A stretch of DNA of 47,684 bases from Lachnospiraceae bacterium (GTDB taxonomy: Bacteria; Bacillota; Clostridia; Lachnospirales; Lachnospiraceae). Positions within the stretch are counted from its first letter, which is position 1; each line of letters starts with the position of its first letter. The notes below the pieces were generated by a model. That model saw only the letters and a program-made list of their open reading frames with translations, ran no database searches and had not been told where the DNA came from. The position numbers and the translations under genes are program-made. The stretch covers positions 1 to 47,684 of the forward strand of contig CAJTEM010000036.1 of assembly GCA_910575255.1 (NCBI GenBank), given 5' to 3'. Below, one piece after another: positions 1-47,684 of this stretch.

Positions 1-1
1 T

Positions 2-853
2 CTGCTTTCGGTCCTGAAGGAAGGGATTGCTGCCTGCGGGAATAAAAAGATACAGGACCTGGCGGAAAGGATACGGGGATTATTAGATACGGATAAGATC
101 CGGGAAATCAGGTCAAAAGATGACGAAGACGCCCGGTTTGGGCACAAGACCCCCACGAGTACATTTTATGGGTACAAAAACCATCTGGCAATGACGGAGG
201 AAAGGCTGATTGCAGGGATAAGCGTAACGCCGGGAGGGGAGCCTGACGGCCAGCAGTTGCCGGGATTAATTGAAAAGGCCCAGAAAAACGGGATTGAAGT
301 AACGGAAGTGATCGGGGACATGGCGTATGTGAGTGAGGACAATATAGATGCCTGTGGGGAAAAGATCACGTTAATAGCGAAAACAAATCCTGCGGTCGCG
401 GCTGCTGCGGAAGCGAAGCTTGATGAGGGATTCGGTTTTAACAAAGACGCAAAGATGCTGCAATGTCCGGTGGGTGAATTAGCCATGCGGGTTGAAAAAC
501 GGGAGGCAAAGAACGGGAACCAGTACCGAAATTACGTATTCAGCAAGAAAAAATGTGATAAGTGCCCGCTAAAAGGACAGTGTAAAGTAGGGAAGGGAAA
601 AACCCACAGCTATAGTATTACTCAAGCAAGCGAAAAGAACCGGAGCAGGCTGGAATTTGAAGCAAGCGAAAAATTTCAGGAACGCCTGAAGATCCGGCAC
701 CGGATTGAAGAAAAGAATGGGGAATTAAAAGAAGCCCACGGATTAGGCAGAGCAGATTCAGTGGGATTGTTTGCTATGGAAGTGCAAATGTATTTTACGG
801 CATTCGTGGCAAATATTAAGAGAATAACGAAGTTGATTGCACTGGCCGGATGA
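2..853 (+). CDS. IS1182-type transposase, C-terminal part (5' end outside window)
   Basis: DDE transposase that would move an IS1182-group insertion sequence. The reading frame is open from base 2, so the gene begins left of the window and only about 283 residues are seen. The segment reading DARFGHKTPTSTFYGYKNHL near the left edge, followed by a second acidic region (EVIGDMAYVSEDN) and a late cysteine cluster (KKCDKCPLKGQC), is typical of this family. The C-terminus ends in the usual helical segment after an RIEEKNGELKEAHGLGRADS stretch. It points towards rpsI, 150 bases away, so the element sits just downstream of the rplM-rpsI operon. Family assignment is firm; the exact IS name cannot be given without the other end. 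Confidence 0.88.
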   Translation: MLSVLKEGIAACGNKKIQDLAERIRGLLDTDKIREIRSKDDEDARFGHKTPTSTFYGYKNHLAMTEERLIAGISVTPGGEPDGQQLPGLIEKAQKNGIEVTEVIGDMAYVSEDNIDACGEKITLIAKTNPAVAAAAEAKLDEGFGFNKDAKMLQCPVGELAMRVEKREAKNGNQYRNYVFSKKKCDKCPLKGQCKVGKGKTHSYSITQASEKNRSRLEFEASEKFQERLKIRHRIEEKNGELKEAHGLGRADSVGLFAMEVQMYFTAFVANIKRITKLIALAG

Positions 854-912
854 TAAAACGGCCTATGTTTTTTAGTGAATCATAATCTCTGACATTGTAT
901 TATAGAAGAAAG

Positions 913-942
913 AAAAACTCCCGCTAAAAAATGGGAGTTTTT
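913..942. terminator. Bidirectional rho-independent terminator
   Basis: The perfect inverted repeat AAAAACTCCC / GGGAGTTTTT with a 10-base loop carries T runs on both strands. It lies 60 bases after the transposase stop and 58 bases past the rpsI stop, so it can end both convergent transcripts. Confidence 0.75.
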
Positions 943-999
943 CAGTGCCCTCGATTTTCCGGGGTTTTTGAGCAATTTTGATACGCTCCCGACAGCCGA

Positions 1000-1389
1000 T
1001 TATCGCTTGCTGAACTGCGGAGCGCGGCGGGCCGCCTTGAGGCCGTACTTTTTTCTCTCCTTCATGCGAGGATCTCTGGTCAAAAAGCCTGCCTTCTTGA
1101 GAATCGGACGATAATCATTGTCCGCCTGCAGCAATGCTCTGGCAATGCCGTGACGAATCGCTCCTGCCTGTCCGCTGAAGCCGCCGCCGCGTACATTCAC
1201 CTGTACGTCATACTTATCTGCAGTCTCTGTCGCCACTAACGGCTGACGAACGATCACCTTCAAAGTCTCCAGACCCAGGTACTCATCGATATCTCTCTTA
1301 TTAATCGTAACCTTACCGGTTCCCGGCATCAGATATACTCTTGCAATGGATTTTTTCCTTCTGCCTGTTCCATAATACTTGTCTGCCAT
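1000..1389 (-). CDS. rpsI: 30S ribosomal protein S9
   Basis: Component of the small ribosomal subunit; its C-terminal tail reaches the P-site tRNA. The 129-residue length, the start [20 protein letters not shown], the [20 protein letters not shown] segment and the basic end [10 protein letters not shown] are diagnostic of S9. It follows rplM by 29 bases with an AGGAGG-like site before the ATG, the usual bacterial L13-S9 operon. Nothing appears damaged. The neighbouring insertion sequence lies beyond the stop and a terminator. Confidence 0.98.
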
Positions 1390-1418
1390 GATAACTTCCT
1401 CCTTTCAGTACCTTTCGA

Positions 1419-1853
1419 TTAAAATTTGATTTCCAGGGCTTCCGGCTTCTGCGCGGCCTGCTCATGATCCGGTCCCGCATACACATGAAGCTTAGTCATC
1501 ATGCTTCTACCCAAAGGTCCTTTCGGAAGCATACCCTTCACGGCCAGCTCCACAACCTTCTCCGGCTTCTTTGCCAGCATCTCCTTGAGGGTGGTCTCTC
1601 TCATTCCTCCCACATAATCGGAGTGACTGTAATAAATCTTCTGATCCAGCTTTTTTCCAGTTACCTTAATCTTCTCTGCATTGACTACAATTACATAATC
1701 GCCGCAGTCAATATGAGGGGTAAAAGTCGGTTTGTTCTTCCCTCTTAATACCTTTGCCACTTCTGAAGCCAGACGTCCTAACGTACAGCCGGCAGCATCC
1801 ACCACATACCACTTTCTCTCAATCGTCGCCGGACTAGCCATAAAACTCTTCAT
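1419..1853 (-). CDS. rplM: 50S ribosomal protein L13
   Basis: Early-assembling large-subunit protein. The 144-residue length and the segments [39 protein letters not shown] and [12 protein letters not shown] are diagnostic. The ATG is preceded by CAGGAGGTTGACCA, which sets the start. It is the first gene of the rplM-rpsI operon, with a near-consensus promoter about 150 bases upstream. The long leader may hold an L13-type autoregulatory structure, as known in other Firmicutes, but I could not fold it reliably. Confidence 0.98.
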
Positions 1854-2000
1854 TGGTCAACCTCCTGTTAACTTACCGGTTTCATACCACGGCCTGCGCC
1901 GCAGTCAAAATGTTCTTGCTTTATCCTGTATGACTGTTGAGCGGGAAACGCCTATTCCGGGGCTATGGCTTCAGCATTTTCGTCAACGTCGCAGTTATTA

Positions 2001-2029
2001 ATTATATTATAGGAAGGCTCAGGTGTCAA
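2001..2029 (-). promoter_or_regulatory. Promoter of rplM-rpsI
   Basis: Read on the minus strand this is TTGACA, a 17-base spacer and TATAAT, a perfect sigma-A consensus. The predicted start of transcription is near 1994, leaving a leader of about 140 bases before rplM. Confidence 0.85.
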
Positions 2030-2077
2030 CCATTTTTTGCTTGTTTTCCTCTGTTTTGGATGTGTTTCGGTTACTTT

Positions 2078-2120
2078 TTATGGGGGTATTCCGAAAGGTA
2101 CGCTCGGAAAAAAGGTTCTC
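2078..2120. repeat. Half copy of a palindromic intergenic repeat
   Basis: The core TTCCGAAAGGTACGCTC, followed by a G/A-rich GGAAAA stretch and TCCC, matches the left arm of the larger palindrome at 6406-6484 (TTCCGAAAGATACGCTC). The right arm is missing. It lies directly behind the stop of the ABC ATPase gene, so the two copies bracket the ABC operon. Confidence 0.6.
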
Positions 2121-2135
2121 CCTGGTCTGTCACGG

Positions 2136-3209
2136 TTATAGGATATAAACCCCGCGGGAATCAAAATCCAAAAATGCCTTCTCCCCCACCTCATAGATCC
2201 GCCGGTTCACGGGATTATAATCCGTAATCTGAAGTTCCATTCCATCTACCAGTACCTGGTAATACTGATAAGCCCCCATAAAGGTAGAAAGCATCACCGT
2301 GGCTTCCAGCTGTCCCTTATCCGCCAGCACGGCCGCTTCCGGCCGGATTACGAGCGCTGCCGTGTCCCCGGCCCTTGCGCTGCCAAAATTCCCCACCTCC
2401 ATCTGCTTTCCTGCCACCTGGATACGTGCCTGGTCCCCGTCTGCGGACAGAACCCGGGCATCCAGAAAATTCGCCTCCCCGATAAAATCCGCCACAAACC
2501 GGGAATTGGGGTGATAATAGATCTCCCGGGGCGTGCCGATCTGCTCCACCTTTCCCTTACTCATAATGATAATCTTATCCGAAATACTCATCGCCTCCGA
2601 CTGGTCATGGGTCACATAGATGGCTGTAATTCCCACCTTCTGCTGGATCTTGCGGATCTCCGTTCTCATGGAAACCCGCAGCTTGGCATCAAGATTGCTC
2701 AGGGGCTCATCAAACAGAAGAACCCCCGGCTCCAGCACCAGCGCCCTGGCCAATGCCACCCGCTGCTGCTGTCCCCCGGAAAGCTGGTTGGTCATCCGGG
2801 ACTCCATTCCGTCCATCTCCACCAGCTTTAAAATATTCATCACCCGTTCCCGAATCTCCTCCCGGGAAACTTTACGGATCTTCAATCCATAAGCCACATT
2901 GTCAAACACGTTGTAATGGGGAAGGAGCGCATAGCTCTGAAATACCATGGCCGTGTCCCGTTTGTTGGGAGTCAGATGGTTGATCGCCTCGCCGCCCAGA
3001 TAGATCTCGCCTTCATCCGGACTCTCAAACCCGGCGATCATCCGTAAAGTTGTGGTCTTTCCGCAGCCGGAGGGCCCCAGCAAGGTCACAAAAGTACCAG
3101 CCTCTATATCCAGAGTCGTATCCTCAACCGCATAAAAATCCTTTCCTGTTTTCGGATCCTTGTAAATCTTGGAAATATGTTCCAGGCGAACCCCTTTTTT
3201 CTCTTTCAT
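2136..3209 (-). CDS. ABC transporter ATPase, iron(III)/polyamine type (FbpC/PotA-like)
   Basis: Cytoplasmic ATPase that powers the importer encoded by the two genes before it. The 357 residues show Walker A GPSGCGKTT, the Q-loop (FQSYALLPH), signature LSGGQQQRVALARAL, Walker B LLFDEPLSNLDAKLR and the switch His in YVTHDQSEA. After about residue 240 comes a TOBE-like regulatory domain with IRPEAAVLADKGQL. This layout is shared by FbpC, PotA, PhnT and CysA; the partner genes favour the iron/phosphonate (AfuA-type) branch. The start follows GGGAGGATGCATAG and abuts the permease stop. The substrate is inferred, not shown. Confidence 0.9.
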   Translation of the reverse strand: MKEKKGVRLEHISKIYKDPKTGKDFYAVEDTTLDIEAGTFVTLLGPSGCGKTTTLRMIAGFESPDEGEIYLGGEAINHLTPNKRDTAMVFQSYALLPHYNVFDNVAYGLKIRKVSREEIRERVMNILKLVEMDGMESRMTNQLSGGQQQRVALARALVLEPGVLLFDEPLSNLDAKLRVSMRTEIRKIQQKVGITAIYVTHDQSEAMSISDKIIIMSKGKVEQIGTPREIYYHPNSRFVADFIGEANFLDARVLSADGDQARIQVAGKQMEVGNFGSARAGDTAALVIRPEAAVLADKGQLEATVMLSTFMGAYQYYQVLVDGMELQITDYNPVNRRIYEVGEKAFLDFDSRGVYIL

Positions 3210-4925
3210 CTATGCATCCTCCCTTGCCTTAATATTTCTGCTGACTCCAAAGAAGCGGATCAGGGTATTCATAATCAACACAGCTCCGTAGGTAATGGCT
3301 ATCAATACCGTTGCATAGGCACAAGCCACACCATAGTTTCCCTTCTCTGCCTGTTCGTTGATCTGGCAGGTAATCAGAAGGAAATCCGGAGTCACCAGAA
3401 GAATGATCGCTGAGATGGCTGTGATACTCCGCACAAAAGCCGTCACCAGACCGCTGAAAAAAGAATCCTTGATCAATGGAAGGGTAACTGTCATAAACAC
3501 TCTGGCCGAGTTAGCTCCCATATCATAGGCCGACTCCTCAATAGACTTGTCGATCTGGCGCAAGGCTGAGATGCCGCTTCGGGTTCCCGTAGGAAGGCTT
3601 CTTACAATAAATACAATAATCAGAATCAAACCGGTTCCGTAAAGACCGCTCATAAGCCCGGTCCGAAACAAGCCGTTGGCATATCCCCGGATATACCCGA
3701 TACCCAGCACGGTTCCCGGCACTGCCATAGCCAGCATGGATACAAATTCAATAAATCCCTTTCCCTTAAATTTCTTTTTCACCACCAGATAGGCGATTAC
3801 CATAGAGAGAAACGCCGTCAGCGGCGATGCGATCAGGGAAAGGAGGAAGGAATCCTTAAAGGCCTTCAGGCCGCTGGTACGCAGCATGTACTGGAACCAT
3901 TTCAGAGACAGGCTGTAATCCCTGCCCCAAAGGGTGAACAGCGCTCCGAAGGGCACCATTACATACATCAGCACCACAAAAGCTGCTACCAGGGTACAGA
4001 ATATAGTCAAAGGTACTGTGACACTCTTGTCCTCTATGAGCATCCTCATCCGGGATGCCTTTCCGGTCAGCGTAGCTGCGGTCTTCTTTTCCAGATAATA
4101 CTTCTGAATCAAAAACAACACCACTGTCAGGGACAGAAGCACTACGGACATGGCTGCCGCGCCGGTGGAATCATAAGCGCCGGTCACCTGAAGATAAATA
4201 GTGGTTGCCAATGTATCATAAGAGCCGCCAATCAGCATGGGATTGGCAAAGTCTGCCACAGACTCGATAAAAGTTACCAAAAATGCATTCCCCAGCCCCG
4301 GAAGAAGCAGCGGAAAGGTCACACTGGTAAATACCTTCCAGCGGCTTGCTCCCATATCCCGGGTAGCCTCCTCTAAGGAAGGATCTATGTTTTTCAAAAG
4401 ACCCTTCAGCATCAGATAGCACACCGGAAAAAAGGTCAGGGTCTGCACAATGGCGATCCCCTTCAGCCCGTACACGTTGGAGTCATAAATTTTCAGCAGG
4501 GAACGGGTGATAATGCCGCTGCGCCCAAACAGCATGATCATAGACAATGACAGCACAAAGGGAGGCGATACCACCGGGAGCATAGACACCACAGCAAACA
4601 GTTTCTCAAGCACCCTTGTCCGCAGCTTCACATAAACCTCCACATAGGCAAACAAAAGTCCGATTGCCGTGGAGGCAAGTCCGGTAATAACCCCTAAAAT
4701 CAATGTGTTTTTAAATGCTGTCTGGAATCGCTCCAGACTCAGCACCCGCTGAAACACGGCAAAGGTAACATGCCCTTCCTCCAAAAAGCTGTCCACCAAA
4801 AGCATGAGCAGCGGATACAAAATAAACAGTGCCAGAAACACCAGCAGCACCACAATCATACTGATCAGGATGGGATCCGAAAAAAACTTCCTCCGCTCCA
4901 GATCTGCACTTTGCCTTCCGGACAC
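3210..4925 (-). CDS. ABC transporter permease, two fused membrane domains (FbpB-like)
   Basis: Integral membrane channel of the importer, about 571 residues from the chosen start. Two homologous permease halves follow one another, each with about six hydrophobic segments and an EAA loop (EEATRDMGASRWKVF in the first half, EESAYDMGANSARVF in the second), so one chain forms the whole channel, as in FbpB-type permeases. I chose the GTG at 4925 because GGGGGAG lies six bases before it. An upstream ATG at 5015 would add 30 basic residues without a good ribosome site. It lies between the binding protein and the ATPase in one operon. Confidence 0.87.
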   Translation of the reverse strand: MSGRQSADLERRKFFSDPILISMIVVLLVFLALFILYPLLMLLVDSFLEEGHVTFAVFQRVLSLERFQTAFKNTLILGVITGLASTAIGLLFAYVEVYVKLRTRVLEKLFAVVSMLPVVSPPFVLSLSMIMLFGRSGIITRSLLKIYDSNVYGLKGIAIVQTLTFFPVCYLMLKGLLKNIDPSLEEATRDMGASRWKVFTSVTFPLLLPGLGNAFLVTFIESVADFANPMLIGGSYDTLATTIYLQVTGAYDSTGAAAMSVVLLSLTVVLFLIQKYYLEKKTAATLTGKASRMRMLIEDKSVTVPLTIFCTLVAAFVVLMYVMVPFGALFTLWGRDYSLSLKWFQYMLRTSGLKAFKDSFLLSLIASPLTAFLSMVIAYLVVKKKFKGKGFIEFVSMLAMAVPGTVLGIGYIRGYANGLFRTGLMSGLYGTGLILIIVFIVRSLPTGTRSGISALRQIDKSIEESAYDMGANSARVFMTVTLPLIKDSFFSGLVTAFVRSITAISAIILLVTPDFLLITCQINEQAEKGNYGVACAYATVLIAITYGAVLIMNTLIRFFGVSRNIKAREDA

Positions 4926-5024
4926 AAACCACTCCCCCTTTCTCTTCCTGCGCTTCCTCAAAAACAGACGTAGACAAAATACTGCATGGCGCAAGGTGCA
5001 CCACGCAGCATCCATTTTCTTTCA

Positions 5025-6212
5025 TTACTCGGTCTTGAAACGGCTGTCCGCAGCGCTTCCTAGTGCCGCAAAGAAATCCTCAACATATTTTGCACTGTTA
5101 GCCTTGGCATCCTCAAAGTCATAATCGATGGTATTATTCATATCCAGGCCAAAACGGGCAGCCTCCTCCGGCTGAGCGCCGTTGGAAATCACCAGGAACT
5201 GATAAGAACCGGCCTCCTTGGCATGATCCACACACTCCGGAGACAAAGCATATTCGATCCACAGCTTCGCCGCATTGGGATGAGCGCAGCCTTCAAAAAT
5301 CGCCGTGGCTCCTACCTCAAAGGAAGTTCCGTCCTCCGGAACGATCAGTTCAATATTATCATATCCCTGAAGGATCTGGTAGATCCCGTCATGAAGGAAG
5401 CCGATACCAATCACACACTCGCCCGGGCCCACCATCTTCGAGGGGCCGGAACCGGACTTGGTATACTGATTGATATTCTGATCCAGCTTTTTAAAATACT
5501 CCATGGCCTCGTCATGGCCTTTCATCTGGATCATGGTATTGATGACCAGCTTTGCCGTACCGGCTGTGTTGGGATTGGAGAGCATGATCAATCCCTTATA
5601 CTCTTCTTTTGTCAGATCATCCCAGGTCTTTGGAGCCTCCAGGCTCAGGCGCTCCAACTCCTCGGTATTCACCATAAAGCCCAGGATACCCTTATAGATC
5701 CCATACCAGCAGTTGCTGGGATCCTTATAATCCTCGCTGATCAAATTCGCGGCATTCACTGCCTCATACTCCATCAAAAGACCGTCCGCCACAGCCTCAT
5801 TGTAGGGATCTGTGGTCCCGCCGAACCATACATCCGCAGAGGGCTTCCCCGCCTCCTCGGAAATCTTTGTGTACACCTCAGATGTAGAAAGTCTCTGGAA
5901 CTTGGTCTTAATCCCATAAAGATCCTCAAAATTCTTACAGGCCAGGGACAGATACTCCTCCTCACAGGAGCCATATACCGTCAACTCCCCCTCTGCCTTT
6001 GCCGCTTCAATCAGAGCTTCCATACCGCCAGCTTCCTCGGCGCCTGCGGTCTCCTCCTTCTCGCCCTCTGCCTCAGCCTCCGTCTGGGCCGGCGCCTCGG
6101 CAGCTTCCTGTGTGGCGGCCGCCGTGGTCTCTGTGCTTTTGCTTCCTCCACAGGCAGTCAATCCAAACACCATGGAGCATGCCAACAGAAATGCCAGTTT
6201 TTTCTTCATCAT
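5025..6212 (-). CDS. ABC transporter substrate-binding lipoprotein (iron/AfuA type)
   Basis: Lipid-anchored binding protein that delivers substrate to the permease. The 395-residue chain opens with a basic, hydrophobic signal and lipobox LTAC (Cys 21), then a Glu/Ala/Thr-rich linker to about residue 60. The mature domain carries the features of SBP_bac_6-type proteins: GELTVYGSCEEEYLSLACKN, then GKPSADVWFGG, and a late segment NTAGTAKLVI. Family members bind ferric iron, 2-aminoethylphosphonate or polyamines. The start is set by GGGAGGATTGA before tandem ATG codons. It is the first gene of a three-gene operon with its own promoter and a leader hairpin. Confidence 0.9.
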   Translation of the reverse strand: MMKKKLAFLLACSMVFGLTACGGSKSTETTAAATQEAAEAPAQTEAEAEGEKEETAGAEEAGGMEALIEAAKAEGELTVYGSCEEEYLSLACKNFEDLYGIKTKFQRLSTSEVYTKISEEAGKPSADVWFGGTTDPYNEAVADGLLMEYEAVNAANLISEDYKDPSNCWYGIYKGILGFMVNTEELERLSLEAPKTWDDLTKEEYKGLIMLSNPNTAGTAKLVINTMIQMKGHDEAMEYFKKLDQNINQYTKSGSGPSKMVGPGECVIGIGFLHDGIYQILQGYDNIELIVPEDGTSFEVGATAIFEGCAHPNAAKLWIEYALSPECVDHAKEAGSYQFLVISNGAQPEEAARFGLDMNNTIDYDFEDAKANSAKYVEDFFAALGSAADSRFKTE

Positions 6213-6244
6213 TCAATCCTCCCTCTTAAATAGAATCAATATCA

Positions 6245-6272
6245 GAATGTGCCGGGTTCCCGGAACACATTC
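6245..6272 (-). promoter_or_regulatory. Leader hairpin before the binding-protein gene
   Basis: GAATGTG and CACATTC pair around an inner CCGGG/CCCGG stem in the untranslated leader, 33 bases before the start codon. There is no T run, so it looks like an mRNA stability or regulatory hairpin rather than a terminator. Its role is unknown. Confidence 0.45.
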
Positions 6273-6336
6273 CCGTGATACATAGCAATCTTGGGAAAGG
6301 GCCATCTGCAGCTCTTATCCCTCCACAGCTTATGCA

Positions 6337-6365
6337 ATTATACCACGGATGAAAAAAAATAGAAA
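6337..6365 (-). promoter_or_regulatory. Promoter of the ABC importer operon
   Basis: On the minus strand an extended -10 (TGGTATAAT) is preceded, at 17 bases, by a weak -35 (TTTCTA). The predicted transcript begins near 6330, giving a leader of about 118 bases. Confidence 0.6.
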
Positions 6366-6405
6366 CCCTTTTCTGTAAAAGTTATCCAAAAAAGTTGTAT
6401 CACTT

Positions 6406-6484
6406 TTCACGGGGTGGGGTTCCGAAAGATACGCTCTGGAAAAGTTTTCCCCGAGCGTCCCCTTCGGAACAACCATCCCGTGAA
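6406..6484. repeat. Full palindromic intergenic repeat
   Basis: A large imperfect inverted repeat about 79 bases long. The outer arms are TTCACGGG/CCCGTGAA, the next TTCCGAA/TTCGGAA, then ACGCTC/GAGCGT, and the centre GGAAAAGTTTTCC. It sits just behind the truA stop and shares its left arm with 2078-2120. It looks like a REP or MITE-like element that could fold in RNA or DNA. The last codons of truA run up to its edge. Confidence 0.7.
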
Positions 6485-6492
6485 CGGCAACT

Positions 6493-7623
6493 TTATCTGC
6501 CGTTTCCTGTAAAAGAGTCCTTTGCATCCGTTATCCAATACCACTTAATTCCGACATCTCCCGCCCTCGAACATCCAAGCTCTTCCCTTTCTGAGACATC
6601 CAGAATCTCTGTCGCCTCTGACAGCTGCTTCGTCGTCACCGCGTCCACACGATAATAGCCATAGCAATCTCCGGGCCGCAGCCGGTCTTTCTCCAGATCC
6701 GCCGTCAGCACCCTTCCGGCGCCATTTTGAAAAGCATGATGGACATTCCGTCGGATGAAACTGCTCCATTCTTCATCCGCGCAACGTTCAATCAGAAAAA
6801 CGGCCAATCCTCTTTCTTTGATATGAGACTGAAGGATCCGGTATTTCCATTCGCCGTTTTCCCTGCACTGCCACAAGGGAAGCTCTGTCTCATATTTCAT
6901 CTCGACAAGGGTCAGGCCATGAGCCGGTGCCGTCGGCCCTGCCTGGCGCCGGTCTCTGGCTGCCAAGATAGCAGCTATTTCCCCGGGAGGACAAGCGCCG
7001 ATACCGACTCGGATCAACGTCCCGGCAATGATTCTTACCATATGATAGAGAAAACCGCTGCCGCTGACCCGGATCACAATGCTTTCCCCTTCCCTCTCAA
7101 CGTCCAGGCAATAAATCGTCCGCACCGTATCCTCTACGCTGCTTTTCGCGGTACAGAAACTCTTAAAATCATGCTCACCCAGCAGAAAACCGGCTGCCTG
7201 ACGCATCTTTTCAATATCTAAGGGATAATAACAAAAGTAGGAATACAATCTTCTGGTAGGCATCACAATTCTGCGGTTCTCGATCCGGTATTCGTAGGTC
7301 TTCGTGCAGTTGGCCTTTCTGGGATGCCAGGTAAGCGGCACTTCCTCTGAGCTTTGGACCCGGATATCCTCCGGAAGGCTCTGATTCACTGCCAGGCAGA
7401 TCTTATCCGCTGCCATCCGGTTCTCTGTATCAAAGACAGCTACATTTCCCATGGCATGCACCCCGGCATCCGTCCGGCTGGCGCCGATGACAGCAATCGG
7501 CTCTTTCAAAAGCGCTGTCAGCTCACGGTTCAGCACCTCCTCTATAGTGATTCCGTTCTTCTGCAGCTGCCAGCCGCAATAATTCGTTCCGTCATAGGCT
7601 ACCACCAGCCGGATCCTTTTCAT
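6493..7623 (-). CDS. truA: tRNA pseudouridine synthase A with C-terminal extension
   Basis: Converts uridines 38-40 of tRNA anticodon stems to pseudouridine. The catalytic Asp lies in GASRTDAGVHAMGNV (near residue 52), with the family segments VVAYDGTNYCGWQ at the start and GSGFLYHMVRIIAGTL near residue 195. TruA normally ends near residue 245-250. Here the chain continues to 376, and the extra ~125 residues (with IKERGLAVFLIE and GDCYGYYRVDAVTT) match no domain I know. The start ATG follows GGAAAGGAATGCAGTT. It lies downstream of the J-domain/TPR gene in the ecf cluster, the usual place for truA in Firmicutes. Confidence 0.93.
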   Translation of the reverse strand: MKRIRLVVAYDGTNYCGWQLQKNGITIEEVLNRELTALLKEPIAVIGASRTDAGVHAMGNVAVFDTENRMAADKICLAVNQSLPEDIRVQSSEEVPLTWHPRKANCTKTYEYRIENRRIVMPTRRLYSYFCYYPLDIEKMRQAAGFLLGEHDFKSFCTAKSSVEDTVRTIYCLDVEREGESIVIRVSGSGFLYHMVRIIAGTLIRVGIGACPPGEIAAILAARDRRQAGPTAPAHGLTLVEMKYETELPLWQCRENGEWKYRILQSHIKERGLAVFLIERCADEEWSSFIRRNVHHAFQNGAGRVLTADLEKDRLRPGDCYGYYRVDAVTTKQLSEATEILDVSEREELGCSRAGDVGIKWYWITDAKDSFTGNGR

Positions 7624-7649
7624 AACTGCATTCCTTTCCGTGCTTTCTG

Positions 7650-10559
7650 TCAGACGTCATCCTCTTTCGCGATGACTGCCTTCAGACGGGCAATCTCCCT
7701 GGGATAATAGTCTGTCACGGAATACTCACCAGCACGTTCCATCCACTCCAGAGCCTTCTTGGGATTGCCTCGTCTCTCTTCTATCTTTGCCAGATCCTCC
7801 AATGCTTCAAAGCAAATGGGGGCATTACAGGTAAATACCAGATTCTGCAAGGATATCGCATGCCTGACCATCTCCTCTGCCTCATCCAGACGTCCCAGAT
7901 GAATCAGTACGTCTGCGATACCCTCATAGCTGCAGCAGTCCGTAGGATCCTTTTTAAGCTCCCTCTGATAAGACTTCAGGGAACGCTCATAGCACTCCTC
8001 TGCCTTCTGCTTTTGCCCTAACGCCTCGTAGACCTCTCCGAGCTTCATCCAGCCGTAAGTGCTCTCCGGCTCCAGCTCTACTGCCTTTTCCAGATACGGA
8101 AGCGCTGTCTCTTGCTGCTGCCTCTCATTGGCAAAATATTTACCGAACACCCGCCAGCTCCTGGCATCCCTGGGATTATAGTCAATTGCCTTCTGATAGG
8201 CTTCTTCTGCCCTTGCATACTCCTTTGCACTTTCCCAGCAGTGGGCAATCTCCCGATAAGCCGAGGCCGTCTGGGACGGTTTCACCTCCATATAGCGGCC
8301 AAGGCAGCAGACCGCCTCCTCGTATTTCTTATGCCGGCGCAGCACAATCGCCCGAATCCAGAGAAGACTCCCGTCATCCGGAAGCTTGGCCAGACCCTGG
8401 CGAAGATATTCCAGAGCCCGCTCATCCTGATGGGTACGTTTCATCAGACGGCACAGATCCCGAATCGCCTGGAAATTACCATTCTCCCAGCCCTTCTCAT
8501 AGGCCTGTGCCGCTTCCTCCCATTTTCCCTGATTCTGCAGCATATCACCAAGGCCGTCCCAGGCCACTCCGTTGGTCTCGTTCCGCTCCAGAGTCCTTCG
8601 AAACGCAGCCTCTGCTTCCTCATACCGATGAAGCCCCTCCAGTGCCCTGGCTACACGGTAATGGATATAATAGCTGTCCAGCCCTGTCTCCATCATCTCC
8701 TGATACAGCTCGATCTCTTCCTCATAACGCTTCAAATCATGCAGATACTGCCCCTTCATATACCGTCTGCTCGGAGTCACCCGTTCCGCAAGCGCCTTAT
8801 CAATCCAGACAAGTGCCTCTGCAGGACGATTCAGATCCGAACACAGGCCGGCGTATTCCTGACAGACAACCCCTGCGTCTCCGGTCTGTTTTGCCAGCTC
8901 CTTTAGTACCTCCTCAGCCTTCTCATTCTCCTCCAGTCCCCGCAGCGCTCTGGCGTAATAGTAACGAACCTGCGCAATCTGATAGTTCTGGCGAAAAAGC
9001 TCTTCTGCCGCCTCTCGTACTTCCTGGTAGCGTTCCAAATCCAGAAGGATCTCCAGCCGCAGATTAAAGGCATCCCGATGAAAGCCGAACTCCAGCGCCA
9101 GATTGCACAGCCGTTCCGCCTCCTCCAAAAGCCCCTCGTTCGACATGATCTCCGCCCGCCGGTAGAAGATCTCCGGATCCTCCGGAAATTCTTTCTCTGC
9201 CTGCTCATAGATTTCCAGCGCCCTCTGCGTGTCCCCGAACTGCCGGTATTCGTCAGCCAGATCTACGTAGAGCTGGAACGGCCGTTTCTCCGGCTCCAAA
9301 AGATCCCAGATCTCCTGACGGTAATTTGCCGCCAATTCATAATCCTCCGTCTCATGACAGCTTCCCGCCATCATAATCAGCCAGGACATCCGCTGCTCAT
9401 CGGTTGGCTCCTGATTCTCCAGAAGTTCCCGCACCTGCTCATAACGCTCTGCCTGCCAGCAGACATTCGCCAGCTGCCACCAGTCATCGAACTCCGGATC
9501 CTCCTCCATCTCGTCCGCCAAAGCTTCTGCCGTCTCCCGGATCTGATGATCGACAAATTCCCATCGCTCCTGGGAACAGCTCTGACAGCGCTGATAACAA
9601 CCGAGCGCTGCTGCCAGATCTCCCTGCCGATGCACATAATCCCCCATCAGCTGCCAGTAGCCGGGGAATTCCGGTTCCCGCTCCAGCAAAGATTTGATAA
9701 GCTCCTCCAGCTCTTCCTTGTCTGCATCAGACTCCTCATAATCCATAGCCGTCCGAACATACCAGTAGCGGGTATTTGAATTCTCCGGATCCTGCTCATA
9801 CAGCTTTCTCGCCAGCTCCCAGGCCTGTCTTTCATGTCCTCTCTGCATAGATTCATGGCGAATCTTCAGCACGGTAAGATCCGGGTGCTCCATTCCCATG
9901 GCATCCAGCTTTTCCATCGCTGACTCCACTGCTTCGCGATCCTTTTCCCCCAGCGCAGTCCGAAGTGAGAAAAACGCCTCGCAAAAACTGTCGTAATCAA
10001 ATCCCTCCCGGACTTCCAGAATATCATAGCGAAAAGAGTCCTCCTCCACAATCCGGTCGTAGAGGTAATCCACAAACCCTTCCGGAAAATGCTGATACAG
10101 ATCATCCTCATCCTCTTGCCAGCCGAATATTCGATCAAATACCTCAAAGCAGGAGTGCGGCAGATGGAAATGATTCATCAAAAATCCCAAAAGCGCCCAT
10201 CCGGCCTCTCTCTGACTCTCCATCTCCTGGCATACCGGCAACAACAGAAGCTTTTCCCATTCCTCCGGCTGAATCCGACGTCCGTATTCCCGATAAAGCG
10301 CTTCTGTCTGTTTCAAAAAATCCTGGATTTCCTCTCTGCCCAGCATCTCACTCCGGACAAGCCCTGAGGCAACGCCTGCCTCCTTTTCTGTTCTCAGCAG
10401 CCTTGCCTGCTTCAGTGCCTCCTCCATGGCACCACGAAGCTGCCGGAATCCTTCCGGATCTTCCTCCGGATGATGTTCGGGCAATTTTTCCAGATATGCC
10501 CGTTTCACTTCTCCCTCATCCTCCGTAGGCCCAATTCCTAATATTCCCCAGCAATCCAT
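7650..10559 (-). CDS. J-domain-like and tetratricopeptide repeat protein
   Basis: Large cytoplasmic repeat protein, 969 residues from the chosen start. Residues 1-50 resemble a J-domain (WGILGI, then VKRAYLEKLPEHHPEEDPEG), but the usual HPD is replaced by HPE, so DnaK stimulation is uncertain. The rest is TPR units (repeated W..A, Y..A..AY and P-spaced helices), for example EEAAQAYEKGWENG and ARAEEAYQKAIDYNPRD, a scaffold for protein binding. The ATG at 10559 has GGAGGAGGAAAG before it. An upstream in-frame start would overlap ecfT by over 120 bases and lacks a ribosome site. It sits between ecfT and truA. No signal or membrane segment is seen. Confidence 0.8.
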   Translation of the reverse strand: MDCWGILGIGPTEDEGEVKRAYLEKLPEHHPEEDPEGFRQLRGAMEEALKQARLLRTEKEAGVASGLVRSEMLGREEIQDFLKQTEALYREYGRRIQPEEWEKLLLLPVCQEMESQREAGWALLGFLMNHFHLPHSCFEVFDRIFGWQEDEDDLYQHFPEGFVDYLYDRIVEEDSFRYDILEVREGFDYDSFCEAFFSLRTALGEKDREAVESAMEKLDAMGMEHPDLTVLKIRHESMQRGHERQAWELARKLYEQDPENSNTRYWYVRTAMDYEESDADKEELEELIKSLLEREPEFPGYWQLMGDYVHRQGDLAAALGCYQRCQSCSQERWEFVDHQIRETAEALADEMEEDPEFDDWWQLANVCWQAERYEQVRELLENQEPTDEQRMSWLIMMAGSCHETEDYELAANYRQEIWDLLEPEKRPFQLYVDLADEYRQFGDTQRALEIYEQAEKEFPEDPEIFYRRAEIMSNEGLLEEAERLCNLALEFGFHRDAFNLRLEILLDLERYQEVREAAEELFRQNYQIAQVRYYYARALRGLEENEKAEEVLKELAKQTGDAGVVCQEYAGLCSDLNRPAEALVWIDKALAERVTPSRRYMKGQYLHDLKRYEEEIELYQEMMETGLDSYYIHYRVARALEGLHRYEEAEAAFRRTLERNETNGVAWDGLGDMLQNQGKWEEAAQAYEKGWENGNFQAIRDLCRLMKRTHQDERALEYLRQGLAKLPDDGSLLWIRAIVLRRHKKYEEAVCCLGRYMEVKPSQTASAYREIAHCWESAKEYARAEEAYQKAIDYNPRDARSWRVFGKYFANERQQQETALPYLEKAVELEPESTYGWMKLGEVYEALGQKQKAEECYERSLKSYQRELKKDPTDCCSYEGIADVLIHLGRLDEAEEMVRHAISLQNLVFTCNAPICFEALEDLAKIEERRGNPKKALEWMERAGEYSVTDYYPREIARLKAVIAKEDDV

Positions 10560-10582
10560 CCTTTCCTCCTCCTTCTCTCCCT

Positions 10583-11383
10583 TTATGAGAAATGCCTCAG
10601 CAAAACGATTGCCAGAAGATACCCTGCATACACCAGGTATCCCATAGTATCCCGGCGATGATAGCATAGCGGCTTCATCTTCGTCCGTCCCTCCCCGCCA
10701 TGATAGCATCTCGCCTCCATCGCCATAGCCAGATCCGTGGCACGGCGAAATGCTGAAATAAACAGCGGCACCAGCAGCGGCACCATGCTTTTGGCCTTCT
10801 GAATCAGATTGCCGCTTTCAAAGTCTGCTCCCCGCGCCATCTGTGCCTTCATGATCTTGTCAGTCTCTTCCACCAGAATCGGAATAAAACGCAGAGCAAT
10901 CGACATCATCATCGACACCTCATGTACCGGCACTCCCACACGGTTTAAAAATCCCATGCTCTTTTCCAGTCCGTCTGTCAGTTCATTCGGCGTTGTGGTC
11001 AATGTCATCACGGAAGAACCAATCACCAGATAGATCAGACGCAGTGCCATAAAACCTGCCAGGCGCAGCCCCTCCCAGGTCATCCGCAGAAAGCCGATCC
11101 GGAACACCTCAGTCCCCGGAGTCAGAAACAGATTAAAGCTGACACTGATCAGAAGCAGAAACAGGATTGCTCTCAGCCCCCGGATCATAAAGGAAAACGG
11201 GACCTTCGACAGGCGAATCACCAATACCAGAAATACTGTCGCCACCCCATAGGCAGCCAGACTGTTCGCCAAAAACAGGGACACAATAAATACCATGGTA
11301 CCAAACAACTTGGTTCGCGGGTCCATCCTGTGAAGCACGGAATCCACCGGATAGTACTGTCCCAATGTAATCTCTCGTATCAT
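10583..11383 (-). CDS. ecfT: Energy-coupling factor transporter transmembrane protein EcfT
   Basis: Membrane component of group II ECF vitamin/metal importers, linking interchangeable S-components to the EcfA ATPases. The 266-residue chain opens with ITLGQYYPVDSVLHRMDPRTK, has several hydrophobic segments, and carries the two Ala-Arg-Gly-type coupling helices (AQMARGADFES and AMAMEARCYHG) that dock on the ATPases. It overlaps ecfA2 by four bases (ATGA-type coupling), in the conserved order ecfA1-ecfA2-ecfT. No S-component gene is present here, as expected for the group II type. Confidence 0.95.
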   Translation of the reverse strand: MIREITLGQYYPVDSVLHRMDPRTKLFGTMVFIVSLFLANSLAAYGVATVFLVLVIRLSKVPFSFMIRGLRAILFLLLISVSFNLFLTPGTEVFRIGFLRMTWEGLRLAGFMALRLIYLVIGSSVMTLTTTPNELTDGLEKSMGFLNRVGVPVHEVSMMMSIALRFIPILVEETDKIMKAQMARGADFESGNLIQKAKSMVPLLVPLFISAFRRATDLAMAMEARCYHGGEGRTKMKPLCYHRRDTMGYLVYAGYLLAIVLLRHFS

Positions 11384-12243
11384 GCTCTGCCATCCGCCTT
11401 TCTCAGCAATCTAAGAATCGCTGTCTTTGCCTCTTCTACCGTAGTGATATCATCCTCCAGGGCAATTCCCTTCTCCTTAAGACTCCTCACCACATAGGTA
11501 ATCTGCGGCGCAGCCAGCCCAATCCTTTCCAGCTCCTGATAATGCCGGAATACTTCCTTCGGCGGCGCATCAAACAACTTCTCACCATGACTCATAACCA
11601 GAATCCGATCCGCATAGCGGGCAATGTCTTCCATGCTGTGAGAGACCAGAATAATCGTCATCCCCTTTTCCTCATGCAGGGCAGAGATTTCGTCAAGAAT
11701 CTCATCCCTCCCCCGCGGATCCAACCCGGCCGTCGGTTCGTCCAGAATCAGTACCTCCGGCTGCATGGCCAGCACGCCTGCGATTGCCACCCGCCGTTTC
11801 TGACCACCTGACAGTTCAAACGGTGACTGCGTCCAGAGCCTCTCATCCAGCCCTACCTGGATCAGCGCCTCCCGGGCACGCTGTTCTGTCACTTCATTAG
11901 AAAGTCCCTGATTCTTCGGCCCGAAACAGACATCGGAAAATACATCCACCTCAAAAAGCTGATGCTCCGGGTACTGAAACACCAGTCCCACGTGGCTGCG
12001 CAACGCCTTTTTATCATATCCCTCCTGATCGATATCCTCTCCATTATAATAGATCTTTCCACTGCTGGCCCGAAGCAGACCGTTCAGATGCTGGATCAGC
12101 GTGGATTTACCGGATCCGGTATGACCGATCAGTCCGATAAACTGTCCATCCTCAATCTCAAAGCTTACATCTTTAAGCGCATACTGCTCAAAGGCTGTCC
12201 CTTCTCCATACAGATAGTTAATATGTTCTGCCCTGATTGACAT
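11380..12243 (-). CDS. ecfA2: Energy-coupling factor ATPase EcfA2
   Basis: One half of the ECF ATPase heterodimer. The 287 residues contain Walker A GHTGSGKST (40-48), Q-loop FQYPEHQLFE, signature LSGGQKRRVAIAG, Walker B VLILDEPTAGLDP and switch His in LVSHSMED. The FQYPEHQLFE motif and the order in the operon favour EcfA2. It starts 30 bases after ecfA1 ends and overlaps ecfT by four bases. Confidence 0.93.
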   Translation of the reverse strand: MSIRAEHINYLYGEGTAFEQYALKDVSFEIEDGQFIGLIGHTGSGKSTLIQHLNGLLRASSGKIYYNGEDIDQEGYDKKALRSHVGLVFQYPEHQLFEVDVFSDVCFGPKNQGLSNEVTEQRAREALIQVGLDERLWTQSPFELSGGQKRRVAIAGVLAMQPEVLILDEPTAGLDPRGRDEILDEISALHEEKGMTIILVSHSMEDIARYADRILVMSHGEKLFDAPPKEVFRHYQELERIGLAAPQITYVVRSLKEKGIALEDDITTVEEAKTAILRLLRKADGRA

Positions 12244-12273
12244 GTTCCTTCATCCTCCTGCAAACTGCGCTCT

Positions 12274-13143
12274 CTAAAGAGCATTGGCTTTCCGAAAAAT
12301 CGGCAGCAAATGCTCTGTCAGCTCCTCAATCGTCAGAATACCTTCCGGCAGATCAACTCCTGCCTGCTTCAGCTCATATGCCAGCTCCGTCACCTGCGGC
12401 ACATCCAGACGGTAACTTTTTAACTCCTTCACACGCGAGAAGATCTCACGCGGCGTCCCATCCATCACCAGACGCCCGTCATCCATCACAATCACCCGGT
12501 CAGCCTCAATCACCTCTTCCATGTAGTGGGTGATCAGAAGCACGGTGATTCCTTCTTTCTGATTCAGTTCATGAACCGTGCGGATCACTTCTCTCCGCCC
12601 GTTCGGATCCAGCATGGCCGTCGGCTCGTCCAGAATAATGCACTGCGGCCTCATAGCCATCACTCCGGCAATTGCCACCCGCTGTTTCTGTCCTCCTGAA
12701 AGCTTGTTAGGAGATTTCATGCGATAGGCAGTCATTCCTACTGCCTCCAGGCTCTCGTCCACCCTCTGCCAGATCTCATCCGTAGGCACTCCCAGATTCT
12801 CCGGGCCAAACCCTACATCCTCCTCTACGATATTGCCAATGATCTGATTGTCCGGATTCTGAAAAACCATACCTGCCGTCTTTCGGATATCCCAGATATG
12901 GCTTTCATCCGTTGTCTTCATTCCGGAGATCCACACGGTTCCCTCTGTCGGCAGCAAAATTCCGTTGATCTGCTTGGCAAAGGTAGACTTTCCGGAACCG
13001 TTATGCCCTAAAATTGCCACAAAGTCTCCGGCTTTTATATCCAGATCCAGGCCGTCAATGGCCCGGCTCACTTCTTCTACGTGATCGTCCTCATCTCTGC
13101 GGATATAATCATAGATCAGCCTGGATGCCCTAATAATTCCCAT
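12274..13143 (-). CDS. ecfA1: Energy-coupling factor ATPase EcfA1
   Basis: The other half of the ECF ATPase heterodimer, 289 residues from the chosen ATG. Walker [10 protein letters not shown] lies at 46-54. [20 protein letters not shown] is the EcfA1-type Q-loop, followed by signature [13 protein letters not shown], Walker [14 protein letters not shown] and [10 protein letters not shown] chose the ATG at 13143 because homology begins with MGIIRASRL; an upstream in-frame ATG at 13233 would overlap the promoter. It is the first gene of a cluster running through ecfA2, ecfT, the TPR protein and truA. Confidence 0.93.
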
Positions 13144-13204
13144 TGTCTCTATCCGCTCCCTTCCTGGTTTTGCGCCTTGCCTGTTTTGGCTTATTCGTTT
13201 TTCA

Positions 13205-13233
13205 ATTTTACGCGATATCCAGAGTAGCGTCAA
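13205..13233 (-). promoter_or_regulatory. Promoter of the ecfA1-ecfA2-ecfT cluster
   Basis: The minus strand reads TTGACG, a 17-base spacer and TAAAAT, a good sigma-A promoter about 60 bases before the ecfA1 start. It indicates that this cluster is transcribed separately from genes further right. Confidence 0.7.
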
Positions 13234-13310
13234 GTGTTTCGCTGAAAATATGTGGTTTCGGCAGAAAGAAAAAGTAACCGTGCAAGTGTTATCTGAACTG
13301 TTGCAGAAAA

Positions 13311-13330
13311 GGGACTGCCACAGCAGTCCC
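13311..13330 (-). terminator. Terminator of the wall-binding protein gene
   Basis: GGGACTGC and GCAGTCCC form a perfect 8-base stem with a CACA loop. On the minus strand it is followed by a short T-rich stretch (CCCTTTTC). It lies 36 bases past the stop of the gene at 13366. Confidence 0.75.
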
Positions 13331-13365
13331 CTCTTCGATCCGTCATTCTGACAGATGACCCATCT

Positions 13366-14595
13366 TTATCTTCTCCAAATCCCGTCTTCATCTACATAAA
13401 AGGTATCAATCCAGGTGTTCACGGCCTTATTGCCCTCTCCCGGGTAGAAATAATACCAGCTTCCGTCTACCTGATTCCATCCTTCCACCATGATCCCCTC
13501 TCCGTTAAAGTAATAAAGCTTGCCATTGACATTGGCCCAGCTATTCTGGAACATGGCTCCTTCATAGGCGTCCGGGGTGGGATTGAAATAGTACCAGCGG
13601 CCAGCTGACTGCAGCCAGCCCACCTGCATCTCCCCGCTCTCTGTCAGAAAATAGGTATGATTGCCCTTCTTCTGCCAACCCCGGAGCATCTTTCCGTCAC
13701 TTTGGAACAGATACCATTTATCATTGACTTTCAACCAGGAATCCTTCTGATAAGTCCCATCCGGATAATAGTAATACCAGTAATCGTTCAGATGCTGCCA
13801 GCCAGCCCTGGTATTCCCTGTGGGTGAACTGCTGACATTATCCGTTCTTCCGGAACCGTCTGACACATCCTCCTTGGCGATGTAAAGCTCGTCGGATTCT
13901 GTCCAGTCACTTTTCTTTCCATAGCTCTCATCCTTGCTGCTTTTTGCAATCGTCCTGACCCGGAAGGAATAGGTTCCCTCAACCGTCATGTAAGGATAGA
14001 AGTTATAGCTGGTGGCAGTTGTCTCCACGGTGTGTACCTTGGAGCTTCCCCTGCGCAGCACCACCTCATATTTGCCGGTATCGCCGCTGTCTGGTTTCTC
14101 CCAGCGGGCTGTCCCCCTGGCATTATCCTTCCAGTAGGCCTCCTCCGGTGCTGAAAAATCACCTTTGACCGCATTCACCCGCAACCGCACTACCAGCGTG
14201 TCTGCATCCTCTCTCTTTGCACTGACAAAGCTGCCGGACTTCACTGTCACATTGCTGGAACGGTAGCTTCCTTTAAAATAATAATCTGCCCCGGCTGTCA
14301 GCCAGACCCTCATCTCCGGCTGATCCCCAACCTTCATCTCCTTTGAAGTGGAGGTCACCCACTCGGCCCGATCAATCGTATATTTATCTGTGGAGCAGGA
14401 AATGGAAACATCACCTTCCTCTGCCGAAGTACTCTCTGTCCCGATATCTGGCAGGGTGTCTCCCGGCTCCAGCTTGGAGCTGACCCGTATGGTCACACTG
14501 GAAACCACATGCTCCGCCGCTGCCACTGTCATCATCCCGGCTGCTGCCAGAGCTGCCGTCAATAGTCCCGTCCATAACCATCTTCTGCTTCTCAT
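13366..14595 (-). CDS. Secreted protein with choline-binding-type wall repeats
   Basis: Exported surface protein, 409 residues. Residues 1-27 form a signal peptide (RRWLWTGLLTAALAAAGMM, then VAAAEH). The middle region resembles beta-sandwich or fibronectin-like modules (SSVTIRVSSKLEPGDTLPD, and TSYNFYPYMTVEGTYSFRVR). From about residue 260 there are at least five ~20-residue aromatic repeats of the CW_binding_1 type (GWQHLNDYWYYYYPDG, GWLQSAGRWYYFNP, GWNQVDGSWYYFYPG), which attach proteins to the cell wall. No enzyme domain is seen. The ATG at 14595 follows AGAGGGACAATT. A near-consensus promoter lies upstream, and three 8-base CCATCTTT units lie in the leader. Confidence 0.85.
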   Translation of the reverse strand: MRSRRWLWTGLLTAALAAAGMMTVAAAEHVVSSVTIRVSSKLEPGDTLPDIGTESTSAEEGDVSISCSTDKYTIDRAEWVTSTSKEMKVGDQPEMRVWLTAGADYYFKGSYRSSNVTVKSGSFVSAKREDADTLVVRLRVNAVKGDFSAPEEAYWKDNARGTARWEKPDSGDTGKYEVVLRRGSSKVHTVETTATSYNFYPYMTVEGTYSFRVRTIAKSSKDESYGKKSDWTESDELYIAKEDVSDGSGRTDNVSSSPTGNTRAGWQHLNDYWYYYYPDGTYQKDSWLKVNDKWYLFQSDGKMLRGWQKKGNHTYFLTESGEMQVGWLQSAGRWYYFNPTPDAYEGAMFQNSWANVNGKLYYFNGEGIMVEGWNQVDGSWYYFYPGEGNKAVNTWIDTFYVDEDGIWRR

Positions 14596-14662
14596 AATTG
14601 TCCCTCTTTCCATCTTTCCATCTTTCCATCTTTCCGATCAATCCATCTCCTATCTGTCTTTC

Positions 14663-14691
14663 ATTATAAACTATGGAAATCCTATGGTCAA
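14663..14691 (-). promoter_or_regulatory. Promoter of the wall-binding protein gene
   Basis: The minus strand reads TTGACC, a 17-base spacer and TATAAT, 68 bases before the start codon. Confidence 0.75.
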
Positions 14692-15098
14692 CTTACGATA
14701 TTCTTACTAAAAAAACAGAAAATTGTTACGATTTTTAAACAACAAGCCGCCTCAAAGTTGCAGCTTTTTCTATCCTATAATCGCAATGAATATATCAGAA
14801 TGCCAAATACAGAAATGATCGGAGGTGGTGAGAACGAAATCTCTGCGCCATGTATGATTACGTTCTTCTCTGCCAGGTTCAGTTTCATTCCTGCAAAATT
14901 ATGGACCATGGCTCTTTTGAGGAGACAAAAAACACCTCCGGAACGCTATCTTTTTCCATCAATATACAATGCACAGCGATTTATCTGTGATAATCAGTAA
15001 TTGTTTTTACTTATTTTTAACTTTTCAAATGTCCGTTATTAACCTCATTGTCAAACTTTTGTGCCCTCTCGCCGGCAATCAATGCTGCGTCAGCAGCC
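14692..15098. other. Stretch without a recognisable gene
   Basis: About 400 bases with only short open frames and no ribosome site, promoter or family match that I can support. A minus-strand frame around 14760-14910 (segment KLNLAEKNVIIHGAE) might be a coding relic, but I cannot assign it. Confidence 0.4.
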
Positions 15099-15320
15099 CT
15101 ACCTGATCAATACCTCTTTTTCTAATTCTTCCTCCAGGACGGGATACTCATAGTCATAAACCAGGCATCCCCGCAGTACATGATAAATAGCACCTTGAAT
15201 TTGATGCTCCTTTATCATTTATTTGCAGTTTCCTCTATGGTCAGAGCGGCTTTTGCCCTTTGCACGGTGTAATCCATATGAGCCGCAATATGCAAACCTA
15301 AGTCCTGAAGTATGTGCAGA
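15099..15320 (-). pseudogene. Remnant resembling a 2-hydroxyacyl-CoA dehydratase/activase-related protein
   Basis: Two short minus-strand frames look like parts of one decayed gene. One (15099-15218) contains QIQGAIYHVLRGCLVYDYEY followed by PVLEEELEKEVLIR and a stop, resembling the cysteine-containing C-terminal region of 2-hydroxyacyl-CoA dehydratase-type subunits. The other, just upstream, reads LHILQDLGLHIAAHMDYTVQ and ends in TGA. Neither has a complete domain. The match is from memory of the family pattern and is uncertain. Confidence 0.4.
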
Positions 15321-15340
15321 AAGAGCCTCCTAAAAAAAGT

Positions 15341-15378
15341 CCTGCCTATATACTGCCCAAGCAGGTATTATAGGCAGG
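15341..15378 (-). terminator. Terminator behind the aldo/keto reductase remnant
   Basis: CCTGCCTATA and TATAGGCAGG pair perfectly, with an inner TACTGC/GCAGGTA stem. On the minus strand the stem is followed by ACTTTTTTT, a classical rho-independent terminator. It starts seven bases after the pseudogene stop. Confidence 0.8.
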
Positions 15379-15384
15379 ATGCTG

Positions 15385-15604
15385 TTAATACCAATCATGC
15401 TTTTCGCTGCGGTCAAGGGCATTGATCTGCTCCATTTCCGTATCCGTCAACGCAAAGCCATATAACTCTGTGTTCTCTTTGATATGATCGGGATAGAGCG
15501 GACTTCACAGAATCTATGCAGGTTTCCCCATGGAGTCTATAAGTTCCCAATCCGTTAATGGGCATTTCATAGCCACTGTTGAGGGTAACGGTTTTCGTTT
15601 TCAT
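15385..15604 (-). pseudogene. Aldo/keto reductase with large internal deletion
   Basis: The N-terminal ~34 residues of an aldo/keto reductase (TVTLNSGYEMPINGLGTYRL, after GGAGGTATAAAC and ATG) run straight into its last ~35 residues in another frame (HIKENTELYGFALTDTEMEQ, then INALDRSEKHDWY and stop). About 200 residues, including the catalytic Tyr/Lys/His and most of the NADPH site, are missing, and the junction shifts the frame so the product would stop early. The original terminator is still present. It lies head to head with a LysR fragment, a common pairing for such reductases. Confidence 0.8.
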
Positions 15605-15778
15605 GTTTATACCTCCATTTCATTTTTTGCGGAAGCAGCCGGAAAATTGAAAGAAAAATATCCGCTTCTTCGCTACCACATTTATAGCGGTGATGCTGAA
15701 ATTGTTACGGAGAAGCTGGATAAAGGTTTGATTGATTTATCCGCGATACATGGGTGCTTTACGAGGATTTCGGTATAA
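15605..15778 (+). pseudogene. LysR-type regulator fragment
   Basis: The frame reads FFAEAAGKLKEKYPLLRYHI, then YSGDAEIVTEKLDKGLID, a good match to the start of the effector-binding domain of LysR regulators. The DNA-binding helix-turn-helix upstream and everything after about 45 residues are gone. It diverges from the broken aldo/keto reductase, so one deletion event may have removed most of a regulator-enzyme pair. Confidence 0.7.
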
Positions 15779-15919
15779 CATAAGTTTCGGCATAACCTAC
15801 GATATGCTTCAGCTATATCTATTCCAGGCCGTAATAAAAATACCATAGAGCCAACTGAAGCAAGACAGTTTGCAAAGATACTTTAAAGGAGCGGCTTTGA
15901 ATAGCGCGCTGCATTTCAA

Positions 15920-16822
15920 TTATTTTTTTCGGTACTCCCTTGGCAGAACCTGATAAAAAGATTTAAAAGTTGCAGTAAATTTACTCTGACTATCATAGCC
16001 AACAGCCTGTGCTATTTCGGCTATGGTCATATCTGTTTCTTTCAGCATCTTTGCTGCCTGCCCCATGCGGTGTTCTTTGATGTGTGCGGCAAGGGAAGTC
16101 CCGTAAACCGACTTAAAAGCATTTTTTAAGGTTGTCGGATTGATAAGATACTGTCTGGAAAGTTCCTCTATGGTAATCCTTTGTTCCATCTGCTGCAAAA
16201 GCTGGTCATGGATTTTGTGGATGTTTTCTATCAGTTCCGATCGGTATTCAGTCAGTTTGTTTTGAGGAATAAACGCTATTTTAGAAAGATAAAGCAATAA
16301 TTCCAAAACCTTAATTCTTTGGTATGGTAATTTAAGCATTTCCGGCTGGTTATAAAATGCAGAAAAAACAGTTTCTGTCTGTTCGTTTCCGGCGAGAAAA
16401 ACCGGACGGTCATTCTGACAGAATTTTTCCGGCAGTATCGTTTCAAGAATACTGCTGTTCTTTAATGGTTCAGGAGGATTGCCGGCGGCTTCCTGTAAAT
16501 CAATACAGACGGTAAGCCCCTGATAGATACCATTTGGAAAACGAATCACGGAATCCGTACAGGCTTTCATGGTGTGCAGGGAAAAATCACCCGGATTCAG
16601 ATAAATACGGTTCCCGTTTTTCATTTCCCATACCATCTGCCCGGCTTTACAATAGTTAATCTGAATCATATGCGGCATGGCTTTATGCTGCACGGAAAGC
16701 GGATCGGATGATAAGGTCAGATAACACAATTCTATACCGGGATAAAGCGGAATGACTTCATTTACATTTGCCGGGTGAAGCCGTTCCATATCCTTTCGTA
16801 TTTTCAGCATTTCTTCATTCAT
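15920..16822 (-). CDS. AraC family transcriptional regulator
   Basis: DNA-binding regulator, 300 residues. The C-terminal ~100 residues hold two helix-turn-helix units: ITIEELSRQYLINPTTLKNA, and MTIAEIAQAVGYDSQSKFTA followed by TFKSFYQVLPREYRKK. The N-terminal part is a cupin-like sensor region (GIELCYLTLSSDPLSVQHKA). I chose the ATG at 16822 because TGTGAGG, overlapping the stop of the preceding arsR-like gene, lies eight bases before it; an upstream in-frame start lies inside that gene. It is transcribed with the ArsR gene and presumably acts on the metal locus or a linked target; its ligand is unknown. Confidence 0.88.
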   Translation of the reverse strand: MNEEMLKIRKDMERLHPANVNEVIPLYPGIELCYLTLSSDPLSVQHKAMPHMIQINYCKAGQMVWEMKNGNRIYLNPGDFSLHTMKACTDSVIRFPNGIYQGLTVCIDLQEAAGNPPEPLKNSSILETILPEKFCQNDRPVFLAGNEQTETVFSAFYNQPEMLKLPYQRIKVLELLLYLSKIAFIPQNKLTEYRSELIENIHKIHDQLLQQMEQRITIEELSRQYLINPTTLKNAFKSVYGTSLAAHIKEHRMGQAAKMLKETDMTIAEIAQAVGYDSQSKFTATFKSFYQVLPREYRKK

Positions 16823-16832
16823 AAGACAGACC

Positions 16833-17201
16833 TCACAATTCAGGACAGGTGATTTCCATAACCTGCTCAATCATCTGGTGCAGCAGGCGTCCCTGCTCCG
16901 TATCTGCGGCACGGTAGTAAACTTCTTTTCCCTCACGGCGGCAGACTATCAGTCCGCTGTTCTTCAATGGCCGGAGGTGGTGGGATACAGCCGGACTTGA
17001 CATATCTAACATGGCAGAAATGTTGAGAACACATTCTTCCCTATGGCAGAGAAGCCAGAAAATGCGGATTCTGGTGGTATCACCAAGCTGCTTAAAAACT
17101 TCGGCTACCGTTTGAAAATAATCCACATGATTTAATTGTTTCTGTATCAGCTCCGTTTGCTGCCCGTCTCCATGCCGGTGCGGTAATTTTGTAGGTTCCA
17201 T
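16833..17201 (-). CDS. ArsR/SmtB family metal-sensing repressor
   Basis: Winged-helix repressor, 122 residues, likely released from DNA by Zn, Cd or Pb. The recognition helix SSPAVSHHLRPLKNSGLIVC and the wing RREGKEVYYRA are typical. A Cys in the first sensor helix (HREECVLNIS) and a C-terminal helix with His and Glu (LLHQMIEQVMEITC) could bind metal, but the exact CadC/SmtB site cannot be fixed by eye. The ATG at 17201 follows AAGAAAGGAAAAACAAT. It diverges from the HMA protein/P-ATPase genes, and an inverted repeat suited to an ArsR operator lies between them. Confidence 0.88.
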   Translation of the reverse strand: MEPTKLPHRHGDGQQTELIQKQLNHVDYFQTVAEVFKQLGDTTRIRIFWLLCHREECVLNISAMLDMSSPAVSHHLRPLKNSGLIVCRREGKEVYYRAADTEQGRLLHQMIEQVMEITCPEL

Positions 17202-17284
17202 ATTGTTTTTCCTTTCTTTTTCGTTTGCATTTCGCCCAAACGGAAATACTTTTCGCCCATTTGGGAGGGAATGTCTGAGAGGTA

Positions 17285-17313
17285 TTGACGGGTGCCTTTT
17301 TTGTGTATTATAC
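17285..17313 (+). promoter_or_regulatory. Promoter of the metal efflux genes
   Basis: TTGACG, a 17-base spacer and TTATAC. The predicted start of transcription is near 17320, immediately before the inverted repeat at 17325-17346. Confidence 0.7.
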
Positions 17314-17324
17314 TGCAACCACGA

Positions 17325-17346
17325 TGATTAAACAAGTGCTTAATCA
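17325..17346. promoter_or_regulatory. Probable ArsR-type operator
   Basis: TGATTAA-N8-TTAATCA is a perfect inverted repeat at the predicted transcription start of the efflux genes, in the interval facing the divergent arsR-like gene. Its position would let a bound repressor block initiation. The binding is inferred. Confidence 0.65.
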
Positions 17347-17378
17347 CTGAATTCAAAAATAACCAGGAGGACTTTGCA

Positions 17379-17597
17379 ATGAAGAAAACTTATAAGATTG
17401 AGGTAGACTGTGCCAACTGTGCAAATCTGATGGAGGACGCAGCCCGCAAGACCGCCGGTGTTCAGAGCGCAACGGTCAATTTTATGACGCAGAAGATGAT
17501 CGTGGAATTCGACGAGGGCCAGGAGCCGAAAGGCGTTATGAAGAACGTGCTGGATGCCTGCAAGAAAGTGGAGCCGGACTGCGAGATTTTCCTTTAA
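17379..17597 (+). CDS. Small heavy-metal-associated (HMA) domain protein
   Basis: A 72-residue cytoplasmic metal-binding protein of the CopZ/HMA fold. The metal loop is DCANCANLM (Cys 11 and Cys 14), followed by the usual VQSATVNFMTQKMIVEFDEG strand pair. AGGAGG lies eight bases before the ATG. It directly precedes the P1B ATPase, which lacks an N-terminal HMA domain of its own, so this protein probably serves as the detached metal-donating domain. Confidence 0.9.
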   Translation: MKKTYKIEVDCANCANLMEDAARKTAGVQSATVNFMTQKMIVEFDEGQEPKGVMKNVLDACKKVEPDCEIFL

Positions 17598-17617
17598 GCG
17601 GCAGCTGCCAGTGACGG

Positions 17618-17661
17618 AATGACACTCTTAAAATGCACCGCTGCAATTTAAGGGTGTCATT
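17618..17661 (+). terminator. Intercistronic hairpin, possible partial terminator
   Basis: AATGACACTCTTAAA pairs with TTTAAGGGTGTCATT (one mismatch) and is followed by a short TTTTC. It lies between the HMA gene and the ATPase gene and could lower ATPase expression relative to the HMA protein, or protect the mRNA end. Confidence 0.65.
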
Positions 17662-17712
17662 TTCACCAGTAATAATTAAATGATTAAGCATATTTTGAAA
17701 GGAGTTTTTACT

Positions 17713-19728
17713 ATGCAGGAATTAGTGATAAGCATACTGCTTACAATGGTTATCATAATGGCTGCTGTTCTTCTTATTTTTGTCGGCAGCCGCAAAGACG
17801 GTATGACAAAAAAGCAAAGGGTTATGATGGTTCGGATTTTAATCAGCGCCGGAATCTTACTGGCACTCCAGTTTATTTCCGCAGAGATGTTTGATACAGC
17901 CTGCGGGTATTTATTCCCCTCCGCAGGAAGATGGCTTCGTTTTGCGTGCTATCTGATTGATTATCTGATTATCGGATATGACATTCTGAAGAAAGCTGCA
18001 AAGGGCATGAAAAACCGTCAGGTATTTGACGAGAGTTTTCTCATGGCAGTGGCTACGATTGGGGCAATAGCGCTGGCTATTTATGAGAATGGTGAGTATC
18101 TGGAAGCCATTGCCGTTATGCTGTTTTATCAGATTGGCGAGTGGTTCCAAGGCTATGCGGTTGGTAAGAGCCGCCGCAATATCAGCAGCCTGATGGATAT
18201 CCGGCCCGATTATGCGAATGTAGAGAGTAATGGAAAGTTAGAGCAGGTAGATCCGGATGAAGTAGGAATTGGCAGCGTGATTGTTGTTCAGCCGGGAGAA
18301 AAAGTGCCGATTGACGGCAATGTAGTTGAGGGCGCTTCCAGCCTGAATACCAGCGCATTAACCGGGGAAAGCCTGCCCAGGGAGGCAAAGGTCGGTGATG
18401 AAGTAATCAGCGGATGTATCAGTATGACCGGTGTGTTGAAAATACAGACCACAAAGGAGTTTGGGGAATCTACGGTTTCTAAAATTTTGGATTTAGTGGA
18501 AAATGCAAGCTCCCGCAAATCAAAATCAGAGGATTTTATTTCAAAGTTTGCAAAAATTTATACTCCGGCTGTCTGCTATGCGGCGTTGGCACTGGCGTTC
18601 CTCCCTCCTGTTGTCCGTATGCTTTTTATGGGGGTGTCTGCTGATTGGGGAGTCTGGATTTACCGGGCATTGACATTCCTCGTTATCAGCTGCCCTTGTG
18701 CCCTTGTAATCAGTATTCCATTGAGTTTCTTTGCGGGAATTGGAGGCGCAAGCAAGGAGGGCGTTCTGGTGAAGGGTTCCAACTATCTGGAAATCCTCTC
18801 CCAGACCAAGTGTGTTGTTTTTGACAAAACCGGAACCATGACAAAAGGTGTCTTTGAAGTAAACGGGATTCACCATTCCACCATAGAGAATGAAAAACTA
18901 TTGGAGTATGCGGCTCTTGCAGAGAGCGCATCTTCCCACCCCATCAGCAAGAGTTTACAGCGGGCATATGGGAAAGATATTGACAGAACCCGTGTATCGG
19001 ATATACAGGAAATCAGCGGAAACGGCGTGACTGCGAAAGTAGACGGCATGGAGGTTGCAGCCGGGAATGATAAACTGATGAAACACCTGAATATTCCTTA
19101 TCAGGACTGCCACCAGACCGGAACGATTATACACATGGCAGTGGGTGGGAAATATGCCGGTCATATCGTGATTTCCGATATTATCAAACCTCATTCAAAA
19201 GCGGCGATTTCGGAATTAAAGAAAGCAGGCGTTGAAAGATGCGTCATGCTGACGGGCGATGCAAAGAAAGTGGCAAATCAGGTTGCTTCCTCTCTTGGAA
19301 TTGACGAGGTTTACAGCGAACTTTTGCCGGCAGATAAGGTTGAAAAAGTGGAAGAACTTCTGCGGATGAAGCTGGGCAAGGCAAAGCTGGCCTTTGTGGG
19401 TGACGGTATCAATGACGCCCCGGTTCTTTCCAGAGCGGATATTGGTATCGCTATGGGGGCAATGGGTTCCGATGCGGCAATCGAAGCAGCGGATATTGTG
19501 TTGATGGATGATGATCCGATTAAGATTGCAAAAGCAATCAAGATTTCAAAAAAATGTCTGCGGATTGTTTATCAGAATATTACAATGGCGCTTGTTGTGA
19601 AATTCGCCTGCCTCGCATTAGGGGCTGTGGGAATTGCAAATATGTATCTGGCGATTTTCGCAGATGTGGGCGTTATGATTCTTGCGGTGCTGAATGCAAT
19701 CCGTTGTCTGTTTGTGAAAAAGCTGTAA
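17713..19728 (+). CDS. P1B-type heavy-metal-translocating ATPase (Zn/Cd/Pb type)
   Basis: Membrane pump that exports divalent metal using ATP, 671 residues. Visible motifs are TGES (A-domain, near 217), CPC in a membrane helix (VISCPCALVIS, near 327), phosphorylation site DKTGT (371-375), the SHP motif (near 410), and GDGINDAPVLSRADIGIAMG in the P-domain. The late helix pair with VVKFACLALGAVG and ADVGVM matches the P1B-2 (ZntA/CadA) Lys and Asp positions. There is no N-terminal metal-binding domain; the separate HMA protein upstream may replace it. I chose the ATG at 17713 because AAAGGAG lies eight bases before it. Confidence 0.93.
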   Translation: MQELVISILLTMVIIMAAVLLIFVGSRKDGMTKKQRVMMVRILISAGILLALQFISAEMFDTACGYLFPSAGRWLRFACYLIDYLIIGYDILKKAAKGMKNRQVFDESFLMAVATIGAIALAIYENGEYLEAIAVMLFYQIGEWFQGYAVGKSRRNISSLMDIRPDYANVESNGKLEQVDPDEVGIGSVIVVQPGEKVPIDGNVVEGASSLNTSALTGESLPREAKVGDEVISGCISMTGVLKIQTTKEFGESTVSKILDLVENASSRKSKSEDFISKFAKIYTPAVCYAALALAFLPPVVRMLFMGVSADWGVWIYRALTFLVISCPCALVISIPLSFFAGIGGASKEGVLVKGSNYLEILSQTKCVVFDKTGTMTKGVFEVNGIHHSTIENEKLLEYAALAESASSHPISKSLQRAYGKDIDRTRVSDIQEISGNGVTAKVDGMEVAAGNDKLMKHLNIPYQDCHQTGTIIHMAVGGKYAGHIVISDIIKPHSKAAISELKKAGVERCVMLTGDAKKVANQVASSLGIDEVYSELLPADKVEKVEELLRMKLGKAKLAFVGDGINDAPVLSRADIGIAMGAMGSDAAIEAADIVLMDDDPIKIAKAIKISKKCLRIVYQNITMALVVKFACLALGAVGIANMYLAIFADVGVMILAVLNAIRCLFVKKL

Positions 19729-19737
19729 AACCCTGCC

Positions 19738-19898
19738 CGTATTCGCATCCTGCTTCTTTTAACGGAGCAAGATGCGAATGTCAGTGACCTGGCAGAACAG
19801 CTTGGAATAACCCAGTCTGCGGTGTCACACCGGTTGAGATTGCATGGGTGATTGCGTTTATCGTACATGGGATCGGGCTTCTTATCGGGCTGATGTAA
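19738..19898 (+). pseudogene. ArsR-like regulator relic joined to a membrane-segment relic
   Basis: The frame at 19738-19851 reads VSDLAEQLGITQSAVSHRLR, a clear ArsR recognition helix, but has no start codon and stops after 37 residues. An overlapping frame (19836-19898) reads EIAWVIAFIVHGIGLLIGLM and stop, resembling the last membrane helix of a transporter. Together they look like the debris of a second metal regulator/transporter pair. A strong inverted repeat (ATTCGCATC/GATGCGAAT) lies within. Confidence 0.6.
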
Positions 19899-20121
19899 AG
19901 AGGTGTTCTAAGTGAATTTAGCGAGTTTTATAGTGCTTGGTATTGTGGCTGTCCTATGAATGAAATAATGAGAGGGATTCCGTAGTAGTCGGCATTGTGC
20001 CGTAATGTGTATAACTGGCTGAGTCAAGGGTTTAAGAGTGGAGCGTTTTTCGCGTCCTTTGCGAAAAAATATTACTCGCCCCTTGACCGTCTGAATAGTC
20101 GGAACAGACTTAGGGCGGGGA
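19899..20121. other. Intergenic stretch with no supported gene
   Basis: No gene is supported. A stem TTTTTCGC/GCGAAAAA around 20050 could be a weak terminator or the edge of a lost element. Confidence 0.35.
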
Positions 20122-20150
20122 TTGCTTTTCATAATTAAGTATGGTATAAT
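20122..20150 (+). promoter_or_regulatory. Promoter before the truncated hydrolase gene
   Basis: TTGCTT, a 17-base spacer and an extended -10 (TGGTATAAT). The predicted start of transcription lies inside what should be the first codons of the hydrolase gene. Confidence 0.55.
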
Positions 20151-20251
20151 TTTTTTCGGCGCAAACCGATAAAGCAGTTATTTATATACATGGAAAAGGT
20201 GGAAATGCTGAAGAAGCTATTCATTACAAACCGCTCTTTAGTGATTGTGAT

Positions 20252-20767
20252 GTGATTGGTCTTGACTATACCGCACAGTTTCCATGGGAAGCAAAAGAAG
20301 AATTTCCATTACTTTTTAGTTCGATTTGTAAAAACTACAGGTCTGTTGATATAATCGCCAATAGCATTGGAGCATATTTTGCTATCAATGCCTTATCAAA
20401 TCAACAAATTGAAAAAGCATATTTTATTTCGCCCGTTGTAGATATGGAAAGGCTCATTGCTGATATGATGATTTGGGCAAATGTTACAGAAGATGAACTC
20501 AAAGAGAAAAAAGAAATTCAGACAGCCTTTGGAGAGACCCTTTCATGGGATTATCTTTGTTATGTAAGAAAAAATCCTGTTACATGGAAAATCCCAACGC
20601 ATATTTTGTATGGCGAAAAAGATAATCTTACCGCTTATGGAACGATATTTGAGTTTGCACAGAGAACTAATTCGACACTTTCTATCATGAAAAATGGAGA
20701 GCATTGGTTTCATACTGAAGAACAAATGAAATTTCTTGATGAGTGGATAAGCAAATCTGCCAAATAA
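20252..20767 (+). CDS. Alpha/beta hydrolase, probably lacking its native start
   Basis: Probable serine hydrolase of unknown substrate. From the GTG at 20252 it has 171 residues, but the same frame is open back to 20150 and encodes the missing first strand and oxyanion loop (KAVIYIHGKGGNAEEAIHYK). No ATG, GTG or TTG lies at the expected position, and a stop is just upstream. Visible catalytic candidates are Ser in ANSIGAYF, Asp in LYGEKDNLT and His in NGEHWFH. The gene may be 5'-truncated or may use an odd start. It is followed by a small membrane protein gene. Confidence 0.65.
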   Translation: MIGLDYTAQFPWEAKEEFPLLFSSICKNYRSVDIIANSIGAYFAINALSNQQIEKAYFISPVVDMERLIADMMIWANVTEDELKEKKEIQTAFGETLSWDYLCYVRKNPVTWKIPTHILYGEKDNLTAYGTIFEFAQRTNSTLSIMKNGEHWFHTEEQMKFLDEWISKSAK

Positions 20768-20816
20768 ATTCCGGTTTGTAGAACTGGAAAAATCAAAGTT
20801 TGAGGAGGTTGGTATA

Positions 20817-21140
20817 TTGGTTGGAAGAATAGTAGCTCTGGTATGCTGCTTATTATGTGCTTTCCCTTTCTTTGTTATAAGTGTTTATAATAAAGATAGC
20901 AGTGAGCCTATTAATTTTTGGAGTGGAGACACCTCACTGAAGGATAAAGTTAAAGATGTAAAAGGCTATAATACGGAAATAGCTGGATTATATAAAAAGT
21001 GTGCGTTATTCTTCTTATTGACGGGGATTTTATTTGCAGTTTTTCCTATTGCTGGAATTGGGTTATTAGTGTTTGATTGCTCGGTTGGGATTTATTTGGC
21101 ATATCGGTTTTATAAAGGGATTTTGAAAAGATATTCTTAA
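20817..21140 (+). CDS. Small membrane protein of unknown function
   Basis: A 107-residue protein starting at TTG, chosen because GAGGAGG lies nine bases before it. It has an N-terminal hydrophobic segment (IVALVCCLLCAFPFFVIS), a polar middle of about 40 residues, and two adjoining hydrophobic segments near the C-terminus (CALFFLLTGILFAVFPIAG, then LLVFDCSVGIYLAYRF). I do not recognise the family. It lies 49 bases behind the hydrolase gene on the same strand and may share its transcript. Confidence 0.7.
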   Translation: MVGRIVALVCCLLCAFPFFVISVYNKDSSEPINFWSGDTSLKDKVKDVKGYNTEIAGLYKKCALFFLLTGILFAVFPIAGIGLLVFDCSVGIYLAYRFYKGILKRYS

Positions 21141-21460
21141 CTTCCAGTTTATTCCGTAAGCCGGAGAGTAGGAAATTCGGCTTCTTTTTCCTATGCAGGC
21201 AAAAGAAAACCCTTCCCCCGGAAAGAGAGAAGGGCATTTGCCATTATTCGGGGCATTTTGCATATAGCTATTCTCTTTTACTAAATAATCCAAAGATTCA
21301 CTTCATTCTCTTATATCATCGGTTTCCCTTACTGCTCCCAATATGCCCGACAGGCTCTCTTTCTATTGGAATATTTTTCTCATACCAGGCAATATCATAT
21401 AGCCAGAAGGATTTTACCAGAATGTCAGGCTCTTGACTTCACGGGAAGGATTCCCTTCCC
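21141..21460. other. Intergenic stretch of 320 bases
   Basis: No gene is supported. An imperfect hairpin with TTCCCCCGGAAAG near 21215 is visible, but not as a convincing terminator. Confidence 0.35.
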
Positions 21461-21655
21461 CTATATCACGGTGCAGGCTTCCAGATTCCACGATTGAATC
21501 GTTTCCACCGGAATCTCTAAAATCTCCGCGATTTCTTCCAATGAATCCCCTCTTTTTAACATATTTCTGGCATTCTTTTTGGCTTCCTCCTGTCTGCCTT
21601 CCTGTCTGCCTTCCTGTCTGCCTTCATCCATTAACATCTTTCCAACCTGGGTCAT
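21461..21655 (-). CDS. Free-standing C-terminal tail of an Rpn-type nuclease
   Basis: A 64-residue helical protein (MTQVGKMLMDE, then three GRQE units, then RNMLKRGDSLEEIAEILEIP and VETIQSW). The repeats and the LKRGDSLEEIAE segment are typical of the extreme C-terminus of Rpn/PD-(D/E)XK transposase-like proteins. Upstream, 21665-21720 still reads SYVIFI, which matches the nuclease part of such genes, so this is the tail of a decayed gene. It has its own site (GGGAGGTGTTAGGA before ATG) and is intact. A sister copy lies at 47385-47555. The three GRQE units come from a 12-base tandem repeat. Confidence 0.6.
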   Translation of the reverse strand: MTQVGKMLMDEGRQEGRQEGRQEEAKKNARNMLKRGDSLEEIAEILEIPVETIQSWNLEACTVI

Positions 21656-21812
21656 TCCTAACACCTCCCTAAACAGGTAAAGGTTCAGATATAAAGATCA
21701 CATAGCTTTTCTTACGTTCCAATATAGTTCCCCGGAGATAAATCAGCATGGACTTTTTAATCCATTTCATAAAAATTCAAATGTCTGATAAAACCATCCC
21801 ATGAATTTTCAT

Positions 21813-21841
21813 TTGATTTTTTCCTGTCATTCACATATAAT
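21813..21841 (+). promoter_or_regulatory. Promoter of the AbrB/PIN pair
   Basis: TTGATT, a 17-base spacer and TATAAT, 46 bases before the antitoxin start. Confidence 0.7.
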
Positions 21842-21843
21842 AC

Positions 21844-21863
21844 AAGTAGGGAAATCCCTACTT
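21844..21863. promoter_or_regulatory. Probable autoregulatory operator of the AbrB-type antitoxin
   Basis: AAGTAGGG-AAAT-CCCTACTT is a perfect 8-base inverted repeat at the predicted transcription start. MazE/AbrB antitoxins normally bind such sites in their own promoters; the binding here is inferred. Confidence 0.6.
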
Positions 21864-21887
21864 TCCATATTTCAGGAGGTGAATGAT

Positions 21888-22163
21888 ATGTCAACAAACA
21901 CTTTCGTTGACAATGCAAAGGTTATGGCAAAAGGACAGGTCACAATTCCAAAAGATGTCCGTGAAGTACTTGGCGTGGCAAGCGGAGACCGTATTTCTTT
22001 TATTGTCGAGGGCAGCACAGTCCGTATCGTCAATTCAGCTGTTTATGCCATGCAGATGCTCCAGGAAGAAATGGCAGGAGAAGCGGAGCGAGCCGGTCTT
22101 ACATCTGACAATGATGTTATGGCTCTTGTTAAACAACTGAGAAATGAGGACGAAAAACCATGA
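21888..22163 (+). CDS. AbrB/MazE-type antitoxin
   Basis: Swapped-hairpin DNA-binding antitoxin, 91 residues. The core KVMAKGQVTIPKDVREVLGV, followed by GDRISFIVEGSTVRIVN, is the SpoVT/AbrB fold; the C-terminal helix (from YAMQMLQEEMAGEAERAGLT) would neutralise the toxin. AGGAGGT lies seven bases before the ATG. Its stop overlaps the ATG of the PIN gene in ATGA, typical translational coupling. The operon has its own promoter and palindromic operator. Confidence 0.88.
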   Translation: MSTNTFVDNAKVMAKGQVTIPKDVREVLGVASGDRISFIVEGSTVRIVNSAVYAMQMLQEEMAGEAERAGLTSDNDVMALVKQLRNEDEKP

Positions 22164-22566
22164 GGGTTCTGATTGAGATACCAATGTCCTCATATCTGCG
22201 GCACTCCATGGGAACAGTGTTCCTTTTCAGGCTTATGTAAAAGCCTCCTCTTATCCTAATCACGGATTAATCTGTGAACAGAATGTGGACGAAATGAAAC
22301 GGATATTCAACAAGAAATTTCCAAAGCGCCTGGCCGCATTGGATAAATTCCTTTCCACTGCCTTACTGACCCTGGAATTAGTACCCATCCCAACAGATGA
22401 AAATATGTCAGAATCGAAGATCAGGGATGCAGACGACCGTCCCATTTTAAGAGCAGCGATAGAAGCAAAGGCTGATGTCCTGCTCACTGGTGATAAGGAT
22501 TTTCTTGAATCAGGCTTGAAAAATCCGATGATTCTAACACCGGCTGAGTTTCTCAATATGAATTAA
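22160..22566 (+). pseudogene. PIN-domain toxin with a 2-base frameshift
   Basis: VapC/PIN-type ribonuclease toxin, inactivated. The start MRVLI is followed by GAGATACC where the family expects GATACC (Asp-Thr-Asn). A duplicated GA shifts the frame at codon 6, so translation from the ATG ends after about 26 codons. In the shifted frame the rest is complete and without stops, including LICEQNVDEMKRIFNKKFPK and the acidic DADDRPILRAAIEAKADVLL, then TGDKDFLES. The first catalytic Asp is thus cut off from the rest. The antitoxin upstream is intact. Confidence 0.8.
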
Positions 22567-22654
22567 AATAGCTTTGTACGGCAAGACAGTAATATTTTGT
22601 AAAGGGGGTTTCAGAATCAAATTCACCAAAATTTCTATTTCTGGAAAAAATAAA

Positions 22655-22682
22655 GCCGGGAATTTGTTTTTAGATTCCCGGC
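22655..22682. terminator. Bidirectional terminator
   Basis: GCCGGGAAT and ATTCCCGGC form a perfect 9-base stem with a 10-base loop. T-rich tails on both sides (CTTTATTTTTT on the minus strand) suit convergent genes. Confidence 0.75.
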
Positions 22683-22683
22683 C

Positions 22684-22860
22684 CATAGTTTTGTTTATAC
22701 TGTCCGTAGTAGCCAGGATATCCAGTCTCACTGACCGGTTCGGAAAATTCTCCATAAATACCTGAGTACAAACATTTAACACCTTTTAATCTGCCTTCCC
22801 AACACAATCTGCAATACCAATTCTATGCCCGGCATATCTCCTTCAAAAACATTTTGTGAG
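22684..22860 (-). pseudogene. N-terminal remnant of a PD-(D/E)XK transposase-like (Rpn) gene
   Basis: Minus-strand fragments read VFEGDMPGIELVLQIVLGR and, after a stop/frameshift, TQVFMENFPNRSVRLDILAT, the typical first part of Rpn/PDDEXK transposase-like proteins, where the first catalytic Asp is in LDI. The frame is lost at a terminator shortly after. It belongs to a different subfamily from the intact gene at 23127. Confidence 0.55.
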
Positions 22861-22892
22861 GGAATCATCAAGCAGGCGAAACATCTACCTAT

Positions 22893-23108
22893 TTATAAGA
22901 TATGATACTCCCTATACAATTCCTGCCGATACTCCTTATCTACCCCAATCCGCCCAATGGCATCATACCGCTTCTCCTGCAGCAACTTTTGGGTCAACAG
23001 CGCATATCGATTTTCCCCTTGATCAATCCCCTTTTCAAGATTCTCCTGGTCACGCATCAGCAACGTCATATACTCCCGCCTCCATTCCCAGCGCCTCTTT
23101 ACCCACAC
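22893..23108 (-). CDS. Duplicated C-terminal tail of the neighbouring Rpn nuclease
   Basis: A 71-residue frame that repeats the last ~62 residues of the 23127-23912 gene (WEWRREYMTLLMRDQENLEK versus REWRREYMTLLMRDQENIEK; both end YHIL). It lies 18 bases behind that gene, as a tandem partial duplication with scattered substitutions and a four-residue IDQG insertion. Translation could start at the internal ATG at 23069, which has GGAGGCGGGAGTAT before it, giving a 58-residue protein. E. coli Rpn proteins are known to make C-terminal small antitoxins from internal starts; a similar role here is inference. Confidence 0.6.
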   Translation of the reverse strand: MWVKRRWEWRREYMTLLMRDQENLEKGIDQGENRYALLTQKLLQEKRYDAIGRIGVDKEYRQELYREYHIL

Positions 23109-23126
23109 CTCATTTTGTTTCTGCCC

Positions 23127-23912
23127 TTACAGGATATGGTACTCTTTATATAACTTCTGGCGATATACTTTATCCTTACCAGCTTGCTCAATCGCATCAT
23201 AACGGTTTTCTTTCAACAATTTTTGAATCAGTTGTGCATATCGATTTTCGCCCTTCTCGATATTCTCCTGGTCACGCATCAGCAACGTCATATACTCCCG
23301 CCTCCATTCTCGGTTCTTCTTCGCCCTGCTCACTTCCGCTTCCAGCTTCCGTACCAGAGGACTGTCGCTTTCCCTTCCGCCCACATAATCCAGAAACGCT
23401 TTCAGGCCACCGCTTATATCCCCTTTGGTTCCTTCCGTATTGAGGAACATTTTAACCGTCCCGTCCCCCAATGTAATCTCATGGTTCTCCTGACACAGGT
23501 TCTCAAAGGTATACTGGTGCCTCCCCTCCCCGAACAGGTCAAAGGTGCAGATAAAGATTACATAGCTTTTCTTTAGGTTCCAGTATGGTTCTCCCTTATC
23601 TAACTCCTGCAAATCAATCAGGCTTGCGTAGTAGCGGCTCCGCTTGGGCAGCTCCCTGGTATCTGTGGCCTGCATCTCCACATTATAGACCGTTTTTTCC
23701 TCATCTTTTACATAGATATCCAGCCTTACACTCCTGGCATCCTTATCCTCGTCCACAGCCTTCTGCCGTTCCGGGTATTCGATTCTCCCGATGGCAATCC
23801 CCAGGATGGTCTCCAATGTCTCCTTACATATCTCCGGGTTGCTCATGACTTTTCCAAAAAGAAAATCATTGGAAAGCCCCAGTTCCTCCCAGTCTGTTCT
23901 TTTGTTTCCCAT
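23127..23912 (-). CDS. Rpn family recombination-promoting nuclease / PD-(D/E)XK transposase-like protein
   Basis: Probable DNA nuclease, 261 residues. The catalytic core is visible as VRLDIYVKDEEKTVYNVEMQ (Asp, then Glu-x-Gln of the PD-(D/E)XK site), followed by SRYYASLIDLQELDKGEPYW and SYVIFICTFDLFG. The C-terminal third is charged helix. Rpn proteins in E. coli raise recombination and protect against phage. An internal ATG at 23291 with GGAGGCGGGAGTAT before it could make a separate 54-residue tail protein. It has its own promoter (23938-23966) and a duplicated tail just behind it. Confidence 0.88.
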   Translation of the reverse strand: MGNKRTDWEELGLSNDFLFGKVMSNPEICKETLETILGIAIGRIEYPERQKAVDEDKDARSVRLDIYVKDEEKTVYNVEMQATDTRELPKRSRYYASLIDLQELDKGEPYWNLKKSYVIFICTFDLFGEGRHQYTFENLCQENHEITLGDGTVKMFLNTEGTKGDISGGLKAFLDYVGGRESDSPLVRKLEAEVSRAKKNREWRREYMTLLMRDQENIEKGENRYAQLIQKLLKENRYDAIEQAGKDKVYRQKLYKEYHIL

Positions 23913-23937
23913 AGTTTCTCCTTGTCTTGTTTCTTCT

Positions 23938-23966
23938 ATTATAATGAAAATCTGCCTGGATTACAA
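23938..23966 (-). promoter_or_regulatory. Promoter of the Rpn gene
   Basis: The minus strand reads TTGTAA, a 17-base spacer and TATAAT, 26 bases before the start codon. Confidence 0.65.
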
Positions 23967-24040
23967 GGGAGATTTCTTCCCCCGGCTGCACACCTGCCCC
24001 AGCATGGCCAGCACAGGACAGGCAGGGGGCGCCCGCCTGC

Positions 24041-24547
24041 TTACCAGTCAAAATGCACATGCCCGCCTGCATCCACACACCGCTCACAACGCAGCCACCT
24101 CACGCACTCCTCCCAGCTTAAAAAATCCTCGCAGAACACCTCCTGCTGGGTGTTGTCTATGGCAATATAGAGGCCGCCTGCAAAGCACCAGAACAGCCCG
24201 CTAGGCTTTCCGGTCTCTATGGCCTGTAATGCCTGTTCCGCAGAGACTTGCCGGTATCCGTCCCTGCCATGGTTCTCTTTCCCAGCTGCTTCCGTGCCTT
24301 CCACCCCATCCGGATATCCCGTGCCCTGAAATCCTTCCAGGATAGACCCGGACGTCCCGGTTTCTTCATCCCCGGATGCCCTGGCTTCTTCATTCCCGGG
24401 CTTCCTGGTTGCCTCATATCCGGGCTTTCCTGCTTTCTCATATCCGGATATCCCGGCTTCTTCATATACAGACATCATGGCTTCCTCACATCCGGGAAGT
24501 GCCCGGCATCCTGCCGGGCCTTCCCTTCCCTCCTTCCTCCTCTCCAT
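24041..24547 (-). CDS. Unknown protein with N-terminal repeats and a short conserved C-terminal domain
   Basis: A 168-residue protein. Residues 25-70 are imperfect 8-10 residue repeats rich in Gly, Glu and Lys (GYEKAGKPGYEATRKPGNEE). The last ~65 residues form a compact domain (ALQAIETGKPSGLFWCFAGG, then LYIAIDNTQQEVFCEDFLSW and ECVRWL), a type often found on mobile elements in Firmicutes and thought to be a small beta-sheet module. Function unknown. It starts eight bases behind the DUF5688 gene and is last in the cluster. Confidence 0.6.
   Translation of the reverse strand: MERRKEGREGPAGCRALPGCEEAMMSVYEEAGISGYEKAGKPGYEATRKPGNEEARASGDEETGTSGSILEGFQGTGYPDGVEGTEAAGKENHGRDGYRQVSAEQALQAIETGKPSGLFWCFAGGLYIAIDNTQQEVFCEDFLSWEECVRWLRCERCVDAGGHVHFDW
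24330..24480. repeat. Imperfect tandem repeats inside a coding region
   Basis: About six imperfect units of 24-27 bases built around TTCCCGGGCTTCCTGG and CATATCCGGG-like strings. They encode the repetitive N-terminal part of the gene at 24041. Related GGCATCCGG-type units recur at 25860-25975. Confidence 0.55.
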
Positions 24548-24555
24548 GTCCGCTC

Positions 24556-25488
24556 CTACCCGGCAATCCGGATGGCATCCCTGCCCCTCTCATACAGATA
24601 CACCTCATCGGACAGCTGATCTTCTGGGGGGACTTCCAAACCGTTGATATTCCTCACCATCTGCCGGAGATATTCAAAATCAAGGCGCTCCTTATAAGGC
24701 ACCAGGAGCACCTCATGGATACTGGACGGCAGGATGACCAGGTCGCTCCCCTGGGAATCGGCAAATTCTTTCAGCACCCCCGGATACAGGACTGCCCCTG
24801 CCCCGTATATTCCCTGCCGGTTGGAGAACACATATAAGGGCACGGCTCCCTCCCTTTTGTCAAAAAAGTCGGGGGATAGCAGGATTTCCTCTTCCTCTGC
24901 CAGATGGTTTTTTATCATCCCCAGCATCACTTCCTCCATGGATTTGATTTCGGGCGGGCACATCCGCATCATATTCTCCTTTGCCTGGGCAAACAGGCCC
25001 TGCCCATCCACCGGCCAGCCCTCACAGATTTCCCGGTGGACTAACATCCCGGTCTGCCCCCATTCATTCGTCCCCAGCATCACCCAGAAGATAACCTCCA
25101 TATCCAGGAAAGGGATATGGGGGATTTCCTCTAACAGTGCCTCATTCCATTTCCGGCTGACCAAGCGGAACATGACCTTATCCCGGACTTTCCCATAATC
25201 CGCCGCCTCCCGGTTCCAGTCTTTCAGGCTTCCGGTATCGCTCTCTAAAACCTTGCAGATATCCTCCGCCGCTTCCTCTATGCCTATATTCCCGCACTGG
25301 TACTGGTTGTAGTAGGCCTCGATGCTGGTCACCGTCCGGACCTGGCCGCCCTCCTTCCTTATCCCTATCCCGAACCGCACCACCTGGTTGTTCTTCTCAA
25401 TCCGGGTCCTCTCCACCCGGCTCCCGGCTCCTTTTATCCCTTTCTGTACCCTTTTTCTGATTTCTTCCGTAAACTGCTCTAAATTCAT
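24556..25488 (-). CDS. DUF5688 family protein
   Basis: A 310-residue protein of unknown function, common on conjugative and phage-like elements of Clostridia. Characteristic segments are YNQYQCGNIGIEEAAEDICK in the N-terminal third, DKVMFRLVSRKWNEALLEEI in the middle, and DLVILPSSIHEVLLVP near the C-terminus. The start follows AAGGAGGATAAGCG. It lies in a minus-strand run with recombination genes, as it often does on such elements; no catalytic motif is visible. Confidence 0.8.
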   Translation of the reverse strand: MNLEQFTEEIRKRVQKGIKGAGSRVERTRIEKNNQVVRFGIGIRKEGGQVRTVTSIEAYYNQYQCGNIGIEEAAEDICKVLESDTGSLKDWNREAADYGKVRDKVMFRLVSRKWNEALLEEIPHIPFLDMEVIFWVMLGTNEWGQTGMLVHREICEGWPVDGQGLFAQAKENMMRMCPPEIKSMEEVMLGMIKNHLAEEEEILLSPDFFDKREGAVPLYVFSNRQGIYGAGAVLYPGVLKEFADSQGSDLVILPSSIHEVLLVPYKERLDFEYLRQMVRNINGLEVPPEDQLSDEVYLYERGRDAIRIAG

Positions 25489-25506
25489 CGCTTATCCTCC
25501 TTCTTT

Positions 25507-25788
25507 CTATGGCTGCTCCTTTTTTATGCTTTCCTTCCCGTGGCCGCCGGACGCCAGAAAGCCCAGAAAAAGCCCGTCCAGGAATGCCTGGCAGTAGACT
25601 TTCCTGCATTCCCCCGCCGCTTTTTCCGCTTCCTCCATGGCGGCCGTCTCAAACTTCTCCCGGGTCTCTTCATCCATCCGGGCAAAAAGCTTCCGTTCCC
25701 AATGGCTGTACCTCCCCGCCTTGTTTTTTCCTAAGATAAAGTCCACCCGTTCATCCACAAATAATTCCACCAGTTCTTCCCAGTCCAT
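25507..25788 (-). CDS. Small hypothetical protein of mobile elements
   Basis: A 93-residue soluble, mostly helical protein (MDWEELVELFVDERVDFILG, then NKAGRYSHWERKLFARMDEE). I do not recognise a named family with certainty. It sits 18 bases before the DUF5688 gene and about 200 bases behind the annealing-protein gene, so it belongs to the same transcription unit. Confidence 0.6.
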   Translation of the reverse strand: MDWEELVELFVDERVDFILGKNKAGRYSHWERKLFARMDEETREKFETAAMEEAEKAAGECRKVYCQAFLDGLFLGFLASGGHGKESIKKEQP

Positions 25789-25859
25789 ATGCGCCTCCCC
25801 TGTGTTCGCTCTTGTCTGTCCCTGCTTTCTCCCGGCCCTGCTCCCGGTTCCCGCTTTTC

Positions 25860-25975
25860 AGGCTGCTCTGGTTTGCTGCCCGACATCCGGCCCTGGCTTC
25901 TTGCCCGACATCCGGCTCCGGTTTCCTGCCTGGCATCCGGCTCCGGTTTCTTATCGGCCTGGCATCCTCCCCCGG
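25860..25975. repeat. Imperfect tandem repeats in an intergenic stretch
   Basis: Four or more units of about 25-29 bases with the core GGCATCCGGCTCCGGTTTC. They lie between the annealing-protein gene and the small hypothetical gene. A short minus-strand frame across them is repetitive and not a convincing gene. Confidence 0.55.
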
Positions 25976-25985
25976 TTCCCCGCCC

Positions 25986-26735
25986 TTATGCCGCCCCTTT
26001 GGTTTTTGATTTCTTTAAGCCGCTCATGGCATTTTTGTAATTCTCCTCTGTCATCTCGGTGACGTTCTCAATCTGGTAGCGTTCCAGCACCTGCCTTAAG
26101 GGGACGCCCGTCCGTTCCAGCTCCTTTTTCAGCTCGCTGATCTGGCTCCGGCTGACCTCCGTCACCTTTCCGGCGGCGGGCAGCGCCCCTGCCACGCATC
26201 CTCCCCCTGCCTGCCGGGCGTCTCCCATCCGGTAGACCTCCTGCCCCCTGGCATTGACAATCACCAGGGAAATAATTTCCCGCTCCCTGCTGTATCCAAT
26301 GTCACGGACACGGAACCGGTCATTGGTATAATACCGGTTCTCTTTCTCCTTCTTCCGGATGTCGGTTTTCTCCGCCCCCACCCAGATAAAAGGGGCGGTG
26401 TACAGTTCCCTGCCCACGCCCCAGTTAAAACATGCCCTCTTAAAGCTGTCCGATGCCTGCCCTTTCTCCTTCTCCGTGTAGCTCATGGTGCCCACGTCCT
26501 GCTTGGCCACCCACTGTTCTTTCTTATTATCCCACACTTCCACTGTGCAGTATAAATTCCCGTCCAATACCTGGTGGCTCCTCTTCCAGCCCAGAAAGCC
26601 GAATGTTTCATCCAGTATCTTCTGGTCTACCCGGGCATCCTTAAATAGGAGCAGGCTCAAGCCCCTTTCATTGATGGTGGCAACCCGGCACTCAATCTCC
26701 TCTGCCCTTAAAAGCCTTATGGCTGCTGCTTCCAT
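25986..26735 (-). CDS. Rad52/22-type single-strand DNA annealing protein
   Basis: Recombinase that anneals complementary single strands, 249 residues. The segment QASDSFKRACFNWGVGRELY is the hallmark of the Rad52/22-like (Sak-type) annealing proteins, preceded by WKRSHQVLDGNLYCTVEVWD and followed by an extension with a helix-rich tail (ISELKKELERTGVPLRQVLE). AGGAGGATAT precedes the ATG. It directly follows a YqaJ exonuclease gene; the pair would work as a Red/RecET-like module in element replication or recombination. Confidence 0.85.
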   Translation of the reverse strand: MEAAAIRLLRAEEIECRVATINERGLSLLLFKDARVDQKILDETFGFLGWKRSHQVLDGNLYCTVEVWDNKKEQWVAKQDVGTMSYTEKEKGQASDSFKRACFNWGVGRELYTAPFIWVGAEKTDIRKKEKENRYYTNDRFRVRDIGYSREREIISLVIVNARGQEVYRMGDARQAGGGCVAGALPAAGKVTEVSRSQISELKKELERTGVPLRQVLERYQIENVTEMTEENYKNAMSGLKKSKTKGAA

Positions 26736-26764
26736 ATATCCTCCTTTTGCCTGAAAGTGATTTT

Positions 26765-27763
26765 TTATCCGGCCATCCTCTCCTCCGGGAACTCCTGGCA
26801 GGCCTCTGCAAAATCCTGTAAGCTTCCTCCTGCCGCCACGGGCTTTACGCAGAACCTCCGGCTACTGGTAAAGGTGCAGAAATCCCGGTATACCTCCGGC
26901 ATCTCCTTCTTAAGCCGCTTGCTGTCCACCCGGCCGGTCCTTACCTGGCTCCAGGATACCCGGAAGCGTTCACTTGCTGCCGCCTCATGCTCCCCGATGG
27001 CCAGCTTCACCTCCTGGTCAATCTGCCGCTGTTCCCGCTCCAGCTCCCCGATCTGCCGGGTAAGCTCCATGCGCCGCTCCAGCTTTTCATCAAACCCTGT
27101 CAGGGGAACCATGCTCCCTTTTTGGGGGCTGGAAAACGCCGCCTCCAGCACGGCATTGCCGGTAAGGGAGCCGTCCGGCTTTGGCATCACCCGGGGGATG
27201 ACATGGTGGTTCCAGAAATCCGCCTCTAAGGCAGCCAGGCTCCCTGCCATCTCCTCGTCCCACTCAATCCTCCGGCACTGGAAGTCCTGCCCTAAAATGA
27301 CCACCGCCAAGTACCACTCCCGTTTCCCGGTGACCGTCATGTAGTGGAGGCACTGGGCTAAGTAATGGGGCGGCACCTTCCCGTCCTTCCATTGGTTCGC
27401 GCTGTAGGGGCTGGCCGTCTTACATTCCAGCCCCGCGTCCTCCCCCACAACCATCCGGTCCACATCCGCCAGCATGAAGGGGTAGCGGGTGCTCCGGTAC
27501 ATCTTATTGGAGCGCCGCACCTTCAGGCCGGTGGCCTCCGTGAACCGCCTGGCCACGTACTCCTCCAAATCCCTCCCCTGGCGCATGCACTCCCGGTCGG
27601 TATCCGTAACCTCCTCCGAGGTCTTGTCCCGGTAAACGCTCATGGCATTGGCATAGGGGCTTAATCCGCAGACTGCCCCCGCATCCGAGCCGCCAATCCC
27701 GGTTTTCCGGATTTTCAGCCACGTCTCCCGTTCCATCCCGGCAGTGGGTATCGTAGTATACAT
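26765..27763 (-). CDS. YqaJ-family exonuclease (lambda Exo-type)
   Basis: Probable 5'-3' exonuclease that makes single strands for the annealing protein; 332 residues. The YqaJ core begins with WLKIRKTGIGGSDAGAVCGL, then GRDLEEYVARRFTEATGLKV, and the PD-(D/E)XK site LADVDRM ... AGLECKTAS with a C-terminal Gln in HYLAQCLHYM. I chose the ATG at 27763 because AGGAGG lies nine bases before it; an upstream in-frame start adds only basic residues. A C-terminal coiled coil (RRMELTRQIGELEREQRQID) may mediate oligomerisation. Confidence 0.88.
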   Translation of the reverse strand: MYTTIPTAGMERETWLKIRKTGIGGSDAGAVCGLSPYANAMSVYRDKTSEEVTDTDRECMRQGRDLEEYVARRFTEATGLKVRRSNKMYRSTRYPFMLADVDRMVVGEDAGLECKTASPYSANQWKDGKVPPHYLAQCLHYMTVTGKREWYLAVVILGQDFQCRRIEWDEEMAGSLAALEADFWNHHVIPRVMPKPDGSLTGNAVLEAAFSSPQKGSMVPLTGFDEKLERRMELTRQIGELEREQRQIDQEVKLAIGEHEAAASERFRVSWSQVRTGRVDSKRLKKEMPEVYRDFCTFTSSRRFCVKPVAAGGSLQDFAEACQEFPEERMAG

Positions 27764-27889
27764 CTTTCTTTTCCTCCTTTTCGTTTTTTGGTATTCACCC
27801 AGGGGCACCGTACTGCAGGCGCCCCCGGATACTGGTTCCTGTTATACCAGGTTTCTGTTATACCAACAGGAAACGGATGATAATCTCAA

Positions 27890-28612
27890 TCACCGGCATC
27901 CCATCACCCCCTTTCCCGGCCCGGCCCACATCTTCTCCTCCCGGAAGCTGAAATACTGCCCGTCCCCTAAGATGATATGGTCTACTAAAGGGATGCCCAG
28001 GATTTCCCCTGCCTGGCTGGCACGCTCCGTCACCGCCCGGTCCTCCCGGCTTGGCACTGCCTCCCCGGAGGGGTGGCTGTGGAACAAGAAAATCCCGGCG
28101 GCATTGGCCAGGATGGCATGTTTGAACAGGTTCCGGATATCCACAACACACTGGTTTAAGCCTCCCACCGCCACCACCTCCGCCGCCACCGGCTTATTCC
28201 TCTGGTCCATGCTTAAGACCACTAACAGCTCCCGGTCTGCCCCTTCAAACAGGGGGCGCACCATCCTGGCCGCCTCCCCCGGCTCCGATACTGCCCCCAT
28301 GCCGTACAAGTGGCGGCTTTCCTTTACCATCTGCAGGCGGACAATGCTTACCTGCCCGTGCTCTAATAGAGACAATGGCATAAATGTTCCCGGCTGTCCC
28401 GGCATCTGCCTGTCCACATTTTCTTCCTTCCCATCAGGCAAGGAAAAGACATCTTCCCCTGCCCACCTCGTGGCCCGCATGCCGCTTTGGCAGCAGGCTT
28501 CCCTGTACGGGCCTGGGCATAAAATAAGCCGGGAGCACCTTTTTTGGCACTCCCGGTCTGTTGGTATAGTCTCCTGGTTTTCCCATTGGCTCTGCCCTTT
28601 TTTGTCTCCCAT
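27890..28612 (-). CDS. RadC-type JAB/MPN+ domain protein
   Basis: A 240-residue protein whose C-terminal ~120 residues carry the RadC JAMM metal site: HSHPSGEAVPSREDRAVTER, then LVDHIILGDGQYFSF, preceded by ELLVVLSMDQRNKPV. The N-terminal ~90 residues are unrelated to the helix-hairpin-helix part of chromosomal RadC, so this is the short element-borne type. Such proteins accompany plasmid and ICE recombination genes; their enzymatic role is not settled. It begins 12 bases after the DUF932 gene. The stop overlaps a 13-codon frame of doubtful meaning. Confidence 0.85.
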   Translation of the reverse strand: MGDKKGQSQWENQETIPTDRECQKRCSRLILCPGPYREACCQSGMRATRWAGEDVFSLPDGKEENVDRQMPGQPGTFMPLSLLEHGQVSIVRLQMVKESRHLYGMGAVSEPGEAARMVRPLFEGADRELLVVLSMDQRNKPVAAEVVAVGGLNQCVVDIRNLFKHAILANAAGIFLFHSHPSGEAVPSREDRAVTERASQAGEILGIPLVDHIILGDGQYFSFREEKMWAGPGKGVMGCR

Positions 28613-28624
28613 TGCCGCCGCCCC

Positions 28625-29557
28625 CTATGCCGCCTTCACCATGCCGTAAGCCCGGTCAATGAGGGCGTTGCCGTCCACCGTGCGGGCAAACAGGCTCTCC
28701 TTATAATTCGCCCGCTCCCGCAGGGGCTTCGTGTGGGTGGCAAAGTCGGACACCGCATTGACAAAGCGGTAGCCGTTCTTTCCCACATGCTGTAAGTCAG
28801 GGGCGTCAAAATAGCGGGTTTTCAGCTCCTCCTTCATGCGCAGGAGGTTCTTTTTTTGTATCCCGGCCACCCCGTCCGTTAGGGGAAACAAAGCATCGAT
28901 ATACTCATACACCTGCCGGTCGGACAGCTTTCTGCGGTTCAGCTCTTCAATGGCTTTGCCCAGCCCGGCCATGTACTTTCCGGCATAGAAAAGGGTCTCC
29001 CTGGCGTCCTCTAACTTCCCCCGGATGTCCCCCACATGGTTGGCAGACCAGCTCCTTTTTGCAGTGGAGAGGGCAAGGTTTAAGGTGTTCTGGCAGGCGA
29101 CCCGGATGGGGGTCATAGCCGCCTTGATGGAGCCGCTCCCGTCATGGCTGTTCATGAACACCAGGTAGGGGGTGATCTCGTCCCCGGTGATGATGTACTG
29201 CCGGGGGAGCCTGGCCAGTATCCAGGTGCGCCGCCCCTTCTGCAGGGAGCCGGCCGTTTCATAGGTAACGCCCTCGCCTAAAAGGGCATCCGTAAAGGCA
29301 AAGGCCTCCCGGTTCTGGACCACCCGGTAGCGGTCAGTGACCACCCCGAGCACCTGGTGGTCGGTATCCCTTAAATTGGCCTTAAACCCCGGCACCGGGA
29401 TTCCGTCATAGGTCACTAACGCCTTCTGGATGACCTGCCAGTCCATCCCGGCCAGCTTTAAGGCCGCGCCGGAATCCGGCGCGGCCTTTACGTTTTCCCC
29501 CAGTCCATGCCAGGGCTTTGTCCTTGTGTCAAACATGGTTTCCATTTCTGTTGACAT
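28625..29557 (-). CDS. DUF932 (phage/plasmid-like TIGR03299) protein
   Basis: A 310-residue protein typical of conjugative plasmids and ICEs, function not established. Visible family segments are WHGLGENVKAAPDSGAALKL, then DHQVLGVVTDRYRVVQNREA, PYLVFMNSHDGSGSIKAAMT, and PIRVACQNTLNLAL. AAAGGAGGTAACA precedes the ATG. It is the first gene of a minus-strand run with RadC-type, YqaJ and Rad52-type proteins. A promoter was not clear in the 50 bases upstream. Confidence 0.88.
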   Translation of the reverse strand: MSTEMETMFDTRTKPWHGLGENVKAAPDSGAALKLAGMDWQVIQKALVTYDGIPVPGFKANLRDTDHQVLGVVTDRYRVVQNREAFAFTDALLGEGVTYETAGSLQKGRRTWILARLPRQYIITGDEITPYLVFMNSHDGSGSIKAAMTPIRVACQNTLNLALSTAKRSWSANHVGDIRGKLEDARETLFYAGKYMAGLGKAIEELNRRKLSDRQVYEYIDALFPLTDGVAGIQKKNLLRMKEELKTRYFDAPDLQHVGKNGYRFVNAVSDFATHTKPLRERANYKESLFARTVDGNALIDRAYGMVKAA

Positions 29558-29606
29558 TGTTACCTCCTTTGATTGGTTGGTTGATTGTTATCAAGGAGAT
29601 AATATA

Positions 29607-29792
29607 TTGGTGAAAAATGGGAGTTTTACAAAAATTCCGCTATCTGACCATATGGTGATGAATAGAACAAAAAATAAAAGGCATCTGTCTTTACAGGGCT
29701 TTCTGATTCGCCTGTCGCGTAAAACAGCTTATCAATTTATGGGGCTGCTTTTAAATAGCTGCGGCTATATTATTGAAATCCAGAGATTCTGA
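29607..29792 (+). CDS. Possible small basic protein
   Basis: A 61-residue frame starting at TTG (or the next codon, GTG), with AAGGAG at eight bases. The product is basic (KNKRHLSLQGFLIRLSRKTA, then YQFMGLLLNSCGYIIEIQRF) and could be a small helical regulator. It diverges from the DUF932 cluster and runs 42 bases into the end of the minus-strand gene at 29751. I know no family; the ribosome site and the composition are the only support. Confidence 0.35.
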   Translation: MVKNGSFTKIPLSDHMVMNRTKNKRHLSLQGFLIRLSRKTAYQFMGLLLNSCGYIIEIQRF

Positions 29793-30557
29793 AATATATG
29801 TATAATTAATCTCCACATCCCCATCTGCCCCTACCGGCTCCCCTTCCCTCAGCAGCATCTCAATAAGCGCCACAAGTTCAACCTCCTCACCTGCAACAAT
29901 AAACCCTGCAGAAACACACTCTTCCTGGAGAACACCCGCAAGTTCCTCAGCAAACTTCGTCATTTCATCTCGACTTGACATAGTGAACAATCTAGCCTTC
30001 ATAGCTGCTGATAGCGTTCTGGCCATTTGCATTACATCATCATTAGTAGGGACTACGATGACTGGGGATTTTACCGTGGTCTGTTTCGGCCCATCAGGTT
30101 CGCTGGCAAGTTTGCATTTGGTACCCATCAATACTGATGTATCAGACATCTGCGATATATTGCCAGTGATAGTTTCGGTAACCGGTGGTTCTGGGGCCTG
30201 GGTATCAGGTTTATTCATCCGTGTTATGACCGGAGTTTGCCCTGCCGTATTTGATTTTTTCGCGCCGGGTGCTGTTGGTTTTGGTTTGTGTGGTTTGCCG
30301 TTCTGTTGTGGGGCAGCAGGTATAAGATTACCAGAATCATCTTCCTGCAACCCGTTTAACTCAAGAACCTTTTTGTATAACTCTGGATACCATTGTTTCA
30401 TGTAAGCAACATCTTGAGCTATGATTTCTAAGTCGCTAGGTTTATTTCCTACAACAAGACATGAGTCGGGGGATTTTGATCTATCCCAAACCCATTTTCC
30501 GTCTTTGTATCTGAATGCCTCTATACATTCCTCATACTTCCAACTACCCCCCCCCAT
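29751..30557 (-). CDS. Downstream part of an unknown gene split at a G9 tract
   Basis: A 268-residue frame whose first codons (MGGG) lie in the homopolymer itself, with no ribosome site, so the ATG is probably not a true start. It continues the upstream frame at 30521-30793. With one extra G the two would join in a 347-residue protein reading WGGGSWKYEECIEAF across the junction. After residue 70 comes a Pro/Lys/Thr-rich linker (PHKPKPTAPGAKKSNTAGQT), then a helical C-terminal region with DEMTKFAEELAGVLQEECVS. Function unknown. Base composition is poorer in G+C than the DUF932 cluster. Confidence 0.55.
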   Translation of the reverse strand: MGGGSWKYEECIEAFRYKDGKWVWDRSKSPDSCLVVGNKPSDLEIIAQDVAYMKQWYPELYKKVLELNGLQEDDSGNLIPAAPQQNGKPHKPKPTAPGAKKSNTAGQTPVITRMNKPDTQAPEPPVTETITGNISQMSDTSVLMGTKCKLASEPDGPKQTTVKSPVIVVPTNDDVMQMARTLSAAMKARLFTMSSRDEMTKFAEELAGVLQEECVSAGFIVAGEEVELVALIEMLLREGEPVGADGDVEINYTYISESLDFNNIAAAI

Positions 30558-30793
30558 GATTTTATTACAATAAAAGGGAATTTATATGGCTCAAACCAGT
30601 CTGGATGATCTATCAGATCCTGTTTTGTTATACTTGGGTCTTCTTTACAACCATACCCATTAAGTTTTGGGCATAATGGATAACCTGTTTTTCTTATTCT
30701 CTCCTCGAACTGATAGGTCTCTTTACCAAATTCATTGATAATATGCCCGCTTATTAACTCCCCGTCTACTATTACACTCTTATAATTTAACAT
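30521..30793 (-). CDS. Upstream part of an unknown gene split at a G9 tract
   Basis: A 90-residue frame beginning MLNYKSVIVDGELISGHIIN. About 75 residues precede the run of nine G; the remaining ones (VVGSMRNV) are out-of-frame extension before a stop. AAAGGAGGAAAAT precedes the ATG, so this is the genuine start of the gene. Segment YPLCPKLNGYGCKEDPS contains two Cys, but no known motif. The full product would need a gain of one G or a loss of two. Confidence 0.55.
   Translation of the reverse strand: MLNYKSVIVDGELISGHIINEFGKETYQFEERIRKTGYPLCPKLNGYGCKEDPSITKQDLIDHPDWFEPYKFPFIVIKSWGGVVGSMRNV
30547..30555 (-). repeat. Homopolymer tract of nine G (minus strand)
   Basis: Nine C on the plus strand, nine G in the coding sense, inside the gene spanning 29751-30793. 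Tracts this long slip during replication; here the count decides whether the two frames join. Assembly error is an alternative. Confidence 0.85.
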
Positions 30794-30870
30794 ATTTTCC
30801 TCCTTTAGGCTGCCTGTCTTACGATCAGGACTTATACCTTATCACTATTATAATATATAACCGAAATTCA

Positions 30871-31536
30871 TTAGTTTGCGATTAAAGCCCCTTGGTAGGT
30901 TCGCTCGTCTCTCACATTTAAGAACCCACACAACAAAATACCTTCTTTGATGTCTCTTTCGTGGGGCTCTATTGGGTGGATGGAAATTATATTTCCATTT
31001 GTAACAAATCCAAGCTCACTTGCAATAAAACCTACATGGAATGCTGTAATGTCATGAAACACAGTTACTTGGTAATTCATTTTCCTGAACATAAGATCAT
31101 ACATATTTATGTCTGACGTCAAATAAAGCCACGAAGAATCGATACTTTCCTGCATGATCTTCAAAAACTCCTCCTTAGAATCGGCCTCGATAACCTCTGT
31201 ATATAAGTTAATCTTTGAGGCTTCTATGGGAAGTTCACTGATGAGCCTTAAAACTATATCGGTACACAATCTGAATCTGCACCGTACATCATACCATCCG
31301 GTCTTGGTCTGTTCATCATAGTTCATGTGTAACACTAATCCATCAAGACCCCACGGTCTTGCTTCCCATCCACCAGTCTTACACTCCCGGATACCATGGT
31401 TTAATTCACCATCACTTCTCAAATAGTTCAGAGTCTCAATATCACAAATACCAGAAGATAAGATATCATCCTGAATCAGAAACTTATCCTTCATTTCTTC
31501 CAACGTTACTTTCCCGCTCAGCATCTCGTTTGTCAT
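30871..31536 (-). CDS. Unknown protein, family duplicated in tandem
   Basis: A 221-residue soluble protein that I do not recognise. It opens MTNEMLSGKVTLEEMKDKFL and contains GWEARPWGLDGLVLHMNYDE and FLKIMQESIDSSWLYLTSDI. A truncated paralogue lies directly upstream (31553-31915) with the same FLKIMQESIDSS segment. The start follows GGGGGGATATATAAG. There is no signal or membrane segment. It lies between the G9-tract gene and the KFPL-module genes and could be an immunity or accessory protein, which is only a guess from position and duplication. Confidence 0.6.
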   Translation of the reverse strand: MTNEMLSGKVTLEEMKDKFLIQDDILSSGICDIETLNYLRSDGELNHGIRECKTGGWEARPWGLDGLVLHMNYDEQTKTGWYDVRCRFRLCTDIVLRLISELPIEASKINLYTEVIEADSKEEFLKIMQESIDSSWLYLTSDINMYDLMFRKMNYQVTVFHDITAFHVGFIASELGFVTNGNIISIHPIEPHERDIKEGILLCGFLNVRDERTYQGALIAN

Positions 31537-31552
31537 CTTATATATCCCCCCT

Positions 31553-31915
31553 TTAGTCAGCTAACAGATTACCGTAATACTTTCCTTCCAAGGATATAAT
31601 TTTACAGGGTATGCCGTCTTCTTTGTCAAACATATCAGTGTGTAGTGGATAAATTATCATCGTTTTAGGGCCATTCCCATTATAATCATTCACAGAGACA
31701 ACAAAAGCTAAGAAATTTTCATCCATGCATAAAGATGATGAGTAACTCACATTTCTAAATATAATATCATATGAGTTTGTGGTATATGATATCATAATCA
31801 GTGAAGAATCGATACTCTCTTGCATGATCTTCAAAAACCCATCAGCGGTATCAGCCTTGATGACTTCTGTGTGTAGATAAATTTCTGAATCGATTTTAGG
31901 ATTACCTTCCTGCCT
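31553..31915 (-). pseudogene. Truncated paralogue of the gene at 30871
   Basis: The frame is open from about 31915 to 31553 but has no proper start: homology begins at KIDSEIYLHTEVIKADTADG, matching KINLYTEVIEADSKEE in the middle of the neighbour, and runs through FLKIMQESIDSS to the C-terminus. The N-terminal half is missing, cut near the end of the gene at 31932. An internal ATG at 31834 would give 93 residues without a good ribosome site. Confidence 0.65.
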
Positions 31916-31931
31916 AATTCAAAGCAGTCCC

Positions 31932-32993
31932 TCACTCTTTCTCTAACTCCTGCAGCACCGATAAAATCCGGGTATAGCGCTCAGGGATATCGTTCAGGGA
32001 AATCCTCGTTTTATATCCCCTGGGTTCATAAACTGATTGGTAATCCTCCCTGTAAGAGCGCAATATCTCCCGGATTGTTTCTGACTGCAGCCGGTTCACC
32101 ACATCCAGCATGGCGCTTGTTGTTATTTCATACATAACCATGACAGGTTCGGTCATCCAGGGGCTTTCCTGGTCATATACATCCAGCATTACCCCCCGAA
32201 AAAGCGTATTCCCATCGGGAAACAGAAGGAAGTATAGCTTAGCGGCCATTTCTTCTGCCGCCTCATATTGCTCAAAGCCATCGTCTGAGGAACCCAAAGG
32301 ATACATCTGGCTCAGGGACGTACAGACGATAAAGTTCACACGCCGGATATTCGTAAACTCATTATCCGAAGAATACCGGGACAGAACCATATAGCTTGCC
32401 AGTTTTTCATCCATACACAGCACTAGCAGAACCAAAAAACCTTCTAAGTTTACAAACCGGCACAGCTTATCAAGCAGGGAACCTGTCTCCCCATCCGGCT
32501 GCCCCGTCTGTCCGGTAAGGTAGCCATACGCCAGTTTATTGATCAAAGTCCTGGTTTTCTCCGGAAGTTTCTGTCCTGCCACCACCTGTATGAGGCCGTC
32601 TAAGAACCGGGGAGAATAGACCATCCCCAAATATTCCGGGTCGGTACTTTTGGAAGCCCCCTCTAAAATATCCCCGTAAGAGGTTTTCAAAAACTCCTTC
32701 CATTCTTCATCCGTACAGGGCTTTAGCCTGTATTTCTCAAACAAGTCAGCCCCGGCATCCTCCGCTGCTAAAATACCGCACAGCTTTTTCATTGCCCCTT
32801 CTTTTTGTGGGTCTAACTCCCGTATCTGTTTTGCTTCCTCCTCATAGTACCGGTTTTCCAGCCATTCGGTAAGCTTTCCGTTACAAAAATATTCATATAT
32901 CTTTTCCAAATGGAAATATTCCCGGAGTTCCTCCATCGTATATACCCGCTGGCCGTTTCTCAGCACCAGCGGGAACTTAATCTTTTTTGCCAT
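31932..32993 (-). CDS. Unknown protein with N-terminal KFPL/YYEEEA module
   Basis: A 353-residue soluble protein. Residues 1-75 form a module shared with the next gene (KIKFPLVLRNGQRVYTMEEL, REYFHLEKIYEYFCNGKL, TEWLENRYYEEEAKQ, then KKLCGILA). I have the impression that such a module fronts varied C-termini in Lachnospiraceae proteins, but cannot name it. The rest is helical, with YSPRFLDGLIQVVAGQKLPE and VVNRLQSETIREILRSYRED, and matches nothing I know. The ATG follows AGGAGGTAAGT. It lies downstream of the WYL-AAA-nuclease operon on the same strand. Confidence 0.65.
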   Translation of the reverse strand: MAKKIKFPLVLRNGQRVYTMEELREYFHLEKIYEYFCNGKLTEWLENRYYEEEAKQIRELDPQKEGAMKKLCGILAAEDAGADLFEKYRLKPCTDEEWKEFLKTSYGDILEGASKSTDPEYLGMVYSPRFLDGLIQVVAGQKLPEKTRTLINKLAYGYLTGQTGQPDGETGSLLDKLCRFVNLEGFLVLLVLCMDEKLASYMVLSRYSSDNEFTNIRRVNFIVCTSLSQMYPLGSSDDGFEQYEAAEEMAAKLYFLLFPDGNTLFRGVMLDVYDQESPWMTEPVMVMYEITTSAMLDVVNRLQSETIREILRSYREDYQSVYEPRGYKTRISLNDIPERYTRILSVLQELEKE

Positions 32994-33084
32994 ACTTACC
33001 TCCTGTCAATGGCTCATTCCTTTGGTTCCCCATTCGCTTAATGATTCCTGGCATCTATAGCCTTTATCCATCCTGTAACCACAT

Positions 33085-33747
33085 TTATCTTTTTTCATGA
33101 ATCGCTGTTTCACAATTGCCCTCTTCGATTTTTATGGTAATCCCGTCCCCGGACACTTCCTTCGACCGGCCTGCCTGAATACGGATATCATGCAGGCAGG
33201 AAAAATCCACATTTTCAAATACAATCCCTAAATCATCAAAGGAGACATCCTCCTTACTCCTGACCTCAATCACAGCCCCGCATACCCCTATGTATTTACA
33301 GTCCCTCACTTTTACCGGGACAGTAAAACGGTTATCACACAGATATATCTCCCTCACGCCCTCATCCAGCAAATCAGATAATTCTTCCTGGTTAAAGGCA
33401 GACTGGCCGGCCTTTTTAAGCACTTCCTCATCATCCGTATATTGTTTTAAAAGTTCCCGCTTCCTGCGCCTTTCCTTCACATCCTCTAAATGAGGGGCTT
33501 CCTCCTGTGGGCATTCCACAGCAAAAATCTGGCATAGCTTCCTTTTCAGTTCCTGTACCTGTAGGTTTAATTCCTGTACCTGTTTTGCTTCCTCCTCATA
33601 ATACCGGTCCTCCAGCCATTCTGCCAGTCTGCCGCTGATAAAATTCCCATATATTTTTTCCAGGTCAAAATACTCCCGGAGTTCCTCCATTGTCCGCGCC
33701 TGCTGTCCATCTTTTAAAATCAAAGGAAACTTCATCTTTTTTGCCAT
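33085..33747 (-). CDS. Unknown protein with KFPL/YYEEEA module and beta-strand domain
   Basis: A 220-residue protein. Its N-terminal ~75 residues closely match those of the gene at 31932 (MKFPLILKDGQQARTMEELR, then EWLEDRYYEEEAKQV and RKLCQIFAVE). The C-terminal part (VREIYLCDNRFTVPVKVRDC, then KYIGVCGAVIEVRSKEDVSF) has the look of a parallel beta-helix or repeated beta-strand unit. I chose the ATG at 33747, with GGAGG at eight bases and alignment to the paralogue start; an upstream in-frame ATG at 33819 lacks homology. Confidence 0.65.
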   Translation of the reverse strand: MAKKMKFPLILKDGQQARTMEELREYFDLEKIYGNFISGRLAEWLEDRYYEEEAKQVQELNLQVQELKRKLCQIFAVECPQEEAPHLEDVKERRRKRELLKQYTDDEEVLKKAGQSAFNQEELSDLLDEGVREIYLCDNRFTVPVKVRDCKYIGVCGAVIEVRSKEDVSFDDLGIVFENVDFSCLHDIRIQAGRSKEVSGDGITIKIEEGNCETAIHEKR

Positions 33748-33831
33748 CTGTATTTCCTCCAAACTGCATTTCCATTCTGTCCGGGCAACATCTATCCTTA
33801 TAAGTTCCGGAATATTCATGCTTTCTTTCTT

Positions 33832-35400
33832 TTACCATCCAAAAAAACTGGCCACACCACCAGCAAAACTGCGTATTCCGTTTCCCACCGCGCTTCCCAC
33901 AGACTTCGCCGCTTCCCAGCCTCTTTTTGCGGCACTTACCACCACACTCCCAACCGTTTTCACCCCTTCATACACGGCTTCCCCAATGGACGAACCCGCC
34001 ATATAGCCAGCCAGGCCACCAACCACACCGCCCAGAACCGGCCCGGCAATAGGAACCCAGGAAAGGGCAGCGGCTCCCACCGCCATCCCGGCTCCGCCCC
34101 ATCCCAGGCCGCAGACCAGGGAGGTACTTGTCCGCCCCATCTGGTCCAGCCCTTCGGCTATGGTCAGTTCCCCGGCTGCCACTTTGGCCAGGATTTTGGC
34201 ATCCTCAATCCCCACACAGGCAATATTGGCAATCCAATGGACGGGGGTTCCCGGAGGGATTATGGCGATCATTCCCTTTTCCGTGCAGACCTTCAAGGCC
34301 CCGGTAGCCGCTGCTTTAACTCCGGCATCCGCCCCAGTGGTAAAGGCGGTCTCCACCAGTGCATCCGGGTCAATATCCTCCCCGTTTAATGCATTGGCAG
34401 CCAGCACAAAGCCGGTGCTGATTACTGCTGACTGGACGCCCATCTGAACCGCGTTTTTCCCGATATGCATCACCAAATCCCTGGTCTCAAACTCATGATA
34501 CCCCAGGCGTTCCACAATCCCCGCATCCTGGGCTTTTACCTGCAGGCCTTTCGCCTGCTCCTTGGTCAGGTGGCTGGAAAATACTCCCAGCTCCTCACTC
34601 CCCATTGTGGCGGTCACGGTCTTATTGGGAAACGCCGCCTGCACCTTGGCCACCTGGTCTGGCGGCACCAGAATCCTCTGGTTATGGTAATCGCCGCCTT
34701 TTAACAGCTTAATCGTCTCCTGGGCAGTTGCCCCATACTTAACCTGGTACTGCTGGACTATCTTCCCGGTCGCCTTATCCACGATTACCGTGTCAAAGGA
34801 ATTGCGCCCGTAGGCCTGCCCCGGCTCCGGCACCTGCACCCGTGCCTCATACTTAGAGCCTTTCAGGGCGGCATTGGCATTGAAGGTATTGACATGGTGC
34901 TGTTCCGCAATAAACCCGTCTAAGTTCATGCACTGGCTGACCTCCCCGGACTGAGTGGTCACCGCCCGCATCATCTGGGTATTCCCCATTTCCAGGGCGG
35001 CATCCACCCGGCTTAAGTAATTCCCCATCTCATTGACAGACAGGCCTATGGAAGCCTCCTTTACCTGCCTTTCCAGCCATTTCTCCGAGGATATCCCCTT
35101 CTTGGCCGCCTCCCTGGCCGAGTTTAGGTTCCGGTCATATTCCTCAATGCCGAATAAGGTCTCCTCTGCCAGCTTCTTAATCTTTTCTTCCTCCCATTCC
35201 GGCAGCTCCCTCCGATAGCAGCCTTCCAGCCATTCCTTCCCGCTGCTTTCCGGGTCCTTTTCCCGGTATGCCTCCAGGAACCGTTTCAGGACGGCATACA
35301 GTTCCTTTACCTCTTTTTCCGTCAGCCCTTCCAGCTGCGGCTCCCGGTTAAAAGAAACATCACCGGCCATCCCCCTGTTTCCTCCTGCTGTCTCCATCAT
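33832..35400 (-). CDS. Nuclease-like domain fused to a glycine-rich, membrane-like C-terminus
   Basis: A 522-residue protein, function unknown. Residues 25-150 are helical. Residues 160-255 resemble a PD-(D/E)XK-type nuclease (LDGFIAEQHHVNTFNANAAL, then NSFDTVIVDKATGKIVQQYQ and VKYG), with Glu 166, Asp 203 and Gln-Val-Lys 219-221 as possible site residues. Residues 430-522 are rich in Gly and Ala (AGPVLGGVVGGLAGYMAGSS), a glycine-zipper pattern seen in membrane-active proteins and toxins. No signal peptide. GGAGGGA precedes tandem ATGs. It starts six bases behind the AAA+ gene, so the two are probably partners. Confidence 0.65.
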   Translation of the reverse strand: MMETAGGNRGMAGDVSFNREPQLEGLTEKEVKELYAVLKRFLEAYREKDPESSGKEWLEGCYRRELPEWEEEKIKKLAEETLFGIEEYDRNLNSAREAAKKGISSEKWLERQVKEASIGLSVNEMGNYLSRVDAALEMGNTQMMRAVTTQSGEVSQCMNLDGFIAEQHHVNTFNANAALKGSKYEARVQVPEPGQAYGRNSFDTVIVDKATGKIVQQYQVKYGATAQETIKLLKGGDYHNQRILVPPDQVAKVQAAFPNKTVTATMGSEELGVFSSHLTKEQAKGLQVKAQDAGIVERLGYHEFETRDLVMHIGKNAVQMGVQSAVISTGFVLAANALNGEDIDPDALVETAFTTGADAGVKAAATGALKVCTEKGMIAIIPPGTPVHWIANIACVGIEDAKILAKVAAGELTIAEGLDQMGRTSTSLVCGLGWGGAGMAVGAAALSWVPIAGPVLGGVVGGLAGYMAGSSIGEAVYEGVKTVGSVVVSAAKRGWEAAKSVGSAVGNGIRSFAGGVASFFGW

Positions 35401-35406
35401 TCCCTC

Positions 35407-36918
35407 CTATCTGGACGCGTTTTTGAATTTATTTTGCTCGTATATCCGTTCCATCTGTTCAATAGGCTCCTTCATAATCTCCGACAGGGAATGGGTCTGC
35501 CGGATGGAGGCAAGGATGTCCTCCGTGGACACCGTTTCCTTCCCGGCAACAAAGGCCGATTCAATGCTGTCTTTGACTACGCTCTCAATATCCGCGCCGC
35601 TGTAGCCCTCCGTCCCCTCCACCAGGCGGCCGATATCCATCCCGGCAAGGTCTAAGGGGCGGCGCTTTTGGATGTGGATTTCAAAGATATTCCTCCGTTC
35701 CTCCTCCTTAGGAAGCCCCACATAATAAATCTCATCAAAACGCCCTTTCCGCAAAAGTTCTGCCGGAAGTCTCGTAATGTCATTGGCAGTGGCCACCACA
35801 AACACCGGCGCCTTCTTCTCCTGCATCCAGGTCAGAAAATTGCCGAACAGCCGGGTAGTCACCTCCGAGCCGCCGCTGTTCCCGTTGATTCCCGCAAAGG
35901 CCTTTTCCATCTCATCCACCCATAAGACACAAGGGGAGACCGCCTCGGCCAGGGACAATGCCCTCCGCAGGTTTTCCTCGCTTTCCCCCACATATTTCCC
36001 TAAGAGCCGTCCCATGTCCATCCGCAAAAGAGGCACCTGGAACAAATCCGCCGCTGCCTTTGCGCTTAAGGATTTCCCGCAGCCCGGGACACCGGCAATT
36101 AAAACCCCCTTGGGGGCATCCACCCCGTACCGCCCTGCCCGGTTTAAATCCTTCATCACCACGGCCTTCCGTTTCAGCCAGCCCTTTAAGACCTCCAGGC
36201 CACCGATGTCCTCCATTTTCTCCTTTAAGGGAATCATCTCCAGTATCCCGGATTTGCGTACCTTCTGCTGCTTCTGTTCAAAGATCAGCGCCAGGTCTTT
36301 CCTTGTCAGCTCACCGTCCTCACTTAAGGCAAGGCTCAAAATGCTGATGACCTCGGATTCCGTCAGCCCCCGGAAGCTGACTGCCATCTCGTCAAGCAGG
36401 CTTTGGGGGATGGAGGTTTTCTGCCCCTGGCAGAAGGCCTGGATTTCCTCCCGGATTTCCCCTTCTGTCAGGTAATCCATCTCCAGGATGGTGACCAGGT
36501 TCTCTAACTCCCTGGGGATTTTTAAGACAGGGGAAAGGAGCACAATATTGCATTCAATATCCATGCTGATGCGGATTGCCAGCTCCTTTACATAGGCTGC
36601 CACCGCAGCATCCTCTAACAGGGCGGGGACATCCCGGATGATAAGCAGCGACCGGTCGTAATCTTCAAAGGATATGATGTCTGCCACCTTCATAAACCCG
36701 CACCTGTTCGGCGGGACTTCATACTCCCCTTTTTGCAGCGAATACCGGGAATACCCCTGGGTCAGGCTCCACTCCATCAGGGTCTGACGGCCGGCGTTTT
36801 TTGCCGCTTTTTTTAACACGTCAAGCGCCTGCTTTTCCTCAAAAGTATTCAGGTACAGGATGGGGAACCCCGCATCCATATATTGTGTCAGCTTTTCTGT
36901 CAGCTTCTCATGCTTCAT
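35407..36918 (-). CDS. AAA+ ATPase, Ycf46-like
   Basis: A 503-residue ATPase. Residues 1-225 form a degenerate AAA-like half without a Walker A motif (MDAGFPILYLNTFEEKQALD, then FEDYDRSLLIIRDVPALLED). Residues 235-450 are an active-looking AAA module: Walker A GVPGCGKS (276-283), Walker B VLWVDEMEKA (331-340), sensor Asn in VATAND (376-380) and Arg finger region LLRKGRFDE. This two-half plan is that of Ycf46 of cyanobacteria and its bacterial relatives; no protease domain follows. The ATG overlaps the WYL gene by 11 bases. It probably remodels or delivers the product of the next gene, by inference. Confidence 0.85.
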   Translation of the reverse strand: MKHEKLTEKLTQYMDAGFPILYLNTFEEKQALDVLKKAAKNAGRQTLMEWSLTQGYSRYSLQKGEYEVPPNRCGFMKVADIISFEDYDRSLLIIRDVPALLEDAAVAAYVKELAIRISMDIECNIVLLSPVLKIPRELENLVTILEMDYLTEGEIREEIQAFCQGQKTSIPQSLLDEMAVSFRGLTESEVISILSLALSEDGELTRKDLALIFEQKQQKVRKSGILEMIPLKEKMEDIGGLEVLKGWLKRKAVVMKDLNRAGRYGVDAPKGVLIAGVPGCGKSLSAKAAADLFQVPLLRMDMGRLLGKYVGESEENLRRALSLAEAVSPCVLWVDEMEKAFAGINGNSGGSEVTTRLFGNFLTWMQEKKAPVFVVATANDITRLPAELLRKGRFDEIYYVGLPKEEERRNIFEIHIQKRRPLDLAGMDIGRLVEGTEGYSGADIESVVKDSIESAFVAGKETVSTEDILASIRQTHSLSEIMKEPIEQMERIYEQNKFKNASR

Positions 36919-37915
36919 GCCCTTTTCCTCCTTCTTCCGTATCTCTCCCGGCCGTCATCCGCCCCAGCTCCCGGCGGCTGATCACCCGTACCTTATCCCC
37001 CTGGCTGCGCAGCCACATGTCTATCCCATCCCCGAACACCTCCGCACGGATGGTATAACAGTCCCCCTCCCGCTTTAGCACCACGGCCGTGGGGAGCCTG
37101 TCTAATGCCGCCTCCGGGGAATGCCCGGTATACTCAAACACAATCCGCTGCAGCTTCCCCCCGTACATGAACTGCACCCGCTTCCGGAACTCCCCCTCCT
37201 CAAACCGGTTCCGGTAGGGCACCGCGAAATGGCTTTCCCGTACCTGGTAGGAGCGGATGCGGTCTATCCGGTAGACCGCAGGGTAAGGGTACTCCCGCCC
37301 TTCCCCCACCTCCTTCTCAATGTAGGCAATCAGGTAAAAGTAATACTCAGAAAACATAATCCCCACCGGCCTTACCACCCTCATGACCGGCTCTGCGGCT
37401 CCCGGCTTTTCATATTCCATCTCCATATGCCTCCGGCTTTTCACCGCCTTCCCGATCTCCCATAGCTTTGGGACAATCTCCTTATGGTGGTGGGGTTCCC
37501 TGTAATGGTACTGCTCATTGCCGATCAGCTCCGCCACCTGCTTCCTGTCCGAAGGGGGCATGCAGTTATCCAGCAGCTTCCCGATCATAGGCTCCAGCTC
37601 CTTTTTGGTGAGGGCACGGCTCTCTAAGAGGATTTTGCATACTGCCAACATCTCCCCTCCGGACATCTTCCGGCTCCCGCAGTCTAAGACGTACCCCTTC
37701 CTTTTCCGGTCATACACGATAGCCGGGCTTATCCCGGTTCCCGATGGCTGGTTTGCAAAATACGCCCGCAAATCATCGATATCCCTCTGTACGGAACGGG
37801 CATTGACCTCAAACAGGGCGGCGATCTCCTGCTTCTTCACCAGCTCCCCGTCATGCAGGCGCTGGTAGAGGGTGAGCATCCGCTCCGTTTTGCTCTCTGT
37901 GAAATGTGCTGCCAT
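36908..37915 (-). CDS. WYL-domain transcriptional regulator
   Basis: A 335-residue regulator. The N-terminal HTH (VKKQEIAALFEVNARSVQRD, then IDDLRAYF) is of the DeoR/HTH_11 type; the central WYL domain is seen in MRVVRPVGIMFSEYYFYLIA followed by YPAVYRIDRIRSYQV; and a WCX-like C-terminus follows (RIVFEYTGHSPEAALDRLPT). WYL regulators are frequent in defence islands and sense nucleic-acid ligands in some cases. I chose the ATG at 37915, with AGGAGGGGAGCTGCC before it. It opens the operon with the AAA+ and nuclease-like genes and probably controls it through the palindrome at 37977. Confidence 0.88.
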   Translation of the reverse strand: MAAHFTESKTERMLTLYQRLHDGELVKKQEIAALFEVNARSVQRDIDDLRAYFANQPSGTGISPAIVYDRKRKGYVLDCGSRKMSGGEMLAVCKILLESRALTKKELEPMIGKLLDNCMPPSDRKQVAELIGNEQYHYREPHHHKEIVPKLWEIGKAVKSRRHMEMEYEKPGAAEPVMRVVRPVGIMFSEYYFYLIAYIEKEVGEGREYPYPAVYRIDRIRSYQVRESHFAVPYRNRFEEGEFRKRVQFMYGGKLQRIVFEYTGHSPEAALDRLPTAVVLKREGDCYTIRAEVFGDGIDMWLRSQGDKVRVISRRELGRMTAGRDTEEGGKGHEA

Positions 37916-37970
37916 GGCAGCTCCCCTCCTTTCTCTCCCAATGCCTTTAGTATACCTCACGCCTATAGAC

Positions 37971-37989
37971 AAGTCCTGTCACTGTGACA
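37971..37989. promoter_or_regulatory. Palindromic operator before the WYL operon
   Basis: TGTCACTGTGACA (37977-37989) is a perfect 13-base palindrome. A further GACA-like half site overlaps to the left (GACAAGTCCTGTC, 37968-37980), so half sites are stacked. On the minus strand TTGTCA, a 17-base spacer and TATAGG could be the promoter, placing the palindrome over the -35. A WYL-regulator site is inferred. Confidence 0.5.
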
Positions 37990-38114
37990 AAAAAATTACT
38001 TTCTTCCAAAATTTTACAATAGATGTTGATAGCAGTCAATAACTAGCAAAACAGACATTATAAGCATGCACTTTTCCTCTGCTTTATCCTATGATTATAG
38101 CCAGAGGTGAATAT

Positions 38115-38423
38115 ATGGATACAACATTTATCAGGGAACGCATAACGGAACTGCGGCTGAAAAAAGGGGTCTCCGAACACCGCATGAGCATGGATTTGGG
38201 GCATACCCGCAGCTATGTCCATGGCATCGTGTCCGGAAGGTCTCTCCCCTCCATGGGAGAGTTCCTGGCCATATGCGACTATCTTGAGGTCGCTCCGGAA
38301 CATTTCTTCCAGGAGGAGGTTCCTGATGGCGCCCTCCTTACCAGGCTCGCCAAATATGCCCGGATGCTGTCGGATAAAGACCTGGCCTACGTGGCAGACT
38401 TAGCAGAACGCCTGTCCCAATAA
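38115..38423 (+). CDS. XRE-type helix-turn-helix regulator
   Basis: A 102-residue DNA-binding protein diverging from the WYL operon. The HTH covers residues 5-60 (IRERITELRLKKGVSEHRMS, then DLGHTRSYVHGIVSGRSLPS and FLAICDYLEV). The C-terminal helix reads MLSDKDLAYVADLAERLSQ. AGAGGTG lies five bases before the ATG at 38115. It may repress the divergent WYL promoter region or its own gene; no shared operator with the two XRE copies further right was seen. Confidence 0.85.
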   Translation: MDTTFIRERITELRLKKGVSEHRMSMDLGHTRSYVHGIVSGRSLPSMGEFLAICDYLEVAPEHFFQEEVPDGALLTRLAKYARMLSDKDLAYVADLAERLSQ

Positions 38424-38486
38424 AAAATAACAGCCGGTTGGGATGGCAAAGTATGGGGGAGTGCCCCGGCGGCCTCTCCCTTCCCT

Positions 38487-38590
38487 GGCCAGCCACCAGC
38501 AGACAATCCTACAGCTTAGGCAGCTATCCCGGGAACAGGTACAGGCAGTTCTGGCCTTCATCAAATATTTAGGGGAAGCAAAGACAAAGG
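38487..38590 (+). pseudogene. Relic of an XRE regulator C-terminal tail
   Basis: The sequence encodes ILQLRQLSREQVQAVLAFIK, then YLGEA, matching the tails of the XRE proteins at 40002 and 41709 (ILQIERLAPEQIRAVLAFIK). The HTH part is missing. A longer open frame from 38443 to 38811 runs across it but has no ribosome site and overlaps the SH3 gene. Confidence 0.55.
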
Positions 38591-38591
38591 A

Positions 38592-38614
38592 GGCGGGGGC
38601 AAAAAGCCCCCGCC
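38592..38614. terminator. GC-rich hairpin, possible terminator
   Basis: GGCGGGGGC/AAAAA/GCCCCCGCC is a perfect 9-base stem. The T run after it is poor. Similar GGCGGGGG hairpins follow the XRE gene at 41709 and lie at 43639. Confidence 0.55.
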
Positions 38615-38689
38615 AAACCTGTCGTCCTTCCTTACAATCTGTATCCTCTCTACAATACCGTTTAATCTTTCGTAATATAAACATTCCTA

Positions 38690-39628
38690 TCATTGAAATG
38701 CCAAATAGTCCGCTTTTGCATATCCCATTATGCCATTATAATTTATTAAGTAAAAACCGTTTATTGACGAATCAATATAATCCACGGTTGTCCCTAATGG
38801 AATCTGGGTAATTTCCTTAGCATTTGCAAAAGCGCTTGTCCGCAGGGTAATGCTTTCCCTGCAATTAACCACCGTGCATTTCATCCCCGTGTACACCTGG
38901 GGCTCATAGGCATCCAAATAAGCGGAAAGCACATAGCCCGTTTGGCCGTTATAGGTTACCTGGCTGAACCCGTTTTCTGTGGAATTAATAAAATTGACCG
39001 ATGCACAAACCGGTATCTGCGTAATTTCAGCCGCTGTTGTAGAAGGGGCCGTCCTGAGGGTGACACTGATATCACAGCCCACAACATAGAGGAGGGTTCC
39101 GTTATATGCTTCGCCGGAAGCAGGGGAACTGTTATCCTTTTCAAAATAGCAGGCATCACCAGAGTGCTCTTTATCATCCACCCAGTATAAGTATCCGTTG
39201 GAAATATAAAATCTTCCTGTCCCATCTGTATAAACTACCTGGTCCTGCCTTGCCCCTATGTCATTATACTCATAGATTACCTCCCTGCCATCCTGGTAAT
39301 TTAAAAATCCGGTAGCGTTGTCATACCAGGCTGTCATAGTCCACTCCGTACCCGAATAGCCGCCGCTTCCCCACTGGATATTAACACGGAATTGATTGTC
39401 CCCCATTGCGGTGATATCCAGGGAGCACCGCTGGCTATACAAATCCCACCAGGTTCCCAGATACATTCCGGAAAAAGATGCTTCGGGAGCCGATTGTACA
39501 ATTCCCTTTGGAGAAACCATATAATCAATAAAAACATCCTCCCTTCTCCAAGCGCCATAAGCATTAAAATATGTGGCCATAACCACTGCACCCATAACTG
39601 CTGCTATTACTGATTTTCTTTTTTTCAT
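38690..39628 (-). CDS. Secreted protein with two SH3-like domains
   Basis: Exported protein, 312 residues. A signal peptide (KKRKSVIAAVMGAVVMATYF, cut near AYGA) is followed by an unknown beta-rich region (residues 35-175, with WWDLYSQRCSLDITAMGDNQ) and two bacterial SH3 domains (CDISVTLRTAPSTTAAEITQ, then IPVCASVNFI; and CRESITLRTSAFANAKEITQ, then IPLGTTVDYI). SH3b domains usually bind peptidoglycan peptides. No enzyme motif is seen. It is an unusual passenger among regulators, perhaps element cargo that acts at the cell surface. Confidence 0.8.
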   Translation of the reverse strand: MKKRKSVIAAVMGAVVMATYFNAYGAWRREDVFIDYMVSPKGIVQSAPEASFSGMYLGTWWDLYSQRCSLDITAMGDNQFRVNIQWGSGGYSGTEWTMTAWYDNATGFLNYQDGREVIYEYNDIGARQDQVVYTDGTGRFYISNGYLYWVDDKEHSGDACYFEKDNSSPASGEAYNGTLLYVVGCDISVTLRTAPSTTAAEITQIPVCASVNFINSTENGFSQVTYNGQTGYVLSAYLDAYEPQVYTGMKCTVVNCRESITLRTSAFANAKEITQIPLGTTVDYIDSSINGFYLINYNGIMGYAKADYLAFQ

Positions 39629-39703
39629 TTTTCTTTTACCCCTTTCTTTTTATTTCCGGAATATTCCGGTAGAATCTTTTTACTTTCTTAATCAGAGTGT
39701 ATC

Positions 39704-39871
39704 TTATTCTTCTGACGGAATCTGTCTATTTTGTATCCCGATATCATCTAAATTCCCTATTTGGGTTCTCCCAGCTTCCAACCCAGCAATAAAAATCAAC
39801 ACCTTCTCTACCTGTTTTTCTGGCATCTCCATAACCTTTTCGATTACAATATCCTTCTCTGTAGGTTCCAT
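39704..39871 (-). CDS. Small protein divergent from the first XRE copy
   Basis: A 55-residue protein, MEPTEKDIVIEKVMEMPEKQ followed by VEKVLIFIAGLEAG. A close paralogue (51 residues) lies at 41422-41577 in the same arrangement. The segment PEKQVEKVLIFIAGLE resembles the C-terminal helix of the XRE proteins (PEQIRAVLAFIKYLE), which hints at a shared dimerisation helix. AAGGAGAAGAT precedes the ATG. The promoter on the minus strand reads TTGACA-17-TAAACT and its -10 overlaps the operator at 39898. Function unknown; an antirepressor or antitoxin role is inference. Confidence 0.65.
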   Translation of the reverse strand: MEPTEKDIVIEKVMEMPEKQVEKVLIFIAGLEAGRTQIGNLDDIGIQNRQIPSEE

Positions 39872-39897
39872 ATCTTCTCCTTCTTAATCAAGATATC

Positions 39898-39978
39898 CTA
39901 AATTAAATTTAGTTTATCATGATTGTATTAAGATGTCAATACGCTATTCTTGACTGAATTTATTTGCTATGATATGAT
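39898..39978. promoter_or_regulatory. Divergent promoters and operator, copy 1
   Basis: CTAAATTAAATTTAG (39898-39912) is a perfect palindrome about a central A. To the right the plus strand carries TTGACT-17-TATGAT (39950-39978) for the XRE gene; the minus strand carries TTGACA-17-TAAACT for the small gene. The same layout recurs at 41605-41685. Confidence 0.75.
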
Positions 39979-40001
39979 TCTATATAAAGGTGGTGACAAA
40001 T

Positions 40002-40361
40002 TTGGATTTAAGTGAACGCATTCGGACAATATTAAAAGAAAACTATTTAAAGCAAAAGGAGCTGGCCAAAGAGCTTGGTGTTACAGAAAGCTACATTTCT
40101 GCCATCCTCAACCACAGGAATACAAACATTTCCCAGGCACTAGCCACCCTGATTGAGGAAAAGTACGGCTATTACAGCCAGTGGGTACTAAATGGCACAG
40201 AGCCAAAGTTAAAAGTAGCTGGAAAGAATCGGACCCTATCGGATATCCACCAGAGGGCAATCCTGCAGATTGAGCGGCTTGCCCCGGAGCAGATCAGAGC
40301 GGTCCTGGCTTTTATCAAATACTTAGAGGACATTGAGCGTAATCAATTAAACAAACTATAA
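40002..40361 (+). CDS. XRE-type regulator, copy 1
   Basis: A 119-residue repressor-like protein. The HTH is KQKELAKELGVTESYISAIL followed by NHRNTNISQALATLIEEKYG; the C-terminal helix is ILQIERLAPEQIRAVLAFIK. It starts at TTG (40002), chosen because the close paralogue at 41709 has ATG at the same place and AAAGGTGGTG precedes both. A GTG four codons upstream is an alternative. A divergent small gene and a palindromic operator lie upstream; a terminator lies 335 bases downstream. Confidence 0.85.
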   Translation: MDLSERIRTILKENYLKQKELAKELGVTESYISAILNHRNTNISQALATLIEEKYGYYSQWVLNGTEPKLKVAGKNRTLSDIHQRAILQIERLAPEQIRAVLAFIKYLEDIERNQLNKL

Positions 40362-40695
40362 CACTTAATACGGGTTAATAACATATCCGTTTTTATGACT
40401 TAAGCAGAGTTGGATAGGGAATCTACAGACTATTGTATAGAGCAGGAGAGTAGCAATCATCTTTTATTTTCCTCTATTTTTGTAATGTCAGTGATATTTA
40501 CTGCTATTTTGAGACTGGATAAACCAGAAGGGCATCCATATCCCTCTACAAGGAATTATTTCCATATAGCAGAATTAACGAAACGGCTTTCCGGGCCATA
40601 TGCGGATTATCCGGCAAACCGTCCTACAAACACGGTCTGCCGAATAGAACCCAATGAAAAAAGCTGCCATACAGAGAAATTCTCCAGCCACTTTT
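40362..40695. other. Intergenic stretch of 334 bases
   Basis: A plus-strand open frame of 95 codons (40410-40697) runs through it but lacks a ribosome site and a recognisable product. I see no other structure until the terminator. Confidence 0.4.
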
Positions 40696-40730
40696 AAAAC
40701 TCTCCGTTATTCCCCAAACGGAGAGTTTTT
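40696..40730. terminator. Bidirectional terminator
   Basis: ACTCTCCGTT and AACGGAGAGT pair perfectly and are flanked by AAAA and TTTTT, so the hairpin works on either strand. It separates the XRE gene from the convergent membrane-protein gene. Confidence 0.85.
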
Positions 40731-40732
40731 GT

Positions 40733-41278
40733 CTAACTTATAAAGAGATTCCCCAAAACAGCCAGGCTCTCGTGCGCCCTCATAAGCGCCATAAAGTCAA
40801 TCAAAAGGGGAACCAGAATCATCACAAGAGGATTCGTCAACCGGGCCATCCGCTGAATCTCCCCCTGCATCCAGTCCCCCCATTTTTCCACGGCCTCCTT
40901 TCCCTGTACCGGTTCCATAGTTGCCAGCATATAGAAATTTCCCGGGGCATAAGTCACATAAATCCGGAACAGCCAGTCCTTTAGCATCCCCAGGATTCCG
41001 ATACAGATAAGAATCGCCAGGTTACTGTGAATCAGCCGCCCATAGCCGCCCAGGCCTGCCGGCTGCCTCCCAATCTGATACAGGCACCACCCGGCCCGGC
41101 CCATAAAACCTACCGCAACCAAAAAGAGGGAATGGATTCCCACATAGGGCAGTATCCACTTATCCGTTCCAAATGCAATTTTGTTTCTGTCCATCACATC
41201 GGGGATGTTCTCCGGGATAACGGGACATTCCCCCTGTAATCCATACCGTTCTTTCAGTTCCTCGTAATTCACTTCCAT
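40733..41278 (-). CDS. Membrane protein of unknown function
   Basis: A 181-residue protein. The soluble N-terminus (MEVNYEELKERYGLQGECPV) is followed by about four hydrophobic segments (VGIHSLFLVAVGFMGRAGW; LIHSNLAILICIGILGMLKD; NPLVMILVPLLIDFMALM; LAVLGNLFI). I do not recognise the family. The ATG at 41278 follows AGGAGGAAAGGAA; an in-frame ATG six codons earlier overlaps the ribosome site. It lies between the two regulator switches and points away from the second. Confidence 0.7.
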   Translation of the reverse strand: MEVNYEELKERYGLQGECPVIPENIPDVMDRNKIAFGTDKWILPYVGIHSLFLVAVGFMGRAGWCLYQIGRQPAGLGGYGRLIHSNLAILICIGILGMLKDWLFRIYVTYAPGNFYMLATMEPVQGKEAVEKWGDWMQGEIQRMARLTNPLVMILVPLLIDFMALMRAHESLAVLGNLFIS

Positions 41279-41421
41279 TTCCTTTCCTCCTTCCATGGCC
41301 TTTTCCTATGGCCCTTCCTTTCCGTCACTTTGCCCTCCCCATCACCCTACCTTATCCTTTATCCCCCATCTCCCGGTTCTCGTCTGCTTCCTGCATGGTC
41401 AGCGATATACGCCTGGTTCCG

Positions 41422-41577
41422 TTAAAATTCTCCCGCACTCCCTTCTTCTACGCTTTTCTTCTCCTGCAACTGAATCCCGGCTTCCAAACCGGCAATAAAA
41501 ATCAGCACCTTGGATACCTGTTCCTCTGGCATTTCACGAATCTTATTGATTACAAGGTCTTTCTCTGTAGGTTTCAT
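41422..41577 (-). CDS. Small protein divergent from the second XRE copy
   Basis: A 51-residue protein (MKPTEKDLVINKIREMPEEQ, then VSKVLIFIAGLEAGIQLQEK), paralogue of 39704-39871; the first ~34 residues are nearly the same, and the tails differ. GGGAAGGAGAGGGAC precedes the ATG. Its promoter is TTGACA-17-TAGACT on the minus strand, with the palindrome CTAAATTCAATTTAG (read on this strand) overlapping its -10. The membrane protein gene lies downstream on the same strand and may be cotranscribed. Confidence 0.65.
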   Translation of the reverse strand: MKPTEKDLVINKIREMPEEQVSKVLIFIAGLEAGIQLQEKKSVEEGSAGEF

Positions 41578-41604
41578 GTCCCTCTCCTTCCCAGTTAAGA
41601 TATG

Positions 41605-41685
41605 CTAAATTGAATTTAGTCTATCATAACTATATTTAGCTGTCAATGTTCTGTTCTTGACTGAATTTATTGGCTATGTTATGAT
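41605..41685. promoter_or_regulatory. Divergent promoters and operator, copy 2
   Basis: CTAAATTGAATTTAG (41605-41619) matches the copy-1 operator except at the central base. The plus strand carries TTGACT-17-TATGAT (41657-41685) for the XRE gene; the minus strand carries TTGACA-17-TAGACT for the small gene. Confidence 0.75.
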
Positions 41686-41708
41686 GCTACATAAAGGTGG
41701 TGACAAAG

Positions 41709-42074
41709 ATGAATTTAAGTGAACGGATTCGATTAATCTTAAAAGAAAACCATTTGAAACAGAAAGAGCTGGCTAAGGAGCTGGGTGTTACGGAAAGCTA
41801 TATCTCTGCCATCCTTAATGAACGGAACCCCCGGATTTCCCAGGCCTTAGCAACTCTGATTGAAGAAAAATACGGCTATCACAGCGGCTGGGTGCTGTCT
41901 GGCACAGAGCCGAAATTAAAGATCGCCGGAAAAAACCGGGCCTTATCGGATATCCACCAGAGGGCAATCCTGCAGATTGAGCGGCTTGCCCCAGAACAAA
42001 TCCGAGCAGTCCTGGCTTTTATTAAATATTTAGAGGAAGCAGAACTTGAGGGAGGTGGGGAACACCTCCAATAA
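41709..42074 (+). CDS. XRE-type regulator, copy 2
   Basis: A 121-residue paralogue of the protein at 40002: HTH KQKELAKELGVTESYISAIL then NERNPRISQALATLIEEKYG, and tail ILQIERLAPEQIRAVLAFIK followed by YLEEAELEGGGEH. The ATG is preceded by AAAGGTGGTGACAA. Because the operators of the two copies are almost identical, each repressor may act on both switches. Confidence 0.87.
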   Translation: MNLSERIRLILKENHLKQKELAKELGVTESYISAILNERNPRISQALATLIEEKYGYHSGWVLSGTEPKLKIAGKNRALSDIHQRAILQIERLAPEQIRAVLAFIKYLEEAELEGGGEHLQ

Positions 42075-42129
42075 ATTCATGATAATAATATATATTTGAT
42101 TCTTTTGACTTGTACAGGGACGGTTTTGG

Positions 42130-42345
42130 ATATCTGCAGGGCATACGGATTGGGCGGGGGAATCCTCTCCCCCGCCTTCCCTTTTTGTCCGTGAAAGAAC
42201 TTCCCTCCACGGATGAGTATCCGCTCCCTCCCTCTTACTTTCCTGCCCATTAAGATAGGAATCGCAAGAAAACGTGTCCAACTTGGACACATCCATCTTA
42301 GAACTGTCCGATACCTTCCTTCTCCCTCCTACCAGCATTTCCACT
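42130..42345. repeat. Non-coding element A with hairpin and palindrome
   Basis: Contains the hairpin GGCGGGGG/CCCCCGCC (42153-42176), followed by TTCCCTTTTTG and so a likely terminator for the XRE gene. About 100 bases further lies the perfect palindrome GTGTCCAACTTGGACAC (42274-42290). A related element in the same orientation lies at 43610-43830, beyond the Rpn-type gene. Minus-strand short frames read VSKLDT at the palindrome; none has good coding support. Confidence 0.6.
42153..42187 (+). terminator. Terminator behind XRE copy 2
   Basis: GGCGGGGG/AATCCTCT/CCCCCGCC stem followed by TTCCCTTTTTG on the plus strand, about 80 bases behind the XRE stop. Confidence 0.65.
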
Positions 42346-42544
42346 GGTCATTCAGTAAAAACCGCTTAGGTTCTTTGCCGGCATCCCTCCATCCCCGGTA
42401 TTCATTTCAAAGAAAATATGGCTCCCCAACTGTATGTAGACATAGAAAAAGAAGCATCTCTTTTTCCGAAATGCCTCTTCTCTAAATATTTTTTAGATTT
42501 AGTTTCTATTCTGATTTACTGATACAGTAGATTGCTTCTGCCAG

Positions 42545-43423
42545 TTAAGCATTTGCCAACTTTGCCGCAATTTTCTGGATATCCTCAATGCTTAGCCGAG
42601 GAACACACTGGTGAATCTCTTCAAAAGAAAATTTTTGGGACTGTATCAATTTGGCAGCCGTTTCCTCAGCTTCTTTTTTTGCCTTCTGGTCGGCTTCTTC
42701 CTTTGCCAGTCCTACAATTTTATTAATCTCCGGTTCCATAATTTCTAGTAATGCCTGACACATGGCTTCATCTCCTTTCAATTCTTCCACAATCTCACGG
42801 TTCGCCTTTACACTTACCTCTAGCACCGCATCTGCCAGTTCTCTCTCTAACTTCCCTGACAGGGACCGGGCCCGATTTAACAACGCTTCCATCTCCTGCT
42901 TCTTTAATTTATCGGACAGGGATTTCAGCCATCCATGGTTCTTCCCATTCAGTTCCCTCGTCACAATCACCTGGGTGAAGAACAGCACCCCGTCCAGCAC
43001 GTAATAGATTCCGGGGTATGGATTGGATACTTCTACCTTATGCTCCCTGAAATACCGAAACAGCCCATCCGGCTTTGCCTCCCTCACCAGGGATACCGTG
43101 ATATCATCTGCCTTCCTCTCATCCACCGTCTCCCCATAGGCTTTATAAAGACTGGCATATGCACCCGCCTTATAAAAGGAATCAATATCCATGCGGTCTT
43201 CCGGGGAACGGTATTCTAAAATATTATGCCCCTTAAACATCCTGCCAATCTCATTAGCTATCTGTACATCCTTATCCTTTTTAATCACCAGAAGGTCAAT
43301 CTCAAGAGGCTTTGTGTTTAAATTGTATTCCTTCTCATAGATTAAGTCATCCCTGTTCTCTGCCAGCTCCAGGTTGATTGCCGCCACGAACCCAGGATGC
43401 CATTGTATTTTTATCTCGTTCAT
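42545..43423 (-). CDS. Rpn/PD-(D/E)XK family nuclease-like protein
   Basis: A 292-residue protein of the group often found beside Rpn genes. The segment KPLEIDLLVIKKDKDVQIAN carries a Glu-x-Asp ... x-Lys nuclease-like pattern, followed by EIGRMFKGHNILEYRSPEDR and IDSFYKAGAYASLYKAYGET, both typical of this group. The C-terminal 70 residues are charged helix (EADQKAKKEAEETAAKLIQS). A promoter (43443-43470) lies just upstream. Two related non-coding elements flank the gene. Confidence 0.8.
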   Translation of the reverse strand: MNEIKIQWHPGFVAAINLELAENRDDLIYEKEYNLNTKPLEIDLLVIKKDKDVQIANEIGRMFKGHNILEYRSPEDRMDIDSFYKAGAYASLYKAYGETVDERKADDITVSLVREAKPDGLFRYFREHKVEVSNPYPGIYYVLDGVLFFTQVIVTRELNGKNHGWLKSLSDKLKKQEMEALLNRARSLSGKLERELADAVLEVSVKANREIVEELKGDEAMCQALLEIMEPEINKIVGLAKEEADQKAKKEAEETAAKLIQSQKFSFEEIHQCVPRLSIEDIQKIAAKLANA

Positions 43424-43442
43424 CCATAACTCCTTTTATTTT

Positions 43443-43470
43443 ATTATAACATGACTTTATCTTTTTGCAA
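43443..43470 (-). promoter_or_regulatory. Promoter of the Rpn-type gene
   Basis: The minus strand reads TTGCAA, a 16-base spacer and TATAAT, 20 bases before the start codon; AAAAGGAGTT is the ribosome site. Confidence 0.65.
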
Positions 43471-43609
43471 ATAATCCTATTGTCTTTTGCCTGCTTATTT
43501 ACTTCGATCATTACATTTCTTTCTCTTGATTTTGATGCTCCTTATGAATAAGAAGCGGAACTATGTATGACAAAATCATTCAGTGGGTAGCCGGGAAAAA
43601 CCGGAATTG

Positions 43610-43830
43610 TTTATGAGGCCTGCAAAGCAGACAAATTTGGCGGAGGAATCCTGTTCCCCCGCCATTCCTCTCTGTCCCTTAAAAACCAATCCGTCTCTCC
43701 ATCTTTCTCGCCTTTCCATAAATATAAAAAGAGCAACCGGATGTGTCCAACTTGGACACCTTTCGATAACCAAAGCAGTTATCATCCTTCTGCGCCTGAT
43801 CATGGAGACCCCACCAGGCAGCAACGATCT
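43610..43830. repeat. Non-coding element B with hairpin and palindrome
   Basis: Contains GGCGGAGG/CCCCCGCC (43639-43663, one mismatch), with AATCCT in the loop as in element A, and the palindrome GTGTCCAACTTGGACAC (43743-43759), identical to that of element A. Minus-strand frames reading VSKLDT across the palindrome have no supported start. Confidence 0.6.
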
Positions 43831-44006
43831 GCTCTTTCTTATTTTTTAAGAACCTACTACTAAAGACACAGGGCAACCACCGCCTTTTTCCGTCTCCATT
43901 TCATCGGTAACCCATGCAAAAAAACACTGCATCCGCTACCGCCCGGACTGTATCTTCTTTCTATAAAAATACATTTCCTCATCCTATTTTCTATCTTATA
44001 TTTTTA
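43831..44006. other. Intergenic stretch
   Basis: AT-rich, no supported gene or hairpin with T run; it lies behind the primase-helicase gene. Confidence 0.35.
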
Positions 44007-46592
44007 TTATTTTCCTGCCATGACAGGACCACAGGCTCCTTCCCCCAGGTAATCCTCCTGAATCAGCTCCGCCTGCTCACATGGAAAATTGGACAGTACC
44101 CATACCTCGCATCTATTACGCAGGAGCCTGGCACGCCCAATACACTGTTCTAAATCCTTCCGGATAAAATACATCTGCAGTTCCCGCAATTCCTGGCCTT
44201 TATAAGTCATAAAAGAAAATTCATAGCCATTAGCCTGCACCCTTCTGACCGCAAGCACCTCCTGGTTTACCTCCATTCCCAGATAGCAGCCCACCAGCTT
44301 ATAGACCGGCTCACTCATATGCGGCGTTCCCAGGATAATCAGGTTCTGTCCTTTCAGGGAATCAATCCTCTCCGCATTCCCAAAATGGATGCCGCTTCCC
44401 TGGAACTCCTCCTCATATTTCAGAAAGGTAATCGTCTGATAGCCCTCCGGGAACTTCTTTATGTAAGCAGTCAGCTCTTCTTTATGATCGTGGATGCACT
44501 GCCTGCTCATGGAATATGCCGTCAGCTGTTTCAGTTTCCCCACATATTTGGCTTGATAACAGAAAAACTCCTCAATCCTCCTGTCCCGGAAATACTTCTT
44601 ATAGAGGGAAAGATCTGCGGTTGCTGAAAGCACCGCATATCTCCCTTCCGGCAGGGTCTGAGGATAGAAATAACAGATATTTTCCCCTTCCCGGCAACAT
44701 ACAGACGCAATCGCCAGGTCATTTACATCCTCGTAAATCCCTAATTCCTCCAGGGCCTCCCTGGATAGCCGGCCCAGGCAGGGGCAGGGTTCCCCTTCCA
44801 TTCTGTGATACTCCCCCTCCGGCGCCAGAAGGGCTTCCTTTAGCCTTTCTTTCAGTAACCCCGGGCAGTGTTCGGAGCCCAGGGCTTTCTTAGCTGCGGA
44901 AACGGATACGGCACGCATGTTTCTGAAAAAGGTTGACAGGATATCTTCATCGATAATCACCCAGTCCTTTTCGATCATGTCCCGGGAAAAGGTAGCAAGC
45001 CTGGCATGAGTGGTAACCAGGACGTGGTGCTCCCGGATTTGTTTTAAGCGGTCTAAGTACCCCTTGCATTGATACACAGCATTTACCACATCGGGAAGGT
45101 CACTTCCCTTGTTTTTTTTAATATAATTCTTTAAAAGATTCTTTACCTCTTCCCCAAGCCCCTGCTGGTAATACCCCTGGATTTCCCATTTCAAATCCTC
45201 CGGGAAATTCATTTCATCCAGAGAGGGCGTCACCATCACCTCAATCCCCTTCCCCTCCAGGCGGTTCTTTACCTCATGTTTTAGCCGGTTCGTGGGCACC
45301 ACAATCACAAATGAAATATCCGGATGCTCCCGAATCAGGTTACAATAGGCTTCCGTCTTTCCGATGGCAGTCTGTGCCGGTATGAGAGATATCCGAAAGG
45401 AGCCGTCTCTTAAGAATTTTTCCAGACACTGTTCTATATGCTGGTAAACCGCCTCCACTGGCTGATAATCCTCATTCTGGTTGATTTTTCTGATCTTCTC
45501 CTGTTCCCTTACCGTCAAAACCATATTGGCTTTATGGCGGCAGGAATCCACATAGGGGCAGAACGTGTCACAGCACTGGGGCTTGTAGCCCCTGGCCTTC
45601 GCGTAAAATGCATAAAAACGCCATTTCTTTTTATTTGGCTCTTTTCTTTTACCCATGATGGAATGGAATTTCTTCCCGCCGCCCTTGATATGAATGAGAT
45701 TTGTCAAAAGCAGGAATTTTAAGTTATGATGCATATCGCTGCCTTTCACAAATTCATGGTAAAGGTTGCACCTTTTTTCGATTTCTCCCTGCGCCACACG
45801 GACAGGAGGCTCCTCCCTGTAATTTTTTCGTACATTAGGCTGGTAACCGTTGTGTAGAACATATCTAGGAAAATTTGGCGGAAAAATGGTTTCTGACCCA
45901 TATATATATTGGTCACTTGCCGTTTTTCCGCCAAAAAACTCATTTTCTGTACCATCACTATGTACGCACTCAATCTGGAGACAGTTATTAATACATGCAA
46001 TATTATGCTTTTTAGCGAACTGACTGAGGTCTCTGTTATAGTGCTCCCCTCCTTTCTCAAAAAGCACCCTCTGGAACCCTTCCGCAAGTGTCACAATATT
46101 GATTGCCTCCCCGCACACCTCCCCATCCAGCCCTTTCCCTCCAAAAAACATCCGGGGCACGTCCTTACAGCTTTTATCTGCCTGGGGGAATATTTCTAAC
46201 AGCATGGCAATCATAATCTCCGCCACCCTCTTATCCTCAACCGGCACATCATTAACAAACACAGCCCGGAACCGGGGATGTTCCTTTGTGGAATGAAAGG
46301 TATGATAGACAAAGGCTATGGGCAGGAAATATTCCTCCGCCCTCTGCCTGATCTCCCGGATGGAACCCCCGTTATCAAAATCCAGTCCGAACAGCTGCAT
46401 CTGTACAAAGTTCTCTGCCTTCCTCTTTCCATCAGAGAATATGGAAGGGCAAAACGTATGCCCTTTATTTCCCACCAAATCTGCCAGATGCTGCAATTCC
46501 ACTTCCTTTTGTTTTTGTGCTATCTGCTTACTGATGGCAGACACCTCTTTCTTCCCTGGCTTTTCCCGGTATCCCGTTCCATCCAGGCTCAC
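44007..46592 (-). CDS. Primase-like and superfamily 2 helicase fusion protein
   Basis: Likely replication protein of the element, about 861 residues. The N-terminal third resembles an archaeo-eukaryotic-type primase: LFGLDFDNG (acidic DxD near residue 72), then YHTFHSTKEHPRFRAVFVND. A Cys/His cluster (CCDTFCPYVDSCRH) lies in the middle. The C-terminal half has helicase motifs: Walker A-like AQTAIGKTEAY, DExx-like WVIIDEDIL, and motif VI-like QCIGRARLLR. I chose the GTG at 46592, five bases behind GGAGG; a TTG at 46604 is possible. The family is inferred from motifs and layout. It diverges from a small HTH protein. Confidence 0.75.
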   Translation of the reverse strand: MSLDGTGYREKPGKKEVSAISKQIAQKQKEVELQHLADLVGNKGHTFCPSIFSDGKRKAENFVQMQLFGLDFDNGGSIREIRQRAEEYFLPIAFVYHTFHSTKEHPRFRAVFVNDVPVEDKRVAEIMIAMLLEIFPQADKSCKDVPRMFFGGKGLDGEVCGEAINIVTLAEGFQRVLFEKGGEHYNRDLSQFAKKHNIACINNCLQIECVHSDGTENEFFGGKTASDQYIYGSETIFPPNFPRYVLHNGYQPNVRKNYREEPPVRVAQGEIEKRCNLYHEFVKGSDMHHNLKFLLLTNLIHIKGGGKKFHSIMGKRKEPNKKKWRFYAFYAKARGYKPQCCDTFCPYVDSCRHKANMVLTVREQEKIRKINQNEDYQPVEAVYQHIEQCLEKFLRDGSFRISLIPAQTAIGKTEAYCNLIREHPDISFVIVVPTNRLKHEVKNRLEGKGIEVMVTPSLDEMNFPEDLKWEIQGYYQQGLGEEVKNLLKNYIKKNKGSDLPDVVNAVYQCKGYLDRLKQIREHHVLVTTHARLATFSRDMIEKDWVIIDEDILSTFFRNMRAVSVSAAKKALGSEHCPGLLKERLKEALLAPEGEYHRMEGEPCPCLGRLSREALEELGIYEDVNDLAIASVCCREGENICYFYPQTLPEGRYAVLSATADLSLYKKYFRDRRIEEFFCYQAKYVGKLKQLTAYSMSRQCIHDHKEELTAYIKKFPEGYQTITFLKYEEEFQGSGIHFGNAERIDSLKGQNLIILGTPHMSEPVYKLVGCYLGMEVNQEVLAVRRVQANGYEFSFMTYKGQELRELQMYFIRKDLEQCIGRARLLRNRCEVWVLSNFPCEQAELIQEDYLGEGACGPVMAGK

Positions 46593-46729
46593 TTTAACCT
46601 CCAAACTTCTGTCCCCTTTCCAAAGCCTTATTAAAATTTCCTTTGCTTCTCTTTGCTCCCTATTGCTTTAATCAAATGTTAGAAGCGGGCAACATTTTAA
46701 TAAGACAAAACCGGAAAGCGAGGGATTTT

Positions 46730-46918
46730 ATGTTAGAACAATACGAGGAAGTACTGGATGTGGAAGATATCTGTAAAATTTTCCGGGTCGGCAGAAACCG
46801 GGTCTATGAGTTACTCCAGACCGGCCAGTTAGGCGGCTTCCGCCTCGGAAGGACATGGAAGATACCAAAGATTGCTTTAGAAGCCTACCTGCGGCAGCAA
46901 AGCGGAAGCTGTCCATAA
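46730..46918 (+). CDS. Excisionase-like helix-turn-helix protein
   Basis: A 62-residue MerR/HTH_17-type DNA-binding protein: VLDVEDICKIFRVGRNRVYE, then LLQTGQLGGFRLGRTWKIPK and ALEAYL. This pattern is common to excisionases and small regulators of integrated elements. GAGGGATTTT precedes the ATG at 46730; an upstream in-frame start lacks homology. It diverges from the primase-helicase gene, so it may control that promoter or element excision. Confidence 0.85.
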   Translation: MLEQYEEVLDVEDICKIFRVGRNRVYELLQTGQLGGFRLGRTWKIPKIALEAYLRQQSGSCP

Positions 46919-46953
46919 GTTAGCTTCCATTTCACTTGGCGATCCCCTCAAAA

Positions 46954-46981
46954 AACCCCGTGGATTTCACTCCACGGGGTT
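46954..46981. terminator. Bidirectional terminator
   Basis: AACCCCGTGGA and TCCACGGGGTT pair perfectly with a 6-base loop, flanked by A6 on the left and a T-rich right side. It separates the HTH gene from the convergent antitoxin-like gene. Confidence 0.85.
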
Positions 46982-47080
46982 CATTTTACTATATTTCATT
47001 TTTGAGTAAAACCAACTCATATGATTCTCCGGCTTCTGTTTTTTACAACTGCGACAGCAAATCCTCCGGCTCCCATATCT

Positions 47081-47314
47081 TTATTTCAGCCTTTCATCCC
47101 GATATTCTTCCAATGTCTTGCCCACATCCGGAATAGCACCAACCAAAGATGCTACAGCTGCTTCTATTTCTTCCCTATTCCCGAATGATTTTTTCTTTCT
47201 CTTTGCTTTCTTCCTGGTATCCACTAAAAACTCAATATAAGAAACCGCCTTATCATAATCTTCCTGCTCCAGCTTCTCCAACAGATGATGGATTTTTATT
47301 GCCGCAGCCTGCAT
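47081..47314 (-). CDS. Antitoxin-like small protein without a visible toxin
   Basis: A 77-residue charged helical protein: IHHLLEKLEQEDYDKAVSYI, then EFLVDTRKKAKRKKKSF and LEEYRDERLK at the end. The L-x-x-L-E-x-E-D-Y-x-x-A-x-x-Y-I-x-x-L pattern is that of small phd/VapB-like or DUF2281-like antitoxins. No toxin gene follows on the same strand before the terminator. The ATG follows AGGGGAATC, a modest ribosome site. Confidence 0.6.
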   Translation of the reverse strand: MQAAAIKIHHLLEKLEQEDYDKAVSYIEFLVDTRKKAKRKKKSFGNREEIEAAVASLVGAIPDVGKTLEEYRDERLK

Positions 47315-47384
47315 GATTCCCCTCCTTATAATCCGCCTTTTATTCTATTCCCCATTACAGCTTTTATCATCCCTTCCCTGTCCC

Positions 47385-47555
47385 TTATACCACTGTGCAG
47401 GCTTCCAGGTTCCACGACTGGATGGTTTCAACCGGGAGTTCTAAAACCTCCGCGATTTCTTCCAGTGAATCCCCTCTTTTTAACATATTCCTGGCTGTCC
47501 TTTTTGCCCGTTTAATATCAGCTTCATCCATTAACATCTTTCCCACCTGGGTCAT
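47385..47555 (-). CDS. Free-standing Rpn-type C-terminal tail, second copy
   Basis: A 56-residue protein, MTQVGKMLMDEADIKRAKRT, then ARNMLKRGDSLEEIAEVLEL and PVETIQSWNLEACTVV. It matches the gene at 21461-21655 except that the GRQE repeats are replaced by ADIKRAKRT. GGGAGGTGTTAGGG lies before the ATG. Unlike copy one, no nuclease remnant is visible upstream in the remaining 130 bases of the window, so it may be an independent gene or the tail of one cut at the edge. Confidence 0.6.
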   Translation of the reverse strand: MTQVGKMLMDEADIKRAKRTARNMLKRGDSLEEIAEVLELPVETIQSWNLEACTVV

Positions 47556-47684
47556 CCCTAACACCTCCCTATTTAGTCAAGTCTTTTTTCCTTATTTTTC
47601 AAGGAATTTTTAGTTTCATATCTCAGATGAATGAGCCGGGAAGATGGACATCTCTCTGTATCTGGTACGAAAATAGAGGATTTT

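Follow-up and report, generated by a model that had tools for sequence, protein, structure and literature searches.

What do five neighbouring genes on the minus strand of a Lachnospiraceae contig encode, and do they belong together? The window, by which we mean the whole 47,684-nucleotide stretch of DNA that was analysed, holds on its minus strand at 31932-37972 a WYL regulator, an AAA+ ATPase, a 522-residue effector-like protein and two proteins that carry what we call the KFPL module, and the original prediction had put these forward as one candidate defence system. All five open reading frames are present, with the spacing originally given, and the features of the locus are as follows.

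31932-32993, minus strand: KFPL-module protein of 353 residues with a different C-terminal part (module profile E 2e-37, the sequence being in the profile's training set)
33085-33819, minus strand: KFPL-module protein of 244 residues (module profile E 1e-37, likewise in the training set)
33832-35400, minus strand: 522-residue effector-like protein with a helical N-terminus, a PD-(D/E)XK-like domain and a glycine-zipper C-terminus
34609-34920, minus strand: nuclease-like domain of the 522-residue protein, residues ~161-264, with E166, D203, Q219 and K221
33976-34119, minus strand: hydrophobic glycine-zipper segment of the 522-residue protein, residues ~428-475
35407-36918, minus strand: CDC48/Ycf46-like AAA+ ATPase of 503 residues (Pfam AAA and AAA_lid_3)
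36908-37915, minus strand: WYL-domain transcriptional regulator, 335 residues from ATG (Pfam WYL 7e-11)
36908-37972, minus strand: the full WYL open reading frame, 354 residues from TTG (list of open reading frames)
37968-37981, minus strand: operator-like inverted repeat TGACA-N5-TGTC, shared by four loci
37977-37989, no strand assigned: palindrome TGTCACTGTGACA (TGTCAC-T-GTGACA), present, not conserved
38011-38039, minus strand: promoter-like site TTGACT-17-TAAAAT upstream of the WYL gene (consensus scan, 10/12 matches)

The WYL and AAA+ genes overlap by 11 bases (36908-36918) and the AAA+ gene lies 6 bases from that of the 522-residue protein, both as predicted. Speaking against a tight operon of all five, the last two genes follow after gaps of 84 and 91 bases, the former shrinking to 12 if the 244-residue protein starts at 33819. 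Its start is probably the ATG at 33747 (220 residues), since the other KFPL proteins align so; similarly, the WYL protein probably starts at the ATG at 37915 rather than the TTG at 37972, because the start of its 70% identical homologue at locus L002 agrees. A Pfam scan found no family at cut-off in the 522-, 244- or 353-residue protein.

Rarely adjacent homologues had been named beforehand as grounds for giving up the proposal. Among the 102 AAA+ homologues compared, all 17 that score at least 657 bits are accompanied on their strand by a 522-type gene no more than 2.5 kb away, whereas none of the 85 at or below 462 bits has one within that distance on the same strand. Part of this gap in score is built in, because ten paired proteins made up the training set of the AAA+ profile. 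The AAA+ and 522-type genes are a conserved unit, and the proposal therefore withstood its test. A quick AAA+ tree (the 17 paired and 45 of the 85 unpaired proteins) placed the paired ones on one side of a branch with an SH-aLRT of 99, and three paired loci (L028, L029 and L090) came from AAA+ searches rather than via the 522-residue protein; one locus, L040, has two AAA+ genes to one 522-type gene. The counts omit the 'phages' match L006, whose 522-type gene at a contig end begins, by eye, inside a TnpB-like frame (it is retained in the residue count below), and L053, whose contig carries the C-terminal part alone; 13 of the 18 genomes of one search (including that of L053) and 12 of the 17 of another gave weaker matches and were not counted as members. 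Some of these weaker matches cover just part of the profile. Plasmid records with an AAA+ match number 698, of which nine neighbourhoods were examined, two being paired and seven not; three Enterobacteriaceae plasmid records with a 522-type gene were also examined and recur among the 698. Viral contigs searched with the 522-residue alignments A1 and A4 yielded no relative.

The AAA+ protein has a single ATPase domain, complete in its motifs, in its C-terminal half (Pfam AAA 1e-28, residues 272-401), and a sequence search of solved structures with the family alignment led to p97/CDC48. PGCGKS, the Walker B motif (LW-V/I-DE-x-EKA) and R-K/R-GRFDE are kept in all ten aligned members, and the sensor-1 segment deviates in four of the ten with TAN retained; judged by this alignment, the ATPase motifs of the family are intact. 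Our preferred, though tentative, reading is that the locus is a mobile, self-regulated conflict cassette, of an anti-phage abortive-infection kind, in which an AAA+ ring controls an effector. As in the original prediction, control or delivery of the 522-residue protein by the ATPase is our inference: a CDC48/Ycf46-like hexamer would bind the effector and keep it soluble and inactive until a signal arrives, whereupon remodelling by the ring would let it cut nucleic acid, insert into the membrane, or both.

In this scheme the 522-residue protein would be the effector, its PD-(D/E)XK-type nuclease domain being carried by a glycine-zipper part that acts on membranes. Its twelve best hydropathy windows start at residues 428-449. 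Pfam Gly-zipper_Omp matches three of ten 522-type members (best 1e-5), and the 522-residue protein of the window is absent from the matches listed. The 522-type family carries the conserved E-D-(E/D/Q)xK catalytic set of PD-(D/E)XK nucleases: E166, D203, Q219 and K221 are identical in all 14 members with the nuclease-like domain, which range from Enterobacteriaceae as far as the group of the window itself, and three further members lack the domain. The third motif is QxK, not (D/E)xK, and a Q in this place occurs in active PD-(D/E)XK nucleases. An AlphaFold model has the expected helix-strand-strand-strand-helix-strand order at a mean pLDDT of 38, as poor as the model of the 244-residue protein (40). 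Searching solved structures by sequence with the 522-residue and KFPL alignments gave nothing below E 0.08. The available text of the 2024 CoCoNuT paper, which treats homologues of this protein, calls the nuclease fold inactivated. Close to that paper's own reading, as far as that text goes, is an unlikely alternative in which the domain has lost catalysis and serves to bind nucleic acid (stalled-ribosome RNA or tmRNA, for example), the AAA+ protein being a CDC48-like extractor and the cassette remodelling or rescuing translation complexes under phage attack. The QxK motif would suit it, as would the other residues that the more distant relatives P0014 and P0016 have, by eye, at the Q position, and the fact that the domain can be missing. 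Four residues identical in every domain-bearing member, in a family where three members do without the domain, nevertheless exceed what nucleic-acid binding would seem to need, and this pattern of conservation reopens the question of nuclease activity.

The 353- and 244-residue proteins have their N-terminal module in common (64% identity over 78 residues, E 1e-30), and the module has no Pfam match. A KFPL-module gene accompanies 15 of the 17 paired AAA+ genes. The order seen in the window, in which such genes follow the pair, is exceptional: the gene lies upstream of the AAA+ gene in 13 of the 15 cases and downstream in the window and L090. Judging by this upstream position, the KFPL proteins seem to belong to the core rather than just to follow it. 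Within the conflict cassette we prefer, they may be adaptors or sensors, the common module coupling a trigger to the ring and the C-terminal parts being variable; the proteins do differ from locus to locus. At locus L185, a KFPL protein adjoins a DUF2201 vWA protein and a MoxR-like ATPase. A common C-terminal tail seen on small neighbours of two loci was not found in the window; at E < 0.2, its profile matched, among 3228 ORF tails, only its seven source sequences and copies in overlapping slices.

Recurrence of the WYL gene with the pair was also borne out, at 8 of 15 loci; the window's regulator has in addition an HTH_11 match below the cut-off. The palindrome reported before the first gene is there but is not conserved: a palindrome of the TGTCACTGTGACA kind occurs in 12% of shuffled 150-nt upstream sequences, and the 13-mer, among the loci compared, is confined to the window and to L083, which is itself cut from this contig. 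We therefore rejected it as operator. The conserved element appears instead to be the operator-like repeat TGACA-N5-TGTC that overlaps it, which precedes the WYL start by 63-70 bases in four loci against a background of 0.003 per 200 nt. It was found in four of six upstream regions and then in none of six more (4/12 WYL-type genes overall), and through it the WYL protein may control the operon. Promoter-like sites are weak evidence here, with 8 in the region against 6.7 expected.

Genomic neighbourhoods bear on what such a cassette would be for. Defence islands surround the pair in some lineages, in keeping with the defence setting envisaged for it, but not visibly in the window, where the neighbours covered by the scans belong to mobile elements (RadC, DUF932, YqaJ and a Rad52-like protein); homologues of DUF932 and RadC lie downstream at L002, and no known defence gene is among the scanned neighbours of either locus. 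On Enterobacteriaceae plasmids and an E. coli chromosome, the pair sits amid genes fitting Type III-A CoCoNuTs, the chromosomal locus adjoining BREX, and on an Exiguobacterium plasmid it lies beside McrBC and a Schlafen-AlbA protein. Outside CoCoNuT operons, it is found among members of the family and class to which the window belongs, as well as on the Exiguobacterium plasmid and a Microcystis plasmid. The mobile-element surroundings, the 15 plasmid records with a 522-type gene and KFPL proteins that vary between loci, as antidotes may, would fit an addiction or maintenance module, with the 522-residue protein as toxin restrained by the AAA+ or KFPL proteins, so that loss of the element kills the cell. 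We consider this improbable: an ATP-driven set of three to five genes, with WYL at 8 of the 15 loci, seems costly for addiction alone in our judgement, and the pair also lies inside a chromosomal defence island.

Export of the 522-residue protein as a bacteriocin-like toxin against neighbouring cells, loaded by the AAA+ protein, is a very improbable reading. A contact-dependent two-protein bacteriocin of Caulobacter does consist of glycine-zipper proteins, according to the part of that report available (PMC5380434), and secretion-type genes occur near some relatives: two genes on the other strand near the Microcystis plasmid cassette, one of the TolC family and one encoding a type IV secretion DNA-binding domain; traI ~8 kb upstream of the cassette on an Enterobacter plasmid; and injection-system genes around an AAA+ protein of a Treponema plasmid that is more distantly related. 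Among the loci examined, however, none of these secretion-type genes was met again at another paired locus, plasmids commonly carry conjugation genes, and the Treponema protein falls in the unpaired AAA+ group.

We return, then, to the conflict cassette, against which we count the mobile-element neighbours, the published verdict of inactivation, the QxK motif, the members without the domain, the poor models, the two AAA+ genes of L040 and the absence of the repeat from 8 of 12 upstream regions. If this reading is true, bacteria would offer an instance in which a p97/CDC48-type motor governs a membrane-active nuclease in immunity. A bolder version, possible but doubtful, would make it a free-standing class of defence systems in which a CDC48-type ring, instructed by KFPL proteins, stores and fires membrane-active effectors with exchangeable heads, and in which, against the verdict of the CoCoNuT paper, the nuclease works. 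The heads would be PD-(D/E)XK or none within the clade and perhaps HNH in the looser relative L045, and the interchangeable adaptors would share a docking module of ~78 residues, the KFPL module, also employed beside a MoxR-vWA pair.

How does the locus compare with known systems? PDC in PADLOC stands for phage defence candidate, and a PADLOC scan of the more distant relative P0014 and its partner gave the model PDC-M09B for P0014 (L042; 3e-18), which has nuclease-like and hydrophobic regions in common with the 522-residue protein and whose contig also carries an MmeI-type enzyme. The window's protein matches that profile at E 0.33 only, and L042-L044 differ from the window in having a partner of 227-238 residues and in carrying no match to its AAA+ protein. 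IetA of IetAS resembles the window's ATPase in its AAA+ domain (PADLOC IetA E 4e-25), but the match is limited to that domain and reaches 82.7 bits against the NCBIfam IteA equivalog cut-off of 510, for which an IetAS assignment was rejected; no other Iet protein was named among the ten window proteins scanned. The MoxR-vWA ternary conflict systems, as the available part of their description has them (PMC7159879), likewise combine an AAA+ ring with variable partners. This assignment too was rejected, the window's AAA+ protein being of CDC48 type (PF00004 and AAA_lid_3), not MoxR, and no vWA protein being among the 20 window proteins scanned.

A close parallel is the Type III-A CoCoNuT extension, and the claim that the set matches no named system is not supported as worded: the AAA+/glycine-zipper pair (SpoVK and glycine zipper) is published in the 2024 CoCoNuT paper, whose available text locates it inside CoCoNuT operons, where it extends those of Type III-A, and describes such extensions as possibly stand-alone cassettes. 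Like that extension, the window has a CDC48-like AAA+ gene adjacent to that of a glycine-zipper protein, for which a PD-(D/E)XK fold is predicted from the motif, the low-confidence model and the analysis of homologues in the available text of that paper; its Enterobacteriaceae homologues are 38% (522-residue protein) and 37-38% (AAA+) identical. The Enterobacteriaceae loci are as the same text describes, with a Card1-type CARF nuclease, two VWA genes, PP2C, a kinase, a helicase and DUF2357, whereas the 20 window proteins scanned include no McrBC, VWA, CARF, PP2C or kinase family. The CoCoNuT-type pair sits between two VWA genes and its AAA+ protein has 715 residues with a C-terminal extension; the window pair adjoins WYL and KFPL genes and no VWA gene, and its AAA+ protein has 503 residues without the extension. 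The exact set, a free-standing pair with WYL and KFPL proteins, was not found in the available text of the literature searched. The forms outside CoCoNuT operons contribute the KFPL module, an operator-like site and the conservation pattern that bears on nuclease activity, and are compact enough for cloning and testing. Relative to the Type III-A CoCoNuT extension, we read the locus of the window as a cassette that stands alone, is controlled by a regulator of its own and brings in a new adaptor module.

The window is the whole of contig C36 of a 5.1-Mb genome, and its open reading frames contain the five closely spaced minus-strand genes that the original prediction had described. From 5' to 3', these encode a WYL regulator, a CDC48/Ycf46-like AAA+ ATPase, a 522-residue protein assigned to no Pfam family and two proteins with a common N-terminal module of ~78 residues, here named KFPL:

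37977-37989, palindrome
36908-37915 (-), WYL regulator
35407-36918 (-), CDC48/Ycf46-like AAA+ ATPase
33832-35400 (-), 522-residue protein
33085-33819 (-), KFPL protein, 244 residues
31932-32993 (-), KFPL protein, 353 residues

Genes of mobile-element type (RadC, DUF932 (TIGR03299), YqaJ and a Rad52-like protein) lie elsewhere in the window, and the neighbours of the cassette there point to a mobile element. Its nearest named relative, locus L002 of a Lachnospiraceae metagenome-assembled genome, has the order WYL, KFPL, AAA+ and 522-type gene, with DUF932 and RadC homologues downstream. This resemblance suggests that the genome of the window also belongs to the Lachnospiraceae, and hence to Bacillota. 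The window also holds adjoining genes for paralogues (30871-31536 and 31553-31834; 34% over 98 residues), the larger with no Pfam family above cut-off, two HTH-type regulators of 123 and 125 residues, near-alike by eye and 1.3 kb apart (39990-40361 and 41697-42074), and a 1019-residue TPR protein that matches DnaJ weakly close to its N-terminus (7650-10709).

Using the 522-residue protein or its alignments, we searched the window's family, its class, plasmids, phages and a named-genome collection. Matches were found in 18/397 family genomes (E 1e-3), with seven copies above 400 bits in five genomes, and in 17/391 genomes of the class, five of them above 600 bits; genome G000 was included in both sets of five. 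Elsewhere, 15 plasmid records, one phage record and one locus in the named-genome collection matched. An AAA+ gene adjoined the 522-type gene at all 12 mapped loci with a full-length strong match (window, L002, L004, L037-L041 and L074-L077), a count that leaves aside L006 (odd frame, contig end), L053 (contig cut), weak matches and the remaining plasmid records. The same adjacency was seen in two further plasmid records and one E. coli record, and at L040 one 522-type gene is common to two AAA+ genes. The 522-type frame of L006 (1-1596, MT839117.1) begins with what looks by eye like a TnpB-like stretch, as if from an insertion or chimera.

In the reverse direction, AAA+ homologues above 150 bits were scored for a same-strand 522-type gene within 2.5 kb, which was present for 17/17 at ≥657 bits vs 0/85 at ≤462 bits, a gap that is partly built in because the AAA+ profile was trained on ten paired proteins. 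Three loci (L028, L029 and L090) were found via the AAA+ search alone, yet they too are paired. The two genes form a conserved pair in other genomes, as the original prediction required. In a quick tree of the 17 paired and 45 of the 85 unpaired AAA+ proteins, a single branch (SH-aLRT 99) separated the paired ones from the rest, although the placement of the long-branched L004 is unsure. None of 80 viral loci, 73 with an AAA+ ORF, had a 522-type or KFPL gene (E 0.01).

Of the paired AAA+ genes, 15/17 have a KFPL gene within 2.5 kb, upstream in 13 cases and downstream in two (window and L090). None was present at L077, which lies close to the start of its contig, or at L004, where the upstream gene encodes a VWA protein. 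Among 250 family genomes, the module occurred in nine copies in five genomes: seven (three genomes) belong to the cassette, and two lie at other loci, one (L186) adjoining a WYL gene and the other (L185:64-4905) a DUF2201 vWA protein and a MoxR-like ATPase. Two kinds of AAA+ systems, the cassette and the MoxR-vWA genes of L185, therefore share the module. At L002 (7062-13276) and L037 (1368-8261), small neighbours with unlike bodies, one of them KFPL, end in a common tail of ~20 residues (of the type FIDTDTESTLLNMERVSECI) that may serve as a docking tag; among 3228 ORF tails, a profile from seven sequences retrieved only these and copies in overlapping slices.

A WYL homologue accompanies the pair at 8/15 loci (L004 judged from annotation). 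Four WYL genes (window, L002, L037 and L041) carry TGACA-N5-TGTC at -63 to -70, although they do not count as four independent cases because three are closely related. TGACA-N5-TGTC was absent before the WYL genes of L074, L075 and L039 and before five WYL-type genes outside cassette loci. The palindrome noted earlier shares bases with the window's copy of this motif but lacks conservation itself.

The N-terminus of the 522-residue protein is helical; a middle domain follows, and the C-terminus, hydrophobic by hydropathy analysis, carries glycine zippers. Pfam Gly-zipper_Omp was matched by 3/10 members. Residues E166, D203, Q219 and K221 sit, in a low-confidence model (mean pLDDT 38), on a helix-strand-strand-strand-helix-strand run, the order of the PD-(D/E)XK core. 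The main alternative, and the published view, is that the nuclease fold of the glycine-zipper protein is inactivated (PMC11090510); the identity of all four residues in the 14/14 members that have the middle domain argues against this, although it cannot settle the question. Three members (L028, L029 and L090) lack the middle domain and keep parts of the N- and C-terminal regions. These are spread over both halves of the AAA+ tree, so the domain was lost or gained more than once. L080 bears a decayed 522-type gene with four stops (3212-3454) and, on the same contig, a WYL-type gene. L045 (1-3364) encodes a 477-residue protein that combines a stretch resembling HNH by eye with a C-terminal glycine zipper; its gene is flanked by a WYL gene sharing 49% identity with that of the window and by an incomplete gene of dynamin-like appearance (judged by eye).

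The gene pairing, domains, residues and neighbours observed for the cassette provide parts that fit a stored effector, the 522-residue protein, which an AAA+ ring would fire; KFPL proteins would be putative adaptors and WYL the candidate regulator. We infer that the ATPase would contact the effector, and that catalysis, membrane insertion, sensing and an abortive outcome may be involved.

Known defence genes lie near the pair in Enterobacteriaceae and on an Exiguobacterium plasmid, but none was found near the cassette of the window among 20 proteins scanned; for L002, the scan covered a minority of neighbours. The Enterobacteriaceae form sits between VWA genes and is accompanied by Card1-type CARF nuclease, PP2C, kinase, helicase, ParA-named and DUF2357 genes. 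By DNA likeness, 3/5426 complete E. coli genomes carry this form, and in ZF34, the carrier examined, the pair adjoins BREX genes. The Exiguobacterium plasmid has McrB- and McrC-type genes, then the cassette, then a Schlafen-AlbA gene; at L074, dynamin-like and HerA-like genes adjoin it, and on a Microcystis plasmid the opposite strand bears, nearby, a TolC-family gene and one of type IV secretion type. Distant relatives of the 522-residue protein at L042 (534-6117) and L043 are preceded by a gene for 235-238 residues. The L042 relative matches the PADLOC model PDC-M09B, and upstream is an MmeI-type enzyme gene, with an ORF of similar size in the same place at L043; a literature search on PDC-M09 found no paper.

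The Enterobacteriaceae loci fit the Type III-A extension of the McrBC-like CoCoNuT operons of PMC11090510, a paper that already describes the AAA+/glycine-zipper pair as such an extension. In the literature searched, which was mostly outside subscription journals and included passages of PMC11090510, PMC7159879 and PMC12839542, no free-standing WYL/KFPL form was found.
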